NCBI GenBank assembly: GCA_013314735.1
Contig: JABUFD010000004.1
Span: forward strand, 1-64,000
Source of the DNA: Anaerolineae bacterium
Lineage (GTDB): Bacteria; Chloroflexota; Anaerolineae; Anaerolineales; Anaerolineaceae
Direction of reading: 5' to 3'
DNA length: 64,000 nucleotides
Below, piece after piece: positions 1-64,000 of the stretch (positions are counted from its first letter, which is position 1; each line of letters opens with the position of its first letter). The position numbers were made by a program, and so were the translations under genes. The notes under the pieces are model-generated. The model had not been told where the DNA came from. It did not search any database and was given only the letters and a program-made list of their open reading frames with translations.

Positions 1-35
1 TTTGGAAAAATGTCTACCGCTGTGCGCCAGGCTAA

Positions 36-67
36 CGAAAAACCAGAGCCCGACGGACTCTGGTTTG
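36..67 (-). terminator. Rho-independent terminator of the initiator tRNA
   Basis: An 8-bp perfect stem (AACCAGAG at 41-48 against CTCTGGTT at 58-65) lies just downstream of the tRNA on the minus strand and is followed by five U residues in the transcript. It is a standard intrinsic terminator. Confidence 0.85.
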
Positions 68-74
68 ACTTTAG

Positions 75-146
<72 letters not shown>

Positions 147-157
147 TCAGGAACTGT

Positions 158-186
158 ATTCTACCATGACAACCACAGGCTGTCAA
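158..186 (-). promoter_or_regulatory. Sigma-70-type promoter of the initiator tRNA
   Basis: On the minus strand TTGACA (186-181) is separated by 17 bases from TAGAAT (163-158), and a TG precedes the -10 by one base. The -10 ends 11 bases before the mature tRNA 5' end. Near-consensus strength fits a stable RNA gene. Confidence 0.85.
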
Positions 187-369
187 ATGCCAGTTTATCG
201 GAAAATTCATGCCACTTTTACCACCGGCAGCAAGCAAAATCCTCCGGTGTGAGGTCGATTCAATTGTATAATTATTGCCTGAGAGAGTAGCCATCCCCCG
301 GCGGGGCGGATTCCACGGTTAATCCATGCACCGCTGACAGGCGTGATACCACGAGAACAGGAGATAACC

Positions 370-1971
370 ATGGAGAAAACACAGGTACGCAGGGCAATTG
401 ATGACGGCAAAACAGTGCTGGGAATCGAATTTGGGTCGACCCGCATCAAGGCGGTCCTCATTGGTGAAGACCACACCCCGCTGGCTTCGGGTAGTTATGA
501 ATGGGAAAACAGCCTCGAGAACGGCATCTGGACCTACAGGATTGAGGAAATCTGGTCCGGCCTGCAAGCGAGCTACCATGCACTCTCCCAGGATGTACAG
601 GACAAATACGATGCAACCTTGCGTAACCTTCGCGCCATCGGCTTCAGTGGGATGATGCATGGTTACATGGCGTTTGACAAAGCTGGCAACCTGCTGGTGC
701 CCTTCCGTACCTGGCGTAACAATATTACCGGGCAGGCCGTGGAACAATTGACCGATCTGTTCCAGTTTAACATCCCCCAGCGATGGAGCATCGCCCACCT
801 TTACCAGGCGATTCTCAACCATGAGCCGCATGTATCGCACATCGCCACCCTGACCACCCTCGCCGGGTATGTGCACTGGCGACTGACCGGCGAAAAAGTG
901 ATGGGCATAGGCGAAGCTTCCGGCATGTTTCCGATCGACAGCACGATCAATGATTTCGACCAGCACATGCTGAAACTGGTCAACCATAAACTGGCAGAGG
1001 CGCAGATGCCATTCACAGCCGAAGCGATCCTGCCGAGAGTACTCACTGCCGGTGAACCCGCCGGCACCCTGAGCAACGCCGGTGCAAAATTGATCGATCC
1101 CTCCGGCACTCTCCAGCCGGGCATCCCACTCTGCCCACCGGAAGGCGACGCCGGTACCGGCATGGTGGCGACCAATAGCGTGGCGCAGCGCACGGGCAAT
1201 GTCTCCGCCGGAACCTCCGTGTTTGCAATGATTGTCCTCGAGAAAGCCCTCTCAAAAGTCTATCCCGAAATTGACATGGTTACCACTCCCTCAGGCAGGC
1301 CGGTGGCCATGGTGCACAGCAATAACTGCACCTCTGACCTCAACGCCTGGGTTGACCTGTTCGAGGAGTTTGCCCGCCTGTTGGAGGTGGAATTACCACA
1401 AAGCCGCCTGTTTGAGCTGCTGTTCCAATCCGCACTGCAGGCGAATGCCGACGGCGGAGGGCTGCTGGCGTACCCTTATGTTTCCGGTGAACATATCACC
1501 CACTTTGAGGAAGGCCGCCCCTTGTTTGTGCGTACACCAGGGAGCCAATTTACCCTCGCCAATTTCATGCGTACCCACCTTTTCGCCGCATTGGGAGCAC
1601 TTAAGATCGGCCTGGATATCCTGTTTGACCAGGAGCAAGTGCGCATTGACCAGATTCTGGGACACGGCGGTTTCTTCAAGACAAAGGGGGTGGGCCAGCG
1701 CATGATGGCTGCCGCGATGAACGTACCGGTGTCCGTGATGGAAACTGCCGGTGAAGGCGGTGCCTGGGGGATTGCCCTGCTGGCAGCCTACCTTGTGAAC
1801 AAATCCGGGGGAGAACCGCTGGAAAGCTACCTGGCTGACAGGGTCTTTGCTGGTCAACAGGGCACCACCCTTGCACCTGTGACGGAGGATGTGACAGGAT
1901 TCAATACCTTCATGGAACGCTATCGTAAGGGCCTGGGAATCGAACACGCGGCAGTCAACTATTTGCATTAA
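370..1971 (+). CDS. FGGY-family carbohydrate kinase
   Basis: This 533-residue protein is a sugar kinase of the FGGY family, which phosphorylates pentoses, hexoses or related polyols with ATP in the cytoplasm. The N-terminal phosphate-binding loop of the ASKHA fold is clear ([12 protein letters not shown], residues 18-29), and a C-terminal segment [13 protein letters not shown] near residue 430 is the second nucleotide-binding part. Length is typical (about 500). I chose the ATG at 370 because GGAGA lies 6 bases upstream; an upstream in-frame ATG at 343 has no ribosome binding site. No neighbouring sugar isomerase or transporter is present, so the substrate cannot be named. A TATAAT at 267-272 may be its -10, but no convincing -35 is visible. 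Confidence 0.88.
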
Positions 1972-2030
1972 AGATTGAAATTCAACATCCCGGCGAGCGA
2001 GAGAAAAGCGTTTGCTGGGATTCGTTGCTC

Positions 2031-2150
2031 ATGATGCCAGAAAGGGTTCCGAAAATCGAACCCTTTCAAATTATCGATGGCATTATTCTGCTGTTCTCGA
2101 ATGGCTCCTGTGGAAGCGGCAAATCAACCATGTCTGGATCACTGGTATAA
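2031..2150 (+). pseudogene. Remnant of a P-loop kinase or ATPase (Walker A only)
   Basis: A 39-codon frame encodes a hydrophobic strand followed by a perfect Walker A motif, GSCGSGKST, at residues 25-33, and stops six codons later. The context IILLFSNGSCGSGKST resembles the first strand and P-loop of small AAA_33/chloramphenicol-phosphotransferase-like kinases. No Walker B or remaining fold follows; the downstream DNA is already the 3' end of the opposite-strand phosphotransferase. A hairpin (2040-2067) lies within it. I read it as the 5' stump of a deleted gene rather than a functional short protein. Confidence 0.5.
2040..2067. terminator. Hairpin between convergent genes
   Basis: A perfect 10-bp stem (GAAAGGGTTC / GAACCCTTTC) with an 8-base loop sits between the sugar kinase (plus strand) and the phosphotransferase-like gene (minus strand). 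There is no strong U tract on either strand, so termination is inferred mainly from the convergent position. Confidence 0.5.
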
Positions 2151-2166
2151 CATCGAAGAGAATTTC

Positions 2167-3126
2167 CTACACTGCCAACTCGATCATTAGTTCCTCAACC
2201 CCGCCGTCCATCCACCGCGCCAGGCGGGGAACCCGCATCGATGCTGCCTGACCACCGCTCCAGATGATCTGCTGGATTTCATGTTCGACCTGGTAAATCG
2301 CCAGGCGCCTAGCAAGATCGGGTACCCGGGTACAGAGTGGTGACGCTCGAAAGAGGGATTGTAGAAACGTTCGGAAGTCTATCGTGGAATCCGGTGGGTA
2401 CAGGCACCAATGGATCAAATGGCATAATTCAAAGTCAGCTTCACCATACTGTGAACACTCCCAATCGATCACCCCAGAGAACTTGCCTTGATGGAGCAAA
2501 ATATTTTTGGGATGAAAATCGTTGTGCAGAAGCCTGGGTCCGCTCTGAAAATCCAACGCGTCCATCGATGCCCGCAGATAACGGAACACCGCTTCGAACA
2601 CAACGTCATGATCCGGGCTCAAAGGGATCGTTTCAGATTCCTGTTGGAGGATGTCCCAATAATGCTGGTGTCCCTCCCGCCAGCTGCCAGGAAAGTCTGG
2701 CAGGGCCGGAACGTAAAGGCCAATATCATACTTCCTCCCCTCCAATTGGTGCAAACGGTCCAGAAATTCCGCTGTATTCACACCGAGTTCTCTTTGCTGC
2801 CCTTTGGTGGTGGTTTGATAGAGGTTGACAAAGTCATCACCCGCCAACAAGTTCAGCAGAATATAGTAGATCGGCCCATTTTCCCGCATAATAGTACCGG
2901 TGTGAATGACTCTTGGTACAAAGGCGAGTGCAGCGACACGTTTGAATTTCCCCAGTTCATGCGTCATCGGGTTTTGCGACACTCGTAACAGGAATTCCTG
3001 GTTGATCAGGAAAATTTTCTTTCCAAAACTCCCGGTAACCATCTGGAGATCTTCAACCTCGATCTGATGCCGAACACAGATCTGTTGCACGTCCTTCATT
3101 TGCATTTCACTATCCATTTCAATCAT
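2167..3126 (-). CDS. Aminoglycoside-phosphotransferase/choline-kinase-fold protein
   Basis: The 319-residue protein has the APH/choline-kinase fold. The catalytic loop HNDFHPKN (about residues 200-208) carries the base Asp and the metal-binding Asn, and IDWE about 15 residues later is the second metal motif (usually IDxE/D). An N-terminal lobe around residues 25-70 contains the nucleotide-binding sheet. Members phosphorylate small hydroxyl compounds or act on metabolites; resistance to an antibiotic is not implied. Several in-frame Met codons occur within the first 10 residues; the ATG at 3117 has slightly better AGG spacing than 3126. It lies downstream of four other minus-strand genes and may share their transcript across a 76-base gap. 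Confidence 0.82.
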   Translation of the reverse strand: MIEMDSEMQMKDVQQICVRHQIEVEDLQMVTGSFGKKIFLINQEFLLRVSQNPMTHELGKFKRVAALAFVPRVIHTGTIMRENGPIYYILLNLLAGDDFVNLYQTTTKGQQRELGVNTAEFLDRLHQLEGRKYDIGLYVPALPDFPGSWREGHQHYWDILQQESETIPLSPDHDVVFEAVFRYLRASMDALDFQSGPRLLHNDFHPKNILLHQGKFSGVIDWECSQYGEADFELCHLIHWCLYPPDSTIDFRTFLQSLFRASPLCTRVPDLARRLAIYQVEHEIQQIIWSGGQAASMRVPRLARWMDGGVEELMIELAV

Positions 3127-3202
3127 CCTGATTATTCTTTCTGTTCTATGTGTACTCAGCAGTTCAAGCGGGTTTCTTCAGCATTTCCCACACATTGGTC
3201 CA

Positions 3203-3835
3203 TCAATCCATATCTGCATCCGGATTGAGAAAGGCATCCAGAGAATAAGGGTAGGCAAGAAGATCTCCATCATAGACCACCGGAGGTTCATCCGGCACTA
3301 ACGGCGGTGGTTGGAATTGTTCCAATACTGCCCCGGTCAAGGCATGCCGCAATTGTTCGAGCGTAAGCACATCTGGCCAGGTCAGGTATAAATCCCAGCC
3401 AAAGTCAACAGCGGCTTTGTCACCTGGGTGATCGTACCAGAACTCACGGTATTGGGATTGAAAGCGCCCCAGGTCGAGTGATTCCAGCAGCCCACCCGCC
3501 GCCCAGCACACCTGCCGGTTCAACCCGCGCGCGGCAGAGATATAACCGAACAGGATATTCCCTGGCGCGGAGTAGTCCACCCAGCGTGCCAACCCTTTTC
3601 CACCCAGCACAACTGCCCCCCGATTGATACTCTCCATTTTTCGCTTGATGTCAAAGCGCTTGAATGCCCCGAAGAATTTCAGGTGCGTGGCGTACAGGCG
3701 CGTCTTCATTGCCAGTACACCACTGAGCGGGTTGGGTGTCTCCAACGCGAACCCGGCATCATACCGCTGGAAGAAATCGAGGGCATGGTTGCATGCCAGC
3801 ACCAGGTAAGGGGTCATGTCAAAGGGCTTCATCAT
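3203..3835 (-). CDS. Standalone Ntox44-like (polymorphic toxin type 44) domain protein
   Basis: A 210-residue protein without a signal peptide or membrane segment. The middle carries DYSAPGNILFGYISAARG and WAAGGLLE, followed by FWYDHPGDKAAVDFGWDLY. This order (Gly-Asn-x-x-[FY]-G-x-x-x-x-AA, then AG, then a D-x-P-x-D helix ending in an aromatic pair) is what I recall of the Ntox44 domain found at the C-terminus of secreted polymorphic toxins. Here it is not attached to any delivery module. The C-terminus is acidic and proline-rich. AGGAG lies 9 bases upstream of the ATG. It starts 17 bases after the radical SAM gene and probably shares its transcript. The domain assignment is by eye; toxicity is not shown. 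Confidence 0.5.
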   Translation of the reverse strand: MMKPFDMTPYLVLACNHALDFFQRYDAGFALETPNPLSGVLAMKTRLYATHLKFFGAFKRFDIKRKMESINRGAVVLGGKGLARWVDYSAPGNILFGYISAARGLNRQVCWAAGGLLESLDLGRFQSQYREFWYDHPGDKAAVDFGWDLYLTWPDVLTLEQLRHALTGAVLEQFQPPPLVPDEPPVVYDGDLLAYPYSLDAFLNPDADMD

Positions 3836-3852
3836 ACCTGCTCCTGTTCCGC

Positions 3853-4860
3853 CTACGCAATGTCCAACCGTTGATAAAACTGGCGTGGTGATAGTTCAGC
3901 GAAATGTCCCACCATGGCCAGGTACCGCCGCACATCCACGCACAGATGACAGGCCCCGGCATAACCCTCCGCATCCGCGGAATAACCGAATCGGTCAGCC
4001 GCAAACCGAAGCAGGCCATACGGCCCCTCGTTGACCAGAATCGTGATTAATGGAGGGAACGACTCCGATCCTGACTGCAATCGCAGATCGTAAAGGGCAT
4101 GCCAGCCGCCCAGCGAAAGCCCACCGCAAAAACCCGGTATAAAGTTACCGTACAGATCCATATGCGAGTGGGCGGAATGCAGCAGTTCCCAACGGCAGGT
4201 TTGACCGGCAAAGGCCTCAGCGGGTTGTTTACGTGCCCAACGGCCCAGGCGGTACGGCGCGCGTCCCATCGGGATCAGCCCATAACGCTGCCACAGCAAC
4301 GCGCCCAGGGCATTGTCACCGATGACCGCCGCATAACGGTCCAGCTTTACCGGGCGATCATCACCGAACTGGCGGATAAAATCGAGCCATTGCGTCTGGT
4401 AGACGAACACCCGGTCCGAACCGAATCCGCTGATGGCAGCATTGATCGCGGTAAATGTACGCGTTGGCGGGATGTATTCGAGGTGGAATGGGCTGACACT
4501 GATCAGCACATATGCCATACCGGCATCCCTCAATTGGCGGAACTGCTCCGTTGCATTTGCCTCATTCAGGGCCCATCCGCCGTTGGTTTCGCAATAGCAT
4601 GGAATCCCGCGTGCAGCTGCCGAACGGGCAGCATACAGCAGCAGTGGAAAATTCAGGAAGGGCTCTCCTCCCGTAAGATGCACCTGAACGCCATTCTCCA
4701 ATGTCAGCAGTTGGTCAAGGGCACAATCCACTGCCTCCTCACTCATCCACTCCTGCCAATCTGATGAGCAGTTGTAAACGCAGTGCGCGCAGCGGCTCTG
4801 GCAGCGGTACGAGAGGATCAATCCGATGTCGGTTGGATGTAATGGAAGCGATGGTTTCAT
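3853..4860 (-). CDS. Radical SAM protein
   Basis: Residues 20-27 form the CxxxCxxC cluster motif (CQSRCAHC) that binds the [4Fe-4S] cluster used to cleave S-adenosylmethionine, and LTGGEPFLNFP about 40 residues on is the GGE motif that binds the SAM amino group. The C-terminal third holds a further CxxC (CHLC) that could ligate an auxiliary site. At 335 residues it fits the small SPASM-like/peptide-modifying or uncharacterised radical SAM proteins. It lies 3 bases after the methyltransferase gene and 17 bases before the Ntox44-like gene. The substrate is unknown. Confidence 0.85.
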   Translation of the reverse strand: MKPSLPLHPTDIGLILSYRCQSRCAHCVYNCSSDWQEWMSEEAVDCALDQLLTLENGVQVHLTGGEPFLNFPLLLYAARSAAARGIPCYCETNGGWALNEANATEQFRQLRDAGMAYVLISVSPFHLEYIPPTRTFTAINAAISGFGSDRVFVYQTQWLDFIRQFGDDRPVKLDRYAAVIGDNALGALLWQRYGLIPMGRAPYRLGRWARKQPAEAFAGQTCRWELLHSAHSHMDLYGNFIPGFCGGLSLGGWHALYDLRLQSGSESFPPLITILVNEGPYGLLRFAADRFGYSADAEGYAGACHLCVDVRRYLAMVGHFAELSPRQFYQRLDIA

Positions 4861-4863
4861 CGG

Positions 4864-5631
4864 CTATGCGAAAGGTCTCTCCGCAATCAACAAATGGCGT
4901 TCGCTGATACATTCAAAGCGACCATTCCGCCGGATATGCGCATCCAGTGCGCGCAATGGTCCTTCATACGCTTCCACACTGAACCCTGGAATTTGCCACG
5001 AGATGACCTGCAGGTAATATACCACCGCGCCAATATCATAAAAACAACCTGGGGTTCCGACACTTTCCGCCTGCCGCACACGGAAACCCGCCTGCCGCAG
5101 ATCATCGGCCATGTTGAGGATCGAGAACGCCTCCCCTGAATATTCCGGCAGTATCCCAGGTGACAGGAACTCGTTCAAACCAATGGCATTATTACCGCCG
5201 ACCTGCTGTGTCAGGAATATGCCGCCCGGCAGCAAAACCCGGAACAATTCCGCTGGTGTGTAACTGCCGTGACGGTTGATCACCAGGTCAAAGGTTCCGT
5301 CATCGAAAGGCAGGCTGCCGTCCTCCCCCCTTTGCACCACCTGGATCCCCATGCGGTTAAGGCGCGCTTCCGCAATCGGAATATTGGGTTCCCAGTTTTC
5401 CGTCGCCCAGGTCAGCGGCGGGTGCTCCGGTAACTCAGCCAGGAACTCACCCCCGCCAGTATCCATATCCAGCATTGCCGTGGCATGGTGAGTCGCCTGC
5501 GCCACCAATTCGCGGTAATTCCATGATGGCGGGGTTTCTTCGTAGCGCCCTTCCAGCCAGGAAAAATCCCATCCCGCAAAGTGCGCCTGCTGTGCCTCAA
5601 ACACCAAAACATCAAACGGTTTCATCCTCAT
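4864..5631 (-). CDS. Class I SAM-dependent methyltransferase
   Basis: This 255-residue protein has the Rossmann-type SAM site: motif I LDMDTGGGEFL at residues 54-64, an acidic residue ending strand 2, and FDLVINRHG as motif IV. The following RVLLPGGIFLTQQVGG is the typical strand-5 region of methyltransferase domain 11/25 families. It overlaps the upstream GNAT stop codon (ATGA), which indicates translational coupling. The acceptor is unknown; position in the cluster suggests modification of a small molecule or peptide. Confidence 0.82.
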   Translation of the reverse strand: MRMKPFDVLVFEAQQAHFAGWDFSWLEGRYEETPPSWNYRELVAQATHHATAMLDMDTGGGEFLAELPEHPPLTWATENWEPNIPIAEARLNRMGIQVVQRGEDGSLPFDDGTFDLVINRHGSYTPAELFRVLLPGGIFLTQQVGGNNAIGLNEFLSPGILPEYSGEAFSILNMADDLRQAGFRVRQAESVGTPGCFYDIGAVVYYLQVISWQIPGFSVEAYEGPLRALDAHIRRNGRFECISERHLLIAERPFA

Positions 5632-6131
5632 ACACCTTCAAATGCCGGATGGTACATGAAATGTCCTTCCACCCCCTCCAATGCACCACTGGAGAGTTCC
5701 TGGCCCATAAAATGATCGCCTGCCTGGTACACGGAAGCGATCTGAAATTGATCTGCAGGAACAAAACCGAAACGCGGGTAAAACCAGGTATGCCCTAATA
5801 CAAAAACATGGGCTTCCCCCATCTCTCGCAGGGTATACAGTGATGTCGAAAGCAGGATTGACCCCACCCCCTTACTCTGGTAATCCGGCAAAACAGCCAT
5901 TGGCGCCAGGGCAACTGAAGGAATCCGCTCCCCTTCACATTCGATCCAGCCGCGGCTGTAGGCAATATGCCCTACCACTTGCTCACCATCGCAGGCAACC
6001 ATCGACAACAGTAAAGCCCCGGCTTCGCGCAAATCGTCCACCAGCTGCGCCTCTTCTGGATGCCCAAAAGCGACCTGATTGATCTGGCGGATCACACCGG
6101 CATCTTCGGGGCTTTCTTTTCGAATTTCCAT
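5628..6131 (-). CDS. GNAT-family N-acetyltransferase
   Basis: The 167-residue protein shows the GNAT fold: VGHIAYSRGWI strand, then VALAPMAVLPDYQSKGVGSILL containing the QxxGxG pyrophosphate-binding loop for acetyl-CoA, then a C-terminal FVLGHTWFYPRFGFVPAD segment. The latter resembles the YhbS-like subgroup (GxxxYYxRFGF). Start is the ATG at 6131, preceded by GGAGAG; a TTG 12 bases upstream is in frame but less likely. It is the first gene of the minus-strand cluster. Confidence 0.85.
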   Translation of the reverse strand: MEIRKESPEDAGVIRQINQVAFGHPEEAQLVDDLREAGALLLSMVACDGEQVVGHIAYSRGWIECEGERIPSVALAPMAVLPDYQSKGVGSILLSTSLYTLREMGEAHVFVLGHTWFYPRFGFVPADQFQIASVYQAGDHFMGQELSSGALEGVEGHFMYHPAFEGV

Positions 6132-6201
6132 CCATCTCTCCAATCTGCCATGCGATCAACCTGCCGCTTCCCACAGGATTCCAGGGAAGGCACCTGCGGC
6201 A

Positions 6202-6230
6202 TGGACGCAGATGCCACTCAATTATATAAT
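6202..6230 (+). promoter_or_regulatory. Putative promoter of the ICMT-like gene
   Basis: TGGACG (4 of 6 matches to -35) is separated by 17 bases from a perfect TATAAT at 6225-6230. The expected start point lies about 40 bases before the ATG at 6277. It lies between divergently transcribed genes. Confidence 0.6.
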
Positions 6231-6276
6231 AGCCTTATCCGAACTCAAAGATTCCATCACCAATCTGGAGGGAGCC

Positions 6277-6987
6277 ATGAAATTAACACAACTTCCTGAA
6301 CCGATCCGCCGCGGCATCCGCACAGGCATTCGGAAGAAATTCAGCGGTACCATCATGCTGATATTGGCCATTTTCTTACCGGCCGGCACACTGCGCTATC
6401 CGGCCGGGTGGCTCTTGTTGGGTTTGTTCCTCCTCAATATTGCGTATGAACTCCTGGTGCTGCTACCATCGAATCCGTCTCTGTTCGCGGCCCGGTCCAG
6501 TATGCAACAAGGCACCTTGAAATGGGATGCGATCCTGACCGCCCTGACGGTGATCGTTTTCTACCTGGGCGCAGTCATCGTGGCTGGTTTTGACTTTCGA
6601 AACCATTGGTCACCGGAATTTCCACTGTGGCTGGTCCTGTTCGGTACAGCAATCTGGCTGGTTGGTTCGGCCATCACCTACTGGGCCATGCACGCCAACA
6701 CCCATTTTGAAGCCACAGTTCGTATCCAGAGCGACCGCAACCACCAGGTGATCGACAGCGGACCGTATAAAATTGTCCGCCACCCCGGGTATGTCGGCGC
6801 TCTCCTCACATACACCATCACACCCCTCATCCTCAGTTCCACCTGGGCCATCATCCCGTCAGCCCTGTCCTTGATCGGTTTTGTCGTACGCACAGCCCTC
6901 GAAGACCAATTTCTGCAGCAGGAATTGCCGGGATACCAGGAATATACCCGAAAAACTCGATATCGCCTGTTTCCAGGTATCTGGTAA
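6277..6987 (+). CDS. Isoprenylcysteine carboxyl methyltransferase-family membrane protein
   Basis: A 236-residue integral membrane protein with about five hydrophobic segments. The C-terminal half carries the ICMT/PEMT signature: IVRHPGYVGALL, then an acidic ALEDQFLQQELPGYQEYTRKTRYRLFPGIW tail. This family transfers a methyl group from SAM to lipid-like or membrane-embedded acceptors; bacterial members are often of unknown substrate. The ATG at 6277 is preceded by GGAGGGAG; longer in-frame versions run into the promoter and lack a binding site. Confidence 0.8.
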   Translation: MKLTQLPEPIRRGIRTGIRKKFSGTIMLILAIFLPAGTLRYPAGWLLLGLFLLNIAYELLVLLPSNPSLFAARSSMQQGTLKWDAILTALTVIVFYLGAVIVAGFDFRNHWSPEFPLWLVLFGTAIWLVGSAITYWAMHANTHFEATVRIQSDRNHQVIDSGPYKIVRHPGYVGALLTYTITPLILSSTWAIIPSALSLIGFVVRTALEDQFLQQELPGYQEYTRKTRYRLFPGIW

Positions 6988-7046
6988 GGGAACCATATCC
7001 TCATTTCCCGTTATTTCACAACTGGCTGCGAAGGAAAACGGATGAC

Positions 7047-7055
7047 TGTTATAAT
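7047..7055 (+). promoter_or_regulatory. Extended -10 element before the nonulosonic acid operon
   Basis: TGTTATAAT is a perfect extended -10 (TGn plus TATAAT). No good -35 is visible at 16-18 bases, as often seen with extended -10 promoters. It lies about 80 bases before the proposed TTG start of the SDR gene and in the only gap before the operon. Confidence 0.5.
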
Positions 7056-7132
7056 AGGAAGACACCCCGGATTCCATGGGGGAACTCTGTCCCCCCGGTA
7101 TCCAGGCGGGACTGCCGCAGGAGGCAAACGCA

Positions 7133-7954
7133 TTGACAGATATTTTTAACCAATTTCACATGAACGGTCAGACAGCCGTGGTTACCGGTGGCTGTGGATT
7201 GCTGGGACGTGGTTTCACCCGCACTCTGGCCGAGGCTGGCGCGGATGTGGTGGTGGCAGATCTCAACGAAACCGCGGCCCAGGCCTATGCAGCGGAACTT
7301 CGGTCGGCTGGCTATTCAGCCCTCGGGGTTGGTGTGAATGTGACCGACAAAACCAGTGTTGAATCGATGGTACAGGCCACCTTGAATGTTTTCGGGCGGC
7401 TGGATGTTCTGGTATGTTCTGCTGCACTGGACCCCAAGTTTGATGATAGCCAGAAAGAACAGCACGGCAACACCTTTGAAGACTACCCCTTGCAGATGTG
7501 GAATGATGCCGTGAACGTAAACCTTACCGGATTGTTCCTGTGCGCCCAGGCGGCGGTGAAGCCAATGATCGTACAGAATCACGGCGTGATTATCAATATT
7601 TGCTCCACTTACGGTCTGGCTGGACCGGACCAACGCATTTATGAACGCGAAGGACAACCCCCGCGGTATAAGCCAGTGTATTATTCTGTTACCAAAGCAG
7701 GGGTGCTGGGCCTGACACGCTACCTGGCAACCTATTATGCCGGGAAAAATATCCGCGCCAATGCCCTTACCCCGGGCGGTGTATATAATGACCACGATGA
7801 CGAATTCACCCGGCGCTACTCCTATCGCACAGTAATGGGGCGCATGGCCGATAAGGACGAAATGAACGGGGCATTACTGTTCCTCGCCTCGGACGCCTCC
7901 AGTTACATGACAGGCGCCAATGTGGTCGTTGATGGCGGGTGGACAGCATGGTAG
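7133..7954 (+). CDS. Short-chain dehydrogenase/reductase of the nonulosonic acid locus
   Basis: The protein is a classical SDR: NAD(P)-binding TGGCGLLGRGF near the N-terminus, VCSAALD as the NAG-type strand-4 motif, and the catalytic YSVTK. Length is 273 residues from a TTG start at 7133 that follows AGGAGG with an 8-base gap; an ATG at 7076 in the same frame has no binding site. It precedes a CMP-sugar synthetase gene with which it overlaps by 7 bases. SDRs at this position (PtmA-like) accompany legionaminic acid synthesis in other bacteria, so a sugar oxidation/reduction step is inferred. Confidence 0.82.
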   Translation: MTDIFNQFHMNGQTAVVTGGCGLLGRGFTRTLAEAGADVVVADLNETAAQAYAAELRSAGYSALGVGVNVTDKTSVESMVQATLNVFGRLDVLVCSAALDPKFDDSQKEQHGNTFEDYPLQMWNDAVNVNLTGLFLCAQAAVKPMIVQNHGVIINICSTYGLAGPDQRIYEREGQPPRYKPVYYSVTKAGVLGLTRYLATYYAGKNIRANALTPGGVYNDHDDEFTRRYSYRTVMGRMADKDEMNGALLFLASDASSYMTGANVVVDGGWTAW

Positions 7955-9189
7955 ACCGGCCCGAAGTATTGGCAGTGATCCCGGCACGCGGCGGCTCGAA
8001 AGGCCTGTTGCGCAAGAATGTGTATGATTTTGCGGGATTCCCATTGATTTCCTACAGCATCGCTGCCGCACGGCAATCCACATCCGTCACCCGCACCATC
8101 GTCACCACAGACGATGGGGAAATTGCCGCGGTCGCAAAAGAATACGGGGCGGAAGTGCCTTTTCTGCGTCCGGCAGAACTGGCGCAGGACACCACACTCG
8201 ACCTGCCTGTGTTCCAGCACGCCCTGCGCTGGCTCGCTGAACATGAAAATTACATTCCTGACCTCGTGATCCAGCTGCGGCCCACCTCGCCCATCCGGCC
8301 AATTCACCTGGTCGATACCGCCGTCCAGATGATGCAGACGCACCCGGAAGCAGAATCCCTGCGCGGGGTAGTCCCAGCCGGGCAAAACCCGTTCAAAATG
8401 TGGTTGATTGACCCTGAGAGCGGCCTGATGCAGCCCCTAAAAGAGGTTCCGGGCATGGATGAGCCCTACAACACCGCCCGGCAACTCCTGCCACAAGCCT
8501 ACTGGCAGACCGGGCACATCGATGTCATCCGCCCGCATGTCATCCTGGCAAAGAACCAGATGAGTGGATCACCGATCCTTCCATTGAAAATCGACCCGCG
8601 TTATACCGTCGATATTGATAATTTGGAAACACTGCTGAAAGCGGAGGAGTTGGTATGGAGCGGTACGTTGGAAATGGTGCATCCACGCCAACCACGCCGG
8701 CCTCTGCCCCCAAAGGTTGACCTGGTCGTGCTGGATTTCGACGGCACAATGACAGATGACCGGGTATGGGTGCGCGAAGATGGCTTTGAAATGGTCGCAG
8801 CCCACCGCGGAGACGGGCTTGGCATCAGTGCCTTGCGTAAAAATGGTATCCGTGTGATTGTTGTTTCAAAGGAACGCAACCCGGTGGTGTCTGCCCGTTG
8901 CCGTAAACTCAACCTGCCGGTGATCCAGGGCGTCGATGACAAGGCTGCCTTGCTGGCAAACTACTTTGAAGAACATGAAATTAACCCGCAGCACACCATC
9001 TACATGGGCAACGACATCAATGATGTTCCGTGTTTCCCACTTGTGGCGTATGCGGTGGTAGTGGCAGATGCCGAACCCCCCGCCCGTCGTAATGCCGACC
9101 GTGTGCTGACGCGCAGCGGCGGCCATGGTGCCGTGCGTGAGTTATGTGAGATCATTCTTCGGCACCTGAACCTTCCTGACCTGAGTTAA
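7948..9189 (+). CDS. Bifunctional CMP-nonulosonate cytidylyltransferase / KdsC-type HAD phosphatase
   Basis: Residues 10-24 (VIPARGGSKGLLRKN) are the nucleotide-binding signature of NeuA/KdsB-type CMP-sugar synthetases, which activate sialic, legionaminic or related acids with CTP. From about residue 258 a second domain begins, with the HAD nucleophile motif DFDGTMTDD and a late GNDINDVPCF acid pair. This is the KdsC/NeuA-C type phosphatase that removes phosphate from the 9-phosphate precursor. The two activities are adjacent steps, so the fusion is functionally coherent. The ATG at 7948 overlaps the SDR stop region; an in-frame ATG at 7939 is less likely. Total 413 residues. Confidence 0.9.
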   Translation: MVDRPEVLAVIPARGGSKGLLRKNVYDFAGFPLISYSIAAARQSTSVTRTIVTTDDGEIAAVAKEYGAEVPFLRPAELAQDTTLDLPVFQHALRWLAEHENYIPDLVIQLRPTSPIRPIHLVDTAVQMMQTHPEAESLRGVVPAGQNPFKMWLIDPESGLMQPLKEVPGMDEPYNTARQLLPQAYWQTGHIDVIRPHVILAKNQMSGSPILPLKIDPRYTVDIDNLETLLKAEELVWSGTLEMVHPRQPRRPLPPKVDLVVLDFDGTMTDDRVWVREDGFEMVAAHRGDGLGISALRKNGIRVIVVSKERNPVVSARCRKLNLPVIQGVDDKAALLANYFEEHEINPQHTIYMGNDINDVPCFPLVAYAVVVADAEPPARRNADRVLTRSGGHGAVRELCEIILRHLNLPDLS

Positions 9190-9201
9190 TGAGGAGTAAG
9201 T

Positions 9202-10071
9202 ATGTCAAACCATATTGAAATCAACGGCAAAAAAATCGGGCATGATTTCCCGGCTTATATCATCGGAGAGATCGGCATCAACCACAATGGCGACCTCGAT
9301 ATTGCCAGGCGGTTGATCGCTGCCGCCCATGATGCTGGCATGGACGCGGTCAAATTTCAGAAGCGCACCCCCCTGCTGTGCGTCCCTGAAGAACAAAAGA
9401 ACCAGATGCGCGAGACCCCGTGGGGGTACATTACCTACCTCGATTACCGCTACAAGGTTGAGTTTGACAAGGAACAATACCTCGAAATTGACCGCTACTG
9501 CCGCGAACTGGGCATCACCTGGTTTGCCTCGGTATGGGATGTGGAAGCGGTTGATTTCATGGAGGACCTCAACACCTGTGCCTACAAGGTTGCTTCTGCA
9601 TCGTTGACCGATCACGCACTCCTCACAAAAATTCGCGCCACTGGAAAACCGGTGATCCTCTCCACCGGCATGTCAACCATGGAAGAGATTCGCGCAGCGG
9701 TACAGGCTATCGGGCAGGAAAACCTGGTGATTTTGCACACCACATCCTCCTACCCATGTCCACCGGAGGAGTTAAACCTGCGCATGATCCCCAATCTGCG
9801 TGCAGAATTCACCGCGCCCATCGGTTATTCCGGCCACGAAGTTGGCCTGGTGCCTTCGGCGGTGGCGGTTGCCATGGGTGCCTGCGTGGTGGAACGCCAT
9901 ATCACCCTCGACCGTGCCCTGTGGGGCAGTGACCAGGCCGCTTCGGTGGAACCGCAGGGTGTGCGTACCCTGGTCAAATACATCCGCGTTACCGAGCAAG
10001 CCCTCGGGGATGGCATTAAGCATGTGTATGACAGCGAACTGCCCTCACTGCACAAACTGCGCCGTATTTAA
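9202..10071 (+). CDS. NeuB-family nonulosonic acid synthase (short form)
   Basis: The 289-residue protein has the NeuB TIM-barrel: GEIGINHNGDL near residue 22, KFQKR, STGMSTMEEI, and the HTTSSYPCPPEELNLR and GYSGHE blocks that bind phosphoenolpyruvate and metal. It condenses phosphoenolpyruvate with an N-acyl hexosamine to make a nine-carbon acid. Usual NeuB proteins are about 340-360 residues because of a C-terminal antifreeze-like SAF domain; this one stops at ELPSLHKLRRI and lacks it. A strong GAGGAG site lies 7 bases before the ATG. Sugar identity (sialic, legionaminic or other) cannot be told. Confidence 0.87.
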   Translation: MSNHIEINGKKIGHDFPAYIIGEIGINHNGDLDIARRLIAAAHDAGMDAVKFQKRTPLLCVPEEQKNQMRETPWGYITYLDYRYKVEFDKEQYLEIDRYCRELGITWFASVWDVEAVDFMEDLNTCAYKVASASLTDHALLTKIRATGKPVILSTGMSTMEEIRAAVQAIGQENLVILHTTSSYPCPPEELNLRMIPNLRAEFTAPIGYSGHEVGLVPSAVAVAMGACVVERHITLDRALWGSDQAASVEPQGVRTLVKYIRVTEQALGDGIKHVYDSELPSLHKLRRI

Positions 10072-10073
10072 GC

Positions 10074-11717
10074 ATGGCTGATCCGTTGGAATCGCTCCCG
10101 TTGCTGACGCGCGTAAAGAGCGGCCTGCGCTGGCGTGCGGTTCGCTTTCTCAATAACCAGGCATTGCGCAAAATGGCGCGCCAGGTAGCCCATGCTGCCC
10201 CGGCAGCGAACGGTCAGCCGGTCGCCTTTTTCAACGCCTCCACCCGCCTGGGATCGATGAGCCTGAACGCAGCATATTCATTGCTGGTATCCTGGTCGCT
10301 GCGGATGGAAGGCATTCCCGCAGTGCATTTTGTTTGCCGCTCCGGGATGACCCGCTGCATTCACGGCACTGATAAAAGTCACCCGGAACATAAACCACCC
10401 TGTGCGGAATGCATCGCCCAGTCCCGGGCCAATTTCACCGCTGCAGAAAGCGATTTCTTTGACTATACCCCTGACGCAGATTTCGACCGCCACCTGGCCA
10501 CTCTCAGCCTACCGGAGATGGAAAACCTTGAATTGGATGGCATTCCATTGGGCCCTATCTGCCGCTCTTCGTTGCGCTGGGTAATGCGCCGTTACCACCT
10601 GCAAGATACCCCTGCCACCCACCAATTGTTCCGGGAATACTTGCGTTCTGGTTGGAATGTCGCGCGAAAGTTCGCGGATTTTCTGAATGAGCACGATCCC
10701 CGCGCGCTGGTGATCTTTAACGGGATTGTCTATCCCGAAGCGATCGCCCGTTTCCTCGCCCAACGCCGCGGCATCCGGGTGGTATCGCATGAGGTCAATA
10801 TGCAGCCCTTCAGTGCCTACTTTACCGAAGGTGAAGCTACCTTCCGCTCCACCTGCCTGCCTCAGGATTTTCATCTCACCCCGATGGAGAACGAACGTTT
10901 CGACCAGTATTTCAGTAAGCGTACCCGGGGTCAATTCAAAATGGCCGGCGTTGCCTTCTGGAAAGACATCCAGGATCTCGATAGTGATTTCGTTCGGCAA
11001 CTGGATCAGTTCCGCCAGGTGGTGCCGGTATTCACCAATGTGATCTTTGACACTTCGCAGGAACATGCCAATGTCCTGTTTGAAAACATGTTCGTCTGGC
11101 TTGATTCCGTTTTGGAAACCGCCCGGCAACATCCGGATACGGTCTTTGTCCTGCGTGCCCATCCTGATGAAGCCCGGCCCGGCAAAGCCAGTGAAGAAAG
11201 CGTGGCGGATTGGGCTTCAGCCAGTGGTTTCATTAATCTTCCCAATACGATCTTCATCCCACCAGATCAGCCCCTTAACTCCTACGAACTGATAAGCCGT
11301 GCGAAATTCACCATGATCTATACTTCCACCATCGGGATGGAATCCAGCCTGTTGGGCACACCGGTGCTGTGTGCCGGAAAGGCATACTACAACCAGTATG
11401 CGCCGGCGGCATATGTACCACAAACACGGGCACAGTACGAGACTCATCTGGCTGAATTTCTCGCTGCGCCGGCGCCATTGCCAGTACCCGAAGAGCACCG
11501 GGTCAATGCCCGCAACTTTTTGTACTCCCAGTTGTATTTAAGCTCGCTATCTTTTGAAGCTTTCCTGGAGGAAGACGGCGCCTGGCCCGGGTATGTTAAG
11601 CTGAAGGATTTCCCTGTCGAAACCCTCCTATCCAGATCCTCCGTCCCCTTGCGGGTGATCCGCAACGGTATCCTCGACGGCACCCCTTTCCTCCTGCCGC
11701 GCGAATCAGTCATGTAA
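10074..11717 (+). CDS. Capsule polysaccharide biosynthesis / glycosyltransferase-like protein
   Basis: A 547-residue soluble protein starting 2 bases after the neuB-like stop. The C-terminal domain holds FVLRAHPDEARPGK, then SYELISRAKFTMIYTSTIG-MESSLLGTPVLCAG, the GT-B-like nucleotide-sugar site seen in KpsC/KpsS-type capsule proteins (Capsule_synth family). An N-terminal Cys-rich stretch (CRSGMTRC, CAEC) may bind a metal. The gene is last in the nonulosonic acid operon, so it is the natural candidate for transferring the CMP-activated sugar onto a surface glycan. That role is inference. Confidence 0.7.
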   Translation: MADPLESLPLLTRVKSGLRWRAVRFLNNQALRKMARQVAHAAPAANGQPVAFFNASTRLGSMSLNAAYSLLVSWSLRMEGIPAVHFVCRSGMTRCIHGTDKSHPEHKPPCAECIAQSRANFTAAESDFFDYTPDADFDRHLATLSLPEMENLELDGIPLGPICRSSLRWVMRRYHLQDTPATHQLFREYLRSGWNVARKFADFLNEHDPRALVIFNGIVYPEAIARFLAQRRGIRVVSHEVNMQPFSAYFTEGEATFRSTCLPQDFHLTPMENERFDQYFSKRTRGQFKMAGVAFWKDIQDLDSDFVRQLDQFRQVVPVFTNVIFDTSQEHANVLFENMFVWLDSVLETARQHPDTVFVLRAHPDEARPGKASEESVADWASASGFINLPNTIFIPPDQPLNSYELISRAKFTMIYTSTIGMESSLLGTPVLCAGKAYYNQYAPAAYVPQTRAQYETHLAEFLAAPAPLPVPEEHRVNARNFLYSQLYLSSLSFEAFLEEDGAWPGYVKLKDFPVETLLSRSSVPLRVIRNGILDGTPFLLPRESVM

Positions 11718-11725
11718 TAATAGTA

Positions 11726-11749
11726 AACGACCGCTTGGCAGCGGTCGTT
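11726..11749. terminator. Hairpin between convergent genes
   Basis: A perfect 9-bp stem (AACGACCGC / GCGGTCGTT) with a six-base loop lies between the capsule gene and the converging dehydrogenase gene. The minus-strand product is followed by a T-rich run (TTACTATTATT), the plus-strand one less so. It probably works in both directions. Confidence 0.7.
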
Positions 11750-11779
11750 CGATACTTATAGGATCAGGTCAGTTCCTGG

Positions 11780-12766
11780 TTAATCATCATTCTGTCGTTT
11801 TTTCCCCAGGCCGCCCAGGAACATCTGTTGAAAGGCATCTCCCGCTTTCGGCATTGGAATGTCCGTGCTATCCATAAACCGGTTCTGTTCACGGTTTGCC
11901 TGCCATAGAGCTCGATGATCCGAAGCGCTCTTGATATATGACGATATGTCTGCCTTTCGACCTGCCGCAAGCATTTCACGCAGGTCTTGCAGCTCGGTGA
12001 TCATTTCATCCAGCATTCGCCCGCTGATCTCCGCCGTCAACAGCACATCAAGGCCGGGCTGCCGTTCCTCAAAAATACCCAACGCGGGGAAACTGGCACG
12101 AGCAAAATCCGCTCCCGCCAAACCACGGGCTTCCTCCCAACCCGGTTGCCCAACAGTCAGGTTGACTAGGGCAGCGCTCAACAGGCGCGGCAGCAGGTGG
12201 GTCTTGGCCAACGCAACCTGTAATTCCACGGCATCCATGAATAATGGCGTTGCGCCTAACACCTTGGCCAGGGCAGCCGCAATCGCTTCACCATCAGCAT
12301 GTGCAGCACTGGGGCTTGCGATACCGACATTGCTCTGCTGAAACAGGTCCTCATGCGCCGCCTGGCTGTTGAAGCGGGTTTCCATCAGGTACTGCGCGTT
12401 CATCCCGGGCACAAAGTTGACCACGGCACATTCTTTGGGAATATACTGCTCGGCCCATTTTCCCGACATGATCGGGATGGCGGATGTGTCGATCAGGGTC
12501 GCCTTTGGCCGTAGCACCTCGCCGATGATCTGGTAATGTTCTTCAACCACGTCAGCCGGCTGGTCAATGATCACAATATCAGCTTTGGCGGCAGCGGTCA
12601 GGCCGTCATGGGCAGGTTCAATCAAACCGGCTTTCCGTGCCTCACGCATCACACCCAGGTCAAAATCAAATCCGATACGGTGAAATGATTTCTTTTCCCG
12701 GTCGAGTGCCTTCGCAATCGAATAACCAACCTGGTTTAAGCCGTCAAATAAAATCGTTATCGCCAT
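11780..12766 (-). CDS. Prephenate/arogenate dehydrogenase-like NAD(P)-binding protein
   Basis: The 328-residue protein begins with a Rossmann segment (FDGLNQVGYSIAKAL) in which the usual GxGxxG is altered to GLNQVG. It continues with DIVIIDQPADVVEEHY and ATLIDTSAIP, in the pattern of prephenate dehydrogenase N-terminal domains, and an all-helical C-terminal part. In the family NAD-dependent decarboxylation of prephenate leads to tyrosine. The altered dinucleotide loop and lack of other aromatic pathway genes nearby make the precise substrate uncertain. A strong TTAGGAGG precedes the ATG, 3 bases after the peptidase gene. Confidence 0.65.
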   Translation of the reverse strand: MAITILFDGLNQVGYSIAKALDREKKSFHRIGFDFDLGVMREARKAGLIEPAHDGLTAAAKADIVIIDQPADVVEEHYQIIGEVLRPKATLIDTSAIPIMSGKWAEQYIPKECAVVNFVPGMNAQYLMETRFNSQAAHEDLFQQSNVGIASPSAAHADGEAIAAALAKVLGATPLFMDAVELQVALAKTHLLPRLLSAALVNLTVGQPGWEEARGLAGADFARASFPALGIFEERQPGLDVLLTAEISGRMLDEMITELQDLREMLAAGRKADISSYIKSASDHRALWQANREQNRFMDSTDIPMPKAGDAFQQMFLGGLGKKRQNDD

Positions 12767-12769
12767 TCT

Positions 12770-13423
12770 TTAACCTCCTAACAACAGGGATGTCCAACCC
12801 CGCAAAACCGGTCCCAGGATCGCACCCAGGATGTCAATTCCAATCATCGGCAGGACGAATACCACCACCAGCAGGATGATGGATCCGTACGGACGAATAC
12901 TTGCCAGGAAATCCTGCCCATTGGGCGGCAGCAGGAAATCCAACACCTTTTCCCCGTCAAGCGGGAAAATCGGAAGCATATTGAATACCATCAAACTGAG
13001 GTTGATGATGATGAAATAATACAGGAAACCCTCGATGGTGGGAAAAATGCTGCCTGCTGAAAGCACCAGGCCCTGCGCCGGATTCCATACAAGGAGGAAG
13101 ACGAGAGAGCCAGCCAACGCCAGCAGCAGATTGGAAAGTGGTCCAGCCAATGACACCCACATCATCGCAGAGCGTGAATGGCGCCGCAATGCGTAGGGAT
13201 TTACCGGTACCGGTTTGGCCCAGCCAAACCCGGCAATGATCAACATCAGCGCACCTATGGGATCGATATGCGAAACCGGGTTGAGGGTCAGGCGTCCGTT
13301 CATTTTGGGGGTTTGGTCGCCAAAACGATTGGCGGTCCAGGCATGGGCAAATTCATGGATGGTAAATGCAATTACAAGCGTGATGATCCTTGTAAATATG
13401 CTGGCAATATTCAAGTTAAACAT
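12770..13423 (-). CDS. Site-2 protease-family (M50) membrane metallopeptidase
   Basis: The zinc motif HEFAH is at residues 23-27 inside the first membrane helix, and FPLDGEKVL (the NxxPxxxLDG-type second motif) carries the third ligand Asp about 140 residues later. HIDPIGAL lies between. At 217 residues with about five or six membrane spans and no PDZ domain it is the minimal YwhC/Rip3-like form. Such proteases cut membrane-embedded regulatory proteins. It is cotranscribed with the dehydrogenase-like gene (3-base gap). TATAAT on the minus strand at 13468-13463 may be its -10. Confidence 0.88.
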   Translation of the reverse strand: MFNLNIASIFTRIITLVIAFTIHEFAHAWTANRFGDQTPKMNGRLTLNPVSHIDPIGALMLIIAGFGWAKPVPVNPYALRRHSRSAMMWVSLAGPLSNLLLALAGSLVFLLVWNPAQGLVLSAGSIFPTIEGFLYYFIIINLSLMVFNMLPIFPLDGEKVLDFLLPPNGQDFLASIRPYGSIILLVVVFVLPMIGIDILGAILGPVLRGWTSLLLGG

Positions 13424-13536
13424 AGGTCGTTCCGTTCAATGACATATACTTTCAATAGTATTATTATACTGTTTACTCTACCCCCCGTTTGATAGAACGG
13501 TATTAACATTCACAAGGATGAAACGACACTGAACTG

Positions 13537-14298
13537 ATGAACACCGAATGGCTGGGTGTGGTTGAAGCTATTGACGGGCTGTTGATCTTCACGGCCGCCC
13601 TGCTGCCGTTCTTGTGGATTCGCGGCACGGTCAGCCGGGAATTGTTGGAGCTGTTTCACCGCCTGACTGGAGATGCCCACCGGTCGCATACCATCCATTT
13701 CATCCTTATTTTCCCGGGGGTTTTCCTCCACGAACTCAGCCATTGGCTGGTACTGCGGCTACTCGGCGTGCGCTGTTCGCTCCACCTGGGGATTGAAATG
13801 CAGGCCGATTTTGTGGTGTATGGGCATGTCGATTACTACGAAAGCGACGTCGGACCGGTGAAACATTTCCTTTCGGGCATCGCGCCGTTAATCACAGGAA
13901 TGCTGTTGATCAGCCTGCTGGCTGTGCAGTGGATGGGCATTCCCGGACCTGGAGAACTGGCACGGCAGGAGGCTGTGATTTCCTTGCAGAGCGTTTCTGA
14001 CACCCTGCGAACCTGGCAATTCTGGCTGGCATTTTACTTAATATTTGCCATCACCTCAGAAATGGTTCCCTCACCCAGCGATCGCAAATATTGGCTGCCA
14101 TTGGGATTGCTCCTGGTGGGCATTCTTTCCGTGGCTGTGATCACCCGCACCAGCGGATGGCTCTTTGCCAACTTGTTTCCTTACATCAATAACTGGCTAA
14201 AATTAATGGGGGTCGTGTTTGTCATCGGGATGGTCCCGCAGCTGATGTTCTGGCTGCCATTCCAATTGCTGAAGGCTTTTCGCAGGCGAAATGGATGA
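13537..14298 (+). CDS. Multi-span membrane protein with an HExxH motif
   Basis: A 253-residue protein with about six hydrophobic segments. Residues 65-69 read HELSH inside a membrane segment (FPGVFLHELSHWLVLRLLG), the arrangement of an M50-like zinc metallopeptidase. I cannot place a convincing third ligand: no LDG or NxxPxxxxDG motif is present, though several acidic residues follow (DYYESD near residue 105). It is divergent from the M50 peptidase gene next door. It may be a membrane peptidase of a poorly described family or an inactive relative. Confidence 0.55.
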   Translation: MNTEWLGVVEAIDGLLIFTAALLPFLWIRGTVSRELLELFHRLTGDAHRSHTIHFILIFPGVFLHELSHWLVLRLLGVRCSLHLGIEMQADFVVYGHVDYYESDVGPVKHFLSGIAPLITGMLLISLLAVQWMGIPGPGELARQEAVISLQSVSDTLRTWQFWLAFYLIFAITSEMVPSPSDRKYWLPLGLLLVGILSVAVITRTSGWLFANLFPYINNWLKLMGVVFVIGMVPQLMFWLPFQLLKAFRRRNG

Positions 14299-14351
14299 TT
14301 CTCCCATGTTATAATTCCCGTGCGAAACCAGATTGGCACGAGGTTCCCTGA

Positions 14352-16532
14352 TTGATGATCCTGAATGCTGTGCTTTGTCAGCGCAAAACCCTTTCACTCC
14401 TGATCGTGATGTTCATCCTGATTTCCGGCTGCCAGGTGAATCCTGAAACCGGGCTCAGACCTGTTGTCACTGCAACGCCAAAACAAATGACAGGGTCTAC
14501 AGCCACCATGGCCGCCGCTGAATCGACCCAGTCGAACCCGGTGGAAACGGATAGTCCAACGTTAATAGGCAACCAGGATAATGCTAACCAACAACAGGAC
14601 CCTGACGCCGCAACAGAACCTACCCCGCGGCCAATCATCACCCGAGAGGTGCCCGAAGATTTTAACTGGAAGCAACTCCCCATTTTACCGGAAATCAGTA
14701 CCAACGCTTTCGAGATTTACCAATATGGACAGGCATTAGGCCGTGATCCTGCCCACGTTTCTGTCATCGGTGACTGCCAGGCGATTCCCTTTGTTTTTTT
14801 GGGGAAATACGGTCTCAAGCAATATACCCTCGAACCGGCAGACCTGCACCTGGAAAAGATGATCGCCTATTACCGCGATTCGTTCGCACGCGAAGGCAAT
14901 GCCGTCCGGGGCGGGTTTACCGCTGCCGCGGTGCTATCTTCCGTGCGTGCCGACCCCGACCAATGCGCTGCCGGTGAAACCCCGTTGGATTGCGAATGGC
15001 GCGAATACAATCCATCCGTCGCGTTCATCAACCTGGAAACCTGGCGCGAAGAAGGCACTGTGGACCGCTACGAACTTTATCTGGAGAAAATTGTTGAATA
15101 CACCATTGAGCGCGGTACGCTCCCGATCCTGATCATGAAAGCCGATAAGGCTGAAGCAGAAACCCATGTCATCAATCCTGCCATGGCACGCGTAGCATAC
15201 CGCTATGATATTCCCATCATCAATTTCTGGCAGGCAGCGCAGTACCTTGACAACCTGGGGATAGACCCTGACCGGGATGGCTTCCACCTCAGTGAAGCCG
15301 GTTATGACCGCAAACAAATCCTCGCCCTGCGCACCCTGTACCAGGTTTGGTCACAAACCCGGTCTGAAAGCGCTGAATCAATCGACGCAGACGGTGACAG
15401 TGAACCAACACTCACCCCGACCGTTGCCGCCCCCACACCCCGACCGCTGCCGCAATTTGACTTCCAATGCGCCGGCAGTTGCATTGTTTACGACCTGTGG
15501 GCAACCACCAATACCGGCATTCAATCCCAGGGGATCATGGAGCTGGACACCGAATCCCGCCAACAACATCTTGCCTCAGAACCCGGTTTCAGCCTTCAGG
15601 ATCTTGCCCCATCACAGGAATGGTTCCTTATCAACCACAATACCAACCTGTATCTGGTGGAACGCAGTACCGGACAGAGCCAAATGCTGCTCGAAAACTT
15701 ATTCACAGACGGCGGAACATCTGCGTACTTTTCGCTGGATGAAACTGGCGTGATCGCCATCACTCATCGGGAAACTGGCGTTGCCATTATCCGTTATGAC
15801 CTTGCCACAGGAGACATCACCCCACTGTATGAAGCAGAACCCGCTCCAATCCGGTTGGTGGTATACCGCCCCACCGATGCGGTGGTATGGGAAAGCGGTC
15901 AATGCCCTGCCGATAATTACTGCCAGACAGCGGCTTACTGGCGGACTGACCTGGTGAATGGCATTACGCAGGAAATCACAGGCAAAGAAAAAATCATTTT
16001 CTCATCGGATGGCCTGCACACTGCTTTCCGGGACCCAATGCATGCGGATGAATTCAACTACTATCACAACCCGATCCTGTTATACGAAGAAACCCAGGCC
16101 GGGTTGATTTCACGCCGCCTGTTCGCCTTCCCGCATCCCGGCGGATTCCGTGTTCATCCTGAGGTCACAGATTACGTTTTTTCCCCCGACGGCAGCCGAT
16201 TGTTCGTATTGTATGATGAATACAGTGACTACTTCGAAAAATCACTGGCCCTTCATTTTTACCTGGAGGACCTGCAAAACCGGGTGGTTTACGAATATGG
16301 CGAAACCGAAGGCGCTTACGGCAGCCTTAAACCACAGGCAGTCTGGTCACCAGATGGCAGTGAGGTGTTCCTGCTACTGGTCAATACCGCCAATGACCGC
16401 GATTACACACTGGAGTTCTTCCGCAAAGATATCAATGACCGTTTTTCGCCGCTGGCAGCCGTGGGTGATCCCCTCCCACTGGATGGTTACGCAGTGTTTC
16501 ACCGGGCTTTCTGGGTCAAGGATAATCAATGA
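14352..16532 (+). CDS. Lipoprotein with SGNH-hydrolase-like domain and beta-propeller-like C-terminus
   Basis: The 726-residue product has a lipoprotein signal peptide ending in LISGC (Cys27) and a Thr/Gln/Pro-rich linker to about residue 100. A domain follows with VIGDCQAIPF (about 139) and DGFHLSEAGYD (about 309), matching the first (GDS) and last (DxxH) blocks of SGNH/GDSL hydrolases, but with Cys where the Ser nucleophile sits. After another Pro/Thr linker the last 350 residues contain WD40/TolB-like repeats (YVFSPDGSRLFVLYDE, AVWSPDGSEVFLL). The likely place is the outer face of the membrane. The start is a TTG at 14352 or the next codon, ATG. It overlaps the next gene by 4 bases. Confidence 0.65.
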   Translation: MMILNAVLCQRKTLSLLIVMFILISGCQVNPETGLRPVVTATPKQMTGSTATMAAAESTQSNPVETDSPTLIGNQDNANQQQDPDAATEPTPRPIITREVPEDFNWKQLPILPEISTNAFEIYQYGQALGRDPAHVSVIGDCQAIPFVFLGKYGLKQYTLEPADLHLEKMIAYYRDSFAREGNAVRGGFTAAAVLSSVRADPDQCAAGETPLDCEWREYNPSVAFINLETWREEGTVDRYELYLEKIVEYTIERGTLPILIMKADKAEAETHVINPAMARVAYRYDIPIINFWQAAQYLDNLGIDPDRDGFHLSEAGYDRKQILALRTLYQVWSQTRSESAESIDADGDSEPTLTPTVAAPTPRPLPQFDFQCAGSCIVYDLWATTNTGIQSQGIMELDTESRQQHLASEPGFSLQDLAPSQEWFLINHNTNLYLVERSTGQSQMLLENLFTDGGTSAYFSLDETGVIAITHRETGVAIIRYDLATGDITPLYEAEPAPIRLVVYRPTDAVVWESGQCPADNYCQTAAYWRTDLVNGITQEITGKEKIIFSSDGLHTAFRDPMHADEFNYYHNPILLYEETQAGLISRRLFAFPHPGGFRVHPEVTDYVFSPDGSRLFVLYDEYSDYFEKSLALHFYLEDLQNRVVYEYGETEGAYGSLKPQAVWSPDGSEVFLLLVNTANDRDYTLEFFRKDINDRFSPLAAVGDPLPLDGYAVFHRAFWVKDNQ

Positions 16533-17218
16533 AACAACGAAGGAAAACAATTAGAATAGTCCTTACCCTGGCATTGGCATTGTTTGGTTTGGGTGGGTTG
16601 TTATGGAGTTTCCTTCCGCCGAAAGCAGGCACGACAGAAACCATGCTCCAATTGGTGCGTGTACCGTTGGAAGATGCGACTATGGATGGGATCAATGGGG
16701 TTCTGATGACCCCGTACCGGATTGTGGTTGAATCTCCATTAATTCTCAAAAAAGGGGGCAGGTCCGATTTACGTTTTTCACTTCGCAAGGAAGAGTCAGC
16801 CCTGCAACTGCCGGTAAACGATCAGGACATATACCTGACCCACAATGTGATGGTGGAACTGCGCCCGGAATTATCACCGATCGAGGTGACTCCGCCCGGT
16901 TCGGTTTCCACCGCCCTGCTGCCAGGACAGGAGGTGGGCATGACCTGGACACTCCGCTCGACACAATCACAAGGGGTTGATGGCAGCCTGTGGTGTTACC
17001 TCATTTTTTATCCCCTCGATGATCAGGCCACAATCCAGCAGACTGCCTTCATGATCAAACCGCTATCCTACATTACCACCACCTTCTTCGGCCTGGATAC
17101 CCGTTGGGCAGCAGTGATCGCTGCCGCCAGTTTAACAGGCAGCCTATTACTGGCAATCACATTTCGCAGCAAGCCTGGAATCCCAGCCCGCTCATTAAAG
17201 GAGAAACGTAATGAATGA
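16529..17218 (+). CDS. Membrane-anchored protein of unknown function
   Basis: A 229-residue protein with one hydrophobic helix at residues 10-30 and another near 190-210, so most of it faces outside between two anchors. The outer part is beta-rich and contains no motif I recognise. It is translationally coupled to the preceding lipoprotein (ATGA overlap) and overlaps the next gene by 8 bases, so all belong to one operon ending in murE. A role in the envelope is inferred from this context only. Confidence 0.6.
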   Translation: MKQRRKTIRIVLTLALALFGLGGLLWSFLPPKAGTTETMLQLVRVPLEDATMDGINGVLMTPYRIVVESPLILKKGGRSDLRFSLRKEESALQLPVNDQDIYLTHNVMVELRPELSPIEVTPPGSVSTALLPGQEVGMTWTLRSTQSQGVDGSLWCYLIFYPLDDQATIQQTAFMIKPLSYITTTFFGLDTRWAAVIAAASLTGSLLLAITFRSKPGIPARSLKEKRNE

Positions 17219-17495
17219 ACAGGAGTTAAAAAAACAAAGCCAGCGCATTCTGGCCAGACTTTTTCTGCAAGTGGCAGGATTCACCGTCGGGATCATACTG
17301 CTGGCCGTGCTGGCTGGAATGTGGATTGGCCAAATAACGGGCCAATCTTCCACGCTGAATTGGCTGCCCCTGCTGGTGTGCCTGCCGATCAACCTGTGGG
17401 TCACATCGCGCCTTAGCAAGAAAGCGGTCCAGCGGATCGCCCGGCTGCGCTACCCTGAAACGGATACCCCTGAGGAGGAATCCGAGCATGAATAA
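17211..17495 (+). CDS. Small two-span membrane protein
   Basis: The 94-residue protein has a basic amphipathic N-terminus, two membrane helices (about residues 18-42 and 49-65), and an acidic tail. The layout recalls AtpI/AtpZ-type small proteins but no defining motif is visible. It overlaps the upstream gene and murE by 8 bases each (ATGAATGA and ATGAATAA junctions), so its translation is tied to both. Function unknown. Confidence 0.65.
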   Translation: MNEQELKKQSQRILARLFLQVAGFTVGIILLAVLAGMWIGQITGQSSTLNWLPLLVCLPINLWVTSRLSKKAVQRIARLRYPETDTPEEESEHE

Positions 17496-19077
17496 CCTGC
17501 GGCAGATTCTTGCCAGCATCCCGGTTGCTGTTACAGCCAGCCAGCCGTTGCCGCCCGACCTTGAAATTCACGGCGCTACACTGGACAGCCGCCAGGTGCG
17601 TCCCGGCGACCTGTTTGTGGCCACCCAGGGCATCAGCCTGGATAGCCACCGCTTTATTCCCGCTGCAGTGGAAAATGGTGCTGTTGCCGTGATTGGCACC
17701 CATCCCATTGACCATACCTTACCGGTTCCGTACCTGGTAACCCCCGACAGCCGCCTGGCGCTGGCGCACATCGCTGCCGCGCTGTATGATTTTCCCGCCC
17801 GTTCCCTGTGTATGATCGGCGTGACCGGTACCGACGGTAAAACCAGCACCGCCACACTCCTGTATCACATCCTCACCACAGCCGGGCTGCCCACGGGATT
17901 GATCACCACGGTCAGCGCCGTTATCGGGGAGGAAATCCTCGATACCGGTTTCCATGTCACCACCCCCGAAGCAATCGATGTACAGCGTTACCTGGCACGA
18001 ATGCGCGATGCCGGGATGACGCATGTGGTCCTCGAAACCACCTCCCACGGGCTGGCCCAACACCGCGTTTCTGCCTGTGAATTCGATCTGGCTGTGGTTA
18101 CCAACATCACCCACGAACACCTTGATTACCATGGAAGCTACCAGGCCTACCTGGATGCCAAAAGTATGTTGTTTTCCCAGTTGGCGGGTACACGGGAAAA
18201 AGCAGGCGGCAACATCCGATTGGCGGTGCTGAACCGTGACGACAGCTCATACCCACACCTGCGGCAGGTCAGTACCGGGCGGCTGATCAGTTATTCACTC
18301 TCTGACCCATCGGCGGAATGTACTGCCGTCGGTCTGCAGGCAGACCCGGATGGGATGCGCTTCAACATCTGCCACCAGGGCATGGAAACTCCCATCACCA
18401 CGCCGTTAGTCGGCCGTTTCAACGCAGCCAACATTCTGGCGGCATTTTCCGCCGCGATCGCTGGCGTGGGGGTTGCCCCGAATACTGCGGCAGAAGGAAT
18501 TGCCCGTATGCATGGGGTACCCGGCCGCATGGAGCGGATTGACCTGAACCAGGATTTCACAGCCATTGTGGATTTTGCCCACACGCCCAACGCACTAAAA
18601 GTGGCCCTGGAAACGCTCAATCAGCTGAAACCAGCCGGCAGCCGCCTTTGGGCGGTATTTGGATCTGCCGGCCTGCGTGACCGCGAAAAACGCCGCATGA
18701 TGGCGGAAGTATCCGTTCAACTGGCTGACCGCACCATCCTCACCGCCGAAGATCCCCGTACAGAATCGCTCGATGATATCCTCAGGATGATGGCGCGTGC
18801 TGCCGAAAGTATGGGCGGCATCGAAGGTGAAACCTTCTGGCAGATTCCCGACCGCGGCGCCGCAATCCAGTTTGCGGTGGATCAGGCCCAGCCAGGCGAC
18901 CTGGTGTGCGCCTTCGGCAAAGGTCATGAGCAGTCGATGTGTTTCATCACAACCGAATATCCCTGGGACGACCGTACTGCCATGCGTGCTGCATTGGCTC
19001 GGCGGCTGGGCATTAGCGGCTATCCGATGCCATACCTGCCCACACAGGATGCTGGTAAGTACCAGCTACCCCACTAG
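17488..19077 (+). CDS. murE: UDP-N-acetylmuramyl-tripeptide synthetase MurE
   Basis: MurE adds the third residue of the peptidoglycan stem to UDP-MurNAc-L-Ala-D-Glu with ATP in the cytoplasm. The 529-residue protein shows the Mur ligase P-loop TGTDGKTST (113-121), NITHEHLDYH, and the C-terminal FAHTPNAL and GSAGLRDREKR blocks. The amino-acid selectivity motif reads EDPRTES where diaminopimelate enzymes have DNPRxE, keeping the Arg but changing the two residues before the Pro. Some Chloroflexota and Thermus-type bacteria use ornithine, so the diamino acid is uncertain. AGGAGG precedes the ATG. The last codons overlap the converging arsC gene. Confidence 0.93.
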   Translation: MNNLRQILASIPVAVTASQPLPPDLEIHGATLDSRQVRPGDLFVATQGISLDSHRFIPAAVENGAVAVIGTHPIDHTLPVPYLVTPDSRLALAHIAAALYDFPARSLCMIGVTGTDGKTSTATLLYHILTTAGLPTGLITTVSAVIGEEILDTGFHVTTPEAIDVQRYLARMRDAGMTHVVLETTSHGLAQHRVSACEFDLAVVTNITHEHLDYHGSYQAYLDAKSMLFSQLAGTREKAGGNIRLAVLNRDDSSYPHLRQVSTGRLISYSLSDPSAECTAVGLQADPDGMRFNICHQGMETPITTPLVGRFNAANILAAFSAAIAGVGVAPNTAAEGIARMHGVPGRMERIDLNQDFTAIVDFAHTPNALKVALETLNQLKPAGSRLWAVFGSAGLRDREKRRMMAEVSVQLADRTILTAEDPRTESLDDILRMMARAAESMGGIEGETFWQIPDRGAAIQFAVDQAQPGDLVCAFGKGHEQSMCFITTEYPWDDRTAMRAALARRLGISGYPMPYLPTQDAGKYQLPH

Positions 19078-19493
19078 CGCACTGCGAGGAAAGCCAGCAC
19101 CTGCTCCTGTAATTCTTTTCGCGCCTTGCGAAAGGCGGCCAGGATTTCATCCTCACTGCCTGTGGCTGCCGCTGGATCGTCAATCGGCCAATGGTAGCGT
19201 TCCACCACGCCAGGCCACACGCTGGGGCAGTTCTTTTCCGCATTGTCGCACACAGTAATCAGGATGTGCAGGTGCTCCTTGCCGAGGAATTCCTCCACCC
19301 CTTTACTTCGATTCTGACCCAGGTCATAACCGATTTCTGCCATCACTTTGACGGTGTAGGGGTTAATACCCCTGGGTTCCAGCCCTGCGCTGAATGCCTT
19401 ATACTGATCGCCACCCATCCGATTCAGAAACGCTTCAGCCATCTGGCTGCGCGCGGAATTGCCTGTACAGAGAAACAAAACTTTTCGTAACAT
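19074..19493 (-). CDS. arsC: Thioredoxin-coupled arsenate reductase ArsC
   Basis: This 139-residue protein has the low-molecular-weight phosphatase fold with catalytic CTGNSARSQMAE near the N-terminus, and VCDNAEKNCPSVWPG supplying the two further cysteines used in the disulfide cascade of the Bacillus/Staphylococcus type ArsC. HWPIDDPA is the family's acid loop. It reduces arsenate to arsenite with thioredoxin. The start is the ATG at 19493, five bases after GGAGG. No arsenite pump or ArsR gene is adjacent. A TATAAT (19525-19520, minus strand) is a possible -10. Confidence 0.9.
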   Translation of the reverse strand: MLRKVLFLCTGNSARSQMAEAFLNRMGGDQYKAFSAGLEPRGINPYTVKVMAEIGYDLGQNRSKGVEEFLGKEHLHILITVCDNAEKNCPSVWPGVVERYHWPIDDPAAATGSEDEILAAFRKARKELQEQVLAFLAVR

Positions 19494-19615
19494 TGAAGCC
19501 TCCATGAATACTGAAGATCATTATACGAAAAAATAATCCATACCGCCGAAACCTTTACTGAATGTTAACACCACCGCCAAAGCGGCCCCGGTCCAACTCT
19601 CGTTGTCATCCCTGG

Positions 19616-19649
19616 AAAAAAAAACAGGACGGGGTTCATCCCGTCCTGT
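19616..19649 (-). terminator. Rho-independent terminator of pnp
   Basis: A perfect 10-bp stem (ACAGGACGGG / CCCGTCCTGT) with a 6-base loop is followed on the minus strand by nine U residues, directly after the pnp stop codon. Confidence 0.93.
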
Positions 19650-19667
19650 CCGTCGTGTTGAATCAGA

Positions 19668-21908
19668 CTAATTCCGGTTGCTGAAATTCCGGCCGCCGCG
19701 GTTATCGCGGTTTCCACCGCGGTCACGGTTGTCGCGGCCGCCACGACTATCACGGCCACCGCCGGATTTTTTGTTGGGTTTGTCCTTTTCCTGAGCTTCT
19801 TCCACGCTCCAGCCTTCCAGCACAGCCACGCGGCTCAGGCGGATTTTGTTGTCGGGGTCGATGTTCGTGACCATCACGGTCAGTTCATCACCCACCCGGC
19901 AGACATCTTCCACGCTGTTCACACGGGTGCTGTCGAGTTGGGAAATGTGAACCATCCCGTCCATCCCAGGCAAAATCTGGACGAACGCGCCGAAGTCGGT
20001 GGTGCGTACTACTTTGCCGGTGTAGATGTGCCCAACCTCGGGGGTTTCGGTCATCATCTCGATCCGTTCACGGGCAGCCATTTCATCCTTGCCGTTGGTG
20101 GCAGCAATGAACACGGTACCATCTTCTTCAATGTCGATGGTGGTGTTGGTCTCTTCCTGCAACGCGCGGATATTCTTGCCACCAGGACCGATCAGAGCGC
20201 CGATCTTATCGACCGGAATCTTCACGGTGGTGATACGCGGGGCAAATTCCTTTAATTCAGGATTCGGCGCGGGAATCGTTTCCAGCATCTTCGCCAGGAT
20301 GTGTGCACGGGCTTCCTTTGCCTGATCCAGCGCTTCTGACATGATCTCTGCCGTCAGGCCTTTGATCTTGATGTCCATCTGCAAGGCAGTAATCCCTTTT
20401 TCGGTGCCGGTTACTTTGAAATCCATATCACCAAGGTGATCTTCAATGCCCTGGATATCGGTCAGCACTTTGTAGGCATCGCCTTCCTTGATCAGGCCCA
20501 TCGCCACGCCGGAAACCGGGGCTTTGATCGGCACACCGGCATCCATCAACGCCAGGGTGGAACCGCATACCGAAGCCATTGAGCTGGAGCCATTGGAGGA
20601 CATGATCTCTGATACTACACGCATGGTATAGGGGAAATCATCCTGCGAAGGGATTACAGGCACCAGGGCACGCTCCGCCAGGGCACCATGGCCGATTTCA
20701 CGGCGGGAAGACCCACGCAATGGCTTGGCCTCACCGGTGGAGAACGGCGGGAAATTGTAATGGTGCATATAGCGTTTGCTTTCGGTCGGCCCCAGGTTAT
20801 CGACTTCCTGCGCGTCACGGGGTGTGCCCAATGTTGCCAGGGTGAACGCCTGGGTTTCGCCGCGGGTGAAAATACCCGAGCCATGGGCGCGCGGGCTTGC
20901 GCCGACTTCGCACCAGATCGGGCGAACCTGTGTAACAGTCCGGCCGTCGGGGCGAATACCCTGGTTGATGATCCGGTCACGGACGACTTTGGTCATCACT
21001 TTTTCATATGCTTCGCCAAAATCCTTCTTCTGGCTTGCCGCGTCTTCGGCTTCGCTGTCGACAAATTCTGCCATGACTGTTTGCTGGAGTTCATCCAGCA
21101 CTTTGGCAACTTCGGCTTTCAACAAGCCTTTGTCAAAGGCGGCGGCAATTTCTGACGCCGCACGCGCATACACACGGTCCACCAGTGCTTCATCGAGCGC
21201 ATGCAGTTCAATTTCCGCTTTTGGCTTGCCAATTTCAGCCCGCATTTGTTCCTGAACATCGATCAAAGGCATCATCGCTTCATGTCCAAAGGACAATGCG
21301 CGGACCATGATGTCTTCAGGCACTTCATTCGCGCCGCATTCCACCATCAAGATGGCATCACGGGTACCGGCAATACGCAGGTCGAGGTCTGAATATTCAA
21401 TTTCTTCATAGGAAGGGTTCACAATGAATTCCCCGTCAATCAGGCCAATGCGGACAGCAGCCACAGGCCCGCCCCAGGGGATATCAGAAATATGCAGGGC
21501 GGCGGATGAAGCATTGACAACCAGGATATCCAGCGGATTTTCGTTGTCAGAAGACAGCGACATGTTAATGATCTGAATATCGTTACGCATATTCTTGTCG
21601 AATAACGGGCGCAACGGGCGGTCCGTCAACCGTGCCGTTAGAATCGCATCACTGCTGGGACGTCCTTCACGGCGGAAGAATGAGCCGGGGATACGACCAC
21701 CGGCATACATGCGCTCTTCATACTCCACCGTCATCGGGAAGAAATCCAATCCTTCCCGCGGCGCGCCCATTGTGGCCGCGCAAAAAATCATCGAGTCACC
21801 CAATCGAACGGTGACTGCGCCATTGGCCTGGCCGGCAAGTTTTCCTGTTTCAAACGTGAAAACTTTGCCGCCAACAACGGCCTGAAATTGTTTACCTTGT
21901 TTTTCCAT
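19668..21908 (-). CDS. pnp: Polyribonucleotide nucleotidyltransferase (PNPase)
   Basis: PNPase degrades RNA 3'-to-5' phosphorolytically and acts in the RNA degradosome. At 746 residues it has both RNase PH-like domains (FFRREGRPSSD in the first, GSSRREIGHGALAERAL in the second), a linking helical domain, a KH domain (GALIGPGGKNIRAL, about 565) and an S1 domain (GKVVRTTDFGAFVQI). The last 30 residues are an Arg/Gly/Asp/Asn-rich tail with RGGRDNR-type repeats, a likely unstructured RNA-binding extension. It follows rpsO, as in many bacteria, and its leader contains a long hairpin. Confidence 0.96.
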   Translation of the reverse strand: MEKQGKQFQAVVGGKVFTFETGKLAGQANGAVTVRLGDSMIFCAATMGAPREGLDFFPMTVEYEERMYAGGRIPGSFFRREGRPSSDAILTARLTDRPLRPLFDKNMRNDIQIINMSLSSDNENPLDILVVNASSAALHISDIPWGGPVAAVRIGLIDGEFIVNPSYEEIEYSDLDLRIAGTRDAILMVECGANEVPEDIMVRALSFGHEAMMPLIDVQEQMRAEIGKPKAEIELHALDEALVDRVYARAASEIAAAFDKGLLKAEVAKVLDELQQTVMAEFVDSEAEDAASQKKDFGEAYEKVMTKVVRDRIINQGIRPDGRTVTQVRPIWCEVGASPRAHGSGIFTRGETQAFTLATLGTPRDAQEVDNLGPTESKRYMHHYNFPPFSTGEAKPLRGSSRREIGHGALAERALVPVIPSQDDFPYTMRVVSEIMSSNGSSSMASVCGSTLALMDAGVPIKAPVSGVAMGLIKEGDAYKVLTDIQGIEDHLGDMDFKVTGTEKGITALQMDIKIKGLTAEIMSEALDQAKEARAHILAKMLETIPAPNPELKEFAPRITTVKIPVDKIGALIGPGGKNIRALQEETNTTIDIEEDGTVFIAATNGKDEMAARERIEMMTETPEVGHIYTGKVVRTTDFGAFVQILPGMDGMVHISQLDSTRVNSVEDVCRVGDELTVMVTNIDPDNKIRLSRVAVLEGWSVEEAQEKDKPNKKSGGGRDSRGGRDNRDRGGNRDNRGGRNFSNRN

Positions 21909-21940
21909 TTTTAGTCCTTTATGCTAATTCCCGCCTCTGG

Positions 21941-21995
21941 TCAGGGACTGAAAGCCGTGGAGAAGGTTCGCTTCTCATCATCTTTCAATTCCTGA
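21941..21995 (-). promoter_or_regulatory. Structured 5' leader of pnp
   Basis: On the minus strand the leader forms a long imperfect stem: TCAGG and TGAAAG arms pair with CTTTCA and CCTGA, capped by a perfect GAGAAG/CTTCTC hairpin (21960-21976). It ends about 32 bases before the pnp start. In Escherichia coli the pnp leader is a double-stranded RNase III substrate through which PNPase limits its own synthesis; the same use here is inference. Confidence 0.5.
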
Positions 21996-22092
21996 CGCGC
22001 GGGTAAAAAATTTTGTTTACATGACCGATATGATTAAATCATTGATTGCGCAGTTCCCCTGACTGACGCAAGAACTTGCTGCTGACTATGGA

Positions 22093-22125
22093 GCGGGGCA
22101 GATGGCAGATACCAGTCTGCCCCGC
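22093..22125 (-). terminator. Strong hairpin between rpsO and pnp
   Basis: A 10-bp perfect GC-rich stem (GCGGGGCAGA / TCTGCCCCGC), extended inward by TGG/CCA, lies 12 bases after the rpsO stop codon. There is no U tract, so partial termination or an RNA processing/stability site is as likely as full termination. Confidence 0.6.
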
Positions 22126-22137
22126 GTCATTTTCCGA

Positions 22138-22410
22138 TTACTTGCGACGCAGACCCAACTGGTCAGAAATCGTTACGTAGCGGCTGTGATCTTTCTTGCG
22201 AAGATACGCCAATAAGCGGCGGCGGCGGCCCACCAGTTTGAGCAAACCGCGGCGCGATGATTCATCGTGACGGTGTTCTCGCAGGTGGTTCGTCAGATCG
22301 TTGATTCGTTTTGTTAAAAGTGCAATTTGAACTTCGGGTGACCCCGTGTCACCCTCGTGTGCTTTGTACACACCAATGATTTCGTCTTTTTCGGTTTTTG
22401 TTAATGACAT
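22138..22410 (-). CDS. rpsO: 30S ribosomal protein S15
   Basis: S15 binds the three-way junction of 16S rRNA helices 20-22 early in 30S assembly. The 90-residue protein is full length with the conserved [14 protein letters not shown] and LRKKDHSRY segments. The gene has AGGAG 8 bases before the ATG and lies directly before pnp, the common bacterial order. The leader between the promoter near 22490 and the start is about 75 bases, enough for an S15 autoregulatory fold, which I could not model. Confidence 0.97.
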
Positions 22411-22488
22411 GACATTTGCTCCTGTTTGATTTGTTTAGCAAGTCTCCGGGCTCGAAGTTTTCACCGCAAGCGGGACAAGTCGGCTTGG

Positions 22489-22497
22489 ATTATACCA
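22489..22497 (-). promoter_or_regulatory. Extended -10 promoter of rpsO
   Basis: TGGTATAAT on the minus strand is a perfect extended -10. The hexamer 17 bases upstream (TTCCAT) matches the -35 consensus poorly. It sits between the terminator at 22556-22591 and rpsO. Confidence 0.6.
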
Positions 22498-22555
22498 GAT
22501 GCTGAGCTGAAATGGAAGGTCTATGTAAAAAAGCACATCCTTGCTGTAAGCAGGC

Positions 22556-22591
22556 AAAACGGAACAGGCGCTCTCACTCAACCTGTCCCGT
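22556..22591 (-). terminator. Terminator after the 214-residue membrane protein gene
   Basis: A 10-bp stem with a single G-U pair (ACGGGACAGG / CCTGTTCCGT read on the minus strand) is followed by UUUU. It closes the transcript of the two genes that start near 24.7 kb. Confidence 0.7.
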
Positions 22592-22638
22592 CCTGCTTTG
22601 CAACGTTGTGAAAGGAATTTGCGACCTTGAATATCCAA

Positions 22639-23283
22639 TTATTTACCGATGTAGACTTCGACCTTCTCCCCCCCACCTTCATCTACGTGCACTGTCAACG
22701 GCACATCCGAATCCTGGATCGCCTTTAAAAGTGCGTCTACATCATTGACCCCGAATTTTCCCAAACCATCCAGCTCAAATTTTCCCATCCGCATACCCAA
22801 TCGCAGCAGGAACATCGGCAAAGGCAAACTGATGGCAATGCGACGCGGCCATTCATCCTCGCCGGTATTTACCCGCACATGCAACCACATCGAGTTGCTG
22901 GTTGCCAGCGCAAGCGTTGTGATGATGATGCCCAACAGGAGCGGTATCCAGGACAGCCAGAACCCCCAACCCAGACCGGCCTGCTCATACCCATTGTACA
23001 TACCAAACGCGCCCAACAAAGTGATAATCACACCGGATATCATCACCCACACCCAGACCCATTTGAATCTTCGAAATTGCGCCGGAACCGCATGATCCGG
23101 TTGGGTGTTGGGAGGAATTTCAGACTCAGGTGCACTGTCCTTATCATTCTCCGTTTCCGGGGCAGGTTCTTCCGCAAATTCCTCTGCAAATTCCACCTGC
23201 TCCAGCAAACGGTCAGCATCTTCAATACTCAATTCACCTTCAGCCAACTGGCGCAAAATGGTTTGGCGTTTCTCTTCATTCAT
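22639..23283 (-). CDS. Membrane protein with N-terminal YvlB/LiaX-type helical hairpin
   Basis: The 214-residue protein starts with a helical module, KRQTILRQLAEGELSIEDADRLLEQV, of the kind found in YvlB/LiaX and SHOCT-like proteins. An acidic linker follows, then two membrane helices (about residues 80-125), then a soluble C-terminal part ending in a beta-strand-rich VPLTVHVDEGGGEKVEVYIG. The neighbour upstream carries a matching module at its own C-terminus. The ATG at 23283 has AAAGGA with proper spacing; an ATG three codons earlier does not. In Firmicutes such modules occur in envelope-stress systems; the role here is unknown. Confidence 0.65.
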   Translation of the reverse strand: MNEEKRQTILRQLAEGELSIEDADRLLEQVEFAEEFAEEPAPETENDKDSAPESEIPPNTQPDHAVPAQFRRFKWVWVWVMISGVIITLLGAFGMYNGYEQAGLGWGFWLSWIPLLLGIIITTLALATSNSMWLHVRVNTGEDEWPRRIAISLPLPMFLLRLGMRMGKFELDGLGKFGVNDVDALLKAIQDSDVPLTVHVDEGGGEKVEVYIGK

Positions 23284-23311
23284 GGGTTGCATCCTTTTCT
23301 CTCCAGGTGTT

Positions 23312-24643
23312 TCAGCCTTTTAAGGCCGCCAATAATTTCTCGGCCTCATCTACTGTGAGACTGCCGTCTTTCAGCATTTCGAGGATCAACATCCGCTCCT
23401 CATGTGGAACATCCCTGGCGGCCGGGGCTTTGGGGGCTCGTTCAGGGCGCACAGGGGTAACCGGGGTAACAGGAGGAACCGGTGGAATTTCGATGTCTTT
23501 CAGAAAATCCAAAGCCGGCAACTCAATCCCCAGATCCAGATTGCGCAGTTCTTCCTTCACCTGCTCAAGCGCTTCGATGGCTTCAATATGTGCCCTCTTT
23601 TGCACTTTCATCTCTGCCAGGCGTTCCGCATGCATGGCACGGTTCATGGCGCGCTCTTCAATTCTGCGGGCAATCTCTTCCTGCCGCTCTGCAATACGGC
23701 GGCTGGCATCCTGCATGCGGCCTTCCATTTTCCGCAGCTTTTGCTCCACTTTCGACATTGCCTTTTGGACACGCCGCCCGTAGACATCCATTCCATCCGC
23801 ATCATCACCGAATGGGTTGAAATCAAAATTAAAGTTGAAGCCCGATTCCAGATTCCCTGCGTCGTCGACATCCAGATCTTCGGTTTGGGGAATGATGAAA
23901 TGCTCATCCGAAACGACGATATCACCGCTCGCTGATAATTTAATCTCTGCGCCGCCTTCACCCAGTTTTCCCTGGTAAGAACCGCCGCCATAATTTTCTG
24001 TCTGCCCCTGCATGGTGAGAACGATATCCCATCCACCGAAGCTGGCGTCCAGGTTGGCGCTTGGGTTCTTCGGCAGGAACAAGGTTATATCGCCTTTGGA
24101 TCGGATCGAAAGCGGTTCGATCACCTCCGGATGGTAATGCAGGATCACACTGCCTGAAGCGGCCACCGTTGCCTGTTTTTTAATCATCATCAGGGTGGCA
24201 TCTGCGCGGACAGCTGTGGCATCCACGGTGCCATCCACATTACAAATATACAATTCACCGCTCACCCGTTCCAGGTTGAGATTGCCCTGCACATTCTTGA
24301 TCTGGCAGCTGCCGCCCACCCGTGACAGCGTCAATACCTTCACATCCTGTATGCTCAAATTCCCACCCACACGCTGCACATACAAATCATCACATAGCAT
24401 ATTTTTTATGACGGCGTTTCCGCCTACTTTTTCAACCCGTGTCACAACCGAGTGCGGTACTGAAATGGTACAATTATTGTAGGTGGTGACGCGCAACGCA
24501 TCGTCATCAACCTGGACCTTTAAATCGCGCGGGTTACTTTGCACTCGCAAGTCCACCCCATCGTAGCCATCCAGGAAGAGATTCCCTGATACTTTCAGGA
24601 TCAATAATTCTTTGCCTTCAGTTTTGATAAAATGTGTATCCAT
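23312..24643 (-). CDS. DUF4097-type beta-helix protein with coiled coil and YvlB-like C-terminal module
   Basis: The first 260 residues form short repeating strands with a VGGN/VGGS/VSGE rhythm (VEKVGGNAVI, VQRVGGNLSI, LSRVGGSCQI, LERVSGELYI), typical of DUF4097 putative adhesin/bactofilin-like beta helices. A charged coiled coil follows at about 285-370, then a Pro-rich linker (PPVPPVTPVTPV) and a final helical hairpin MLILEMLKDGSLTVDEAEKLLAAL. No signal peptide is present, so it is probably cytoplasmic. The start ATG at 24643 has AGGAGG 7 bases upstream and sits 50 bases after a strong promoter. The function is not known; YvlB-like proteins belong to cell-envelope stress regulons. Confidence 0.7.
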   Translation of the reverse strand: MDTHFIKTEGKELLILKVSGNLFLDGYDGVDLRVQSNPRDLKVQVDDDALRVTTYNNCTISVPHSVVTRVEKVGGNAVIKNMLCDDLYVQRVGGNLSIQDVKVLTLSRVGGSCQIKNVQGNLNLERVSGELYICNVDGTVDATAVRADATLMMIKKQATVAASGSVILHYHPEVIEPLSIRSKGDITLFLPKNPSANLDASFGGWDIVLTMQGQTENYGGGSYQGKLGEGGAEIKLSASGDIVVSDEHFIIPQTEDLDVDDAGNLESGFNFNFDFNPFGDDADGMDVYGRRVQKAMSKVEQKLRKMEGRMQDASRRIAERQEEIARRIEERAMNRAMHAERLAEMKVQKRAHIEAIEALEQVKEELRNLDLGIELPALDFLKDIEIPPVPPVTPVTPVRPERAPKAPAARDVPHEERMLILEMLKDGSLTVDEAEKLLAALKG

Positions 24644-24692
24644 CAAAAGCCTCCTATCTTTTCGCCTTCTGCCTTTCGCTTCTTCCAATTTC

Positions 24693-24720
24693 ATCATACC
24701 ATAACTTTTAGAAATGTCAA
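24693..24720 (-). promoter_or_regulatory. Sigma-70 promoter of the DUF4097 gene
   Basis: TTGACA (24720-24715) with a 16-base spacer and TATGAT (24698-24693), plus a TG one base before the -10, all on the minus strand. It lies in the most AT-rich stretch of the window (about 24,710-24,800) and predicts a start point about 45 bases before the chosen ATG. Confidence 0.85.
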
Positions 24721-24975
24721 TACTTAATTTAATTATATTGATTATTTCTTACAGATTATAAACTTATTGAGCTTGTTTGATAAATAATTTATTAATAATT
24801 TCTGGTGTGGCTTGAATTAAATTCTCCAAATCTGCCTTTCCCTGGCATTTTCTTCAAACCGAGTTTTACTTTTACTTCTGCGCTCCCCATCTGTGTCTCA
24901 GCTACACCTCACAATGATTCAAAGGGAGTTTTCAAAGTTCTGTATAACTGGCCTGCTCTCCGGTGCCTTGTGCCC
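24721..24975. other. AT-rich intergenic stretch with no gene seen
   Basis: This stretch between the mazG terminator and the DUF4097 promoter holds no coding frame with a ribosome binding site on either strand. The part next to the promoter is markedly AT-rich, which may act as an UP-like element. Confidence 0.6.
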
Positions 24976-25010
24976 AAAAAAAAATCGAACCGTCACCTTG
25001 ACGATCCGAT
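24976..25010 (-). terminator. Rho-independent terminator after mazG
   Basis: On the minus strand a 12-bp stem with two G-U pairs (ATCGGATCGTCA / TGACGGTTCGAT, loop AGG) is followed by eight to nine U residues. It lies about 70 bases after the mazG stop. Confidence 0.92.
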
Positions 25011-25081
25011 CATGAAATCCAACAGACTCCAGGAACATCTGCCTTTTTTCGATTTGCCTGCGTCCTTCCCTTGTGGAACGT

Positions 25082-26176
25082 TCACGGAAGGCGTTTGGCT
25101 TGTTCCCAATAGACATCCATCTCGGCCAGAGTCATTTCATTCAACGAACGACCTTGTGCGCGGGCATTTTGCTCGATATAAGCAAAACGGCGCGCAAATT
25201 TCTGGTTGGTACCGCGCAATTCGCTCTCCGCGTCGAGGTCCATCCAACGAGCCAGATTCACTAGGGCAAACAATAAATCCCCGATTTCACCGGCTCGCTC
25301 CTCAGGATTGCCCGCCTGGCGGATCTCATTCACCTCTTCTTCCACCTTTTCGAGCACACCTTCAATACTGTCCCAATCGAAGCCAACAGCAGCGGCACGC
25401 CCCTGGTAAGTTTGCGCCTGCAGCAGTGCGGACATCGAACCAGGAACCCCATCCAAAATCCCTTTGACCTGGTGTTCGCCATTTTCACGGCGCTCATTCT
25501 CTTTGATGTCCTGCCAGTTACGCAGCACCTGGCCGACATCACCATTGACGTCCACCGTGGAGAACACATGCGGATGGCGCCGCACCATTTTGTTGGCAAT
25601 GGCAGCAACGATATCATGCATCGCAAATTCACCGCGTTCGCTGGCAATTTGCGCGTGCAAGTAGATTTGCAGTAATACATCCCCCAATTCTTCTTTAACC
25701 CCCTGCATATCACCGCGGTCGAGTGCATCCAGCATTTCATACGATTCTTCCAGCAGGAACGGCCGCAGACTCTGATGGGTTTGTTCCCGGTCCCACGGGC
25801 AGCCATCAGGTGCGCGCAGGGTGGCAACCACTTCCTGAAATGCTTCTGATGAACCCATTGCATCCAGCACAGGAAGGTAAATACCTTCCACGTTTTTTGC
25901 TGCACTGAGTTCGGTCAGGCTGTGTTCCTCCCATTTCACCTTCCCGCGCAATTTCAAGCCGATGGAAAAATCGGCCGGATACGTGGTGCGCAAAACATTT
26001 AGTATCGCGGTCAGGTCATCCTGCGCACATACAACTATTAATGCAGGTGCATCACAGGAAAACGGGGGAAGATGCTGGTTTGTGACCAGGTGGCTGGAAA
26101 CAATGCTGAGTTTCTCCTCCAGCATATCATCAGGGCAACTGGCAATCAGGGCTGCAACGGCAGCAGGTTTGGTCAT
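25082..26176 (-). CDS. mazG: Nucleoside triphosphate pyrophosphohydrolase MazG with shortened N-terminal extension
   Basis: MazG hydrolyses noncanonical or surplus NTPs to NMP and pyrophosphate. The 364-residue protein has two MazG domains. The first begins LRAPDGCPWDREQTHQSLRP with the EExxE-12-ExxD metal site (EESYE ... EELGD), and the second has EKVEEEVNEI ... ERAGEIGD. The first 115 residues are not MazG. They resemble the linker end of a YabN-type tetrapyrrole-methylase/MazG fusion (TTYPADF, VEGIYLPVL matching the usual YVPPL) without the methylase catalytic part. A TCAGGAG site precedes the ATG. Confidence 0.88.
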   Translation of the reverse strand: MTKPAAVAALIASCPDDMLEEKLSIVSSHLVTNQHLPPFSCDAPALIVVCAQDDLTAILNVLRTTYPADFSIGLKLRGKVKWEEHSLTELSAAKNVEGIYLPVLDAMGSSEAFQEVVATLRAPDGCPWDREQTHQSLRPFLLEESYEMLDALDRGDMQGVKEELGDVLLQIYLHAQIASERGEFAMHDIVAAIANKMVRRHPHVFSTVDVNGDVGQVLRNWQDIKENERRENGEHQVKGILDGVPGSMSALLQAQTYQGRAAAVGFDWDSIEGVLEKVEEEVNEIRQAGNPEERAGEIGDLLFALVNLARWMDLDAESELRGTNQKFARRFAYIEQNARAQGRSLNEMTLAEMDVYWEQAKRLP

Positions 26177-26193
26177 CGTTCACTCCTGAATAT

Positions 26194-26258
26194 GAAAAAT
26201 ACCTCAGCTGTCAACAGGTGGAATGTAAAATTCCAATCCCTTCTGTTGACCGCTGAGG
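26194..26258 (-). terminator. Long forked hairpin between rpsI and mazG
   Basis: Arms CCTCAGC-x-GTCAACAG (26202-26217) and CTGTTGAC-x-GCTGAGG (26243-26258) pair over 15 bp with one mismatch. The loop holds a second perfect stem (GGAAT/ATTCC). The minus-strand transcript continues with UAUUUUUC. It most likely ends the ribosomal superoperon transcript. Confidence 0.75.
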
Positions 26259-26271
26259 TGAGGGAATACCA

Positions 26272-26302
26272 TTCCGCCAGGCAATGAAACCGGCCGGCGG
26301 AA
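26272..26302 (-). repeat. Short inverted repeat after rpsI
   Basis: TTCCGCC (26272-26278) and GGCGGAA (26296-26302) form a 7-bp stem 26 bases after the rpsI stop codon, just upstream of the larger forked hairpin. It may aid termination or protect the 3' end. Confidence 0.45.
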
Positions 26303-26327
26303 CAGGAATTCGCCTGACATTCGAATG

Positions 26328-26723
26328 TTAACGCTTGGTGTAGGTAGGCGCCTTGCGGGCACGTTTGAGACCTGGCTTCTTGCGTTCTTTCACGCGCGGG
26401 TCCCGTGTCAGGTGACCACCGCGGCGAAGCATGGAAATCCATTCCGGATTCATCTTTACCAGTGCGCGCGCAAGTCCCAGTTCAACGGCGCCAGTTTGAC
26501 CGGTAACGCCGCCGCCCTGAACCTTCACGGAGACATCAAAGCCATTGTTGTCCTGTTCCACGGAACTCCACACCGACAGGATCTCTTCGAGATCACCGCC
26601 GCGCGGAAAATATTCTTCCACCGGTTTGTCATTGACCAGGAACAAGCCGCTCCCGTTCATCACGCGAACACGAGCCGTGCTGCTCTTTCGCCGACCAATA
26701 CCTTCGAAATAACGAACTGCCAT
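26328..26723 (-). CDS. rpsI: 30S ribosomal protein S9
   Basis: S9 lines the P site of the 30S head; its C-terminal Lys-Arg tail contacts the P-site tRNA anticodon stem. The 131-residue protein is full length with GIGRRKSSTARV at the start and the conserved ending RKAPTYTKR (consensus KARKxxQxSKR). It is the last gene of the superoperon, 14 bases after rplM, the usual L13-S9 pair. Confidence 0.97.
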   Translation of the reverse strand: MAVRYFEGIGRRKSSTARVRVMNGSGLFLVNDKPVEEYFPRGGDLEEILSVWSSVEQDNNGFDVSVKVQGGGVTGQTGAVELGLARALVKMNPEWISMLRRGGHLTRDPRVKERKKPGLKRARKAPTYTKR

Positions 26724-26737
26724 TGTTCACTGCTCCT

Positions 26738-27172
26738 TTACGCAACGGGTTTCGGAGACTGAGCCTCATGCTGATGCTCGGCCCCGGCATAAACACGTAG
26801 CTTCTTCAATAATGAACGGCCGTACTTGTTGTGCGGCAGCATGCCCCACACAGCCCGTTCGATCACACGTTCCGGATGCTTTTCAAGCATCTGCTGCAAC
26901 GTCGCTGATTTAATCCCGCCGGGATACCCTGTATGATGATGATACATCTTGTCTTCAAGACGTTTCTGGGTGAAGGATAATTTCTCCACATTAATCACCA
27001 CAACATGGTCACCAAGGTCCACGCCCGGAGTAAAAGTCGGTTTATGCTTACCCATCAGATAAGCCGCGATCTGCGTCGCCAACCGGCCCAAGCTCTGCCC
27101 AGAGGCGTCAACTAACAGCCACTCGGACGCAGGCATTTCACTGCCCTTTGGGTAATAAGTTTTTTGAACCAT
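26738..27172 (-). CDS. rplM: 50S ribosomal protein L13
   Basis: L13 is an early-binding 50S assembly protein. The 144-residue sequence carries the signature WLLVDASGQSLGRLATQIA, GKHKPTFTPGVDLGDHVVVIN and MLPHNKYGRSLLKKLRVYAG. Length matches the family. It follows truA by 8 bases. Confidence 0.97.
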   Translation of the reverse strand: MVQKTYYPKGSEMPASEWLLVDASGQSLGRLATQIAAYLMGKHKPTFTPGVDLGDHVVVINVEKLSFTQKRLEDKMYHHHTGYPGGIKSATLQQMLEKHPERVIERAVWGMLPHNKYGRSLLKKLRVYAGAEHQHEAQSPKPVA

Positions 27173-27180
27173 TACCTACC

Positions 27181-28002
27181 TCACTCTTCAAAATTTCTAG
27201 ATTTTTCCTGTTCAACAATACCATCATTCTTCGCTCTGATGGGAATATCCGGGTCCCAGGGGGATTCATAGTCCACCTCGGTCAAAACCAGGCCATTCGC
27301 TGGTGCAAGCCCGCCAGGGAGTTTCCCTGCCAACCGCACACCGGCGTCAAATGCGGACATATCCAGCCTGCCGGTGCCCACCTGGATTCCCAGGTAAACG
27401 ATCCGCCGAGCCATGTGATACAGAAACGCATTGGCCGTGATATGGAATTCGAGGGAATTTTGCCCGGTTTGCAGCCATTCCGCCCGGTAGATTTTCCGGT
27501 GGGTGGCGCCGCCTTTGCGGGGTGGGGAACCAAAGGCAGCACAATCCAGGTATCCGGTCAATTTGTGACCGGCAGCCTGGAGCAATTCCAGACTGGGCCA
27601 TTGATCCAGGCGCCAACCATACCGTTCACGGAGCGGATCTGGTAGTGGATCCACAAACACGTGGTATTGGTAACTTCGGCGCCGCGCATCATACCGCGGA
27701 TGGAAAGCAGTCGTCGTCCTGCGGACAGATCGGACAGCTGCATCGCCTGGCAAATGGGCATTCAGCGCCTGCGCCAATTCGGCATCGGTGTGGCGCCATT
27801 CAAAGTCGAAGGCTATCACCTGCCCGCTGGCATGTACGCCGGTATCCGTCCGTCCGGCAGCCAGGATGGCATCACCACGCCAACCAATATGGCGCAGTGC
27901 GTCTTCCACCACTGCCTGAACTGTCCGGGTACCGGTTCCCTGGCGCTGAAAACCCAGGAAATCAGTCCCATCATAAGCCAAAATAACTTGGTAACGTTCC
28001 AT
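27181..28002 (-). CDS. truA: tRNA pseudouridine(38-40) synthase TruA
   Basis: TruA isomerises uridines 38, 39 and 40 in the anticodon arm of many tRNAs. The 273-residue protein has LAYDGTDFLGFQRQ near the start and AAGRTDTGVHASGQV with the catalytic Asp. FHITANAFLYHMARRIVYLGIQVGTG is the conserved C-terminal domain. It lies between rplQ and rplM, an order shared with many bacteria. Confidence 0.96.
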   Translation of the reverse strand: MERYQVILAYDGTDFLGFQRQGTGTRTVQAVVEDALRHIGWRGDAILAAGRTDTGVHASGQVIAFDFEWRHTDAELAQALNAHLPGDAAVRSVRRTTTAFHPRYDARRRSYQYHVFVDPLPDPLRERYGWRLDQWPSLELLQAAGHKLTGYLDCAAFGSPPRKGGATHRKIYRAEWLQTGQNSLEFHITANAFLYHMARRIVYLGIQVGTGRLDMSAFDAGVRLAGKLPGGLAPANGLVLTEVDYESPWDPDIPIRAKNDGIVEQEKSRNFEE

Positions 28003-28053
28003 GTTTTTTCCGGTTTTTTACCAACCGGAAGGGAGAGTATTCCCTGACGGGAA

Positions 28054-28434
28054 TTATTCCTCCACCAGTTCCAGAATGACCATCTCTGCCGCATCGCCCT
28101 GGCGCATCCCCAGTTTCATCATCCGGGTATAACCGCCATTGCGTTCTTTGTAGCGGGGAGAGATGTCATCAAACAACTTCTTCACCGTTTCGGGATGTCC
28201 ACCCAAACGGGTTGCGACCGTACGCCGCGCGTTTACTTTTTCAATATCGGTTCCGTCAATGCTATTACGGGCGATAGTGATCAGCTTTTCAGCTTCGGCA
28301 CGTACCGCTTCAGCTTTGGCGCGGGTGGTGCTGATCCGCTCATGCTCGTAGAGCTGAACGATCAACGTGCGCCGCAACGCTTTGCGATTGTCGGAACTTC
28401 GGTTTAATTTCTTTCCAGCAACTTGATGCCGCAT
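28054..28434 (-). CDS. rplQ: 50S ribosomal protein L17
   Basis: L17 sits near the exit tunnel region of the 50S subunit. The 126-residue protein starts MRHQVAGKKLNRSSDNRKALRR, the family signature, and ends after RQGDAAEMVILELVE. It begins 5 bases after rpoA, the near-universal order. Confidence 0.97.
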   Translation of the reverse strand: MRHQVAGKKLNRSSDNRKALRRTLIVQLYEHERISTTRAKAEAVRAEAEKLITIARNSIDGTDIEKVNARRTVATRLGGHPETVKKLFDDISPRYKERNGGYTRMMKLGMRQGDAAEMVILELVEE

Positions 28435-28439
28435 TGGTA

Positions 28440-29408
28440 TTACTCCGTCTCTTGCTCTCCGTCACTCGGCAGGTAGCCTTTTTCCTGCATCTTCTGCGAC
28501 AATTCTTGTAAACTTTTCTCGCCAAAATTGCGAATCGACATCACAGCATCTTCACCCTTTTCGAGCAGGTCCATTACATCACCCACAGTGGTGATACCGG
28601 TGCGTTTCAACGAATTGAAAACACGTACCGAAAGATCCAGGTTCTCGATTGGGGTTTCCACCGCTTCACTGGAGAGGAGCGAGGTGCTCTCGACCTCAAC
28701 CACCGGCAAAGACAGGCTTTCTTCGCTGATACCGGCAATAAAGCGCAGGTGTTCAACAATAATTTGTGATGCTGTGCTCAGGGCTTCCTCAGGATTGATG
28801 GTGCCGTCCGTCCAGATTTCCAGGATCAGGCGATCATAGTTCGTGCTCTGTCCCACACGGGCGGAACCAACAGACCAGTTCACGCGTTTGACCGGGCTGA
28901 AAATTGCGTCCACCGGTAGATCGCCAATCGGAAGGCGTCCACTGCGTTCATTCGCCGGTGAATAACCACGGCCGCTTTCCACGGTGAAATCAATCTCCAA
29001 ATCGGTCGGTTGATCCACGGTGAACAGGTATAAATCCGGGTTCTCAATCTCAATTTCCGGTGGAAGCTGAATATCGGCCGCTGTTACTTCCCCCTCTCCA
29101 TGAATTTCCAGATGCATGTGTGCCACATCGACATCATACAGTTTCATCCGCAGTTTTTTCACCTGCAGGATAACCTGGATGACATCTTCGCGCACGCCAG
29201 GGATATCGCTGAACTCATGAAGAACATCAGTGATGCGAATCGCGGTGACTGCTGCACCATCCAAGGAGGAAAGGAGGACCCGACGCAAAGCATTGCCAAG
29301 CGTCGTACCATACCCCTGTTCCAGGGGACTGATCACAAACTTGCCATAGTTGCGGGCTTCTGCTTCACGCTCAACTTTTGGTGTAACCATATTACTTAAG
29401 GCTGTCAC
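28440..29408 (-). CDS. rpoA: RNA polymerase alpha subunit
   Basis: The alpha dimer nucleates RNA polymerase assembly through its N-terminal domain (LEQGYGTTLGNALRRVLLSSL) and contacts UP elements and activators through its C-terminal domain. The 322-residue protein keeps both. The CTD (about 250-315) has LSVRVFNSLK, TVGDVMDLLEKGEDAVMSI and NFGEKSLQEL, with the Arg, Asn, Gly, Lys and Ser residues that bind DNA in Escherichia coli. The start is a GTG at 29408 with GGAAGG upstream; the first ATG is six codons later and lacks a site. A second copy of the CTD fold is fused to L31 at 51.5 kb. Confidence 0.97.
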   Translation of the reverse strand: MTALSNMVTPKVEREAEARNYGKFVISPLEQGYGTTLGNALRRVLLSSLDGAAVTAIRITDVLHEFSDIPGVREDVIQVILQVKKLRMKLYDVDVAHMHLEIHGEGEVTAADIQLPPEIEIENPDLYLFTVDQPTDLEIDFTVESGRGYSPANERSGRLPIGDLPVDAIFSPVKRVNWSVGSARVGQSTNYDRLILEIWTDGTINPEEALSTASQIIVEHLRFIAGISEESLSLPVVEVESTSLLSSEAVETPIENLDLSVRVFNSLKRTGITTVGDVMDLLEKGEDAVMSIRNFGEKSLQELSQKMQEKGYLPSDGEQETE

Positions 29409-29438
29409 GGTTTTTCCCTTCCTGTCAGACTGATCTGT

Positions 29439-30071
29439 TTAGCGTGAGTAGTATTCAACGATCAACTGTTCGTTGAGGTTGCCGTCAATTTCGGCACGTT
29501 CCGGCACGCGTAAGATTTGTCCTGACAAATGATCCAAATCACGTTTAATCCAGGCAGCACAGGTGCGCTGCGCGGCTTCTTCAATCATAATCTTGAAGTA
29601 TTCATTCTTCCGGGATTCCGGATGAACACTGATGACGTCATTTGTCTTGAGCATCATGGATGGGACGTCGGTACGAGTGCCGTTCACCAGGAAATGACCG
29701 TGGGTCACCAATTGCCGGGCAGCGGTGCGGCTGGGCGCATAACCCATGCGGTACACCACATTATCCAGGCGGGATTCCAACGTTTGCAGTAATGTCAGAC
29801 CGGTCATACCCGGGCGTTTCCGGGCAACATCAAAATAGCGGCGGAATTGTTTTTCCAATACGCCGTACACACGACGCGCCTTCTGTTTGGCACGCAGCTG
29901 ACGGGAGTAGTCAGAATCGCGGCCAGTCTGGCGCATGCGGCCATGTTCCCCGGGAGCGTACGCGCGGCGTTCCAGAGCGCATTTGGTGGTGTAGCAGCGC
30001 TCACCCTTGAGGAACAGTTTTTCACCTTCTCGTCGGCATAGTTTACATGCCGGACCTGTATATCTTGCCAT
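29439..30071 (-). CDS. rpsD: 30S ribosomal protein S4 (zinc form)
   Basis: S4 is a primary 16S rRNA binder that starts 30S assembly. The 210-residue protein carries the S4 RNA-binding domain ([31 protein letters not shown]). It has an N-terminal zinc site of the C+ type ([18 protein letters not shown] and a following Cys). Confidence 0.97.
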
Positions 30072-30093
30072 AGTTTAATTACACCTCTATCAA

Positions 30094-30495
30094 TTACACA
30101 CGTCGCTTTTTGGGCGGGCGGCATCCATTGTGCGGAACAGGGGTAATGTCCGAAATCGAGCGAACCTTAATTCCCATCGCCTGTACGGCGCGGATAGCAG
30201 ATTCACGACCCGGTCCCGGCCCCTTGATGATAATATCCACTTCCTGGATCCCCATTGCCTGGGCGTCTTTCATCGCCTGTTCAGCAGCCAACCGCGCCGC
30301 AAAGGGCGTGCTTTTGCGGGAGCCTTTGAAACCAGCGGATCCCGCGCTGCCCCAACATACCGCGTTTCCCTGCATATCGGTCACGGTAATGATGGTATTA
30401 TTGAACGATGCGAAGACATGCACCTGGGCAGAGGAGATGGAGCGCTTCACCTTTCGGGTAGCTGTGCGACGCGTTGAGCGTACATTTTGTGCCAT
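30094..30495 (-). CDS. rpsK: 30S ribosomal protein S11
   Basis: S11 forms part of the platform near the E site. The 133-residue protein has [22 protein letters not shown] and ends [15 protein letters not shown], both family hallmarks. It lies in the standard S13-S11-S4-alpha order. Confidence 0.97.
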
Positions 30496-30564
30496 AATTC
30501 CTCTTTAATTTCCTATCACTTGTTTACTTGTCATATCCATTCAGTAACCCTGCCTGCCAGGTTG

Positions 30565-30587
30565 GGTAATCCACACAAGGCGGATTA
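30565..30587 (-). repeat. Inverted repeat at the rpsM stop codon
   Basis: GTAATCC (30565-30571) and GGATTAC (30581-30587) pair over 7 bp and include the rpsM stop codon. The rpsM-rpsK gap of 89 bases is one of the longer ones in the cluster, and this stem may affect processing or attenuation. Confidence 0.35.
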
Positions 30588-30974
30588 CTTCTTGGCGGCA
30601 CCACGGCGGCGGCCACGGCCAGCCACAGTTTTCTTGGGGCCTTTCGCGGAACGCGCATTGGTCTTGGTGCGCTGCCCACGGGCAGGCAGATTGCGGCGAT
30701 GGCGCATGCCGCGGTAACTTCCGATTTCCACCAGGCGTTTGATGTTCATCTGCACCTCACGGCGCAAATCGCCTTCCACGGTGAAACTCGAAGAAATGTA
30801 ATCACGCAGCGCGTTTTCATCAGTTTCGGTCAAATCGTCGGTGCGCGTATCCGGATTGATCCCCGTGCTGCCCAAAATTTCCCTGGCGCGGGTGGGGCCA
30901 ATGCCGTAAATATACGTCAACGCGACTTCAATACGTTTGTTTCGTGGTAAATCTACACCCTCAATACGTGCCAT
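30585..30974 (-). CDS. rpsM: 30S ribosomal protein S13
   Basis: S13 is in the 30S head and contacts the P-site tRNA and the 50S subunit through bridge B1. The 129-residue protein shows [26 protein letters not shown] and [21 protein letters not shown]. The C-terminus is a long basic tail ([11 protein letters not shown]), slightly longer than average. Confidence 0.97.
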
Positions 30975-30980
30975 AGATCT

Positions 30981-31094
30981 TTATCCCTGTCGCTGTTTAT
31001 GTTTTTTATTTTCGCAGATCACACGCAGAACGCCACGGCGTTTCACAATTTTGCACTTGGCGCAGCGCTTGCGAATGGACGGTGAAACTTTCAT
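30981..31094 (-). CDS. rpmJ: 50S ribosomal protein L36
   Basis: A 37-residue gene. The product starts [15 protein letters not shown] and has the C+ zinc ligands CxxC, a Cys 12 residues on, and a His after that (CENKKH). It ends 6 bases before the rpsM start. GGAG lies 10-13 bases before the ATG. Confidence 0.95.
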
Positions 31095-31149
31095 TTTCAA
31101 TCATCTCCTGTCATATAGAGAGAATAACAATACATGCCCAAAGTTGCAA

Positions 31150-31992
31150 TCATATCACATCTTCCCGCAGGTGTCCAGTAATTTCCACCGGGCTATGCCC
31201 ATCCCCCAACAGGGTCAGGATCATCGGGCCATCTTCAGTCACTGCCACGCTATGTTCAAAATGCGCGGTCAGAGAACCGTCAATGGAAGCCACAGTCCAC
31301 TGGTCATCCAGGGTGTAGGTATGGGGAGTACCCACCAACACCATCGGTTCCAATGCGATTGTCATTCCTGGCCGCAGCAACAAGCCACGCCCCGGAATGC
31401 CGTAATTGGGAACCTGTGGGCCTTCATGCATTGAACGCCCCACGCCATGTCCCGTGTAGATGCGCGTTACGTGGAAGCCGCTGCTTTCCACCACGCGTTG
31501 AATCGCCGCAGATACATCTCCGGTGCGGTTGCCAGGCCGCATTTGGGAAATGCCAGCATACAGAGCTTGTTCAGTAACATCCAGGAGCTTTTCCGCTTCG
31601 GCTGAGATTTCTCCCACGCCGATGGTGAAGGCGGAATCACCCACAAAGCCCTGCCATACTGTTCCGCAGTCTACCGAAACAATGTCGCCGCTCCGAAGTT
31701 TTCGCTGTTTCCCTGGAATACCATGCACCAATTCTTCATTGATGCAAACGGTAATGGAGGAAGGATAGGGAGGCAAGCCCCCCGGAGCATAATTTTTAAA
31801 GGGCGAATATACCTTATACTTTTGATGGACTGCATCCACCGCCGATTCCAGATCGGCAGTGGATGCACCAGGACGAATGGCCGCCTTCGCCGCCGCCAGC
31901 GCTTCAGCGTTGATCCGCCCAGCGGTACGCATCAGCTCCAGCTCGGAAGCATTTTTCAGACTGACCTGTCGTCCCAATGAAACCATCATCAT
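31150..31992 (-). CDS. map: Methionine aminopeptidase, type I
   Basis: Removes the initiator Met from new proteins. The 280-residue enzyme has the five metal ligands of the pita-bread fold in order: DCGTVWQGFVGDSAFT, GHGVGRSMHEGPQVP, MTIALEP and a late Glu. SVDCG and THTYTL are typical. It lacks the SH3-binding N-terminal extension of mycobacterial MetAP1c. It is between adk and rpmJ, where infA would usually follow but does not. Confidence 0.95.
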   Translation of the reverse strand: MMMVSLGRQVSLKNASELELMRTAGRINAEALAAAKAAIRPGASTADLESAVDAVHQKYKVYSPFKNYAPGGLPPYPSSITVCINEELVHGIPGKQRKLRSGDIVSVDCGTVWQGFVGDSAFTIGVGEISAEAEKLLDVTEQALYAGISQMRPGNRTGDVSAAIQRVVESSGFHVTRIYTGHGVGRSMHEGPQVPNYGIPGRGLLLRPGMTIALEPMVLVGTPHTYTLDDQWTVASIDGSLTAHFEHSVAVTEDGPMILTLLGDGHSPVEITGHLREDVI

Positions 31993-32005
31993 TCTAAAAC
32001 CTCAT

Positions 32006-32668
32006 TCACTGTGCGCGGCCACGCACCAGCGAGAGCATTTCCTTCGACACCGCTGCAATGTCTTGCGTGCCATCGAGTTCCGCGAGCAGTCCCTGCTGGC
32101 GATAATATTCAATCAACGGCGCGGTGTTTTTCATATAAACATCGATCCGGTTCTTCACCGTTTCGGGTTTGTCATCATCACGCTGGTACAGTTCGGCACC
32201 ATCGTGGTCACATTTTCCGGCAACTTTCGGCGGTTTGGAAACCATATGATAGGGCGTGCTGCACACCGGGCAGGTCCAGCGTCCGCTCAGGCGTTCCACC
32301 AGTACTTCGGCGGGAACAGCAATATACGGAACACAAAGCAATTTGCCAGAAATTTCACGCAGCATCTCACCCAACGCGGCAGCCTGATCCGGCGTGCGTG
32401 GATAACCATCCAGCAGCGCGCCCTGGGCACGGCAGTCATCACGGTCCAGGCGATCTTTGACCATAGCGTTGGTTACATCATCCGGCACCAGTTCGCCTTT
32501 GCTCATGTAGCCTTTGGCCAGCAAACCCAGTTCGGTTTCATTCTTCAGGTTTTCCCGGAAGATATCACCGGTGGATACGTGCACCAGGTTCATTTCCTTT
32601 GAAAGGATTTCCGCCTGGGTACCTTTTCCTGCACCGGGAGGGCCTAACAGTACGATAAAATTTGCCAT
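32006..32668 (-). CDS. adk: Adenylate kinase (zinc LID form)
   Basis: Interconverts ATP plus AMP with two ADP. The 220-residue enzyme has the P-loop GPPGAGKGTQAE, the DGYPRT motif and a long LID domain with a zinc site CPVC ... KCDHD (three Cys and an Asp), as in Gram-positive enzymes. It follows secY with a 33-base gap. Confidence 0.96.
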   Translation of the reverse strand: MANFIVLLGPPGAGKGTQAEILSKEMNLVHVSTGDIFRENLKNETELGLLAKGYMSKGELVPDDVTNAMVKDRLDRDDCRAQGALLDGYPRTPDQAAALGEMLREISGKLLCVPYIAVPAEVLVERLSGRWTCPVCSTPYHMVSKPPKVAGKCDHDGAELYQRDDDKPETVKNRIDVYMKNTAPLIEYYRQQGLLAELDGTQDIAAVSKEMLSLVRGRAQ

Positions 32669-32701
32669 CTAATGCCTGCCTTTCCGTAGTTCCAGATGCC
32701 T

Positions 32702-34024
32702 TTAGCGTCCGATCAGGTTGTCGTCATACCCATGCAGTTTCAATTCGGTTTCAATGATGTTGAAGGTATCGCGCACGGTACCTACCACAATCAGCAACCC
32801 GGAAGAAGAAACCAGCAGCATGGCCTGGTTGCCGATCGCAGGGATCAACGAAAGGACATTGGGCAAAATCGCCACGATGCCAAGGAAAACCGCACCCGGA
32901 AGGGTGATACGGTCCTGCACCTTGCTCAGGTACTTCTGGGTGGGGGCACCACGAGAAATACCGGGAATTTGCGCGCCTTGTTTTTTCAAGCTGTCGCCAT
33001 AGTTTTGTTGTTCAAACAACACATGGGTGTAGAAGAAGGTGAACGCCACCACCATCAGGAAGTAGAGCACAATGTACCATGTATTCCCACCACCGAAGGT
33101 GTTATAGATACCCTGCGCGAAATTCCGCACCCATTCAGCCTTGGCGCTCATAAAATAACTGGCAACCACTGCCGGGAACGAAAGCAACGTCTGGGCAAAA
33201 ATCAGCGGAATCATACCCGCCATGTTCACTTTCAGCGGAACCGAGCTGCGTACAGGCATGGACATGCGAGTGCCAACACGGCGGCCAGGGAACAGAACCG
33301 GTACCTTGCGCTGGCCTTCCTGCACAAACACAATCGCGAAGATGGTAATCGCCAGCAGGGCGATCACGATCAGCAGCAGCCACCACCAGCCGTCAGAGGC
33401 CAGCAGTGCGCCAAGGTTGACCGGAATGCGGGAGACCACACCCGAAAGGATGATCAGGGACAGGCCCTGGTTGGGAATTCCATATTCCGAGATCAATTGT
33501 CCCATCCAGATACCAAACATGGTACCGGCGATCATGCTGCCGATGGAGGCCACCGAAGCCAGGCCGAAACCAGAGCTGGTCAGCACAGATGCACCGCCTG
33601 CCATGGTGCTGAAAATGTTAATTTGCCCGATGGCAGAAAGCAGCGCCATGGGAATGGTCAGGATCACAGTCCATTTTTCCATCCACTTCTGGCCTTCACG
33701 TGGGTTGTCTTTGAATTTGCGCTCCAGCGCCGGAATGATCGGCATCAACAGCTGGAGGATAATCTGCGCGGTAATGTACGGGTAAACACCCATTGCCAGC
33801 ACAGAGAAATTCGACACAGCGCCACCCGAAAGCAGATCCAGCAGACCGACGAGATTACCACCCGCTCCGCCCTGGTTCACCAGCGATTGGAAAACGGTGC
33901 GGTCAATCCCCGGCACAGGCACGTTGGCGGCAAAGCGGTACACGATCAGTAATGCCAGTGTTATCAATAACTTGTCGCGAATATCCTTCGATTTGAACAG
34001 GAATCGCCATGCTGAGTTCTTCAT
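32702..34024 (-). CDS. secY: Protein translocase subunit SecY
   Basis: SecY is the channel of the Sec translocon in the cytoplasmic membrane. The 440-residue protein has ten membrane helices, the plug-region start VPGIDRTVF, SIGSMIAGTMFGIWMGQLISEYG and the cytoplasmic loop QEGQRKVPVLFPGRR needed for SecA/ribosome contact. Position after rplO is standard. Confidence 0.97.
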   Translation of the reverse strand: MKNSAWRFLFKSKDIRDKLLITLALLIVYRFAANVPVPGIDRTVFQSLVNQGGAGGNLVGLLDLLSGGAVSNFSVLAMGVYPYITAQIILQLLMPIIPALERKFKDNPREGQKWMEKWTVILTIPMALLSAIGQINIFSTMAGGASVLTSSGFGLASVASIGSMIAGTMFGIWMGQLISEYGIPNQGLSLIILSGVVSRIPVNLGALLASDGWWWLLLIVIALLAITIFAIVFVQEGQRKVPVLFPGRRVGTRMSMPVRSSVPLKVNMAGMIPLIFAQTLLSFPAVVASYFMSAKAEWVRNFAQGIYNTFGGGNTWYIVLYFLMVVAFTFFYTHVLFEQQNYGDSLKKQGAQIPGISRGAPTQKYLSKVQDRITLPGAVFLGIVAILPNVLSLIPAIGNQAMLLVSSSGLLIVVGTVRDTFNIIETELKLHGYDDNLIGR

Positions 34025-34056
34025 GCTTAGGGGTCCCTCCGTAACCTTTCCGGGCT

Positions 34057-34512
34057 TCAGGCGATCAGCTCAACAGAGCCGCCAGCCGCCTCGATTTTTT
34101 CTTTGGCAGAATTGGAAACGCGGTGCGCTTTCACTTTGAGCGGTACCGCAACTTCGCCCGATCCCAGGATTACCACAGGATTGTTGGGTTTGCCAAGCAT
34201 ATTCTTTTCAACCATCGATTCCGGCGTTACTTCGTCATTGGCTTCAAAGCAGCGAGCCAGGTCATCGAGATTGAACTCATTGTATTCCACACGGTTGGGC
34301 GGGGTGAAACCTTCACCACGCTTGAACGGAAGACGGCGGTAGAAGGGCAGGTTTCCACCCTGGTGATACAGCCGTCCACCCCAACCCTGGCGGGATTTTT
34401 GGCCCTTGGTACCACGGCCGGCGGTTTTACCCTGTCCGGCTGCTGTGCCGCAGCCAACGCGCTTTTTGTTTTTCTTGGCGCCTTCGTTGGGTTTGAGATC
34501 TTCCAATTTCAT
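34057..34512 (-). CDS. rplO: 50S ribosomal protein L15
   Basis: L15 helps late 50S assembly. The 151-residue sequence starts MKLEDLKPNEGAKKNKKRVG, has the Gly-rich basic stretch GRGTKGQKSRQG and ends in the SAKEKIEAAGGSVELI signature. It starts 3 bases after rpmD. Confidence 0.96.
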   Translation of the reverse strand: MKLEDLKPNEGAKKNKKRVGCGTAAGQGKTAGRGTKGQKSRQGWGGRLYHQGGNLPFYRRLPFKRGEGFTPPNRVEYNEFNLDDLARCFEANDEVTPESMVEKNMLGKPNNPVVILGSGEVAVPLKVKAHRVSNSAKEKIEAAGGSVELIA

Positions 34513-34515
34513 CGT

Positions 34516-34695
34516 TTACTCCTCAACCACCACCAGGTGATTAACCAGGCTGAGCATACCACGCAGAACGTCGGTATCTTCCTGTTCAACCGTCTGGTTC
34601 ACTTTTCGCAGACCAAGCGCACGAACGGTGTTCTTATGCCGCTTGGAATAACCAATCGGGGACTTTACCAATGTGATCTTCACAGTTTTTGCCAT
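34516..34695 (-). CDS. rpmD: 50S ribosomal protein L30
   Basis: The 59-residue protein MAKTVKITLVKSPIGYSKRH followed by NTVRALGLRK is a standard short bacterial L30. The open frame extends upstream into rpsE, but the ATG at 34695 (or the one 3 bases before it) has GAAAGTGAG upstream and gives the family's normal length. Confidence 0.95.
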   Translation of the reverse strand: MAKTVKITLVKSPIGYSKRHKNTVRALGLRKVNQTVEQEDTDVLRGMLSLVNHLVVVEE

Positions 34696-34702
34696 CATAT
34701 TC

Positions 34703-35218
34703 TCACTTTCCGCGAGTCCAGAAGGGTTTAACCGATTCCACGGGTTTCCCACGTCGATCCGCTTCCACTTCTGGTTCTTTGAGCGTTGAGAGTGCATCAA
34801 ATGTTGCGCGGACCACGTTCAGTGTGTTGGCACTGCCCAACGATTTGGTCAGGATATCATGCACACCGGCTGCTTCGAGCACAGCACGCACCCCACCCGC
34901 GGCGATCACGCCGGTACCGGGAGTGGCCGGCTTCAACATCACGCGCGCGCCGGAGACTTTTCCTTCCACGGGGTGCGCAATGGTGGTGCCCATCAGCGGA
35001 TACTGTTTCATACTGCGGCGTGCTTTTTCGGTTGCCTTGCGCATCGCGTCAGGTACGGCATTCGCTTTTCCGAGGCCCATTCCCACTTTGCCCTGGTTAT
35101 CACCTGTGACCACCAGCACACGGAACTGGAAGCGGCGTCCGCCTTTGACCACTTTCGCAACGCGGGCGATTTCCACCACACGCTCATCGAACTCGACTTC
35201 TTGATATTCGCGTTCCAT
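34703..35218 (-). CDS. rpsE: 30S ribosomal protein S5
   Basis: S5 helps decode accurately with S4 and S12. The 171-residue protein has the double-stranded-RNA-binding-like domain (VVKGGRRFQFRVLVVTGD, GLGKANAVPDAMRKA) and the GTGVIAAGGVRAVLEAAGVHDILTKSLGS second domain. Length is normal. Confidence 0.97.
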   Translation of the reverse strand: MEREYQEVEFDERVVEIARVAKVVKGGRRFQFRVLVVTGDNQGKVGMGLGKANAVPDAMRKATEKARRSMKQYPLMGTTIAHPVEGKVSGARVMLKPATPGTGVIAAGGVRAVLEAAGVHDILTKSLGSANTLNVVRATFDALSTLKEPEVEADRRGKPVESVKPFWTRGK

Positions 35219-35247
35219 ATTTTTGATCGAACCTTTCTTCTACGTCC

Positions 35248-35613
35248 TTAGAATTCCAGACCGGCTTTGCGTGCGCCATCTGCCAATTCTTTCACACGAC
35301 CGATGTACTTGAACCCACCGCGGTCGAAAACGACCTTGGTAATGTTCTTTTCGATCGCGCGCCGACCGACCAGTTCACCAACCAGACGGGCGGTCTCAGA
35401 CTTGGTTTTGTCGTCCAAATTGCCGCGCAATTCTTTGTCCAGACTCGACGCCGCCACCAGGGTATGACCGGCTTCATCGTCGATCACCTGGGCATAGATT
35501 TCTTCGCTGGAGCGAAATACAGCCAGACGGGGCACATCAGCTGTGCCGACCAGCCAGCGGCGGATTCGCTTGTGGCGTCGTAAACGTGCATCTTTCTTAC
35601 TTAATTTGGCCAT
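35248..35613 (-). CDS. rplR: 50S ribosomal protein L18
   Basis: L18 binds 5S rRNA. The 121-residue protein has [24 protein letters not shown] and [26 protein letters not shown], the family end. It lies between rplF and rpsE as usual. Confidence 0.97.
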
Positions 35614-35627
35614 CTTTACCTACCACC

Positions 35628-36203
35628 TTATGCTGTCTTGCCAGACTTGCCAGGCAGAATGCGGACATATTCGCCCTGGTAGCGCAGACCCTTGCCCTTG
35701 TAAACATTCGGAGGGCGGATCCCACGGATATCAGAAGCAACCTGTCCAACGCTTTGCTTGTCAATACCGTTCACATGAACATAGCAGCTCAATGCGTCTG
35801 AACCACTCGCGCGCGGAACCTTTGAATCGATTTCAAAGCTGATTCCGGCCGGGGGCTCAACCGTGATTGGATGGGAATATCCCACATGCAGTACTAGGTT
35901 GTTCCCGCTCATTTCAGCGCGGTAACCAACGCCACGCACCTCAATCACGCGCTTAAAGCCCTCACTGACACCAGTCACCATGTTTTGCAGCAGCGCGCGG
36001 GTTGTCCCGTGCAGGGCACGGATTGTCTTCGCGTCTGAGCTGCGGGTGACGGTAATTGTGTTGCCTTCCTGTTTGATGTCAATGTCAGGGGAGAATGTGG
36101 CAGAAAGTTCACCCTTGGGGCCCTTCACACTCACAAAGCTGCCATCGATTTTTACATCGACTTTTGCTGGCACGACAACAGGCATTTTACCGATACGAGA
36201 CAT
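35628..36203 (-). CDS. rplF: 50S ribosomal protein L6
   Basis: L6 is near the sarcin-ricin loop and the factor-binding site. The 191-residue sequence starts MSRIGKMPVVVPAKVDVKI, with GVSEGFKRVIEVRGVGYRAE and the C-terminal IRGIRPPNVYKGKGLRY. It is slightly longer than the usual 178 because of a short C-terminal tail. Confidence 0.97.
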   Translation of the reverse strand: MSRIGKMPVVVPAKVDVKIDGSFVSVKGPKGELSATFSPDIDIKQEGNTITVTRSSDAKTIRALHGTTRALLQNMVTGVSEGFKRVIEVRGVGYRAEMSGNNLVLHVGYSHPITVEPPAGISFEIDSKVPRASGSDALSCYVHVNGIDKQSVGQVASDIRGIRPPNVYKGKGLRYQGEYVRILPGKSGKTA

Positions 36204-36230
36204 AGTAATTACCTCCTTGCACCAAGTGCC

Positions 36231-36644
36231 TTACCAAACCTTGCACAGGATCTCGCCGCCAAGATTGGCTTTGCGAGCCTGCTGACCGGTCATCAGGCCT
36301 TTTGGTGTCGACAGAATTGCTATACCCATGCCGCTTAACACCCAGGGGATGTCTTGCTTGCTGGTATAGATCCGCCGGCCAGGTCGGCTGACGCGTTCCA
36401 AACCACTGATCACAGAGGTTCGTTCACGGCGTTCGCCAACGTATTTCAACGCCATACGCAGTACGGGTTGGTTGGGACGATCACCATCCACAACTTCATA
36501 GTTTTCAATAAATCCTTCTTCTTTCAAGATCTTCGCAATGCCTGCTTTGATCTTGGATGAAGGCATCGACACAGACGTATGCCCTGCCATCAGCGCATTA
36601 CGGGTTCGTGTCAACATATCAGAAATCGGATCATTTACGCTCAT
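36231..36644 (-). CDS. rpsH: 30S ribosomal protein S8
   Basis: S8 binds the central domain of 16S rRNA and, in some bacteria, represses the spc operon. The 137-residue protein starts [21 protein letters not shown] lies 5 bases upstream of the ATG at 36644. A start five codons earlier is unlikely. The C-terminal [16 protein letters not shown] and ILCKVW are diagnostic. Confidence 0.96.
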
Positions 36645-36660
36645 CTTACCTCCACTCATC

Positions 36661-36843
36661 CTACCAGGATGATTTGGTCACACCAGGAATTTCGCCCTTG
36701 AGCGCTCGCTCGCGGAAGCAAATACGGCACATTCCAAAGCGTCGCATATACCCACGAGGGCGGCCGCAGATTTTGCAGCGGTTGCGTACGCGCACATCAA
36801 ATTTTCGGCGTTCTTCCCGATAAGGCATGCATTTTTTTGCCAT
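36661..36843 (-). CDS. rpsN: 30S ribosomal protein S14, zinc type Z
   Basis: The 60-residue short S14 has two CxxC pairs ([20 protein letters not shown]) that bind zinc. [18 protein letters not shown] is the usual start for this type. It sits between rplE and rpsH. Confidence 0.97.
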
Positions 36844-36847
36844 AGAA

Positions 36848-37399
36848 TTACTCCTCGTCTTTCATGAAAGGCATACCGAGCAGGTTCAACAGGGCATACG
36901 CGGATTCGTCATTCTCCGCCGAAGTAACCACTGTGATTTCCATGCCGCGTACCTTGTCAATTCGATCGTACACAATTTCGGGGAAGATCAACTGCTCGCG
37001 CAAGCCCAGGGTGTAGTTACCGCGCCCGTCGAAGGATTCGCCGGAGATACCGCGGAAGTCACGTACGCGGGGCAGCGCAACATTGATCAAACGATCCAGG
37101 AAAGACCACATTTTATAACCCCGCAGGGTCACCTTGGCACCAATTTCACGGCCTTCGCGGAGTTTGAAGTTCGCGATGGATTTCTTGGCTTTGGTGATGA
37201 TCGGCTTCTGACCGGTGATGATGGTCAGGTCGTTCACTGCGCCTTCAAGGGCTTTGGGATTGTCCAGGGCTTCGCCCAGGCCGATATTGACAACAACCTT
37301 CTGCACACGCGGCGCAGCATTGATGTTCTCAATTCCCAGCTCTTTCAACAACGCGGGTCGTACTTCCTCGATGTATTTTGTTTCCAATACATTCTTCAT
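36848..37399 (-). CDS. rplE: 50S ribosomal protein L5
   Basis: L5 carries 5S rRNA into the central protuberance and contacts P-site tRNA. The 183-residue protein has [41 protein letters not shown], and the C-terminal [26 protein letters not shown]. Standard length and position. Confidence 0.97.
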
Positions 37400-37416
37400 C
37401 TAACCACGCTCCACTT

Positions 37417-37755
37417 TCACTCAAACAGGGCGTCACATTTTTTGCAGCGGCGCTTGGCAGAACCATCTTCGGCACGCACAATGCCCACGCGGGTGGGTTT
37501 GTGGCACTTGGGGCACACCAGCATCACGTTGGACACGGCCAACGGCGCTTCAAATTTGACAATCCCCGGATTGATGTTACGGCCCTGTGCCTGAACCTGG
37601 CGCTGATGCTTGGTAGCAATATTGACGCCCTGAACAACCACACGTCGTTCGCTGGGGATTACGCGGATCACTTCGCCGCGTTTGCCTTTGTCATCTCGGC
37701 GGCCGGTTACAACTTCAACCGTATCGCCTTTTTTAATTTTCATTTTGTTCATCAT
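37417..37755 (-). CDS. rplX: 50S ribosomal protein L24 with zinc-ribbon C-terminus
   Basis: L24 starts 50S assembly. The 112-residue protein has the KOW motif [20 protein letters not shown], and [16 protein letters not shown]. It ends with two CxxC pairs (CPKC and CKKC), a likely zinc ribbon. I chose the ATG at 37755 after GAGGAGG; the next codon is also ATG. Confidence 0.95.
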
Positions 37756-37771
37756 GGCTGTATTTGCCTCC

Positions 37772-38143
37772 TCACAGTACTTCGGGGGCCAACGAGACAA
37801 TTCTCATGAAGCCCTTTTCACGCAATTCGCGCGCGACCGGACCGAAGATGCGAGTGCCCTTGGGGTTTTCGGTATCGCCATCCAGGATCACAACTGCGTT
37901 GTCATCGAAGCGGATGGAGGAACCGTCTTCGCGCTGCCATTCTTTCGAACAGCGAACGACTACCGCGCGGACAATATCACTCTTCTTCACAGAACCCTGC
38001 GGCGAAGCAGATTTCACCGTGCCCAGGACAATATCGCCCACATGGGCGTACCGCCGCCTGGAGCCGCCGGTGATATGGAACACCATGAATTCACGCGCGC
38101 CAGTATTGTCAGCGACTTTGGTTCGAGTTTCTTTTTGAATCAT
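37772..38143 (-). CDS. rplN: 50S ribosomal protein L14
   Basis: L14 lies at the subunit interface (bridge B8). The 123-residue protein starts [19 protein letters not shown] and ends [10 protein letters not shown], both family marks. The ATG at 38143 has GAGG 7 bases upstream; a TTG two codons earlier is not needed. Confidence 0.97.
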
Positions 38144-38157
38144 CGCCAATCCTCACT

Positions 38158-38406
38158 TTACTGTTCTTCGCGCTGAAGAATCGCTTCCACCACCCAGCGT
38201 TTCTCGCGGGAAAGCGGGCGGCTCTCAACAATTCGCACCTGATCGCCTTCGCTGCAGCCCAGTTCGTCATGGGCTTTCACCTTATGCGATGCGTGCACAA
38301 CTTTTTTGTACACCGGATGACGGTAGGTGCGGTGAATATCCACCACGACCGTTTTCGTCATCTTATTGGAGGTTACCACACCCACCAATCGTCGTCGATT
38401 ATTCAT
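38158..38406 (-). CDS. rpsQ: 30S ribosomal protein S17
   Basis: The 82-residue OB-fold protein has RRRLVGVVTSNKMTKTVVVDI and HDELGCSEGDQVRIVESRPLSREKRW. It overlaps the rpmC stop codon by one base (TAATG), so the two are translationally coupled. Confidence 0.97.
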   Translation of the reverse strand: MNNRRRLVGVVTSNKMTKTVVVDIHRTYRHPVYKKVVHASHKVKAHDELGCSEGDQVRIVESRPLSREKRWVVEAILQREEQ

Positions 38407-38609
38407 TATTCACCTTCCTTTGCGTGCTCACGTTCCGCCAGGATCGTCAGCATACGCGCCACATCACGCCGGGCAGCCTTAAAACGGGAGGTATCGGTCA
38501 ACTGACCCATCACGTACTGAAAACGCAGGTTCATCAGTTCCTGCTGGGTATCATTCAGCCGCTTTTCGATCTGTTCATTGCTCATTGCACGAATTTCACT
38601 GGCTTTCAT
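38406..38609 (-). CDS. rpmC: 50S ribosomal protein L29
   Basis: A 67-residue helical protein by the tunnel exit, MKASEIRAMSNEQIEKRLND followed by LMNLRFQYVMGQL. The ATG at 38609 has GGAGAA upstream; the longer in-frame extension overlaps rplP and is not real. Confidence 0.95.
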   Translation of the reverse strand: MKASEIRAMSNEQIEKRLNDTQQELMNLRFQYVMGQLTDTSRFKAARRDVARMLTILAEREHAKEGE

Positions 38610-38611
38610 GT

Positions 38612-39034
38612 TTATTCTCCTGCTAGATCTTCGCGCGCAACAATCTTGGTCCGAATACCAAACTTGTAAGCCGCCTGCTGCAAACATTCTTTCGCAACAT
38701 CTTCCGGTAACCCGCCGACTTCATACATAATCCGTCCGGGTTTGACCACAGCCACCCAGTATTCCACATTGCCTTTCCCTTTACCCATACGGGTTTCAGC
38801 AGCACGGTGGGTATAGGGTTTGTCAGGGAAGATGCGGATCCACACTTTGCCGCGGCGCTTCATCACGCGCACCAGGGCACGGCGTCCAGCTTCGATCTGC
38901 CGGGCCGAAATCCAGGCGGGTTCCATGGCCATCAACCCATATTCTCCAAAATGCACCTCAGCTCCGCGCTGCGCCTTGCCACGCATGCGTCCACGCATTT
39001 GCTTTCGGTATTTCACACGTTTTGGCATTAACAT
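38612..39034 (-). CDS. rplP: 50S ribosomal protein L16
   Basis: L16 organises the A-site tRNA region of the 50S subunit. The 140-residue protein starts [17 protein letters not shown] and has [24 protein letters not shown] and [23 protein letters not shown] stands 6 bases before the first ATG. Confidence 0.97.
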
Positions 39035-39088
39035 AAACTACCTCACTTGTCGAGTAAACTCGATCTAACACCACGGAATCCGCGGTTC

Positions 39089-39784
39089 TTACTCACTGAC
39101 GTAAACGCCCTCGGTCGATTCCGCTTCTTCCTGCACTTCTGCAAGCACTTCACCGCGGTAGATCCACACCTTGATCCCGATCTGGCCGTAGGTGGTCCAG
39201 GCTTCGGTTTTGGCAAAGTCAATATCCGCACGCAGGGTTTGCAGCGGAACCTGGCCTTCACGCAGCCATACGGTGCGGGCCATATCAGCGCCGCCCAGGC
39301 GTCCTGCGGTCATTACTTTGATACCCAGGGCCCCCTGCCGCATCGATTGCTGCATGGCGCGCTTCATGGCGCGGCGGTAGGAAACACGGCGCTCGATTTG
39401 CTCGGCAATGTTGCGTGCCACCAGGTAGGCATCGAGGTCTGGTGATTTGATCTCTTTGATATCGAGGTCAACTTTTTCACCGGTGAGGGTTTCCAGCTCT
39501 TTGCGGACCACTTTGATGGTTTCGCCTTTGCGGCCGATCATCACACCCGGGCGTGCGGTATGCACTGTTACCTTGATCTTGCCAGGATAGCGTTCGATAT
39601 CCACAGCCGAAATACCGGGGTTGCCTTTGGCGGGATCGTCCGCGAACAAAGCAGGAATCCGCTCACGAATGGCGATATCCTGGTGGAGCTTGTCCACATA
39701 GTTGTTGCCTTCTGCAAACCAACGCCCAGACCAGGGTCGATTTACACCAAGACGGAATCCGATAGGATGAACTTTTCTGCCCAT
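39089..39784 (-). CDS. rpsC: 30S ribosomal protein S3
   Basis: S3 forms the mRNA entry helicase with S4 and S5. The 231-residue protein starts [18 protein letters not shown] and has the KH type II loop [20 protein letters not shown]. The C-terminal domain holds [32 protein letters not shown]-type sequence (shown in shorter blocks). Normal length and position. Confidence 0.97.
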
Positions 39785-39804
39785 ATTATCTCCTAATGCT
39801 CCTC

Positions 39805-40146
39805 TTACTCACGTTCACGCAGTACGAGCGTGATGTGCGAATTGCGACGCAGAATCGGCTTGAAACGGCCGCGGGCACCAAAACGTCGCCATTTGCGAGT
39901 CGGGGCTTCATCTGCAAAAATTTGATAGACAAACAGATCCTCTCGGTTCAGGCCGAAGTTTTCCTCAGCGTTCGCAATCGCCGAAGCCAACAGCTTCTTG
40001 ATATGCGGCGCTGCACCCTGCGGCATGAAGGTCAGCATATTCATGGCATCCTGCGCCATCTTTCCCCGCACCTGGTCACAAACCAGGCGGGTTTTCTGGG
40101 CGGGAACACCGCAATGACTTAATTTTGCTCGTACATCAGTAGCCAC
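39805..40146 (-). CDS. rplV: 50S ribosomal protein L22
   Basis: L22 lines the peptide exit tunnel with a long beta hairpin. The 113-residue protein has [36 protein letters not shown] and the loop [21 protein letters not shown]. It begins at a GTG with GGAGG 5 bases upstream, a non-ATG start. Confidence 0.95.
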
Positions 40147-40148
40147 AA

Positions 40149-40424
40149 TTACCTCCGGGAGGATTTTTCAGCGACATGACCGCGGAAGAAGCGAGTCGGA
40201 GCGAATTCACCCAGACGATGGCCAACCATATTCTCGGTCACATAGATCGGAACATGGCGTTTGCCATTGTGTACCGCAATTGTGTGTCCCACCATCTGGG
40301 GGAAGATCACACTCGCGCGGCTCCAGGTTTTCACGAACTTTTTCTCGCCTTTCGCGTTCATCTCTTCAATTCTTTTCAACAGCTTGGGATCAACGAACGG
40401 TCCCTTTTTTAATGATCGCGACAT
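40149..40424 (-). CDS. rpsS: 30S ribosomal protein S19
   Basis: S19 binds 16S rRNA with S13 in the head. The 91-residue sequence starts [21 protein letters not shown] and has [27 protein letters not shown] (two blocks), the family core. It ends 2 bases before the rplV start. Confidence 0.97.
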
Positions 40425-40454
40425 CGTATCACAACCCTTTCACAATTGCTTCGC

Positions 40455-41279
40455 TTATTTGCGGCGCCGGACGATAAATTTGTCCGACGTCTTATTCCGG
40501 CGGGTCTTGTAACCCAGGGTGGGTTTGCCCCACGGGGTTTTCGGACTCGACATACCGATCGGCTGGCGGCCTTCGCCACCACCATGCGGGTGGTCGCGCG
40601 GGCTCATTGCTGAACCGCGGACTGCCGGGCGAATGCCCATGTGTCGCTTGCGTCCAGCTTTGCCCAACTTAATGTTGGCATTCTCAAGGTTGCCAACCTG
40701 GCCGATGGTTGCGTAGCAGGTGCGCCGCACCAGGCGGATTTCGCCGGAAGGAAGGCGAACCTGGGCATACTCACCCTCTTTGGCAAGAAGCTGCGCAGCT
40801 GCGCCAGCGGATCGGGCCATCTGGCCGCCCTTGCCTTCTTTTAATTCAATGTTGTGGATCATGGTTCCGACGGGAATGCTGGCTATAGGCAGCGCATTTC
40901 CAGGGCGGATGTCGGCTTCTGCGCCAGACACAACCACATCACCGACCTTGAGACCAAGCGGAGCAACAATGTAGGCTTTTTCGCCATCTGCATAATGCAG
41001 CAAAGCCAGGCGGGCGGTGCGCAGCGGATCATACTCAATCGCTGCCACTTTCGCGGGGATACCATGCTTCTGGCGCTTGAAATCAACCACGCGGATGCGT
41101 TGGCGGTGTCCGCCGCCCTGATGGCGAACGGTCACACGGCCATAGGCATTGCGGCCGGCGAATTTCTTGCGGTGAATGGTCAGCGAGCGTTCGGGTTTGG
41201 TTTTGGTGATCTCATCAAACGTATGGCCCGACATGCCGCGGCGACCGGGAGTAGTGGGTTTGTACACTTTCACTGCCAT
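40455..41279 (-). CDS. rplB: 50S ribosomal protein L2
   Basis: L2 is needed for subunit joining and peptidyl transfer. The 274-residue protein has [21 protein letters not shown], and the functional [18 protein letters not shown] with the essential His. It starts 2 bases after rplW ends. Confidence 0.97.
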
Positions 41280-41281
41280 GA

Positions 41282-41584
41282 TTATTCTACTCCTTCAAAG
41301 AATGGAATCCGATCATCAGGCGCCAGGGTAACAACCGCTTTTTTGTAGGGGGCCTGGCGCAAGCGCCATTGGCGGGTACGCATATTGCGGCTGCGTTTTC
41401 CGGCAACGTTGATGATATTGACACGCATCACTTCGACATCAAATAACAGCTCGACGGCATCTTTGATCTGCGAACGGGTCGCTTCAGAGGCCACTTCGAA
41501 CACGTATTGATTCAACTGATACGCCTGGTAGTTGCTCTTTTCAGTCACCAACGGTCGGCGGAGAATATCATAAATTGAACTCAT
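41282..41584 (-). CDS. rplW: 50S ribosomal protein L23
   Basis: L23 is the docking site for trigger factor and SRP at the tunnel exit. The 100-residue protein has [23 protein letters not shown] (shown to 23 in the family, key part VTEKS) and [16 protein letters not shown]. Standard position before rplB. Confidence 0.95.
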
Positions 41585-41586
41585 CG

Positions 41587-42222
41587 CTATTCCTCCTGAC
41601 CAAGGTGAAACTGAATATTTTCCAGCGCTGCCACAGGCATGACGATGGCGTCATACTGCAGCAAGTCGCGGATGTTTAAGTAACCGACGGACAGGGTTTT
41701 CACCTTCGGCAAGTTGTGGGCAGCGCGTTGAATATCCAGATAGGTTTCCTTGTCTGGAATCAACACCAGGGCGCTGCTCTCGCCGACCAGGGCAGTGAGG
41801 GCTTTCGCCATCAGCCTGGTCTTGGCTTCTGAGAGTTTCATCTCATCCACCAGGAAAATCGCCTTTTCGCCTGCTTTGGCAGAAAGTGCCGACCGCAACG
41901 CGGCCTGGCGCATTTTGCGCGGCATTTTCTGAGTGTACTTGCGGGGGTGCGGGGTGTTGATCTTACCACCGCCCACCCACTGCGCGGCACGGGTGGAACC
42001 TTGTCGAGCACGGCCGGTGCCCTTCTGGCGGTACGGCTTGCGTCCACCGCCAGAAACCTCACCGCGGACCTTGGTCTGGTGAGTTCCCAACCGAGCATTG
42101 GCCATCTGACGCAAAAAAGCCTGATGCATCAGATCAACACGTACAGGGGCTTCAAAGATGTCAGCGGAAACTTCCACTGAATCCACTTTTTTGCCTTCCA
42201 TGTTATAGACATCCAACTTCAT
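41587..42222 (-). CDS. rplD: 50S ribosomal protein L4
   Basis: L4 reaches into the exit tunnel and in Escherichia coli represses the S10 operon. The 211-residue protein has the tunnel loop [20 protein letters not shown] then [17 protein letters not shown], and a C-terminal [18 protein letters not shown] domain. The structured leader upstream of rplC could be its target. Confidence 0.97.
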
Positions 42223-42257
42223 GGTAAATGCTCCTAATATCTAAGCGACCCAGCCGA

Positions 42258-42887
42258 TCAGGCTTTGCGCGCTTCCTTGATCAAAACCAAACCGCCGCGT
42301 GAGCCGGGAACAGAACCACGCACACCGATCAGGTTACGCTCAGGATCAACAAAAGCAACCTGCAAGTTCGCAGCAGTCACACGAACATTACCAGAATGTC
42401 CGGGGGCACGAACACCCTTATACACACGACCGGGCGTGGTACCCGAACCGTGTGAACCAGGCGCGCGCTCGCGGTCCGACTGACCATGCGTGCGGGGGCC
42501 GCCGGCAAAATTAAAGCGTTTCACAGCACCCGTGAAACCCTTGCCTTTGCTGGTGCCGGTTACATCCACATGGTCACCAATGCCGAAAATATCGACATTT
42601 ACGACATCCCCTTCGCTGACCCCGGTTTCCTTGGCGCGGAATTCACGCAGAAAACGGAGTGGCGGCAGGTTGTTTTTGGAAAGATGACCAAGTTCACCTT
42701 TGGTCAAACGTTTCGGCTTTACCTCATCGTACCCCAGCTGCACAGCAGAATAACCATCTTTGTCTGCTGAGCGGACCTGGGTAACGTAACAAGGCCCAGC
42801 TTCGATCAGCGTGATGGGCACAGCCGCACCTGCTTCGTCGAAAATCTGGGTCATGCCGATTTTCTTACCAATGAGCCCTTTAAACAT
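42258..42887 (-). CDS. rplC: 50S ribosomal protein L3
   Basis: L3 is an assembly initiator close to the peptidyl transferase centre. The 209-residue protein starts MFKGLIGKKIGMTQIFDE and has FAGGPRTHGQSDRERAPGS plus GRVYKGVRAPGHSGN. AAGGAG lies before the ATG at 42887; the frame's upstream extension overlaps the leader hairpin and is rejected. It is the first gene after a strong promoter. Confidence 0.97.
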   Translation of the reverse strand: MFKGLIGKKIGMTQIFDEAGAAVPITLIEAGPCYVTQVRSADKDGYSAVQLGYDEVKPKRLTKGELGHLSKNNLPPLRFLREFRAKETGVSEGDVVNVDIFGIGDHVDVTGTSKGKGFTGAVKRFNFAGGPRTHGQSDRERAPGSHGSGTTPGRVYKGVRAPGHSGNVRVTAANLQVAFVDPERNLIGVRGSVPGSRGGLVLIKEARKA

Positions 42888-42916
42888 TTCAATTGTCTCC
42901 TTTGCAGAAATAAAAT

Positions 42917-42973
42917 GTTGACGAGACTGCCGACCAGGGCCTGGTCGCATCATCTCCAGGCAGTGCAGTCAAC
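42917..42973 (-). promoter_or_regulatory. Three-part stem in the rplC leader
   Basis: On the minus strand the leader pairs GTTGAC (42973-42968) with GTCAAC (42922-42917), GGCAGT-type bases 42964-42959 with ACTGCC 42931-42926 (complementary on the RNA), and GACCAG with CTGGTC (42946-42932) as the cap. The element ends 29 bases before the rplC ATG and covers most of the distance to the ribosome binding site. An autogenous control site (L3 or L4) is a reasonable inference. Confidence 0.55.
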
Positions 42974-43080
42974 TGGCAGATTGGGAACCCATTCCTTTAC
43001 AGGCCCCTTTCAGCCACTCTTGCATTGCCAATTCTACAAATTGTTAAATTTGCGTTTTGAAACTTATCCAAAACCTGATT

Positions 43081-43109
43081 ATTATACACCAGGTAATCGG
43101 ATAATTCAA
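43081..43109 (-). promoter_or_regulatory. Strong sigma-70 promoter before rplC
   Basis: TTGAAT (43109-43104), a 17-base spacer and a perfect TATAAT (43086-43081) on the minus strand. The gap between rpsJ and rplC is 322 bases, far longer than any other in the cluster, and gives a leader of about 185 bases. Confidence 0.87.
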
Positions 43110-43209
43110 GGATGTGATCCTTTTTCTACCAATTTTTAATGTAACCTTGCTGATCCGGATTTCTCCGGGCCGACTTGTGGCATGGCATACCGCCGCCGCT
43201 TGCCGGGTG

Positions 43210-43521
43210 TTAATTCATCTTGATTTCCACGTCCACACCGGCGGGCAGGCTCAGGCGCATCAGCATATCGATGGTCTTTGGTGCCGGATCGAGAACATCG
43301 ATCAGCCGGTTGTGGGTACGAATCTCAAAATGCTCATGGGAATCTTTGTCGATGAAAGAGGAGCGGCGAACTGTAAAGCGCTCAATCTTGGTGGGCAGCG
43401 GTACGGGGCCAACCACCTGGGCACCGCTGCGTTCTGCGGTTTCAACAATCCGCCGGGCGGATTGGTCCAGAACGCGATGATCATAAGCCTTCAAACGGAT
43501 ACGAATTTTTTGTTTTGCCAT
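43210..43521 (-). CDS. rpsJ: 30S ribosomal protein S10
   Basis: S10 works in the 30S head and, with NusB, in antitermination. The 103-residue protein has [20 protein letters not shown] and [20 protein letters not shown]. Unusually it directly follows fusA with no tuf gene between, and it is separated from the rest of the S10 operon by a promoter region. Confidence 0.97.
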
Positions 43522-43549
43522 GTTTCACCTATTTGATTTGATTTTTCAA

Positions 43550-45619
43550 TTAGTTAATGAACTTTTTGATCTGTTCCTGCGGTGCGGGTGCGTAATGGTC
43601 GAATTCCATTGTAAATGCACCTCTACCCTGGGTCACGGAGCGCAGTTCGGTTGCATACCCAAACATCTCCGATAACGGCACCAAACAATGCACGGTCTGG
43701 GAATTACCGCGCAAGTTTAACCCGGTCACTTCAGCCCGGCGCATGCCCAACTGACCGAGAACATCACCCGTGTATTCTTCGGGCATCACCACATCCATTT
43801 TCATGATCGGTTCCAGCAGTGTGGGATTCCCCTGTTGGAAAGCCTGGCGGAAACCAAACGTTGCTGCGGCACGGAAGGCCATATCACTGGAGTCCACTTC
43901 GTGGAAGGAACCGCCAGTTAATGTCACTTTGATATCCACCACGGGATAACCACCCAACACACCGCTCTCTGCTGCAGATATGACCCCGGCTTTGATCGAG
44001 GGGATGTACTCTTTGGGAATATCGCCACCGCGAATGGTATCGACAAACTGGATGCCACTTCCAGGCTCACCAGGTTCCATATCAAAGATCACATGTGCAT
44101 ATTGCCCATGGCCACCGGTTTGCTTCACATACCGATACGCCACGTTTCTCACGGCACTGGTGATTGCTTCGCGGTATGATACGCGCGGTCGCCCCACATT
44201 GGCATGCACATTAAATTCGCGCAGCATGCGGTCGACAATCACATCAAGGTGTAGTTCTCCCATGCCTGAAATGATGGTCTGTCCGGTTTGTTCATCGGTA
44301 TACACACGAAAAGTCGGATCTTCTTCCGAAAGCTTTTGCAGTGCGATTGACATTTTATCCTGATCAGCAAGGGTCTTGGGCTCAATCGCAACCATGATCA
44401 CCGGTTCCGGGAAACTGATGTTTTCCAGCAAAAGAGGATGACTGGGGGGGCAAATGGAGTCGCCTGTGAAGCTGAATTTCAAGCCTAACACACCGGCGAT
44501 GTCACCAGCTCGCACTTCCTCAATATCTTCACGCCGGTCTGCGTACATGCGGATCAACCGCCCCAGCCGTTCTTTTTTATCTTTGGCTGGATTGTACACA
44601 TTTTCACCGGCCTTGAATACGCCGGAATACACCCGCATATAAGCCAGTCGTCCGACATAAGGATCGGTGACAATCTTGAATACCAACCCACTGGCTGGTT
44701 CATCATCATTCGGTCCGCGTGTTTCTTCGGCACCGGTTTTCGGATTTTCGCCGCGTACGGCAGGCACCTCGAGCGGCGAGGGCAGGTAGTCAATCACGGC
44801 ATCCAGCACTGGCTGAATGCCTTTGTTGCGCAGGGCGGTACCGCAGAACACCGGGGTGATGGCGCCAGCGATGACACCACGCCGCAAACCCGCCTTCAAT
44901 TGTTCAATCGAAAGCTCTTCGCCTTCCAGGAATAGTTCCAGCAGATGGTCGTCCTGTTCGGCAATTTTTTCCACCATGTGCACCCGCATGAACTCCATTT
45001 CATCGACCAGTTCAGATGGGACATCCGCTGTACGGTATTCGGTTCCCTCCTGGTCAACATCCCAATACAAGGCTGTGCGCGTCAGCAGGTCAACAACACC
45101 GGTAAAAGCAGCTTCTCTGCCGATGGGCAGTTGCATCGCCACCGGGTTGGCCCCCAGGCGTTCTTCAATGGATGAAATGGTGAACTCATAGGAAGCCCCC
45201 ACGCGGTCCATTTTGTTGGCAAAACAGATTCGGGGGACGTTATAACGGTCTGCCTGGCGCCACACGGTTTCACTTTGAGGCTCAACACCCTGGGTGGCGT
45301 CAAACACCACCACCCCGCCATCGAGCACTCGCAAAGACCGCTGGACTTCCGCAGTAAAATCAATATGACCAGGAGTATCAATGAGGTTAATCTTGTAATC
45401 TTTCCACTCGCAGCTGACTGCGGCAGAAACAATTGTGATTCCACGTTCCCGTTCCTGAGCCATCCAGTCGGTGACAGTCGTGCCATCATCAACAGAACCG
45501 ATCCGATAGGTCTTTCCGGTATAGAATAGAACGCGCTCGGTGGTGGTGGTTTTCCCAGCATCGATATGCGCGATGATTCCTATATTGCGGAATCGGTCAA
45601 GCGGAACTTCACGGGTCAT
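43550..45619 (-). CDS. fusA: Elongation factor G
   Basis: EF-G is the GTPase that drives translocation. The 689-residue protein has the P-loop [36 protein letters not shown] (in two blocks), NKMDRVGA, and domain IV with GGHGQYAHV. Domain organisation and length are standard. It lies 58 bases after rpsG. Confidence 0.98.
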
Positions 45620-45677
45620 TGTTAATCCTAATCTAAATTGATAAAGTGCAGGGTTTCGTGGTCTTCAGCGGTGGGGC

Positions 45678-46145
45678 TTAGACGCGGAAATGCGAGAAAG
45701 CCCGGTTTGCTTCTGCCATTTTGTGGGCTTCTTCGCGTCGCCGCACAGAAGCGCCCTGGTTTTCAGAGGCATCCATTAACTCACCTGCAAATTTTTCAGC
45801 AAAGGATCGACCACTGCGAGAGCGGGACGCAGAAATGATCCAGCGCATCGCCAATGTTTCCCGGCGATCGGAGGGGACTTCCATGGGAACCTGGTAGGTG
45901 GAACCGCCGATACGGCGTGGGCGGACTTCCATCATCGGGCCAACGTTCTTCATTGCCTGGTCAAGCACTTCCATCGGGTTTTTCCCGCTTTTGGCCTGGA
46001 TGATTTCAAAAGCATCATAGACGGCGGTGGTGGCAACGCTTTTCTTGCCGCGGGTCATGATGCGGTTGATGAACATGGAAACGAGTTCGCTTTGGTAGCG
46101 GACATCGGGTTCAACTGCACGTCGTTCTGGTTTGGTACGTCGCAT
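45678..46145 (-). CDS. rpsG: 30S ribosomal protein S7
   Basis: S7 nucleates the 30S head and represses the str operon in Escherichia coli. The 155-residue protein has the core MFINRIMTRGKKSVA, VRPRRIGGSTYQVPMEV and AMRWIISASRSRSG. Normal length for the short bacterial form. Confidence 0.97.
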   Translation of the reverse strand: MRRTKPERRAVEPDVRYQSELVSMFINRIMTRGKKSVATTAVYDAFEIIQAKSGKNPMEVLDQAMKNVGPMMEVRPRRIGGSTYQVPMEVPSDRRETLAMRWIISASRSRSGRSFAEKFAGELMDASENQGASVRRREEAHKMAEANRAFSHFRV

Positions 46146-46167
46146 TGAATTCTAACTCCTCTTCAAT

Positions 46168-46584
46168 TTATTTCGGCCGCTTGGTGCCGTATTTGGAACG
46201 CTGTTGTTTGCGGCCATCCACACCGGTGGTATCCAGCGAACCGCGCACAATGTGATAGCGCACACCAGGCAGGTCTTTCACACGACCACCGCGGACAAGC
46301 ACCACAGAGTGTTCCTGTAAACGGTGACCTTCGCCCGGGATATAGGTAGTCACTTCCATCCCGTTCGACAAACGCACACGAGCGATCTTTCGCAGGGCCG
46401 AGTTCGGTTTCTTGGGGGTGGTGGTACGAACGACAGTACACACACCGCGTTTCTGGGGCGCGCCGGTGGGCTGCTTTGTTCGCTTTTGCTTGTGAGAGTT
46501 CCACGTATATTGCAATGCCGGGGATTTGCTCTTTGCTCGTTTGGACTTTCGTCCTTTGCGAACCAATTGGTTAATTGTTGGCAC
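46168..46584 (-). CDS. rpsL: 30S ribosomal protein S12
   Basis: S12 controls decoding accuracy. The 138-residue protein has [20 protein letters not shown] with the Lys at the streptomycin-resistance position unchanged, and [20 protein letters not shown] where most bacteria have HNLQ. The N-terminus [12 protein letters not shown] and C-terminus KYGTKRPK are typical. It is first in the str transcript. Confidence 0.97.
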
Positions 46585-46635
46585 TTTTTGCCTCCATCCT
46601 TGTGTTTTTCGACTTGTTTTCTTTGTTTCTTCATC

Positions 46636-46667
46636 AGAGAAGCCAGTGTTTCACTACCGGCTTCTCT
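46636..46667 (-). promoter_or_regulatory. Hairpin in the rpsL leader
   Basis: Nine base pairs (AGAGAAGCC / GGCTTCTCT) with an inner AGTG/CACT stem lie about 40 bases after the predicted start point of the str transcript and 52 bases before rpsL. There is no U tract on the minus strand. On the plus strand a UUUUC follows, but no plus-strand gene ends here. A leader control element is more likely than a terminator. Confidence 0.5.
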
Positions 46668-46714
46668 GTTTTCTACAATGCTTCTTATGGATAAAAATTA
46701 CGCAACGGCAGAAG

Positions 46715-46743
46715 AGTATACCATAAGGTCATAGACGGGTCAA
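46715..46743 (-). promoter_or_regulatory. Sigma-70 promoter of the str operon
   Basis: TTGACC (46743-46738), a 17-base spacer and TATACT (46720-46715) with TGG immediately upstream, on the minus strand. It begins 25 bases before the rpoB stop's downstream end, so rpsL is transcribed independently of rpoB. Confidence 0.87.
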
Positions 46744-46767
46744 GATTGGCCGCCACTCCGATCCTGA

Positions 46768-49700
46768 TTACTCATGCTCCGTCAGGCCCAGCATGCCGGT
46801 GGGAAGGACGGGGGGTTTCACCCGTTCTTCATCTTTTCCAAATCGGACCACTTCGCCATTTTCCATCACACCCTCCACTGCCAGGCCAAGGCTCTGCAGT
46901 TCTTTGACAAGCACGCGGAACGATGCCGGCAGGCCAGGTTCTTCGATCGGTTCATCCTTGACGATGGCTTCGTACGTGGCAACACGTCCGACCACATCGT
47001 CCGATTTCACCGTCAGGATTTCCTGCAGGGTGTAAGCAGCGCCGTAGGCTTCCAACGCCCATACTTCCATTTCACCGAAGCGCTGACCGCCAAATTGCGC
47101 CTTGCCGCCCAACGGTTGCTGTGTCACCAGCGAGTATGGGCCGGTGGAACGGGCATGTACTTTGTCTTCCACCAGGTGATGCAGTTTGAGCATGGTCATC
47201 ACGCCAATGGTCACCGCGTTATCGAACAGATCGCCGGTTTTGCCATCGCGCAGCAATTGTTTGCCCAACGTCGGCAACGGATGACCAGATTGGGTCATGA
47301 AACTTTCTGCCATTTCGGTAATCGCCTCATCAGCCGCGTTCGACACATCGACCTCATTGGAAACCAGCCACAGGCGCAGGGCTGTATTGATGGTATAAGT
47401 ATCCTGTTCTTCGGTGAAGGAAGCACGCTCCTTCATATCATACACAGCCTCAGGATCAAAACCCTTTTCCTTCAGCCAACGCTTGAGAGTTTGGACACGG
47501 GCGTAATTGTTATCAACCTTCATCTGGTAGAAATCTACGTCCTCGTCCTTCATCCACTGTTCCAGGAACAACAAGCGCACTTCATCATCATCCTCGATCA
47601 TTTCGGGATCATGTTCGATGCCGTTCACCCAGGTCCATGCCATTTCAGCAGTTTCGGTCCAGGCACGATCCATCAGCCACGCGCGGCCCAGTTCGGCTTC
47701 AATCTGTAATTCGCTGGCGCCGTCAAACACGGGGGTAACTGCGCGGAATCCCAACTGACGGGCAGCCCATCCAAGATGGGTTTCCAACACCTGGCCAATG
47801 TTCATACGGCCGGGTACCCCCAGGGGATTCAAAATGATGTCAACCGGGGTGCCATCTTCCAGGAACGGCATATCTTCCACCGGCACCACGCGGGAAACCA
47901 CACCCTTGTTCCCATGGCGTCCGGCCATCTTATCACCAGCAGTGATCTTACGGCGCTGCGCCACAGACACACGTACCATCGTATCAACACCGGCTGACAA
48001 ATCGGAGTTTTCCTCGCGCGTGAACACTTTCACATCCACAACTTTCCCCCGCTCGCCGTGCGGCATGCGGAGTGAGGTGTCTTTGACATCGCGTGACTTT
48101 TCGCCGAAAATGGCGCGCAACAGGCGTTCTTCAGGAGTCAGTTCTTTTTCACCTTTGGGGGTGATTTTCCCCACCAGGATATCATTTGGGCCAACCTCTG
48201 CGCCAATGCGGATCACACCGGTTTCATCGAGGTCTTTAATCGCATCTTCACCCACGTTCGGAATGTCGCGTGTGATTTCTTCCGGACCCAATTTGGTGTC
48301 ACGGGCTTCGACCTCATACTTTTCAATATGAACGGAGGTAAAACGATCATCTTGCACCAACCGTTCCGAGATCAGGATTGCATCTTCGAAGTTGCCGCCT
48401 TCCCAGGAAACAAAGGCCACTACCACATTTTGGCCCAGTGCAAGGTTACCGTCAACAGTAGAGGAAGAATCTGCCAGGATATCGCCTTTGCGAACCTGTT
48501 GACCCTTGGTCACCACCGGGCGCTGGTCAATACAGGTGGATTGGTTGGAGCGCTGGTATTTGCGCAGAGAGTAGGTATCGATGGTCCCCTGGCTGGAGCG
48601 GACAGTTACTTGTTTCCCTGTGACAGAAATCACTTCACCATCGTGCGCGGCGGTAACAATCTGCCCTGAATCGGATGCTGCGATATTTTCCATGCCGGTT
48701 GATACCAGCGGAATCTCGGGGATCAGCAACGGCACGGATTGGGCCTGCATGTTCGAGCCCATCAGGGCACGGTTGGCGTCGTCATGCTCAAGGAATGGGA
48801 TCAAAGAAGCACTGATGCCTACCACCTGGTTGGGCGCTACATCCATGAAGTTCACATTCGCCACGTTTGACATGGTGAACTCACCCTGGGAGCGAACCGA
48901 TACCCGCTCCGGCATAAATTCGCCCCGATTGTTCAGTGGCGTGGTTGCCAACGCGATGACAAATTTGTCTTCCTTGTCGGCGGAAAGATACACAATTTCT
49001 TCGGTGACAAATGCCCGCACGAAGACATTGAATGGTTCCAATTTCTTCAACTGGTCAAACTGGTCTGTGCTGACTGTTTCCCCCTGGGGAACGATCACTT
49101 TCTCTGTCTGCGGATCAACCACATCTTCCATCACCAGGTGGCCAATGATGGTTTCATCATTACTGGCAAGCGCATGTTTCACCCGTCGATAGGGAGTTTC
49201 AATGAAACCGTATTCATTTACACGGGCAAAATTGGCCAGACGGCCGATCAAACCAATGTTTGGGCCTTCCGGTGTTTCGATCGGGCAAATCCGTCCATAA
49301 TGCGAGTTGTGCACATCACGCACATCCAATCCTGCGCGCTCACGATGCAGCCCACCAGGGCCGAGGGCAGAAAGGGTACGTTTATTGCGTAATTCAGATA
49401 ACGGGTTGGTCTGGTCCATGAACTGTGATAACTGGCTCGAGCCGAAGAACTCGCGCAGTGCTGCTACCACCGGGCGAATATTCACCAGGCTGACCGGCGA
49501 AACCGCATCCTGGTCATGGATCGACATGCGCTCCTTGATCACCCGCTCCATCCGACGCATACCAATACGCAACTTGTTCTGGATCAGTTCCCCCACCGTC
49601 TTCACACGCCGGTTGCCAAGATGATCAATATCATCCGGCCGCTCAATGCCGTTATTGATCGCGATCATACGACGCACCACTGCGACAATGTCGTAGCGGG

Positions 49701-50664
49701 TGATCATTCGATTATTCATCGGGACCTTGTCATCCAGGTCCAGTTTCTGATTCAGTTTGTAGCGGCCAACCCGTTCCAGGTCATAATGACGCTGGTCGAA
49801 TAACTGTTCCTGCATGAACTCACGGGCATTATCGAGGGTGACAGGGTCACCAGGGCGCATGCGCCGGAAGAATTCCAACAGGGCTTGTTCTGCGATGGTG
49901 GATTTCTCAAGATTCCATTCCGGTTCCTGGTTCATGGTGGACGCAATGTACTTGCGTTCAAGATCGGTATCCACATCTTCGAACAAGGAGTAAAGTTCTT
50001 CATCAGTACCGGTTTGAATTGGCGAATTGGGAAGACCATCAGAAATGGCGGCCAATGCGCGCAGGAAAATCGTGATCGGCACGGTGCGGCGGCGGTTATA
50101 CTTCAAAATGATGTAGTCGTTCTTACGGGTTTCAAATTCCATCCAAGCGCCGCGGTCTGGAATCAATTTGGCCATCGCCAGGCGGTGGCCGCTGGTCCGG
50201 TCTACATCGGCTTCGAAATAGACGCCCGGGGAGCGGATTAATTGCGAAACCACCACGCGCTCTGTTCCATTAATAATGAAGGTGCCCTGGTTGGTCATTT
50301 CGGGGAAGTCGCCCAGGAAAATATCCATTTTATTGGGTTCAGCAATTTCCGAACCTGCCAGGAGTACAGAAACATACAGCGGCACCGAATAGGTTAAGTC
50401 ACGTTCAACACATTCCTCAACCGTGTATTTTGGCTCGCCGAAGTGATACCGCAGATCCCACTCACGGGCTTCTGCTGAATTTCCAGGAAAATACAATTTC
50501 ATTCCCTGGTTGTAAGATTCGATGGGGGAAACCTCATCAAACAGGTCTGCAAGTCCTTCCCGCTTCAAACGCTTGAAAGATTCAATTTGAACCTCAATCA
50601 GGTTCGGAAGTTGGAAAGTTCGCTCAATACTCGAATACGATTTTGTCGGCAAGACAGAAGCCAT
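46768..50664 (-). CDS. rpoB: RNA polymerase beta subunit
   Basis: The 1298-residue protein is full length, with [18 protein letters not shown] in the rifampicin region, [40 protein letters not shown] and the C-terminal [19 protein letters not shown]-type block. The start ATG at 50664 has AGGAG 7 bases upstream; earlier in-frame codons do not. Two things are odd. rpoC does not follow; the next gene is rpsL under its own promoter. The rifampicin pocket reads [10 protein letters not shown] where Escherichia coli has SEITHKRRIS, replacing His526 by Asn and Arg529 by Thr. Confidence 0.98.
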
Positions 50665-50728
50665 GGACCACTCCTGAAGGAACATCAGACTACCAGATTC
50701 ATTAAATAAACACAATACGCAAATGATA

Positions 50729-50757
50729 ATTATAGCAAACGAACATTACCAGGTCAA
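50729..50757 (-). promoter_or_regulatory. Sigma-70 promoter of rpoB
   Basis: TTGACC (50757-50752), a 17-base spacer and a perfect TATAAT (50734-50729) on the minus strand. The leader before the ATG at 50664 is about 58 bases. A 6-bp stem (AAGCAT/ATGCTT, 50756-50771) borders the -35. Confidence 0.9.
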
Positions 50758-50807
50758 GCATATGGATGCTTTTCACTGGCACTTTGGAGAGAGTTTTGTT
50801 CGGTGAG

Positions 50808-51371
50808 TCAATCCAATGGAATAATTTCTCCTTTGATGGTTCCATCACCGAGTTCTAGCATACCAAATGATAAAGGCCCTCCTTGCCGAACCGGGACATT
50901 CACAGAACCCGGATTGAATAACAGCACCCCGTTGCGGGCTTCGTTTAGGGCACGGTGGGTGTGGCCAAAGACGATTACATCAGCGCCATCCCCGACTGCC
51001 ATTAGCCAGGGCAAAAACCAGTTCAGGTCATATTTACGAAACATCATCCGCACCTTGTTCAACAGGTATCCCCAGAACTCGGCGTGTCCATGAGTCAACG
51101 CAATCTGAATCCCATGGACTGCAATCCACTTGACCATGGACAAATGCGGCAGAAACCAGATATCACGATTTCCTTTGACTGGAATCACCAGAGCTATTTC
51201 TTCAAGCTCCCGAATCACCTCCGGCAGAATGATATCACCCGCGTGCAATATATAGTCGGGCTTCGCTTCCCGCAATGCAGGAAGCAGACCAGGATGCAGC
51301 ATCCGACGCCGGTCGGGCACATGGGTATCCGCCACAACAGCAATCCGAATGTTTGCCTGCAAAGGAATCAA
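50808..51371 (-). CDS. YfcE/MJ0936-type metallophosphoesterase
   Basis: The 187-residue protein has all motifs of the small calcineurin-like phosphoesterases: VVADTHVPD, HAGDII, VKGNRD, LTHGH and FGHTHRA. These bind two metal ions; relatives hydrolyse phosphodiesters of uncertain physiological substrate. The best start is a TTG at 51371 after GGTGG; there is no ATG before the first motif. It is between the L21-L27-L31 operon and rpoB. Confidence 0.88.
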   Translation of the reverse strand: MIPLQANIRIAVVADTHVPDRRRMLHPGLLPALREAKPDYILHAGDIILPEVIRELEEIALVIPVKGNRDIWFLPHLSMVKWIAVHGIQIALTHGHAEFWGYLLNKVRMMFRKYDLNWFLPWLMAVGDGADVIVFGHTHRALNEARNGVLLFNPGSVNVPVRQGGPLSFGMLELGDGTIKGEIIPLD

Positions 51372-51397
51372 TCCAGTCCACCCTTATGAGAGTAATA

Positions 51398-51445
51398 AAC
51401 AGTTCTCCTCGTATCCTGCATGAAACAGAGCAGAGGAGAACTGTT
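51398..51445 (-). terminator. Terminator hairpin after rpmE
   Basis: A perfect 13-bp stem (AACAGTTCTCCTC / GAGGAGAACTGTT) with a 22-base loop lies 50 bases after the L31-fusion gene. The minus-strand transcript continues UUAUUACUC, a weak U run. Confidence 0.7.
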
Positions 51446-51494
51446 AAGCATCAATTTATGAAACCGATTCTCCGGTATTCAGAGACGCACAGGA

Positions 51495-51962
51495 TTATTC
51501 CGCCAGAGAAGGCAGATCATAACCCATTTGCCGCAGAATTTTCTTCAAATCAATCAGGGATTTTCGGCCAAAACCATCGATGGAGAGCAAAGCATCTTCA
51601 CCCTGGGCAAACTTTTCAAGCACGTCACCCACAGTAACGACATCGGCTTTAAGTAATGCATCTTTGGCTCGGGCTGTCAGTTCCAAATCGGCCAAGGCAC
51701 GATTGGGGCTGGTTTTATCTTCAGTCCGTTGGCGTTTTTCATCCAGATACTGTTCGCGCGCCTGCAAACGCTTGTAGAAGCGATCCACCTGGCCTTCGAC
51801 ATCGAGAATGCGCTGGAGCTGCCCGGTATAAAACGGATGGCAGTTGGAGCAGACCTCGGTGCGGATCTCTTGTTGGGTGGAACCCGTTTTCCAGGTAGCA
51901 CCACAAGAAGCGCAAACCACAGTGGCTTCCGCGAAATATTTCGGTTGTACTGCTTTTTTCAT
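51495..51962 (-). CDS. rpmE: Ribosomal protein L31 fused to an RNA polymerase alpha-CTD-like domain
   Basis: Residues 1-75 are a C+ L31: CASC (17-20) and CSNCHPFYTG (38-47) give the four zinc Cys, then ILDVEGQVDRFYKR. After a charged linker (about 66-87) a second domain runs from 88 to 152. By hand alignment it shares 23 of about 63 residues with the CTD of this window's RpoA (TVGDV, GEDA, SI, FG, KSL, GY). The DNA-binding residues of the Escherichia coli CTD map to Arg98 (R265), Gly132 (G296), Lys134 (K298) and Ser135 (S299); Asn268 becomes Asp101. Total length is 155 against about 70 for plain L31. It is third in an L21-L27-L31 operon. The helix-hairpin-helix fold could bind DNA or rRNA. 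Confidence 0.92.
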   Translation of the reverse strand: MKKAVQPKYFAEATVVCASCGATWKTGSTQQEIRTEVCSNCHPFYTGQLQRILDVEGQVDRFYKRLQAREQYLDEKRQRTEDKTSPNRALADLELTARAKDALLKADVVTVGDVLEKFAQGEDALLSIDGFGRKSLIDLKKILRQMGYDLPSLAE

Positions 51963-51980
51963 CTTTCGAAACCCTTTCCT

Positions 51981-52256
51981 TTAGGCATCCACTGCCTGCG
52001 CCACAGAGGGTTCAACGTTAACACGCTTCTGCCCACCCGGGAGTGTTTCAAACACAACAACACCTTCCGCAGTTGCGTACAGGGTATCGTCTTTACCGAC
52101 TTTGACATTGCGTCCGGCCCGGATTTTGGTACCGCGCTGCCGCACCAGGATGTTACCTGAAAGCACAGCCTCGCCGCCAAAACGCTTTACGCCCAGGCGC
52201 TGTGAACGACTATCACGACCATTGCGGCTTGAGCCGCCACCTTTTTTATGTGCCAT
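51981..52256 (-). CDS. rpmA: 50S ribosomal protein L27
   Basis: L27 reaches the peptidyl transferase centre with its N-terminus. The 91-residue protein starts [20 protein letters not shown] with no cleavable extension of the Firmicute type, and has [18 protein letters not shown]. It lies 6 bases after rplU. Confidence 0.97.
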
Positions 52257-52262
52257 TGTTTC

Positions 52263-52580
52263 CTACTCCCTCACAATCGAATCAATCTGTAAACGGGTAT
52301 ACTGCTGGCGGTGGCCGGTTTTGGTACGAATGCGTTCCTTGGGACGATAATGGAACACAATCACCTTCTCGCCCTTCACCTGCCCCAGCACAGTCGCTTT
52401 CACGACCGAACCTTTCACCACAGGGGTGCCAACTTCCACACCATTCTCGCCTGACACCAGCAAAACCTGGTCAAGCTGGATGGAATCGCCCACCTCATAC
52501 GGGAGCTTGTCGACTTCGATCGTGGCGCCTTCCACGGCTTTGTACTGCTTGCCGCCACTTTCAACGATTGCATACTTCAT
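52263..52580 (-). CDS. rplU: 50S ribosomal protein L21
   Basis: The 105-residue protein starts MKYAIVESGGKQYKAVEG and has KVIVFHYRPKERIRTKTGHRQ near the end, both diagnostic. The ATG at 52580 has AGAGGTG upstream; the longer open frame runs into the leader. It is first in the operon. Confidence 0.97.
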   Translation of the reverse strand: MKYAIVESGGKQYKAVEGATIEVDKLPYEVGDSIQLDQVLLVSGENGVEVGTPVVKGSVVKATVLGQVKGEKVIVFHYRPKERIRTKTGHRQQYTRLQIDSIVRE

Positions 52581-52714
52581 GTTATACACCTCTCCAATCT
52601 TCACTTCACCACATCGCCTCGCGTTGATCCGCCAGTGTGCGGGTAAGTTGGGGAAAATAAAATATTTTACTGGCCGCCAAATGATCAAAAACGATCCTAC
52701 AGACAGCGCACTAG

Positions 52715-52744
52715 ATTATACATTGCGGGCCTGACATTTGTCAA
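52715..52744 (-). promoter_or_regulatory. Sigma-70 promoter of the L21-L27-L31 operon
   Basis: Perfect TTGACA (52744-52739) and perfect TATAAT (52720-52715) separated by 18 bases, on the minus strand. The leader is about 127 bases. Confidence 0.92.
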
Positions 52745-52761
52745 GCCATAGTTTTCGATGG

Positions 52762-53916
52762 TTAATCTACTTCCAAATCTTGTTTCAGCACATCGATCAA
52801 CGCCTGCAGCTGGTACAGACGGGATTCCTTGATCGCCACAATCAGGTCAGAGACTTCCTGTGTGGCATGTTCCACCTGTTCCGTTCTCGTGTTGATTTGA
52901 TCCAGAACACGCTCCAAATCCCTCCGCCGCTCCTCATCTTTTAGAATATAGGCAGCCCAGCGTTTCTGCTCTGATCCCTGGAACTCTTCCCAATCCTGGT
53001 GCATATGTTCGGAAGAAAGACGTTGTAATTCAGTGACTTCGTGGATCCGCCGCTCCAGGCGTTCATTGACATCATCGAAACTTTCCGCCGATTTTTCAAG
53101 GCTCTGACTCATCACGGACAGTTCTGCTATCCGTTGCTCATAGATGGAAAATTTACTGGCAAACAGCTCAAATTTCTCACGGATCTCTTTCCACTCATGT
53201 TCCTGGTCTACCAACCGCAGTGTCTGTTTTTCAATGAATGCAGTCACTTCCTGCTGGCGTTGGGTCTCACCATTCCTCAAGTCGCCCAGCCGCCCATCAT
53301 ACTTACGCACACTTTCTGCCAGCAGTTCCAGTTTACCCCGTTGTTCATCCTGCCGTTTGCGAAGTTGTTCGCCTTCAGCCTGCAGATCAAGAATGCGTTT
53401 GGCATCCTGTCGGCGGTTCTCTTCGAGCATTTTGATAGTCCGCTGGCGCGTTTCATCTTCCCGCCCGACTGCTTCCACACTCTTCTCAATCGAGGCAATC
53501 ATCCGTCCCAGGCGATGGTCCTCTTCATCCTGTTTCGTGAGTGTTGCCTGTATTTCAGGTAAGACAGCCAGGCTCTTTTTAAGGTCACCGATGGCAATAT
53601 TGACTTTCGCCACTTCTGCTGCGGCATGCTTTTCCACCAACTCAATCTCGCGCACGAGCTTTTTCTCCACATCCTGGGTGTTCCGGGTCATCTCCACCTG
53701 GAGATTCTTTATTTGCAGCTCAAGCTGATCAAACCGATCCAACTGGGCTTTCAACAGGCTGATTTCGGTTTCCATTTCATTCTGCCGCTGGGTAAGTTTG
53801 GGAACCTCCCGCTGATATGCCTGCAGTTGTTCCTGTAATGCGGCAATGGCATCCTTGTCACGCCTGCGTTCACTATCCAACCAATCCAGTTGTTTGATGA
53901 TTTGTTCCATGTCCAT
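52762..53916 (-). CDS. Long coiled-coil protein
   Basis: The 384-residue protein is almost entirely heptad-patterned, rich in Glu, Gln, Arg and Leu, with few Pro or Gly. It has no signal peptide, membrane helix or nucleotide motif. It resembles the coiled-coil arms of SMC-like or DivIVA-like proteins without a head domain. GAGG lies 7 bases before the ATG. It starts 13 bases after the third antiporter-like gene and is probably in that transcript, so a role linked to the membrane module is possible. Confidence 0.65.
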   Translation of the reverse strand: MDMEQIIKQLDWLDSERRRDKDAIAALQEQLQAYQREVPKLTQRQNEMETEISLLKAQLDRFDQLELQIKNLQVEMTRNTQDVEKKLVREIELVEKHAAAEVAKVNIAIGDLKKSLAVLPEIQATLTKQDEEDHRLGRMIASIEKSVEAVGREDETRQRTIKMLEENRRQDAKRILDLQAEGEQLRKRQDEQRGKLELLAESVRKYDGRLGDLRNGETQRQQEVTAFIEKQTLRLVDQEHEWKEIREKFELFASKFSIYEQRIAELSVMSQSLEKSAESFDDVNERLERRIHEVTELQRLSSEHMHQDWEEFQGSEQKRWAAYILKDEERRRDLERVLDQINTRTEQVEHATQEVSDLIVAIKESRLYQLQALIDVLKQDLEVD

Positions 53917-53929
53917 TGTTCTACCTCAT

Positions 53930-55333
53930 TTAACCCGGCAAATATTGAAATTGTGCCAGGAAGTTTGTCAAAAGCCCGAAGAATTGTGACGGGAAAATAC
54001 CGACAATTAATAATACTATCACACCCAAACCCAGAAGCAATAATTCGAACCATGCCGTAGGGAGAGGTTCACCTGCCATCTCTTTCTTTTTCAAAAAAGC
54101 AGAGAACAATCGCAATCCGCCAACCAGGAACCCGATCTGCCCAACCAGCAGCCACAACCCGCTGTTGAGAGATCCGTTTACCGCCAATGTTTCCACCAGG
54201 AACATCCGTGTTGAAAACCCCGCCAACAGCGGCAGGCCACCCACAGAAAAATATGCAGACAGAATCCCTATTGCTGCCGCAGGCGACCGGTGCAGTAATC
54301 CTTTCAATGCATCAAAATGGAATGATGTCCCGTGATGGCTCAGAACCGCAGCCGCCGCACCCCATACCGCAAAACCGATCAAGCGCCCAAAAAACAATAG
54401 GATCAATCCAATCGAATGAACACCTCCGGAAACACTGAGGGCAAGAAAGGCAAAGCCGTTCTCAAATAGCACCGCAAAACCAAACAACCGTCCCAGGTCA
54501 TCTTGAAAAGCCGACCAGACCCCGCTGAATACTATTAAGACCAATCCGCTGAAACTCAGCGCATTGGAAAGCATCCCGGAACTGCCCAACCAGGCGTAAT
54601 TTCTAAGAAAATGCTGAAAGATTAGAAAGAAGGCAGAAGGCATCAGGCTTAACAGGAAAAAAACCCGTACCGGGCGTACCTGGCTGGCGATTTTCGGAAC
54701 CCAAACAACAAAAGGGAATGCGGCCAACAACAATGAGAAACCAATCGCAAACAATACAAGCGTGTAAGAGAACATTTGAGCGTCCAACGGATTGGCCTCG
54801 ACACCGTCTGCGGCCCAACCCGCCAACAACAGAAACGGCAGGCTGAGTGTCATGAATATCAGGTAATACACCTCAGCCCTTCCCTGCCGATCCGGCAACC
54901 GGATCAACAACGGCAGACTGATCAGAACCGCCATGATCACAAACAATGCAGCGAACAAGAACGGCTGCACAGCCACGGCTCCTATCAGCAAGGCTGCCAT
55001 TGACACGCCATACCCCGCAAAAGAGGGAATTGGGTCAAATAGAAGACCGATCAGCAACCAGAAAGCGCAGATCAGGTTCAGGAACAGAACAGCCGCTCTA
55101 TCGGTGTTCTCCAACGCCAATGTTCTGCCCAGCAGGACCATTTCAGACGTTAGTTTGACTGGAATACCGCCCCAAAAATACGTCCGGTCAACTTCTATTG
55201 CCATGGCGCTGAGTGCCAGAAGCAGGCAGACTGCAATACCAATGGTCATTGAGATTCTGGCAAAACGGTGCAGGCTTACCAGCACAAGGCCCAGCCCAAG
55301 CGGTACAAACACCCACAGGAAAGCGCTGGTCAT
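53930..55333 (-). CDS. Complex-I/antiporter-like membrane protein (NuoN/MrpD-like, divergent)
   Basis: A 467-residue protein with about 14 membrane helices. FPFVVWVPKIA is the family's FPFHxWLP block of NuoL/M/N and MrpA/D, but the His is Val and the proton-path Lys five residues before the Pro is Leu (Leu202). The TM5 glutamate that follows a Trp in active members cannot be found. GGLPLLAGFSTRMFL is the second family block. The start ATG overlaps the stop of the gene before (ATGA) and has GAGGAGGAG upstream. It is likely a structural or inactive relative. Confidence 0.65.
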   Translation of the reverse strand: MTSAFLWVFVPLGLGLVLVSLHRFARISMTIGIAVCLLLALSAMAIEVDRTYFWGGIPVKLTSEMVLLGRTLALENTDRAAVLFLNLICAFWLLIGLLFDPIPSFAGYGVSMAALLIGAVAVQPFLFAALFVIMAVLISLPLLIRLPDRQGRAEVYYLIFMTLSLPFLLLAGWAADGVEANPLDAQMFSYTLVLFAIGFSLLLAAFPFVVWVPKIASQVRPVRVFFLLSLMPSAFFLIFQHFLRNYAWLGSSGMLSNALSFSGLVLIVFSGVWSAFQDDLGRLFGFAVLFENGFAFLALSVSGGVHSIGLILLFFGRLIGFAVWGAAAAVLSHHGTSFHFDALKGLLHRSPAAAIGILSAYFSVGGLPLLAGFSTRMFLVETLAVNGSLNSGLWLLVGQIGFLVGGLRLFSAFLKKKEMAGEPLPTAWFELLLLGLGVIVLLIVGIFPSQFFGLLTNFLAQFQYLPG

Positions 55334-55920
55334 GCTGACATCTCCTCCTCTGGCAAAAAATGCATCCACCATGCGCCAATCAGCGCAATGCCGAGGGTAA
55401 GACTTCCCAACAGCCCTGTAACGAGTACGGAATCAGATAATGCTGCATAGATAATTTCGAATCCGGAGATGATGCTTAACAGACCCACCACACTGCGAAT
55501 CCGCCGCGTAGACAGGGCAATTTGGAGCAGTCCCATACCGGCCAGCAGCAAGCCCTGGAAAAGCACCTCATTACCAACCGGCAGCCAATCCGCGGCCCCA
55601 GGTGCGAAAGAAAAAACCAACAACCAGACCACTAATGCGGAAAGAAATCGAAACAACAATCCAGCGGTACCAGCACGATACGAAAACAGCAATTCGTTCC
55701 GGGGTTGCGACGCGCCAAGAATGGCGCAGGACATCCAACCCACCACCAGTTTAACTGCCGCAAGGCCGATGGACCATTGCAATGAAATCAAAGCAAATAC
55801 AGCCAAGTATTGTAGTGCCAGGCAGGCAATGAACAGTCGCCAGTTCTCTGTCAGGAGCATTGCCAGTGATGCACCGATTAACAGAAGAAAAGCCAGGTTG
55901 GTCCAATTCAAGCCGTTCAC
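55330..55920 (-). CDS. Small multi-span membrane protein of the antiporter-like cluster
   Basis: The 196-residue protein has about six hydrophobic helices. The start is a GTG overlapping the stop of the preceding gene (CCGTGA) after GGGAGG. It sits where NuoJ/K or MrpC-like small subunits occur in complex-I-like operons, and a NuoK-like three-helix part may be present, but I see no sequence motif that proves it. Confidence 0.5.
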   Translation of the reverse strand: MNGLNWTNLAFLLLIGASLAMLLTENWRLFIACLALQYLAVFALISLQWSIGLAAVKLVVGWMSCAILGASQPRNELLFSYRAGTAGLLFRFLSALVVWLLVFSFAPGAADWLPVGNEVLFQGLLLAGMGLLQIALSTRRIRSVVGLLSIISGFEIIYAALSDSVLVTGLLGSLTLGIALIGAWWMHFLPEEEMSA

Positions 55921-57506
55921 GGTGTTCCTCCCATTCGCAGCAGTGTGAGGATTAACACCATCAGGATCAAAGCCCACAAAATTGCACCTTCCCCTTCGAG
56001 GATACGGGAGATGCCATCAACGACCGATTGCATCACGACATACAGCGTTTGCATTGCCATATATCCCCAGTCCGCTGACCGCTCACGGCGCCGCACACCA
56101 GAAGCGGTTGGACCGGGTGAAAAAATTGCTGGCACCCACCGGTTGACCAGATAAGCCACTCCCAGCGCTGCCACCACCGCAACCACTGACGCCCACCAGG
56201 TTCCTGTGTTTATCGTTACCGTTAGAAAGGAAGCGCCGGTAAACCATTGAACGCCCACCAGCAGGAGAAATCCGAACGGGTATAAGACTTTCATCCATAA
56301 CTCAACAGCATCAGATGGTTCGTCTGGACGGAAAGCATGCTTAAGGTAACCAAGCAGCAGCCAGATGAACACAAACAAAAACCCGATATCCAGCGCGTTA
56401 AATGGCAACACCAGCAGGCCTTCCCACCCCTGACTGCCAGGGGTGAAGGGTAAGCCGCTCAATCCCACAAAACCGGGCAGCATCAACCACCATTGCCCCG
56501 GTAAGCGGTAAGAATGTAACGATTGAAACGTACCAAACAATAGCAGGACAGTACTCCAGATCAAAGCGGCTTCGCCTTCACCGCGAACGATGCTAACTGT
56601 TGCCATCCCAGCCAACGCCGTCACCCAAAATGACCGCCCGGTCAATTCAGATGAGGCAAAGAAATACCGGATGACACCATACACCGATGCTGCCAGGGCA
56701 AGTATGGAAAGTATCACAGCCCACCCGGCAGGCATGACCAGTCCATCAAGCCGTGTAAGTAACGCCAGGCTGGAAGCTGGAACGACAAAACGCAGCAGAG
56801 TGCCGGCTTCGCGGCGCAGCGGAATTTCCCGGCTGAAAGGTACCAAAACAGGAAAAACCCCCAACCGCAAGCCGGCAGCCAGAAGAAACAGCAGTCCATT
56901 CCCGGCTTCAATCGAGGAGAAGTCCATCCCGCTCCCAACTGTGAATTGGCTCGATAAAAACGCCCAATACATCACAAACGTTCCGGCCAACCTGGCTGCG
57001 AAGGCCATGATTGCCTGGCGGTTCAGCAACTCCTCCCCGGACAGGCGAAGGTGAAAAACAATTTCGATCACATCCAGAAGTGTCCAGGAAAGGATCAGGC
57101 TCAATGGGTTCTGTGAAAGGATCGGGAACATCGCCAGAATTCCGAGCATCAGGTCCAGCGCCCATTCTGTCGACCGCTGGGACGAGGTGATTCGAACCGG
57201 AGCCGTCAACATGATTGCCATTAAGATGCTTGCGCAACAAAATAAAAAATGCCAGGCAGTGGCATCATATCCAAAGATGAGGTCATAGGATGTACCGCCA
57301 GTACCAAGCCATCCACGGATCACCAGGGCGGGAACTGAAACCCAACGATAAACCAGGATCGTGATCCAACTCAACAAACTTCCGGCCAAAGCAACGACCC
57401 ACGCCATTCCCATTGATGGACGCCATTTGTTAATCGCAAGAATTCCCAGGATGGAGAAAAATGGGAACAGGAACGGAAGCAGGTTGAGGATCAACGCGGG
57501 CAGCAT
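55917..57506 (-). CDS. Complex-I/antiporter-like membrane protein (NuoL/M-like, divergent)
   Basis: The 529-residue protein has about 14 membrane helices in the NuoL/M/N pattern. GLRLGVFPVLVPFSREIP aligns with the GxKxxxFPxHxWLPDA block, so Arg214 stands in for the TM7 Lys, and the His and WLP are lost. At the TM5 site SWTLLDVIE has Thr142 where active subunits have WE; Asp145 and Glu148 are nearby. LSGLPFTPGSQGWEG is the later family block. No quinone, iron-sulfur or NADH subunit genes are near. It is 20 bases after the hydantoinase gene. Confidence 0.65.
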   Translation of the reverse strand: MLPALILNLLPFLFPFFSILGILAINKWRPSMGMAWVVALAGSLLSWITILVYRWVSVPALVIRGWLGTGGTSYDLIFGYDATAWHFLFCCASILMAIMLTAPVRITSSQRSTEWALDLMLGILAMFPILSQNPLSLILSWTLLDVIEIVFHLRLSGEELLNRQAIMAFAARLAGTFVMYWAFLSSQFTVGSGMDFSSIEAGNGLLFLLAAGLRLGVFPVLVPFSREIPLRREAGTLLRFVVPASSLALLTRLDGLVMPAGWAVILSILALAASVYGVIRYFFASSELTGRSFWVTALAGMATVSIVRGEGEAALIWSTVLLLFGTFQSLHSYRLPGQWWLMLPGFVGLSGLPFTPGSQGWEGLLVLPFNALDIGFLFVFIWLLLGYLKHAFRPDEPSDAVELWMKVLYPFGFLLLVGVQWFTGASFLTVTINTGTWWASVVAVVAALGVAYLVNRWVPAIFSPGPTASGVRRRERSADWGYMAMQTLYVVMQSVVDGISRILEGEGAILWALILMVLILTLLRMGGTP

Positions 57507-57526
57507 GCTTCGATTTTAACCGATTA

Positions 57527-58969
57527 TTAAATGATATGATGAGGTGTCAGGTGAACATCTGCCGTGAATGGTGAACGTGCGATAAAACTTCCCATCCCGC
57601 GCCGCCCTTTCCATCGACCCTGATCAACAATCAACTGTCCGCGCAAATAAACCTGATGCGGAAAACCACGAAGCTGCCAGCCTTCATACAGGTTGGTGTC
57701 GGTACGGTGTTGGGCAACAGAAGCCCCATATACCAATTCTTTGGAAGGATCCCAGATCACGAGATCCGCATCAGTCCCTGGCAGCAGGCTGCCTTTCTGC
57801 GGGTACATCCCGAACAATTTCGCCGGATTGGTACTGGTCAATGCCACAAACTGCTGAGGTGTCAATCGTCCTGTTTGCACACCAAAGCTCCACAAAATGG
57901 GCATACGGTCTCCCACCCCAGGCAGGCCGTTGGGTATTTTCGTGAAATCGCCCACGCCTAATTCTTTTCCAGGAATGCTGATCCATTCACCTTCGTACAG
58001 GATCGGCTGCGCTCCATTAAAGAAGAAGGGACAATGGTCGGTACCGATGGTTTGAAGCACACCATCTTCCAAACCCTGCCATAGGGCTTCCTGGTCTTTA
58101 TGGGTACGCAATGGCGGTGAACATACCCACTTGGCGCCGTCTTGCCGCAGCAATTCCTCCTCAGTGAAGAACAGATAGGGAGGGCAGGTTTCCCCAAAAA
58201 CCGGCAGTCCTTTCTCCCGTGCCAGGCGTAGTTGTTCCACCTCACCCACAGAATTCATATGCACAAGATACAACGGAGATTCAGCCATCGCTGCCAGAGC
58301 GATTCCGCGCCATGAAGATTCTGCGGCAGCCCATGCTGGACGGGTACGGGCATGCCAGATCGGCGCCGTATGCCCGGCAGCCAATGCCTCGCGAACCAGC
58401 ACCTCAATCACATCTCCATTCTCCGCGTGCAACATGGGCAGAATGCCGTATTCGCGGCATATGCGCATTACCTGGAAGATCTCTCCATCCTGGAGCCGCA
58501 GGCGTCCGTTATAGGCTGTAAACATCTTCACCGAGGGAATTCCCCACGCGGTTAACTGTGGAATCTGTTCCGCAACATGCGGTGTGAAATGAGTTAAATT
58601 CATGTGAAAACTGTAATCCACCGCAGCCAGTGCCAGCGCCTTCTGCTGCCAGGCTGCCAGGTTGACTGCCAGATCGTCGCTATCCTGGGAAATAAAGTCC
58701 AACACAGTGGTCGTACCACCGAATGCCGCCGCTTTATGGCCGGTATAATGGTCGTCGGATGACATTGTGCCAAACATCGGTAAAGCCAGGTGAGTATGCA
58801 CATCCACTCCTCCCGGCAGCAAATACATACCACTCGCATCAACAACTTCACAGCCCGACTCCTCCATCAGAGAGCCGATGGCCGCAATTTTGCCGCCGTC
58901 AATCAACACATCTGCCGGGAATACTTCGATATCGGTTACCAGCGTTCCATTCGTGATCAGGGTTTTCAT
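57527..58969 (-). CDS. hydA: Dihydropyrimidinase/hydantoinase
   Basis: A 480-residue amidohydrolase that opens cyclic amides such as dihydropyrimidines or hydantoins. DVHTHLALP is the first metal site, GIPSVKMFTAYNG carries the Lys that is carbamylated to bridge the two zinc ions, HAENGD and LYLVHMNS supply His ligands, and TIGTDHCPF is the catalytic Asp motif. The ATG at 58969 has GAGG with good spacing; starts three and nine codons earlier are possible. No other pyrimidine catabolic gene is adjacent. Confidence 0.92.
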   Translation of the reverse strand: MKTLITNGTLVTDIEVFPADVLIDGGKIAAIGSLMEESGCEVVDASGMYLLPGGVDVHTHLALPMFGTMSSDDHYTGHKAAAFGGTTTVLDFISQDSDDLAVNLAAWQQKALALAAVDYSFHMNLTHFTPHVAEQIPQLTAWGIPSVKMFTAYNGRLRLQDGEIFQVMRICREYGILPMLHAENGDVIEVLVREALAAGHTAPIWHARTRPAWAAAESSWRGIALAAMAESPLYLVHMNSVGEVEQLRLAREKGLPVFGETCPPYLFFTEEELLRQDGAKWVCSPPLRTHKDQEALWQGLEDGVLQTIGTDHCPFFFNGAQPILYEGEWISIPGKELGVGDFTKIPNGLPGVGDRMPILWSFGVQTGRLTPQQFVALTSTNPAKLFGMYPQKGSLLPGTDADLVIWDPSKELVYGASVAQHRTDTNLYEGWQLRGFPHQVYLRGQLIVDQGRWKGRRGMGSFIARSPFTADVHLTPHHII

Positions 58970-59008
58970 CGTTTCCATCCTCACAATGTCATCCATTTAA
59001 TTTGATTG

Positions 59009-59022
59009 TACCAATTTTGGTA
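59009..59022. promoter_or_regulatory. Operator-like inverted repeat upstream of the hydantoinase gene
   Basis: TACCAA-TT-TTGGTA is a perfect 6-bp inverted repeat 40 bases before the hydantoinase ATG. A TACAAT overlaps it on the minus strand (59010-59005) as a possible -10, without a -35 at normal distance. A repressor site is inferred from position. Confidence 0.4.
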
Positions 59023-59060
59023 TGCTCAAGTTGCTGCCAATCACCCTTCACTTAAATGGA

Positions 59061-59087
59061 AAGATTCGGGACGCCGTTCCGAATCTT
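59061..59087. terminator. Hairpin after the ATPase operon
   Basis: A perfect 9-bp stem (AAGATTCGG / CCGAATCTT) with a 9-base loop. The minus-strand transcript continues UUCCAUUU and the plus-strand one UCUUAUCUU. It is the only candidate terminator between the ATPase genes and the hydantoinase gene. Confidence 0.7.
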
Positions 59088-59230
59088 TCTTATCTTGAGG
59101 AGGAGAGTATTGAGAAAAATTTACTGTTTGTTGGTATCTATAGTGTATAGTGCGGGCTGGCAGCCTGCTTGACACTGGCACTACTGTTACCCTACAGCCA
59201 TATAACGATTCTCTTACACCCATGTTGGCG

Positions 59231-59812
59231 TCAATCAAATGAATCAACCAACCACTCCGTGCCTGTTTCCTTGATAATCCCCGTAAAAAATTGGAGTTGC
59301 TGCTCGAGGGATAACGAAAACTCCGGCTGCCCGGCATACCGCCCCCCAGAGACTGCACGCTCACGCAGGGTCCGCCACAGGATTGTCCGCTCTTCATCAC
59401 GGATGACCAGGTCATTTAAAGTGGTGGCGGAAAGCAATCTCGCGCCAGTTGTATACAAAAACGTCAGCCGTTTCCAGCCGCCGGCAAGCACAGGGTGCGG
59501 AAGACTTTCCAACGGGCCCAATGTGATCTTGTAATACTCCTCGTGTGCGTGCGGATGGTCGGGTTGATCACGGAACAAATCCACGCGCCGAACCAATTCA
59601 TGTCCCCGCATTGCGGCGGCAAATTGAATCCGCCAACGCTGCTCTTCCCCAAACGCCCCGGTCTGGTAAAAGGCAAGATGATCGACATCAATCAGTTTTG
59701 GCGCACTGCGCAGGGGTATTCGGTACCAACCCAGCAGCCGGGCGATATCGAGGTCGTGTGGATTGGGCATCACCCCCACCAGGATCAAATCGGTACTGAC
59801 TGGTAAACCCAT
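59231..59812 (-). CDS. Conserved-looking protein of unknown function at the end of the ATPase operon
   Basis: A 193-residue soluble protein, no signal or membrane helix. It is rich in aromatic and charged residues (GWYRIPLR, HEEYYKITLG, GGWKRLTFLYTTG) and starts with a strand-turn pattern LILVGVMPNPHDLDIARLLG. I do not recognise the family. The ATG at 59812 is preceded by GGGAGG at 5 bases; a TTG at 59842 overlaps the gamma stop. The gene is the last of the ATPase transcript, where beta and epsilon would be in a classical operon. Confidence 0.6.
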   Translation of the reverse strand: MGLPVSTDLILVGVMPNPHDLDIARLLGWYRIPLRSAPKLIDVDHLAFYQTGAFGEEQRWRIQFAAAMRGHELVRRVDLFRDQPDHPHAHEEYYKITLGPLESLPHPVLAGGWKRLTFLYTTGARLLSATTLNDLVIRDEERTILWRTLRERAVSGGRYAGQPEFSLSLEQQLQFFTGIIKETGTEWLVDSFD

Positions 59813-59838
59813 GCCAACCTCCCTTGTTGCTGACAGCA

Positions 59839-60747
59839 TCAACCCAGCAAACCGGCCCCTGCTGCCAGTTCCTGCATTTCCTGTGTAATGGTCTGGCGCC
59901 GGTACATTTGCAGTATTTCGGTCATTTCATCGATCAGGCGTTCCGAATTCTGTCCCGCTTCTTCCATCAGTGAATACCGGGCGGCATGTTCACTTGCTGC
60001 TGAGTTTAACAGGCACTGATATACAGCCATCGTCGCCAGTTGCGATAGCACACGTGTGTAAATACCAACTGGATTCGTTTCTATGATCGGCGGGGGGAAC
60101 ATCTCCTCCTCACGCCCGTTCACGTCAAACCCGAGGACAGGTGGGATGATGCGGGTGATGGTCGGTGTATAAAATCCAGGTCCTCGATAGCGGTTGTACA
60201 CCACATCAACGGTATCAATTTGATAACCCTCATACATCGCCAGCCAGCGGGATGTCAGGGCATGTGCCATCCGGTAATCGGGCAGGCTGGTGGTGGAAAG
60301 CCCCTTTGCCCAGCCGATTGAAAAACCAGCCTTATGCATCATGCGATAGAGTCGGCTGCCCAACACCCACATTTCCACGGCTGGTTTTTCGGAGGATTCA
60401 ATATGATCCAATGTTTGTCCTGCATATCGTAGCAGCACAGAATTAAATCCGCCGCACAAACCCCGCTCACTTCCGATGATCAAAATGATTCCCTTGTGGG
60501 TGAGAGGCGCCAGATCGCCCTCGAAACGTGCAGGAGGTTGTTTGCCCCGCAGCATATTTCCCGGCAAATCAGTGATCAACATCGCCAGAATCTCACGGTA
60601 GTGATCCTCAAATGCCTGTACACTCGCTTGTTTGCGCACGGCCGACTGCCAGCTGCCAAGAGAAATCGTCCGCAGCGCCCCCAGGATGGGGCGCACAGAA
60701 GAAATATTGTTCAGCCGGGCAGCCACCCGTTCAAAATCTTCAGCCAT
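59839..60747 (-). CDS. atpG: ATP synthase gamma subunit
   Basis: Gamma is the central rotor shaft of F1. The 302-residue protein has the N-terminal helix RVAARLNNISSVRPILGALR, IIGSERGLCGGFN, and the C-terminal coiled coil MYRRQTITQEMQELAAGAG. The usual first helix start (IRxRIxSVxNTxKIT) is altered to RLNNISSVRPILGALRTIS, marking a divergent ATPase. It is 3 bases after the DarA-like gene. Confidence 0.92.
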   Translation of the reverse strand: MAEDFERVAARLNNISSVRPILGALRTISLGSWQSAVRKQASVQAFEDHYREILAMLITDLPGNMLRGKQPPARFEGDLAPLTHKGIILIIGSERGLCGGFNSVLLRYAGQTLDHIESSEKPAVEMWVLGSRLYRMMHKAGFSIGWAKGLSTTSLPDYRMAHALTSRWLAMYEGYQIDTVDVVYNRYRGPGFYTPTITRIIPPVLGFDVNGREEEMFPPPIIETNPVGIYTRVLSQLATMAVYQCLLNSAASEHAARYSLMEEAGQNSERLIDEMTEILQMYRRQTITQEMQELAAGAGLLG

Positions 60748-60750
60748 GGC

Positions 60751-61077
60751 CTAGAATGTCTCAATCCTTTCCACCGTCCACATGAAGACGATCGCCCCGC
60801 CAACGCCTGCCACCACGGGGGTTGCCCCCAGTGAAAAATTGCCGCTGCCTTCTTTCTGGGTTACAGCCACGTCAATCCGGCAATTTTCCCCAATCAACGA
60901 CAGCACTCGATCTACCTCGTTTTCATTGACAATGATGAACATGGTTAACTGTGATTGCCGCAAAACACCGCCTTCGGTTTCGGTAAATGTAGCGGTGAAA
61001 CCGGCATTGATCAAGGCATTTAATACATACTCCGCTTCTTCGCGCGGCACAATCGCCATCATCATTTTCTTCGCCAT
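60751..61077 (-). CDS. Cyclic-di-AMP receptor-like PII-type protein (DarA/PstA family)
   Basis: The 108-residue protein matches the c-di-AMP-receptor family (formerly DUF970): KKMMMAIVPREEAEYVLNAL, then AGFTATFTETEGGVLRQSQLT (key T, GG, L), VDRVLSLIGENCR in the middle, and GGAIVFMWTVERIETF at the end. In Firmicutes DarA/PstA binds c-di-AMP as a trimer. Here it lies between atpA and atpG, 46 bases after atpA and 3 bases before atpG, so it is part of the ATPase transcript. Confidence 0.88.
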   Translation of the reverse strand: MAKKMMMAIVPREEAEYVLNALINAGFTATFTETEGGVLRQSQLTMFIIVNENEVDRVLSLIGENCRIDVAVTQKEGSGNFSLGATPVVAGVGGAIVFMWTVERIETF

Positions 61078-61123
61078 TTCGCATCATCCTTTCTTTTCGC
61101 ATCACGCACCAGGAAAATCCTGC

Positions 61124-62785
61124 TCACGCAACCGGCTTCTTCCGCAGCCAGTAAGCGTGGAATTCCTGAAGGACAGCAATCATATCAGACTTCAGGTTGT
61201 CTGTCATCTCCCCGGTCTGGTTAATCTCAATTTCTATCGCAGGGGCATGGTGATCGACAAACTCATGCATTGCAGCTTCATAGGAAGGAATGTCATCCAG
61301 GGCGACATCATTCAATGACCCATTGACTGCAGCAAACAACGACACAATTTGCATCCCAAGGCTCAACGGCTGATGTAAATTCTGCATCAGAATCGCCTGG
61401 AGGCGCTGACCGGTTTCGATCTGACGCCGGGTTTCAGGATCCACATCTGTGCCAAACCGTGCGAAACGGGCCACTTCCTCGAACTGCGCCAAACGCAACC
61501 GCAAGTCTCCGGAGAGAGTGCGCATCACCCGCGTCTGCGCAGCACCGCCCACACGAGAAACGGATTTGCCCACATCCACCGCTGGTTTGATTCCCCGGTT
61601 GAATTGGTCCGCGTCGAGGACAATCTGCCCATCGGTGATCGAGATCAGATTGGTCGGAATGTATGCAGAAATATTACCCCGCTGCGTGGTAACAATTGGC
61701 AGGGCGGTGATGGAAGCACCATTCTTGACCTTGCACGCGCGTTCCAGCAGGCGGGAATGCAGGTAAAAGATATCGCCCGGATACGCCTCGCGCCCCGGCG
61801 GCCGGCGCAGCAGCAGGCTCAATTCGCGGTAGGCATCTGCATGCTTGCTGAGATCGTCATAAACGATCAACACATCACGTCCCATTTTCAGCATATATTC
61901 GGCTATGGTACATCCCGCGTAAGGCGCAAGATAACGCAGCGCGGGTGGATCATCCGGGCTGGCGACAACCACCGTGGTGTATTTCATCGCCCCTTCGGCC
62001 TGTAGGGTTTCGATCACAGAAAGGGTAGTTGATTTTTTCTGGCCAATGGCAACATAGACACAATTCACGTCCTCATCGCGCTGCGCGAGAATTGCATCCA
62101 CCGCCACGGCAGTCTTCCCTGTCTGACGGTCTCCTACTATCAACTCCCGCTGCCCCTTTCCAATTGGCAGCAATGCATCAATGATTTTGATCCCGGTTTG
62201 CAGGGATTCATGCACCGGCTCACGTTGAACAATCCCCGGTGGGTTTCGCTCCAGCACCCAAAAATCTGAAGCAGTAACCTGTCCACCGCCATCCAGCGGA
62301 TCCCCTAATGGCGTAACAACCCGACCGATTAAGCGCGGTCCAACCGGAATCCGAAGGCGTTCGCCGGTGCTTGTTGCCAGGTCACCCCCGCTGATCCCTT
62401 CATCGGCGCCCAGCAGAATCACATCGAGATGGTTGTGATCCAGGTTGAGCACCAGTCCCCGCACTCCAGTGCTGAATTCCACCAGGCCGTCAGTGCGCAC
62501 ATGCGGTAAACCGCTCAAGGTGGCAACGCCATTCCCGATATGTTGAACCGTCCCTACATCCTTGAATTTTACATTGGAGCTGACATTGTCAAGGTCTGTG
62601 GTGACAACGCCGGTTAATCCGCCAAGGCGCGCCTGCGGCCGCTTCTTTTTGCGTTCTTCGCGCAGGTTATGGCTGAGTTCATCATAGGTTTGCACCTCTG
62701 CCTTGTGAAAAGTTTCATCACTGGCAGCAACCCGCAGCTGCTCAATGCGTTTCTGCATTTTTTTTGTCAGTTCAGATGTGCTCAT
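61124..62785 (-). CDS. atpA: ATP synthase alpha subunit
   Basis: Alpha carries the noncatalytic nucleotide sites of F1. The 553-residue protein has the Walker A GDRQTGKTAVAVD, VYDDLSKHADAYRE and the conserved PGREAYPGDIFYLHSRLLER. It is about 50 residues longer than usual, with a charged helical N-terminal extension (KKMQKRIEQL, REERKKKRPQ). The ATG at 62785 has AAAGGAT upstream; a start 17 codons earlier would overlap atpF. Confidence 0.96.
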   Translation of the reverse strand: MSTSELTKKMQKRIEQLRVAASDETFHKAEVQTYDELSHNLREERKKKRPQARLGGLTGVVTTDLDNVSSNVKFKDVGTVQHIGNGVATLSGLPHVRTDGLVEFSTGVRGLVLNLDHNHLDVILLGADEGISGGDLATSTGERLRIPVGPRLIGRVVTPLGDPLDGGGQVTASDFWVLERNPPGIVQREPVHESLQTGIKIIDALLPIGKGQRELIVGDRQTGKTAVAVDAILAQRDEDVNCVYVAIGQKKSTTLSVIETLQAEGAMKYTTVVVASPDDPPALRYLAPYAGCTIAEYMLKMGRDVLIVYDDLSKHADAYRELSLLLRRPPGREAYPGDIFYLHSRLLERACKVKNGASITALPIVTTQRGNISAYIPTNLISITDGQIVLDADQFNRGIKPAVDVGKSVSRVGGAAQTRVMRTLSGDLRLRLAQFEEVARFARFGTDVDPETRRQIETGQRLQAILMQNLHQPLSLGMQIVSLFAAVNGSLNDVALDDIPSYEAAMHEFVDHHAPAIEIEINQTGEMTDNLKSDMIAVLQEFHAYWLRKKPVA

Positions 62786-62808
62786 GGATTTATCCTTTGG
62801 TGTTTCTG

Positions 62809-63600
62809 TCACGCAGCCACTTCCTTCGGCATCCAATCATCCAAGGTTTCCCGGACTTCATCACGGAGGTCATTCAACCGGGAAGCGATCGAATTTTCCA
62901 CGATCATATCGCCAATGCGAATCCGTGTTCCCATGATTAATGAAGGGTCTATCTCAATTTCCACGCTGACGTTGCGGTTTGCCAATGCGCTGAAGGTGCG
63001 AACCAGCAGGCGCTGTTGTTCCGGTGAAAGTTCATGGGCGGTGGCAACATACACGGTCGGTTTGCGTTCCCCCAACGACTCCCGCAAAGTTTGCACCTGG
63101 CGAATGTTCCCCCGCCCCAGGTTCCACAACGTATCATTGATCTCCCTGACAAAAATCTCGTTCAGCTCCATCGGGGCCGCTTTCGATATCACCCGCCCGC
63201 CGACTTCTATGATCGCATCGAGCACTTTCTGATGGTATTCATCCATCGCCTGGGTCTGCAATGCGATTGCCTCAGTACTTGCTTCGTTGAGAATTTGTTC
63301 TGCCTCCTCGCGAGCGCGTGCGAGCATGCGTTCATGGTTCAGGGCAATCTGGTCTTCAGCCTTGTTGATGATCTCTGCAACCATCTCGTCGGCCTGTTCC
63401 AGTTGTGCTGCCAACGAAGCACGCAACTTCTCGGCTTCCTGTTTTTGGGCAGTTAGCTCCTCAATTAATTGCCGCTTTTCAGCTGCACGCTTTTCTACTG
63501 CGGCTACAACTTTTTTGAAAAGGAGTGCCCACAGTAAAAAAGCAAGGATCAGGAAATTGACGATTTCAAAGACGATTGTTGGGATACTAATATCCAGCAT
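62809..63600 (-). CDS. atpF: ATP synthase fused b-delta subunit
   Basis: The 263-residue protein begins with a b-type membrane helix (about residues 9-28, IVFEIVNFLILAFLLWALLF) and a long charged coiled coil to about 135. From about residue 180 it matches the C-terminal domain of delta/OSCP: VYVATAHELSPEQQRLLVRTF, then VDPSLIMG-like IDPSLIMGTRIRIGDMIVENS and a final LDDL-type helix. A plain b subunit is about 160-170 residues. No separate delta gene lies before atpA, so the fusion supplies the stator tip, as b-delta fusions do in mycobacteria. Confidence 0.88.
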   Translation of the reverse strand: MLDISIPTIVFEIVNFLILAFLLWALLFKKVVAAVEKRAAEKRQLIEELTAQKQEAEKLRASLAAQLEQADEMVAEIINKAEDQIALNHERMLARAREEAEQILNEASTEAIALQTQAMDEYHQKVLDAIIEVGGRVISKAAPMELNEIFVREINDTLWNLGRGNIRQVQTLRESLGERKPTVYVATAHELSPEQQRLLVRTFSALANRNVSVEIEIDPSLIMGTRIRIGDMIVENSIASRLNDLRDEVRETLDDWMPKEVAA

Positions 63601-63622
63601 CGTTTTACCGCCTTTCGTTGGT

Positions 63623-63895
63623 TCAGCTGAAGAAACGGTTCAGTAGTGGGTTCGCAAAAATTAAGATCAGCACCACAAGGAGAACATAAATTGCCGTCGA
63701 TTCCAACAATGCCATCGAAATGATCAGCGTGGTCCTCAGGTCACCAGCCGCTTCTGGCTGACGGGCAATGCCTTCCAATGCCTTTTGCGCCGCTTTGCCT
63801 TCTGATAAGGCAGGCACCGCAGTACCCAGCACAATCGATGCACCGCTGACAATGATGGTTACAACGGTGATTAAAACTTCAGGGGACATGTCCAT
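63623..63895 (-). CDS. atpE: ATP synthase c subunit
   Basis: The 90-residue hairpin protein has two membrane helices and the loop ARQPEAAGD. Helix 2 carries [12 protein letters not shown] with Glu65, Ser66, Thr67 and Tyr70 at the positions that bind Na+ in Ilyobacter tartaricus. Helix 1 carries Glu32 where that enzyme has Gln32, so the ion site has two carboxylates. GGAGG precedes the ATG. The ion (Na+ or H+) cannot be settled from sequence alone. Confidence 0.95.
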
Positions 63896-63924
63896 GATCT
63901 AAATACCTCCAAAAAAATGCAAAA

Positions 63925-64000
63925 TTAAGCTGCCGAATGGGCAGCATCATCAACTGATTCATCTTGTTCACCCTCATCAACGGTTGCGACACCGGCCGCA
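63925..64000 (-). CDS. C-terminal end of an upstream gene, probably ATP synthase a subunit (partial)
   Basis: The minus-strand frame entering from the window edge reads 24 codons, acidic and alanine-rich (VDEGEQDESVDDAAHSAA), before a TAA. A GGAGG site for atpE follows 12 bases later. In F/N-type operons the gene before atpE is atpB, so this is presumably its C-terminal tail. The fragment carries no motif that would prove it. Confidence 0.55.
   Translation of the reverse strand, partial: AAGVATVDEGEQDESVDDAAHSAA

Follow-up and report, generated by a model that had tools for sequence, protein, structure and literature searches.

The DarA/PstA-like protein encoded by dar, a gene lying between the alpha and gamma genes of a divergent ATPase operon in an Anaerolineaceae genome, is probably a dedicated PII-like nucleotide-sensing regulatory subunit of that N-type-like rotary ATPase. 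We established the family of the protein, its predicted fold, its fixed operon position, its exclusive co-occurrence with the ATPase in the genomes searched and the conservation of an altered pocket. The window analysed, the first 64,000 nucleotides of contig JABUFD010000004.1, carries dar at 60751-61077 on the minus strand as a complete ORF of 108 amino acids with an ATG start, an AGGA Shine-Dalgarno-like sequence being present 9 bases upstream of the ATG; the plus-strand frame over the same interval contains stops. The gene lies 46 bases from the atpA stop (61124) and 3 bases from the atpG ATG (60747). An earlier sequence-only reading had described a complete DarA/PstA-family ORF 46 bases after alpha and 3 before gamma, leaving the minus strand unstated, and both the spacing and the Pfam search agree with that description.

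By profile, structure, tree and alignment, dar belongs to an ATPase-linked subfamily of the PII-like CdAMP_rec proteins. Its product matched the Pfam CdAMP_rec profile (PF06153) at 56.7 bits (E 3.3e-15), above the gathering score of 27, and the NCBIfam DarA equivalog model (NF058593) at 58.3 bits, below the curated cut-off of 140; the DarA model was matched by all 26 members from the family carrier genomes (best E 4.6e-18). By sequence, the product matched PstA of S. aureus (1.6e-10) and Listeria (2.7e-8) and DarA/YaaQ of B. subtilis (3.8e-8), and the nearest solved structures were PstA/DarA-type chains (1.6e-10 to 2.9e-7). An AlphaFold monomer model, built with a 53-row alignment (51 ATPase-linked and 2 ordinary sequences), had a pLDDT of 80.4, with residues 75-85 under 50. 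When this model was used in Foldseek, the top 11 rows were all of the PstA/DarA type (1.6e-8 to 1.8e-6). In VIA-align, PstA/DarA structures gave Z scores of 13.4-14.3 and classic PII proteins 12.7 and below, which is a small step of less than 2 Z. In predicted fold (4wk1, Z 14.3, rmsd 1.9, 86 residues aligned) and in length, the protein therefore resembles PstA/DarA, the c-di-AMP receptor of Firmicutes. It also shares its predicted fold with GlnB and GlnK (best rows rmsd 1.7-2.1, 81-87 aligned), which are trimeric regulators of transporters and enzymes according to PMC12435418, but has a short T-loop with GGxL and, by eye, no Walker-like B-loop motif. The presumed effector loop is weakly conserved and was modelled with low confidence, so no docking site can be named.

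The dar copy is not merely the DarA of this genome, since two further CdAMP_rec genes are found elsewhere in it. These belong to the same Pfam family and are adjacent (contig C9, about 793.96-794.47 kb), but unlike dar they keep GGFL, lie 9 bases apart and are away from ATPase genes. In the locus extracted around them (L037 8839-9539, contig C9 about 793.8-794.5 kb), the second gene is short (88 aa) and reads GGFLRRGQ. Adjacent pairs of this kind occur in many family genomes among the matches listed.

The genes around dar are all on the minus strand. On the upstream side, atpA (alpha, 61124-62836) scored 646 bits against TIGR00962, over the cut-off; from the listed TTG start its N-terminus is about 67 residues longer than that profile, and the start codon is uncertain. 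It is preceded by a fused b/delta stator subunit (62809-63600, 263 aa), in which PF00430 and PF00213 occur in one protein and for which the best NCBIfam match was alt_F1F0_F0_B at 92.6 bits (cut-off 224.7); a separate delta gene is absent from the cluster. Further upstream are atpE (c subunit, 63623-63895, 90 aa), which carries Glu32, Glu65, Ser66, Thr67 and Tyr70, and the 3' end of atpB (subunit a, 63925-64000), where the operon runs on beyond the window. Position 66 of the c subunit, which bears on ion specificity, was Ser in 35 and Thr in 25 of 60 sequences. Contig C12, read past the window, continues with a 103-aa protein in the place of AtpR (64596-64907), an AtpQ-like protein (64901-65224; PF09527, 3.5e-15), epsilon (65238-65594) and beta (65587-67008). 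Downstream of dar lies atpG (gamma, 59839-60747, 302 aa; PF00231, 4.6e-42). The operon order is thus beta-epsilon-Q-R-a-c-b/delta-alpha-dar-gamma.

N-type ATPases are defined in PMC11738941 by the order beta-epsilon-X-X-a-c-(b delta)-alpha-gamma. The operon shares this order and the fused b/delta, which rule out an ordinary F1Fo operon, and differs in the gene added between alpha and gamma. All five NCBIfam alternate F1F0 models scored below their cut-offs (alpha, TIGR03324, 601 against 750; beta 612/752; a 181/302; b 93/225; c 79/131), and the protein at the AtpR place had no significant Pfam match and none to AtpR (PF12966; the best E value, 0.13, was to another family). Because of these low scores and the missing AtpR match, we call the enzyme N-type-like, and it appears to be a divergent member of that type. 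No second atpA above the cut-off was found in the host genome, which also encodes an A-type ATPase (contig C11). Among the 26 carrier genomes, 8 matched the A-type catalytic subunit at 1e-100 or better, none of them over the curated cut-off of the model, and the other 18 did not. When three alpha candidates were scored per genome, G015 and G046 had one each at 1e-140, and in these two genomes the dar-linked ATPase may be the sole rotary ATPase. In the Chloroflexota genus T78, 18 of the 20 genomes considered are reported to have a single N-type ATPase (PMC11738941).

We also considered riboswitch control of the operon; a cmscan search of eight carrier loci yielded two tRNAs and no riboswitch, and this candidate was rejected. 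Two other features of the window were noted. Directly after atpG is a 203-aa ORF (59231-59842, minus strand) without a significant Pfam match, whose homologs among the loci compared were limited to a same-genus contig (L039/L070, after gamma) and L098 (upstream of beta). In addition, three successive hydrophobic ORFs occupy 53930-57506 on the minus strand; one is NuoN/Mrp-D-like (TIGR01770, 48 bits, far under the cut-off), and neither of the other two matched a family significantly.

The link between dar and the ATPase was examined in 101 genomes of the family. A match to dar at 1e-3 was found in 88 of them, and the scores split into two classes: a strong ortholog (4.5e-17 or better) was present in 26 genomes, the next-best match being 8.2e-11. 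The b/delta type was likewise bimodal (26 genomes at 6.1e-35 or better, next 1.4e-18). The two sets comprised the identical 26 genomes, and neither gene was found in the other 75 (26/26 versus 0/75; Fisher P 1e-24, a value inflated by kinship, with some of the genomes incomplete). In the family relatives dar followed alpha in 25 of 25, and gamma came next in 22. The remaining three relatives all belong to genus g33, where dar is still on alpha and is separated by about 8.2 kb from gamma, an ORF of 286-288 aa found at that distance downstream in all three. In the one such locus for which genes were called (L043 9930-17985), visual inspection of the insert suggests a glycosidase and sugar ABC transporter operon under a LacI-type regulator. 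One locus fetched among the relatives (L064, from G036) proved to hold an ordinary DarA (27% identity) without an ATPase match.

We then scanned one genome per species (84,980 species) with two short peptide patterns taken from the alignment, a scan that misses members with other motifs and whose named loci overlap the family genomes (for example L070 and G013), so that the two samples are not independent. It returned 70 named loci, and alpha was the next upstream match in 68. The two without an ATPase match were ordinary DarA genes in Clostridia (Oscillospiraceae and Clostridiaceae). Gamma lay downstream in 64 of the 68 loci, the other four being three loci of the genus g33 type and one contig end. 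A 4-base stop/start overlap joined alpha and dar in 47 of 68 loci, and 65 of 68 gaps fell between -40 and 60; between dar and gamma, 62 of 64 gaps fell in the same range (median 7). Outliers were kept in these counts (L104, L112 and L129 for alpha, with the L129 alpha match in two pieces; L104 and L112 for gamma). The window dar, with gaps of 46 and 3, has no alpha overlap. All 68 loci were labelled as Chloroflexota lineages, mostly Anaerolineae, Anaerolineales or Anaerolineaceae, and include Pelolinea submarina (NZ_AP018437.1; dar at L093 7995-8315), which is in culture and has a completed genome. The arrangement was also carried by G111, a genome from outside the class with 8% contamination and 640 contigs, where it may reflect contamination or transfer. 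The sequence-only reading had proposed checking the atpA-darA-atpG order and named a random position in relatives as its refutation; the position is instead fixed, and the co-occurrence in 101 genomes together with atpA as the next upstream match in 68 of 70 loci excludes a chance neighbour. Taken together, these results make a dedicated link of dar to the ATPase well supported. This part of the proposed connection between a sensor and an ATPase holds through fixed position and exclusive co-occurrence; the partner, however, is not an ordinary F1Fo enzyme but an N-type-like one, in a genome that has an A-type ATPase as well.

A wider search covered 400 genomes of the phylum. A strong dar match (1.2e-34 or better) occurred in only eight, the next (4.6e-21) being ordinary DarA-like, and these eight genomes also took the top eight places for alpha, at 600 bits or more. 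In the ninth, G473 (587 bits), alpha lies directly against gamma without dar; since this is the nearest dar-free alpha, related enzymes exist without the gene. A second N-type-like ATPase accompanies the dar-bearing one in six genomes of a single genus, G010 and G095 being examples. In these six second ATPases (L166, L167 and L217-L220), in L170 and in G473, dar was not matched and the interval between alpha and gamma is too tight to hold it, so its presence in other N-type-like operons was rejected for these loci. A tree of alpha subunits, for which 34 of the 67 dar rows (taken alternately) and the full set of 25 dar-free rows went through a quick search without bootstrap, placed the dar-bearing alphas on one side of one branch (SH-aLRT 98). 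Most simply, dar would have been recruited once into a single ATPase lineage, with no loss seen in the genomes searched.

In all six genomes of that genus, beta of the second N-type-like operon is immediately preceded by a gene of some 160 aa with ACT-domain matches; the two scanned gave ACT_9 at 64-66 bits (L166 13614-14093, minus strand; L167 5777-6259, plus strand), and ACT matches were also found in L217-L220. A cell of this kind would have two rotary ATPases and a separate small-ligand sensor gene for each, which makes the recruitment of sensors look like a theme among N-type ATPases. Separately, seven loci (L168, L169 and L171-L175) contain clusters of a and fused b/delta, with c in four, and have no alpha, beta or gamma match within about 5-10 kb on either side of b/delta; these F0-type genes apparently stand apart from F1. 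A NuoN-like match (24-25% identity) lies near five of the seven.

The ATPase-linked DarA-like proteins formed one side of a branch with support of 100 in a tree of few columns (69 versus 52 rows). This single group, together with the two other CdAMP_rec genes in the genome, rules out an ordinary DarA that landed in the operon by accident. To describe the pocket, we compared 69 distinct ATPase-linked with 51 ordinary sequences, numbered on S. aureus PstA; L132, at a contig end, and L139, whose N-terminus is broken or shortened, were excluded, and L137 and L138 were taken as ordinary. In the window, the T-loop part of the predicted nucleotide pocket is the motif GGVLRQSQ (residues 36-43; codons 60949-60972, minus strand), which aligns to G34-N41 of S. 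aureus PstA and takes the form GG[MV]LRQ[SA]Q in most of the subfamily. Several positions are retained. The Thr28 equivalent was present in 69 of 69 ATPase-linked and 46 of 51 ordinary proteins, GGxL in 67 of 69 (Gly34 67, Gly35 69, Leu37 69) and the Phe99 equivalent in 68 of 69. Other positions are replaced throughout the subfamily: that of Phe36 is never aromatic (0/69; Met 55, Val 12, Ala 1, Leu 1) whereas ordinary proteins have Phe or Trp in 51 of 51; that of Asn41 holds Gln in 63 of 69, with Glu in 3, Ser in 2 and Tyr in 1 (ordinary Asn in 41/51); that of Gly47 is Ala in 59 of 69 (ordinary Gly in 45/51); that of Ala39 is Gln in 68 of 69 and that of Met101 is Trp in 69 of 69, each seen in 1 of 51 ordinary proteins. 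The window protein itself has Thr28, the GGxL turn, Phe99 and GGA in common with PstA/DarA, and differs from it by F36 to Val (mostly Met in the subfamily), N41 to Gln, G47 to Ile (mostly Ala in the subfamily), A39 to Gln, M101 to Trp and Arg26 to Thr, Arg26 being missing also from 24 of 51 ordinary relatives.

Sixteen columns were conserved at 90% or more, and six of them are pocket columns (P 6e-4). Given these conserved columns and the subfamily-wide replacements, the nucleotide cleft appears to be under constraint but rebuilt. Two papers (PMC4316997, PMC4475381) set out how PstA contacts c-di-AMP and how its mutants behave: Phe36 of GGFL stacks on adenine, T28A abolishes saturable binding by the S. 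aureus protein (PMC4316997), and the Listeria protein binds less tightly when Phe36 or Asn41 is changed to Ala, at 7 uM for F36A and about 140 uM, without saturation, for N41A (PMC4475381). The Listeria mutants are not decisive here, because they change these residues to Ala and the ATPase-linked subfamily has Met or Val and Gln. We regard c-di-AMP as the likeliest candidate ligand of these proteins, and the chance that they bind it as about even. The earlier assignment of the gene product as a DarA/PstA receptor was right as to the family and too narrow as to DarA itself: the protein is a diverged sister (58 bits against the equivalog cut-off of 140) that is genetically tied to an ATPase and has two c-di-AMP-contacting side chains replaced subfamily-wide.

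The messenger is likely to be available. A single diadenylate cyclase gene (302 aa) is present in the host genome, and a 442-aa gene that we take to be CdaR follows it directly on the same strand. A search for such cyclases had also been proposed, their absence being the second possible refutation; they occur in the host and, as a DAC domain, in all 26 carrier genomes. As 11 of 14 control genomes were positive too, the finding is permissive only: it permits the c-di-AMP reading and is not specific to carriers. The c-di-AMP riboswitch RF00379 was found on contig C1 of the host genome (73.7 bits) and in 2 of 14 controls.

These observations suggest how the protein may act. dar would be made from the ATPase transcript, and the stop/start overlap present in most relatives would couple its translation to that of alpha. 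The product is predicted to form a homotrimer, as PstA and DarA do, and this trimer may bind the ATPase, with alpha or the alpha3beta3 head as the likeliest site, since the threefold symmetry of the head matches that of a trimer. A nucleotide, likeliest c-di-AMP and possibly another adenine nucleotide, would sit between the subunits; once bound, it would reshape the loops and so switch or tune ATP hydrolysis or synthesis and ion transport. PstA-type proteins are described as trimeric, with a current model in which c-di-AMP-bound loops catch C3-symmetric partners (PMC12435418). Because ligand-free DarA/PstA is the harmful form in B. subtilis and Listeria (PMC7857571, PMC12802241), our first guess is that the free dar product would restrain the enzyme and the ligand would release it. 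The missing Arg26, the weakly conserved effector loop, the lack of overlap in the window and the related dar-free enzyme of G473 all count against a sensor subunit. The full proposal, in which a trimeric DarA-like subunit on the alpha3beta3 head opens a main rotary ATPase to direct gating by c-di-AMP or an adenine nucleotide and forms the first built-in second-messenger receptor of such an enzyme, is more tentative than the role of sensor subunit as such, and we place it slightly short of an even chance.

Within the role of sensor subunit, and adding nothing to its overall probability, the ligand could be ATP, ADP or another adenine nucleotide instead of c-di-AMP; the protein would then be an energy-charge brake in which the cleft was kept and its specificity changed. 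The replacements set against 51 ordinary proteins (F36 to Met or Val, N41 to Gln, A39 to Gln in 68 of 69, M101 to Trp in 69 of 69 and G47 to Ala) fit such a change, and Gln39 of the classic PII T-loop is used with ATP and 2-oxoglutarate (PMC4316997). However, the equivalents of Thr28, GGxL and Phe99 that c-di-AMP uses are retained, the alignment shows no Walker-like B-loop motif by eye, PstA itself is reported in PMC4475381 not to bind ATP, and every one of the 26 carrier genomes has a diadenylate cyclase; we consider this variant rather unlikely.

Two further explanations leave out either the ATPase as target or the ligand, and we regard both as improbable, each to the same degree and clearly more so than the adenine-nucleotide variant. 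The gene might ride on the ATPase transcript for dosage while its product has a different target, as may also hold for ordinary DarA. Operon membership by itself is no proof of interaction, and PMC12802241 describes PstA as lacking known partners and acting on cell-wide physiology; yet a carried gene of this kind is hard to square with 0 of 70 named loci holding a subfamily member off the ATPase (both ATPase-free loci carry ordinary DarA), with the joint presence and absence of dar and the ATPase type across 101 genomes, with dar remaining on alpha where the operon is split, or with the further CdAMP_rec genes that coexist in the host genome. Alternatively, the protein might be an assembly factor or structural subunit that has lost ligand sensing, for which the fixed place between alpha and gamma and the altered pocket both speak. 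Against this, the best conserved columns of the protein include those of the pocket (P 6e-4), a pattern not easily explained unless a ligand is bound, although a trimer interface could also constrain them. The nucleotide-sensing subunit thus remains the reading we prefer.

A comparable tie of ion or osmotic signalling to rotary ATPase genes is provided by Na+-I riboswitches, which occur beside ATP synthase and V-ATPase genes, sometimes together with c-di-AMP riboswitches (PMC9337991). Unlike dar, they control expression at the RNA level and place no protein receptor in the operon. The titles and abstract openings listed from an open-access collection, with subscription papers mostly outside the search, contained no description of the present arrangement, of c-di-AMP with a rotary ATPase or of Anaerolineae with an N-ATPase. 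According to PMC7857571, no function of DarA had been identified as of 2021, and a December 2025 paper still gives the binding partners of PstA as unknown (PMC12802241). A fixed genomic partner makes the question of the PstA/DarA-family target directly testable in one lineage, which has a cultured member in Pelolinea submarina. If the proposed role is true, it would connect a primary ion pump with a messenger whose known role is in K+ and osmotic balance, and it would show how one member of the orphan PstA/DarA family acts.
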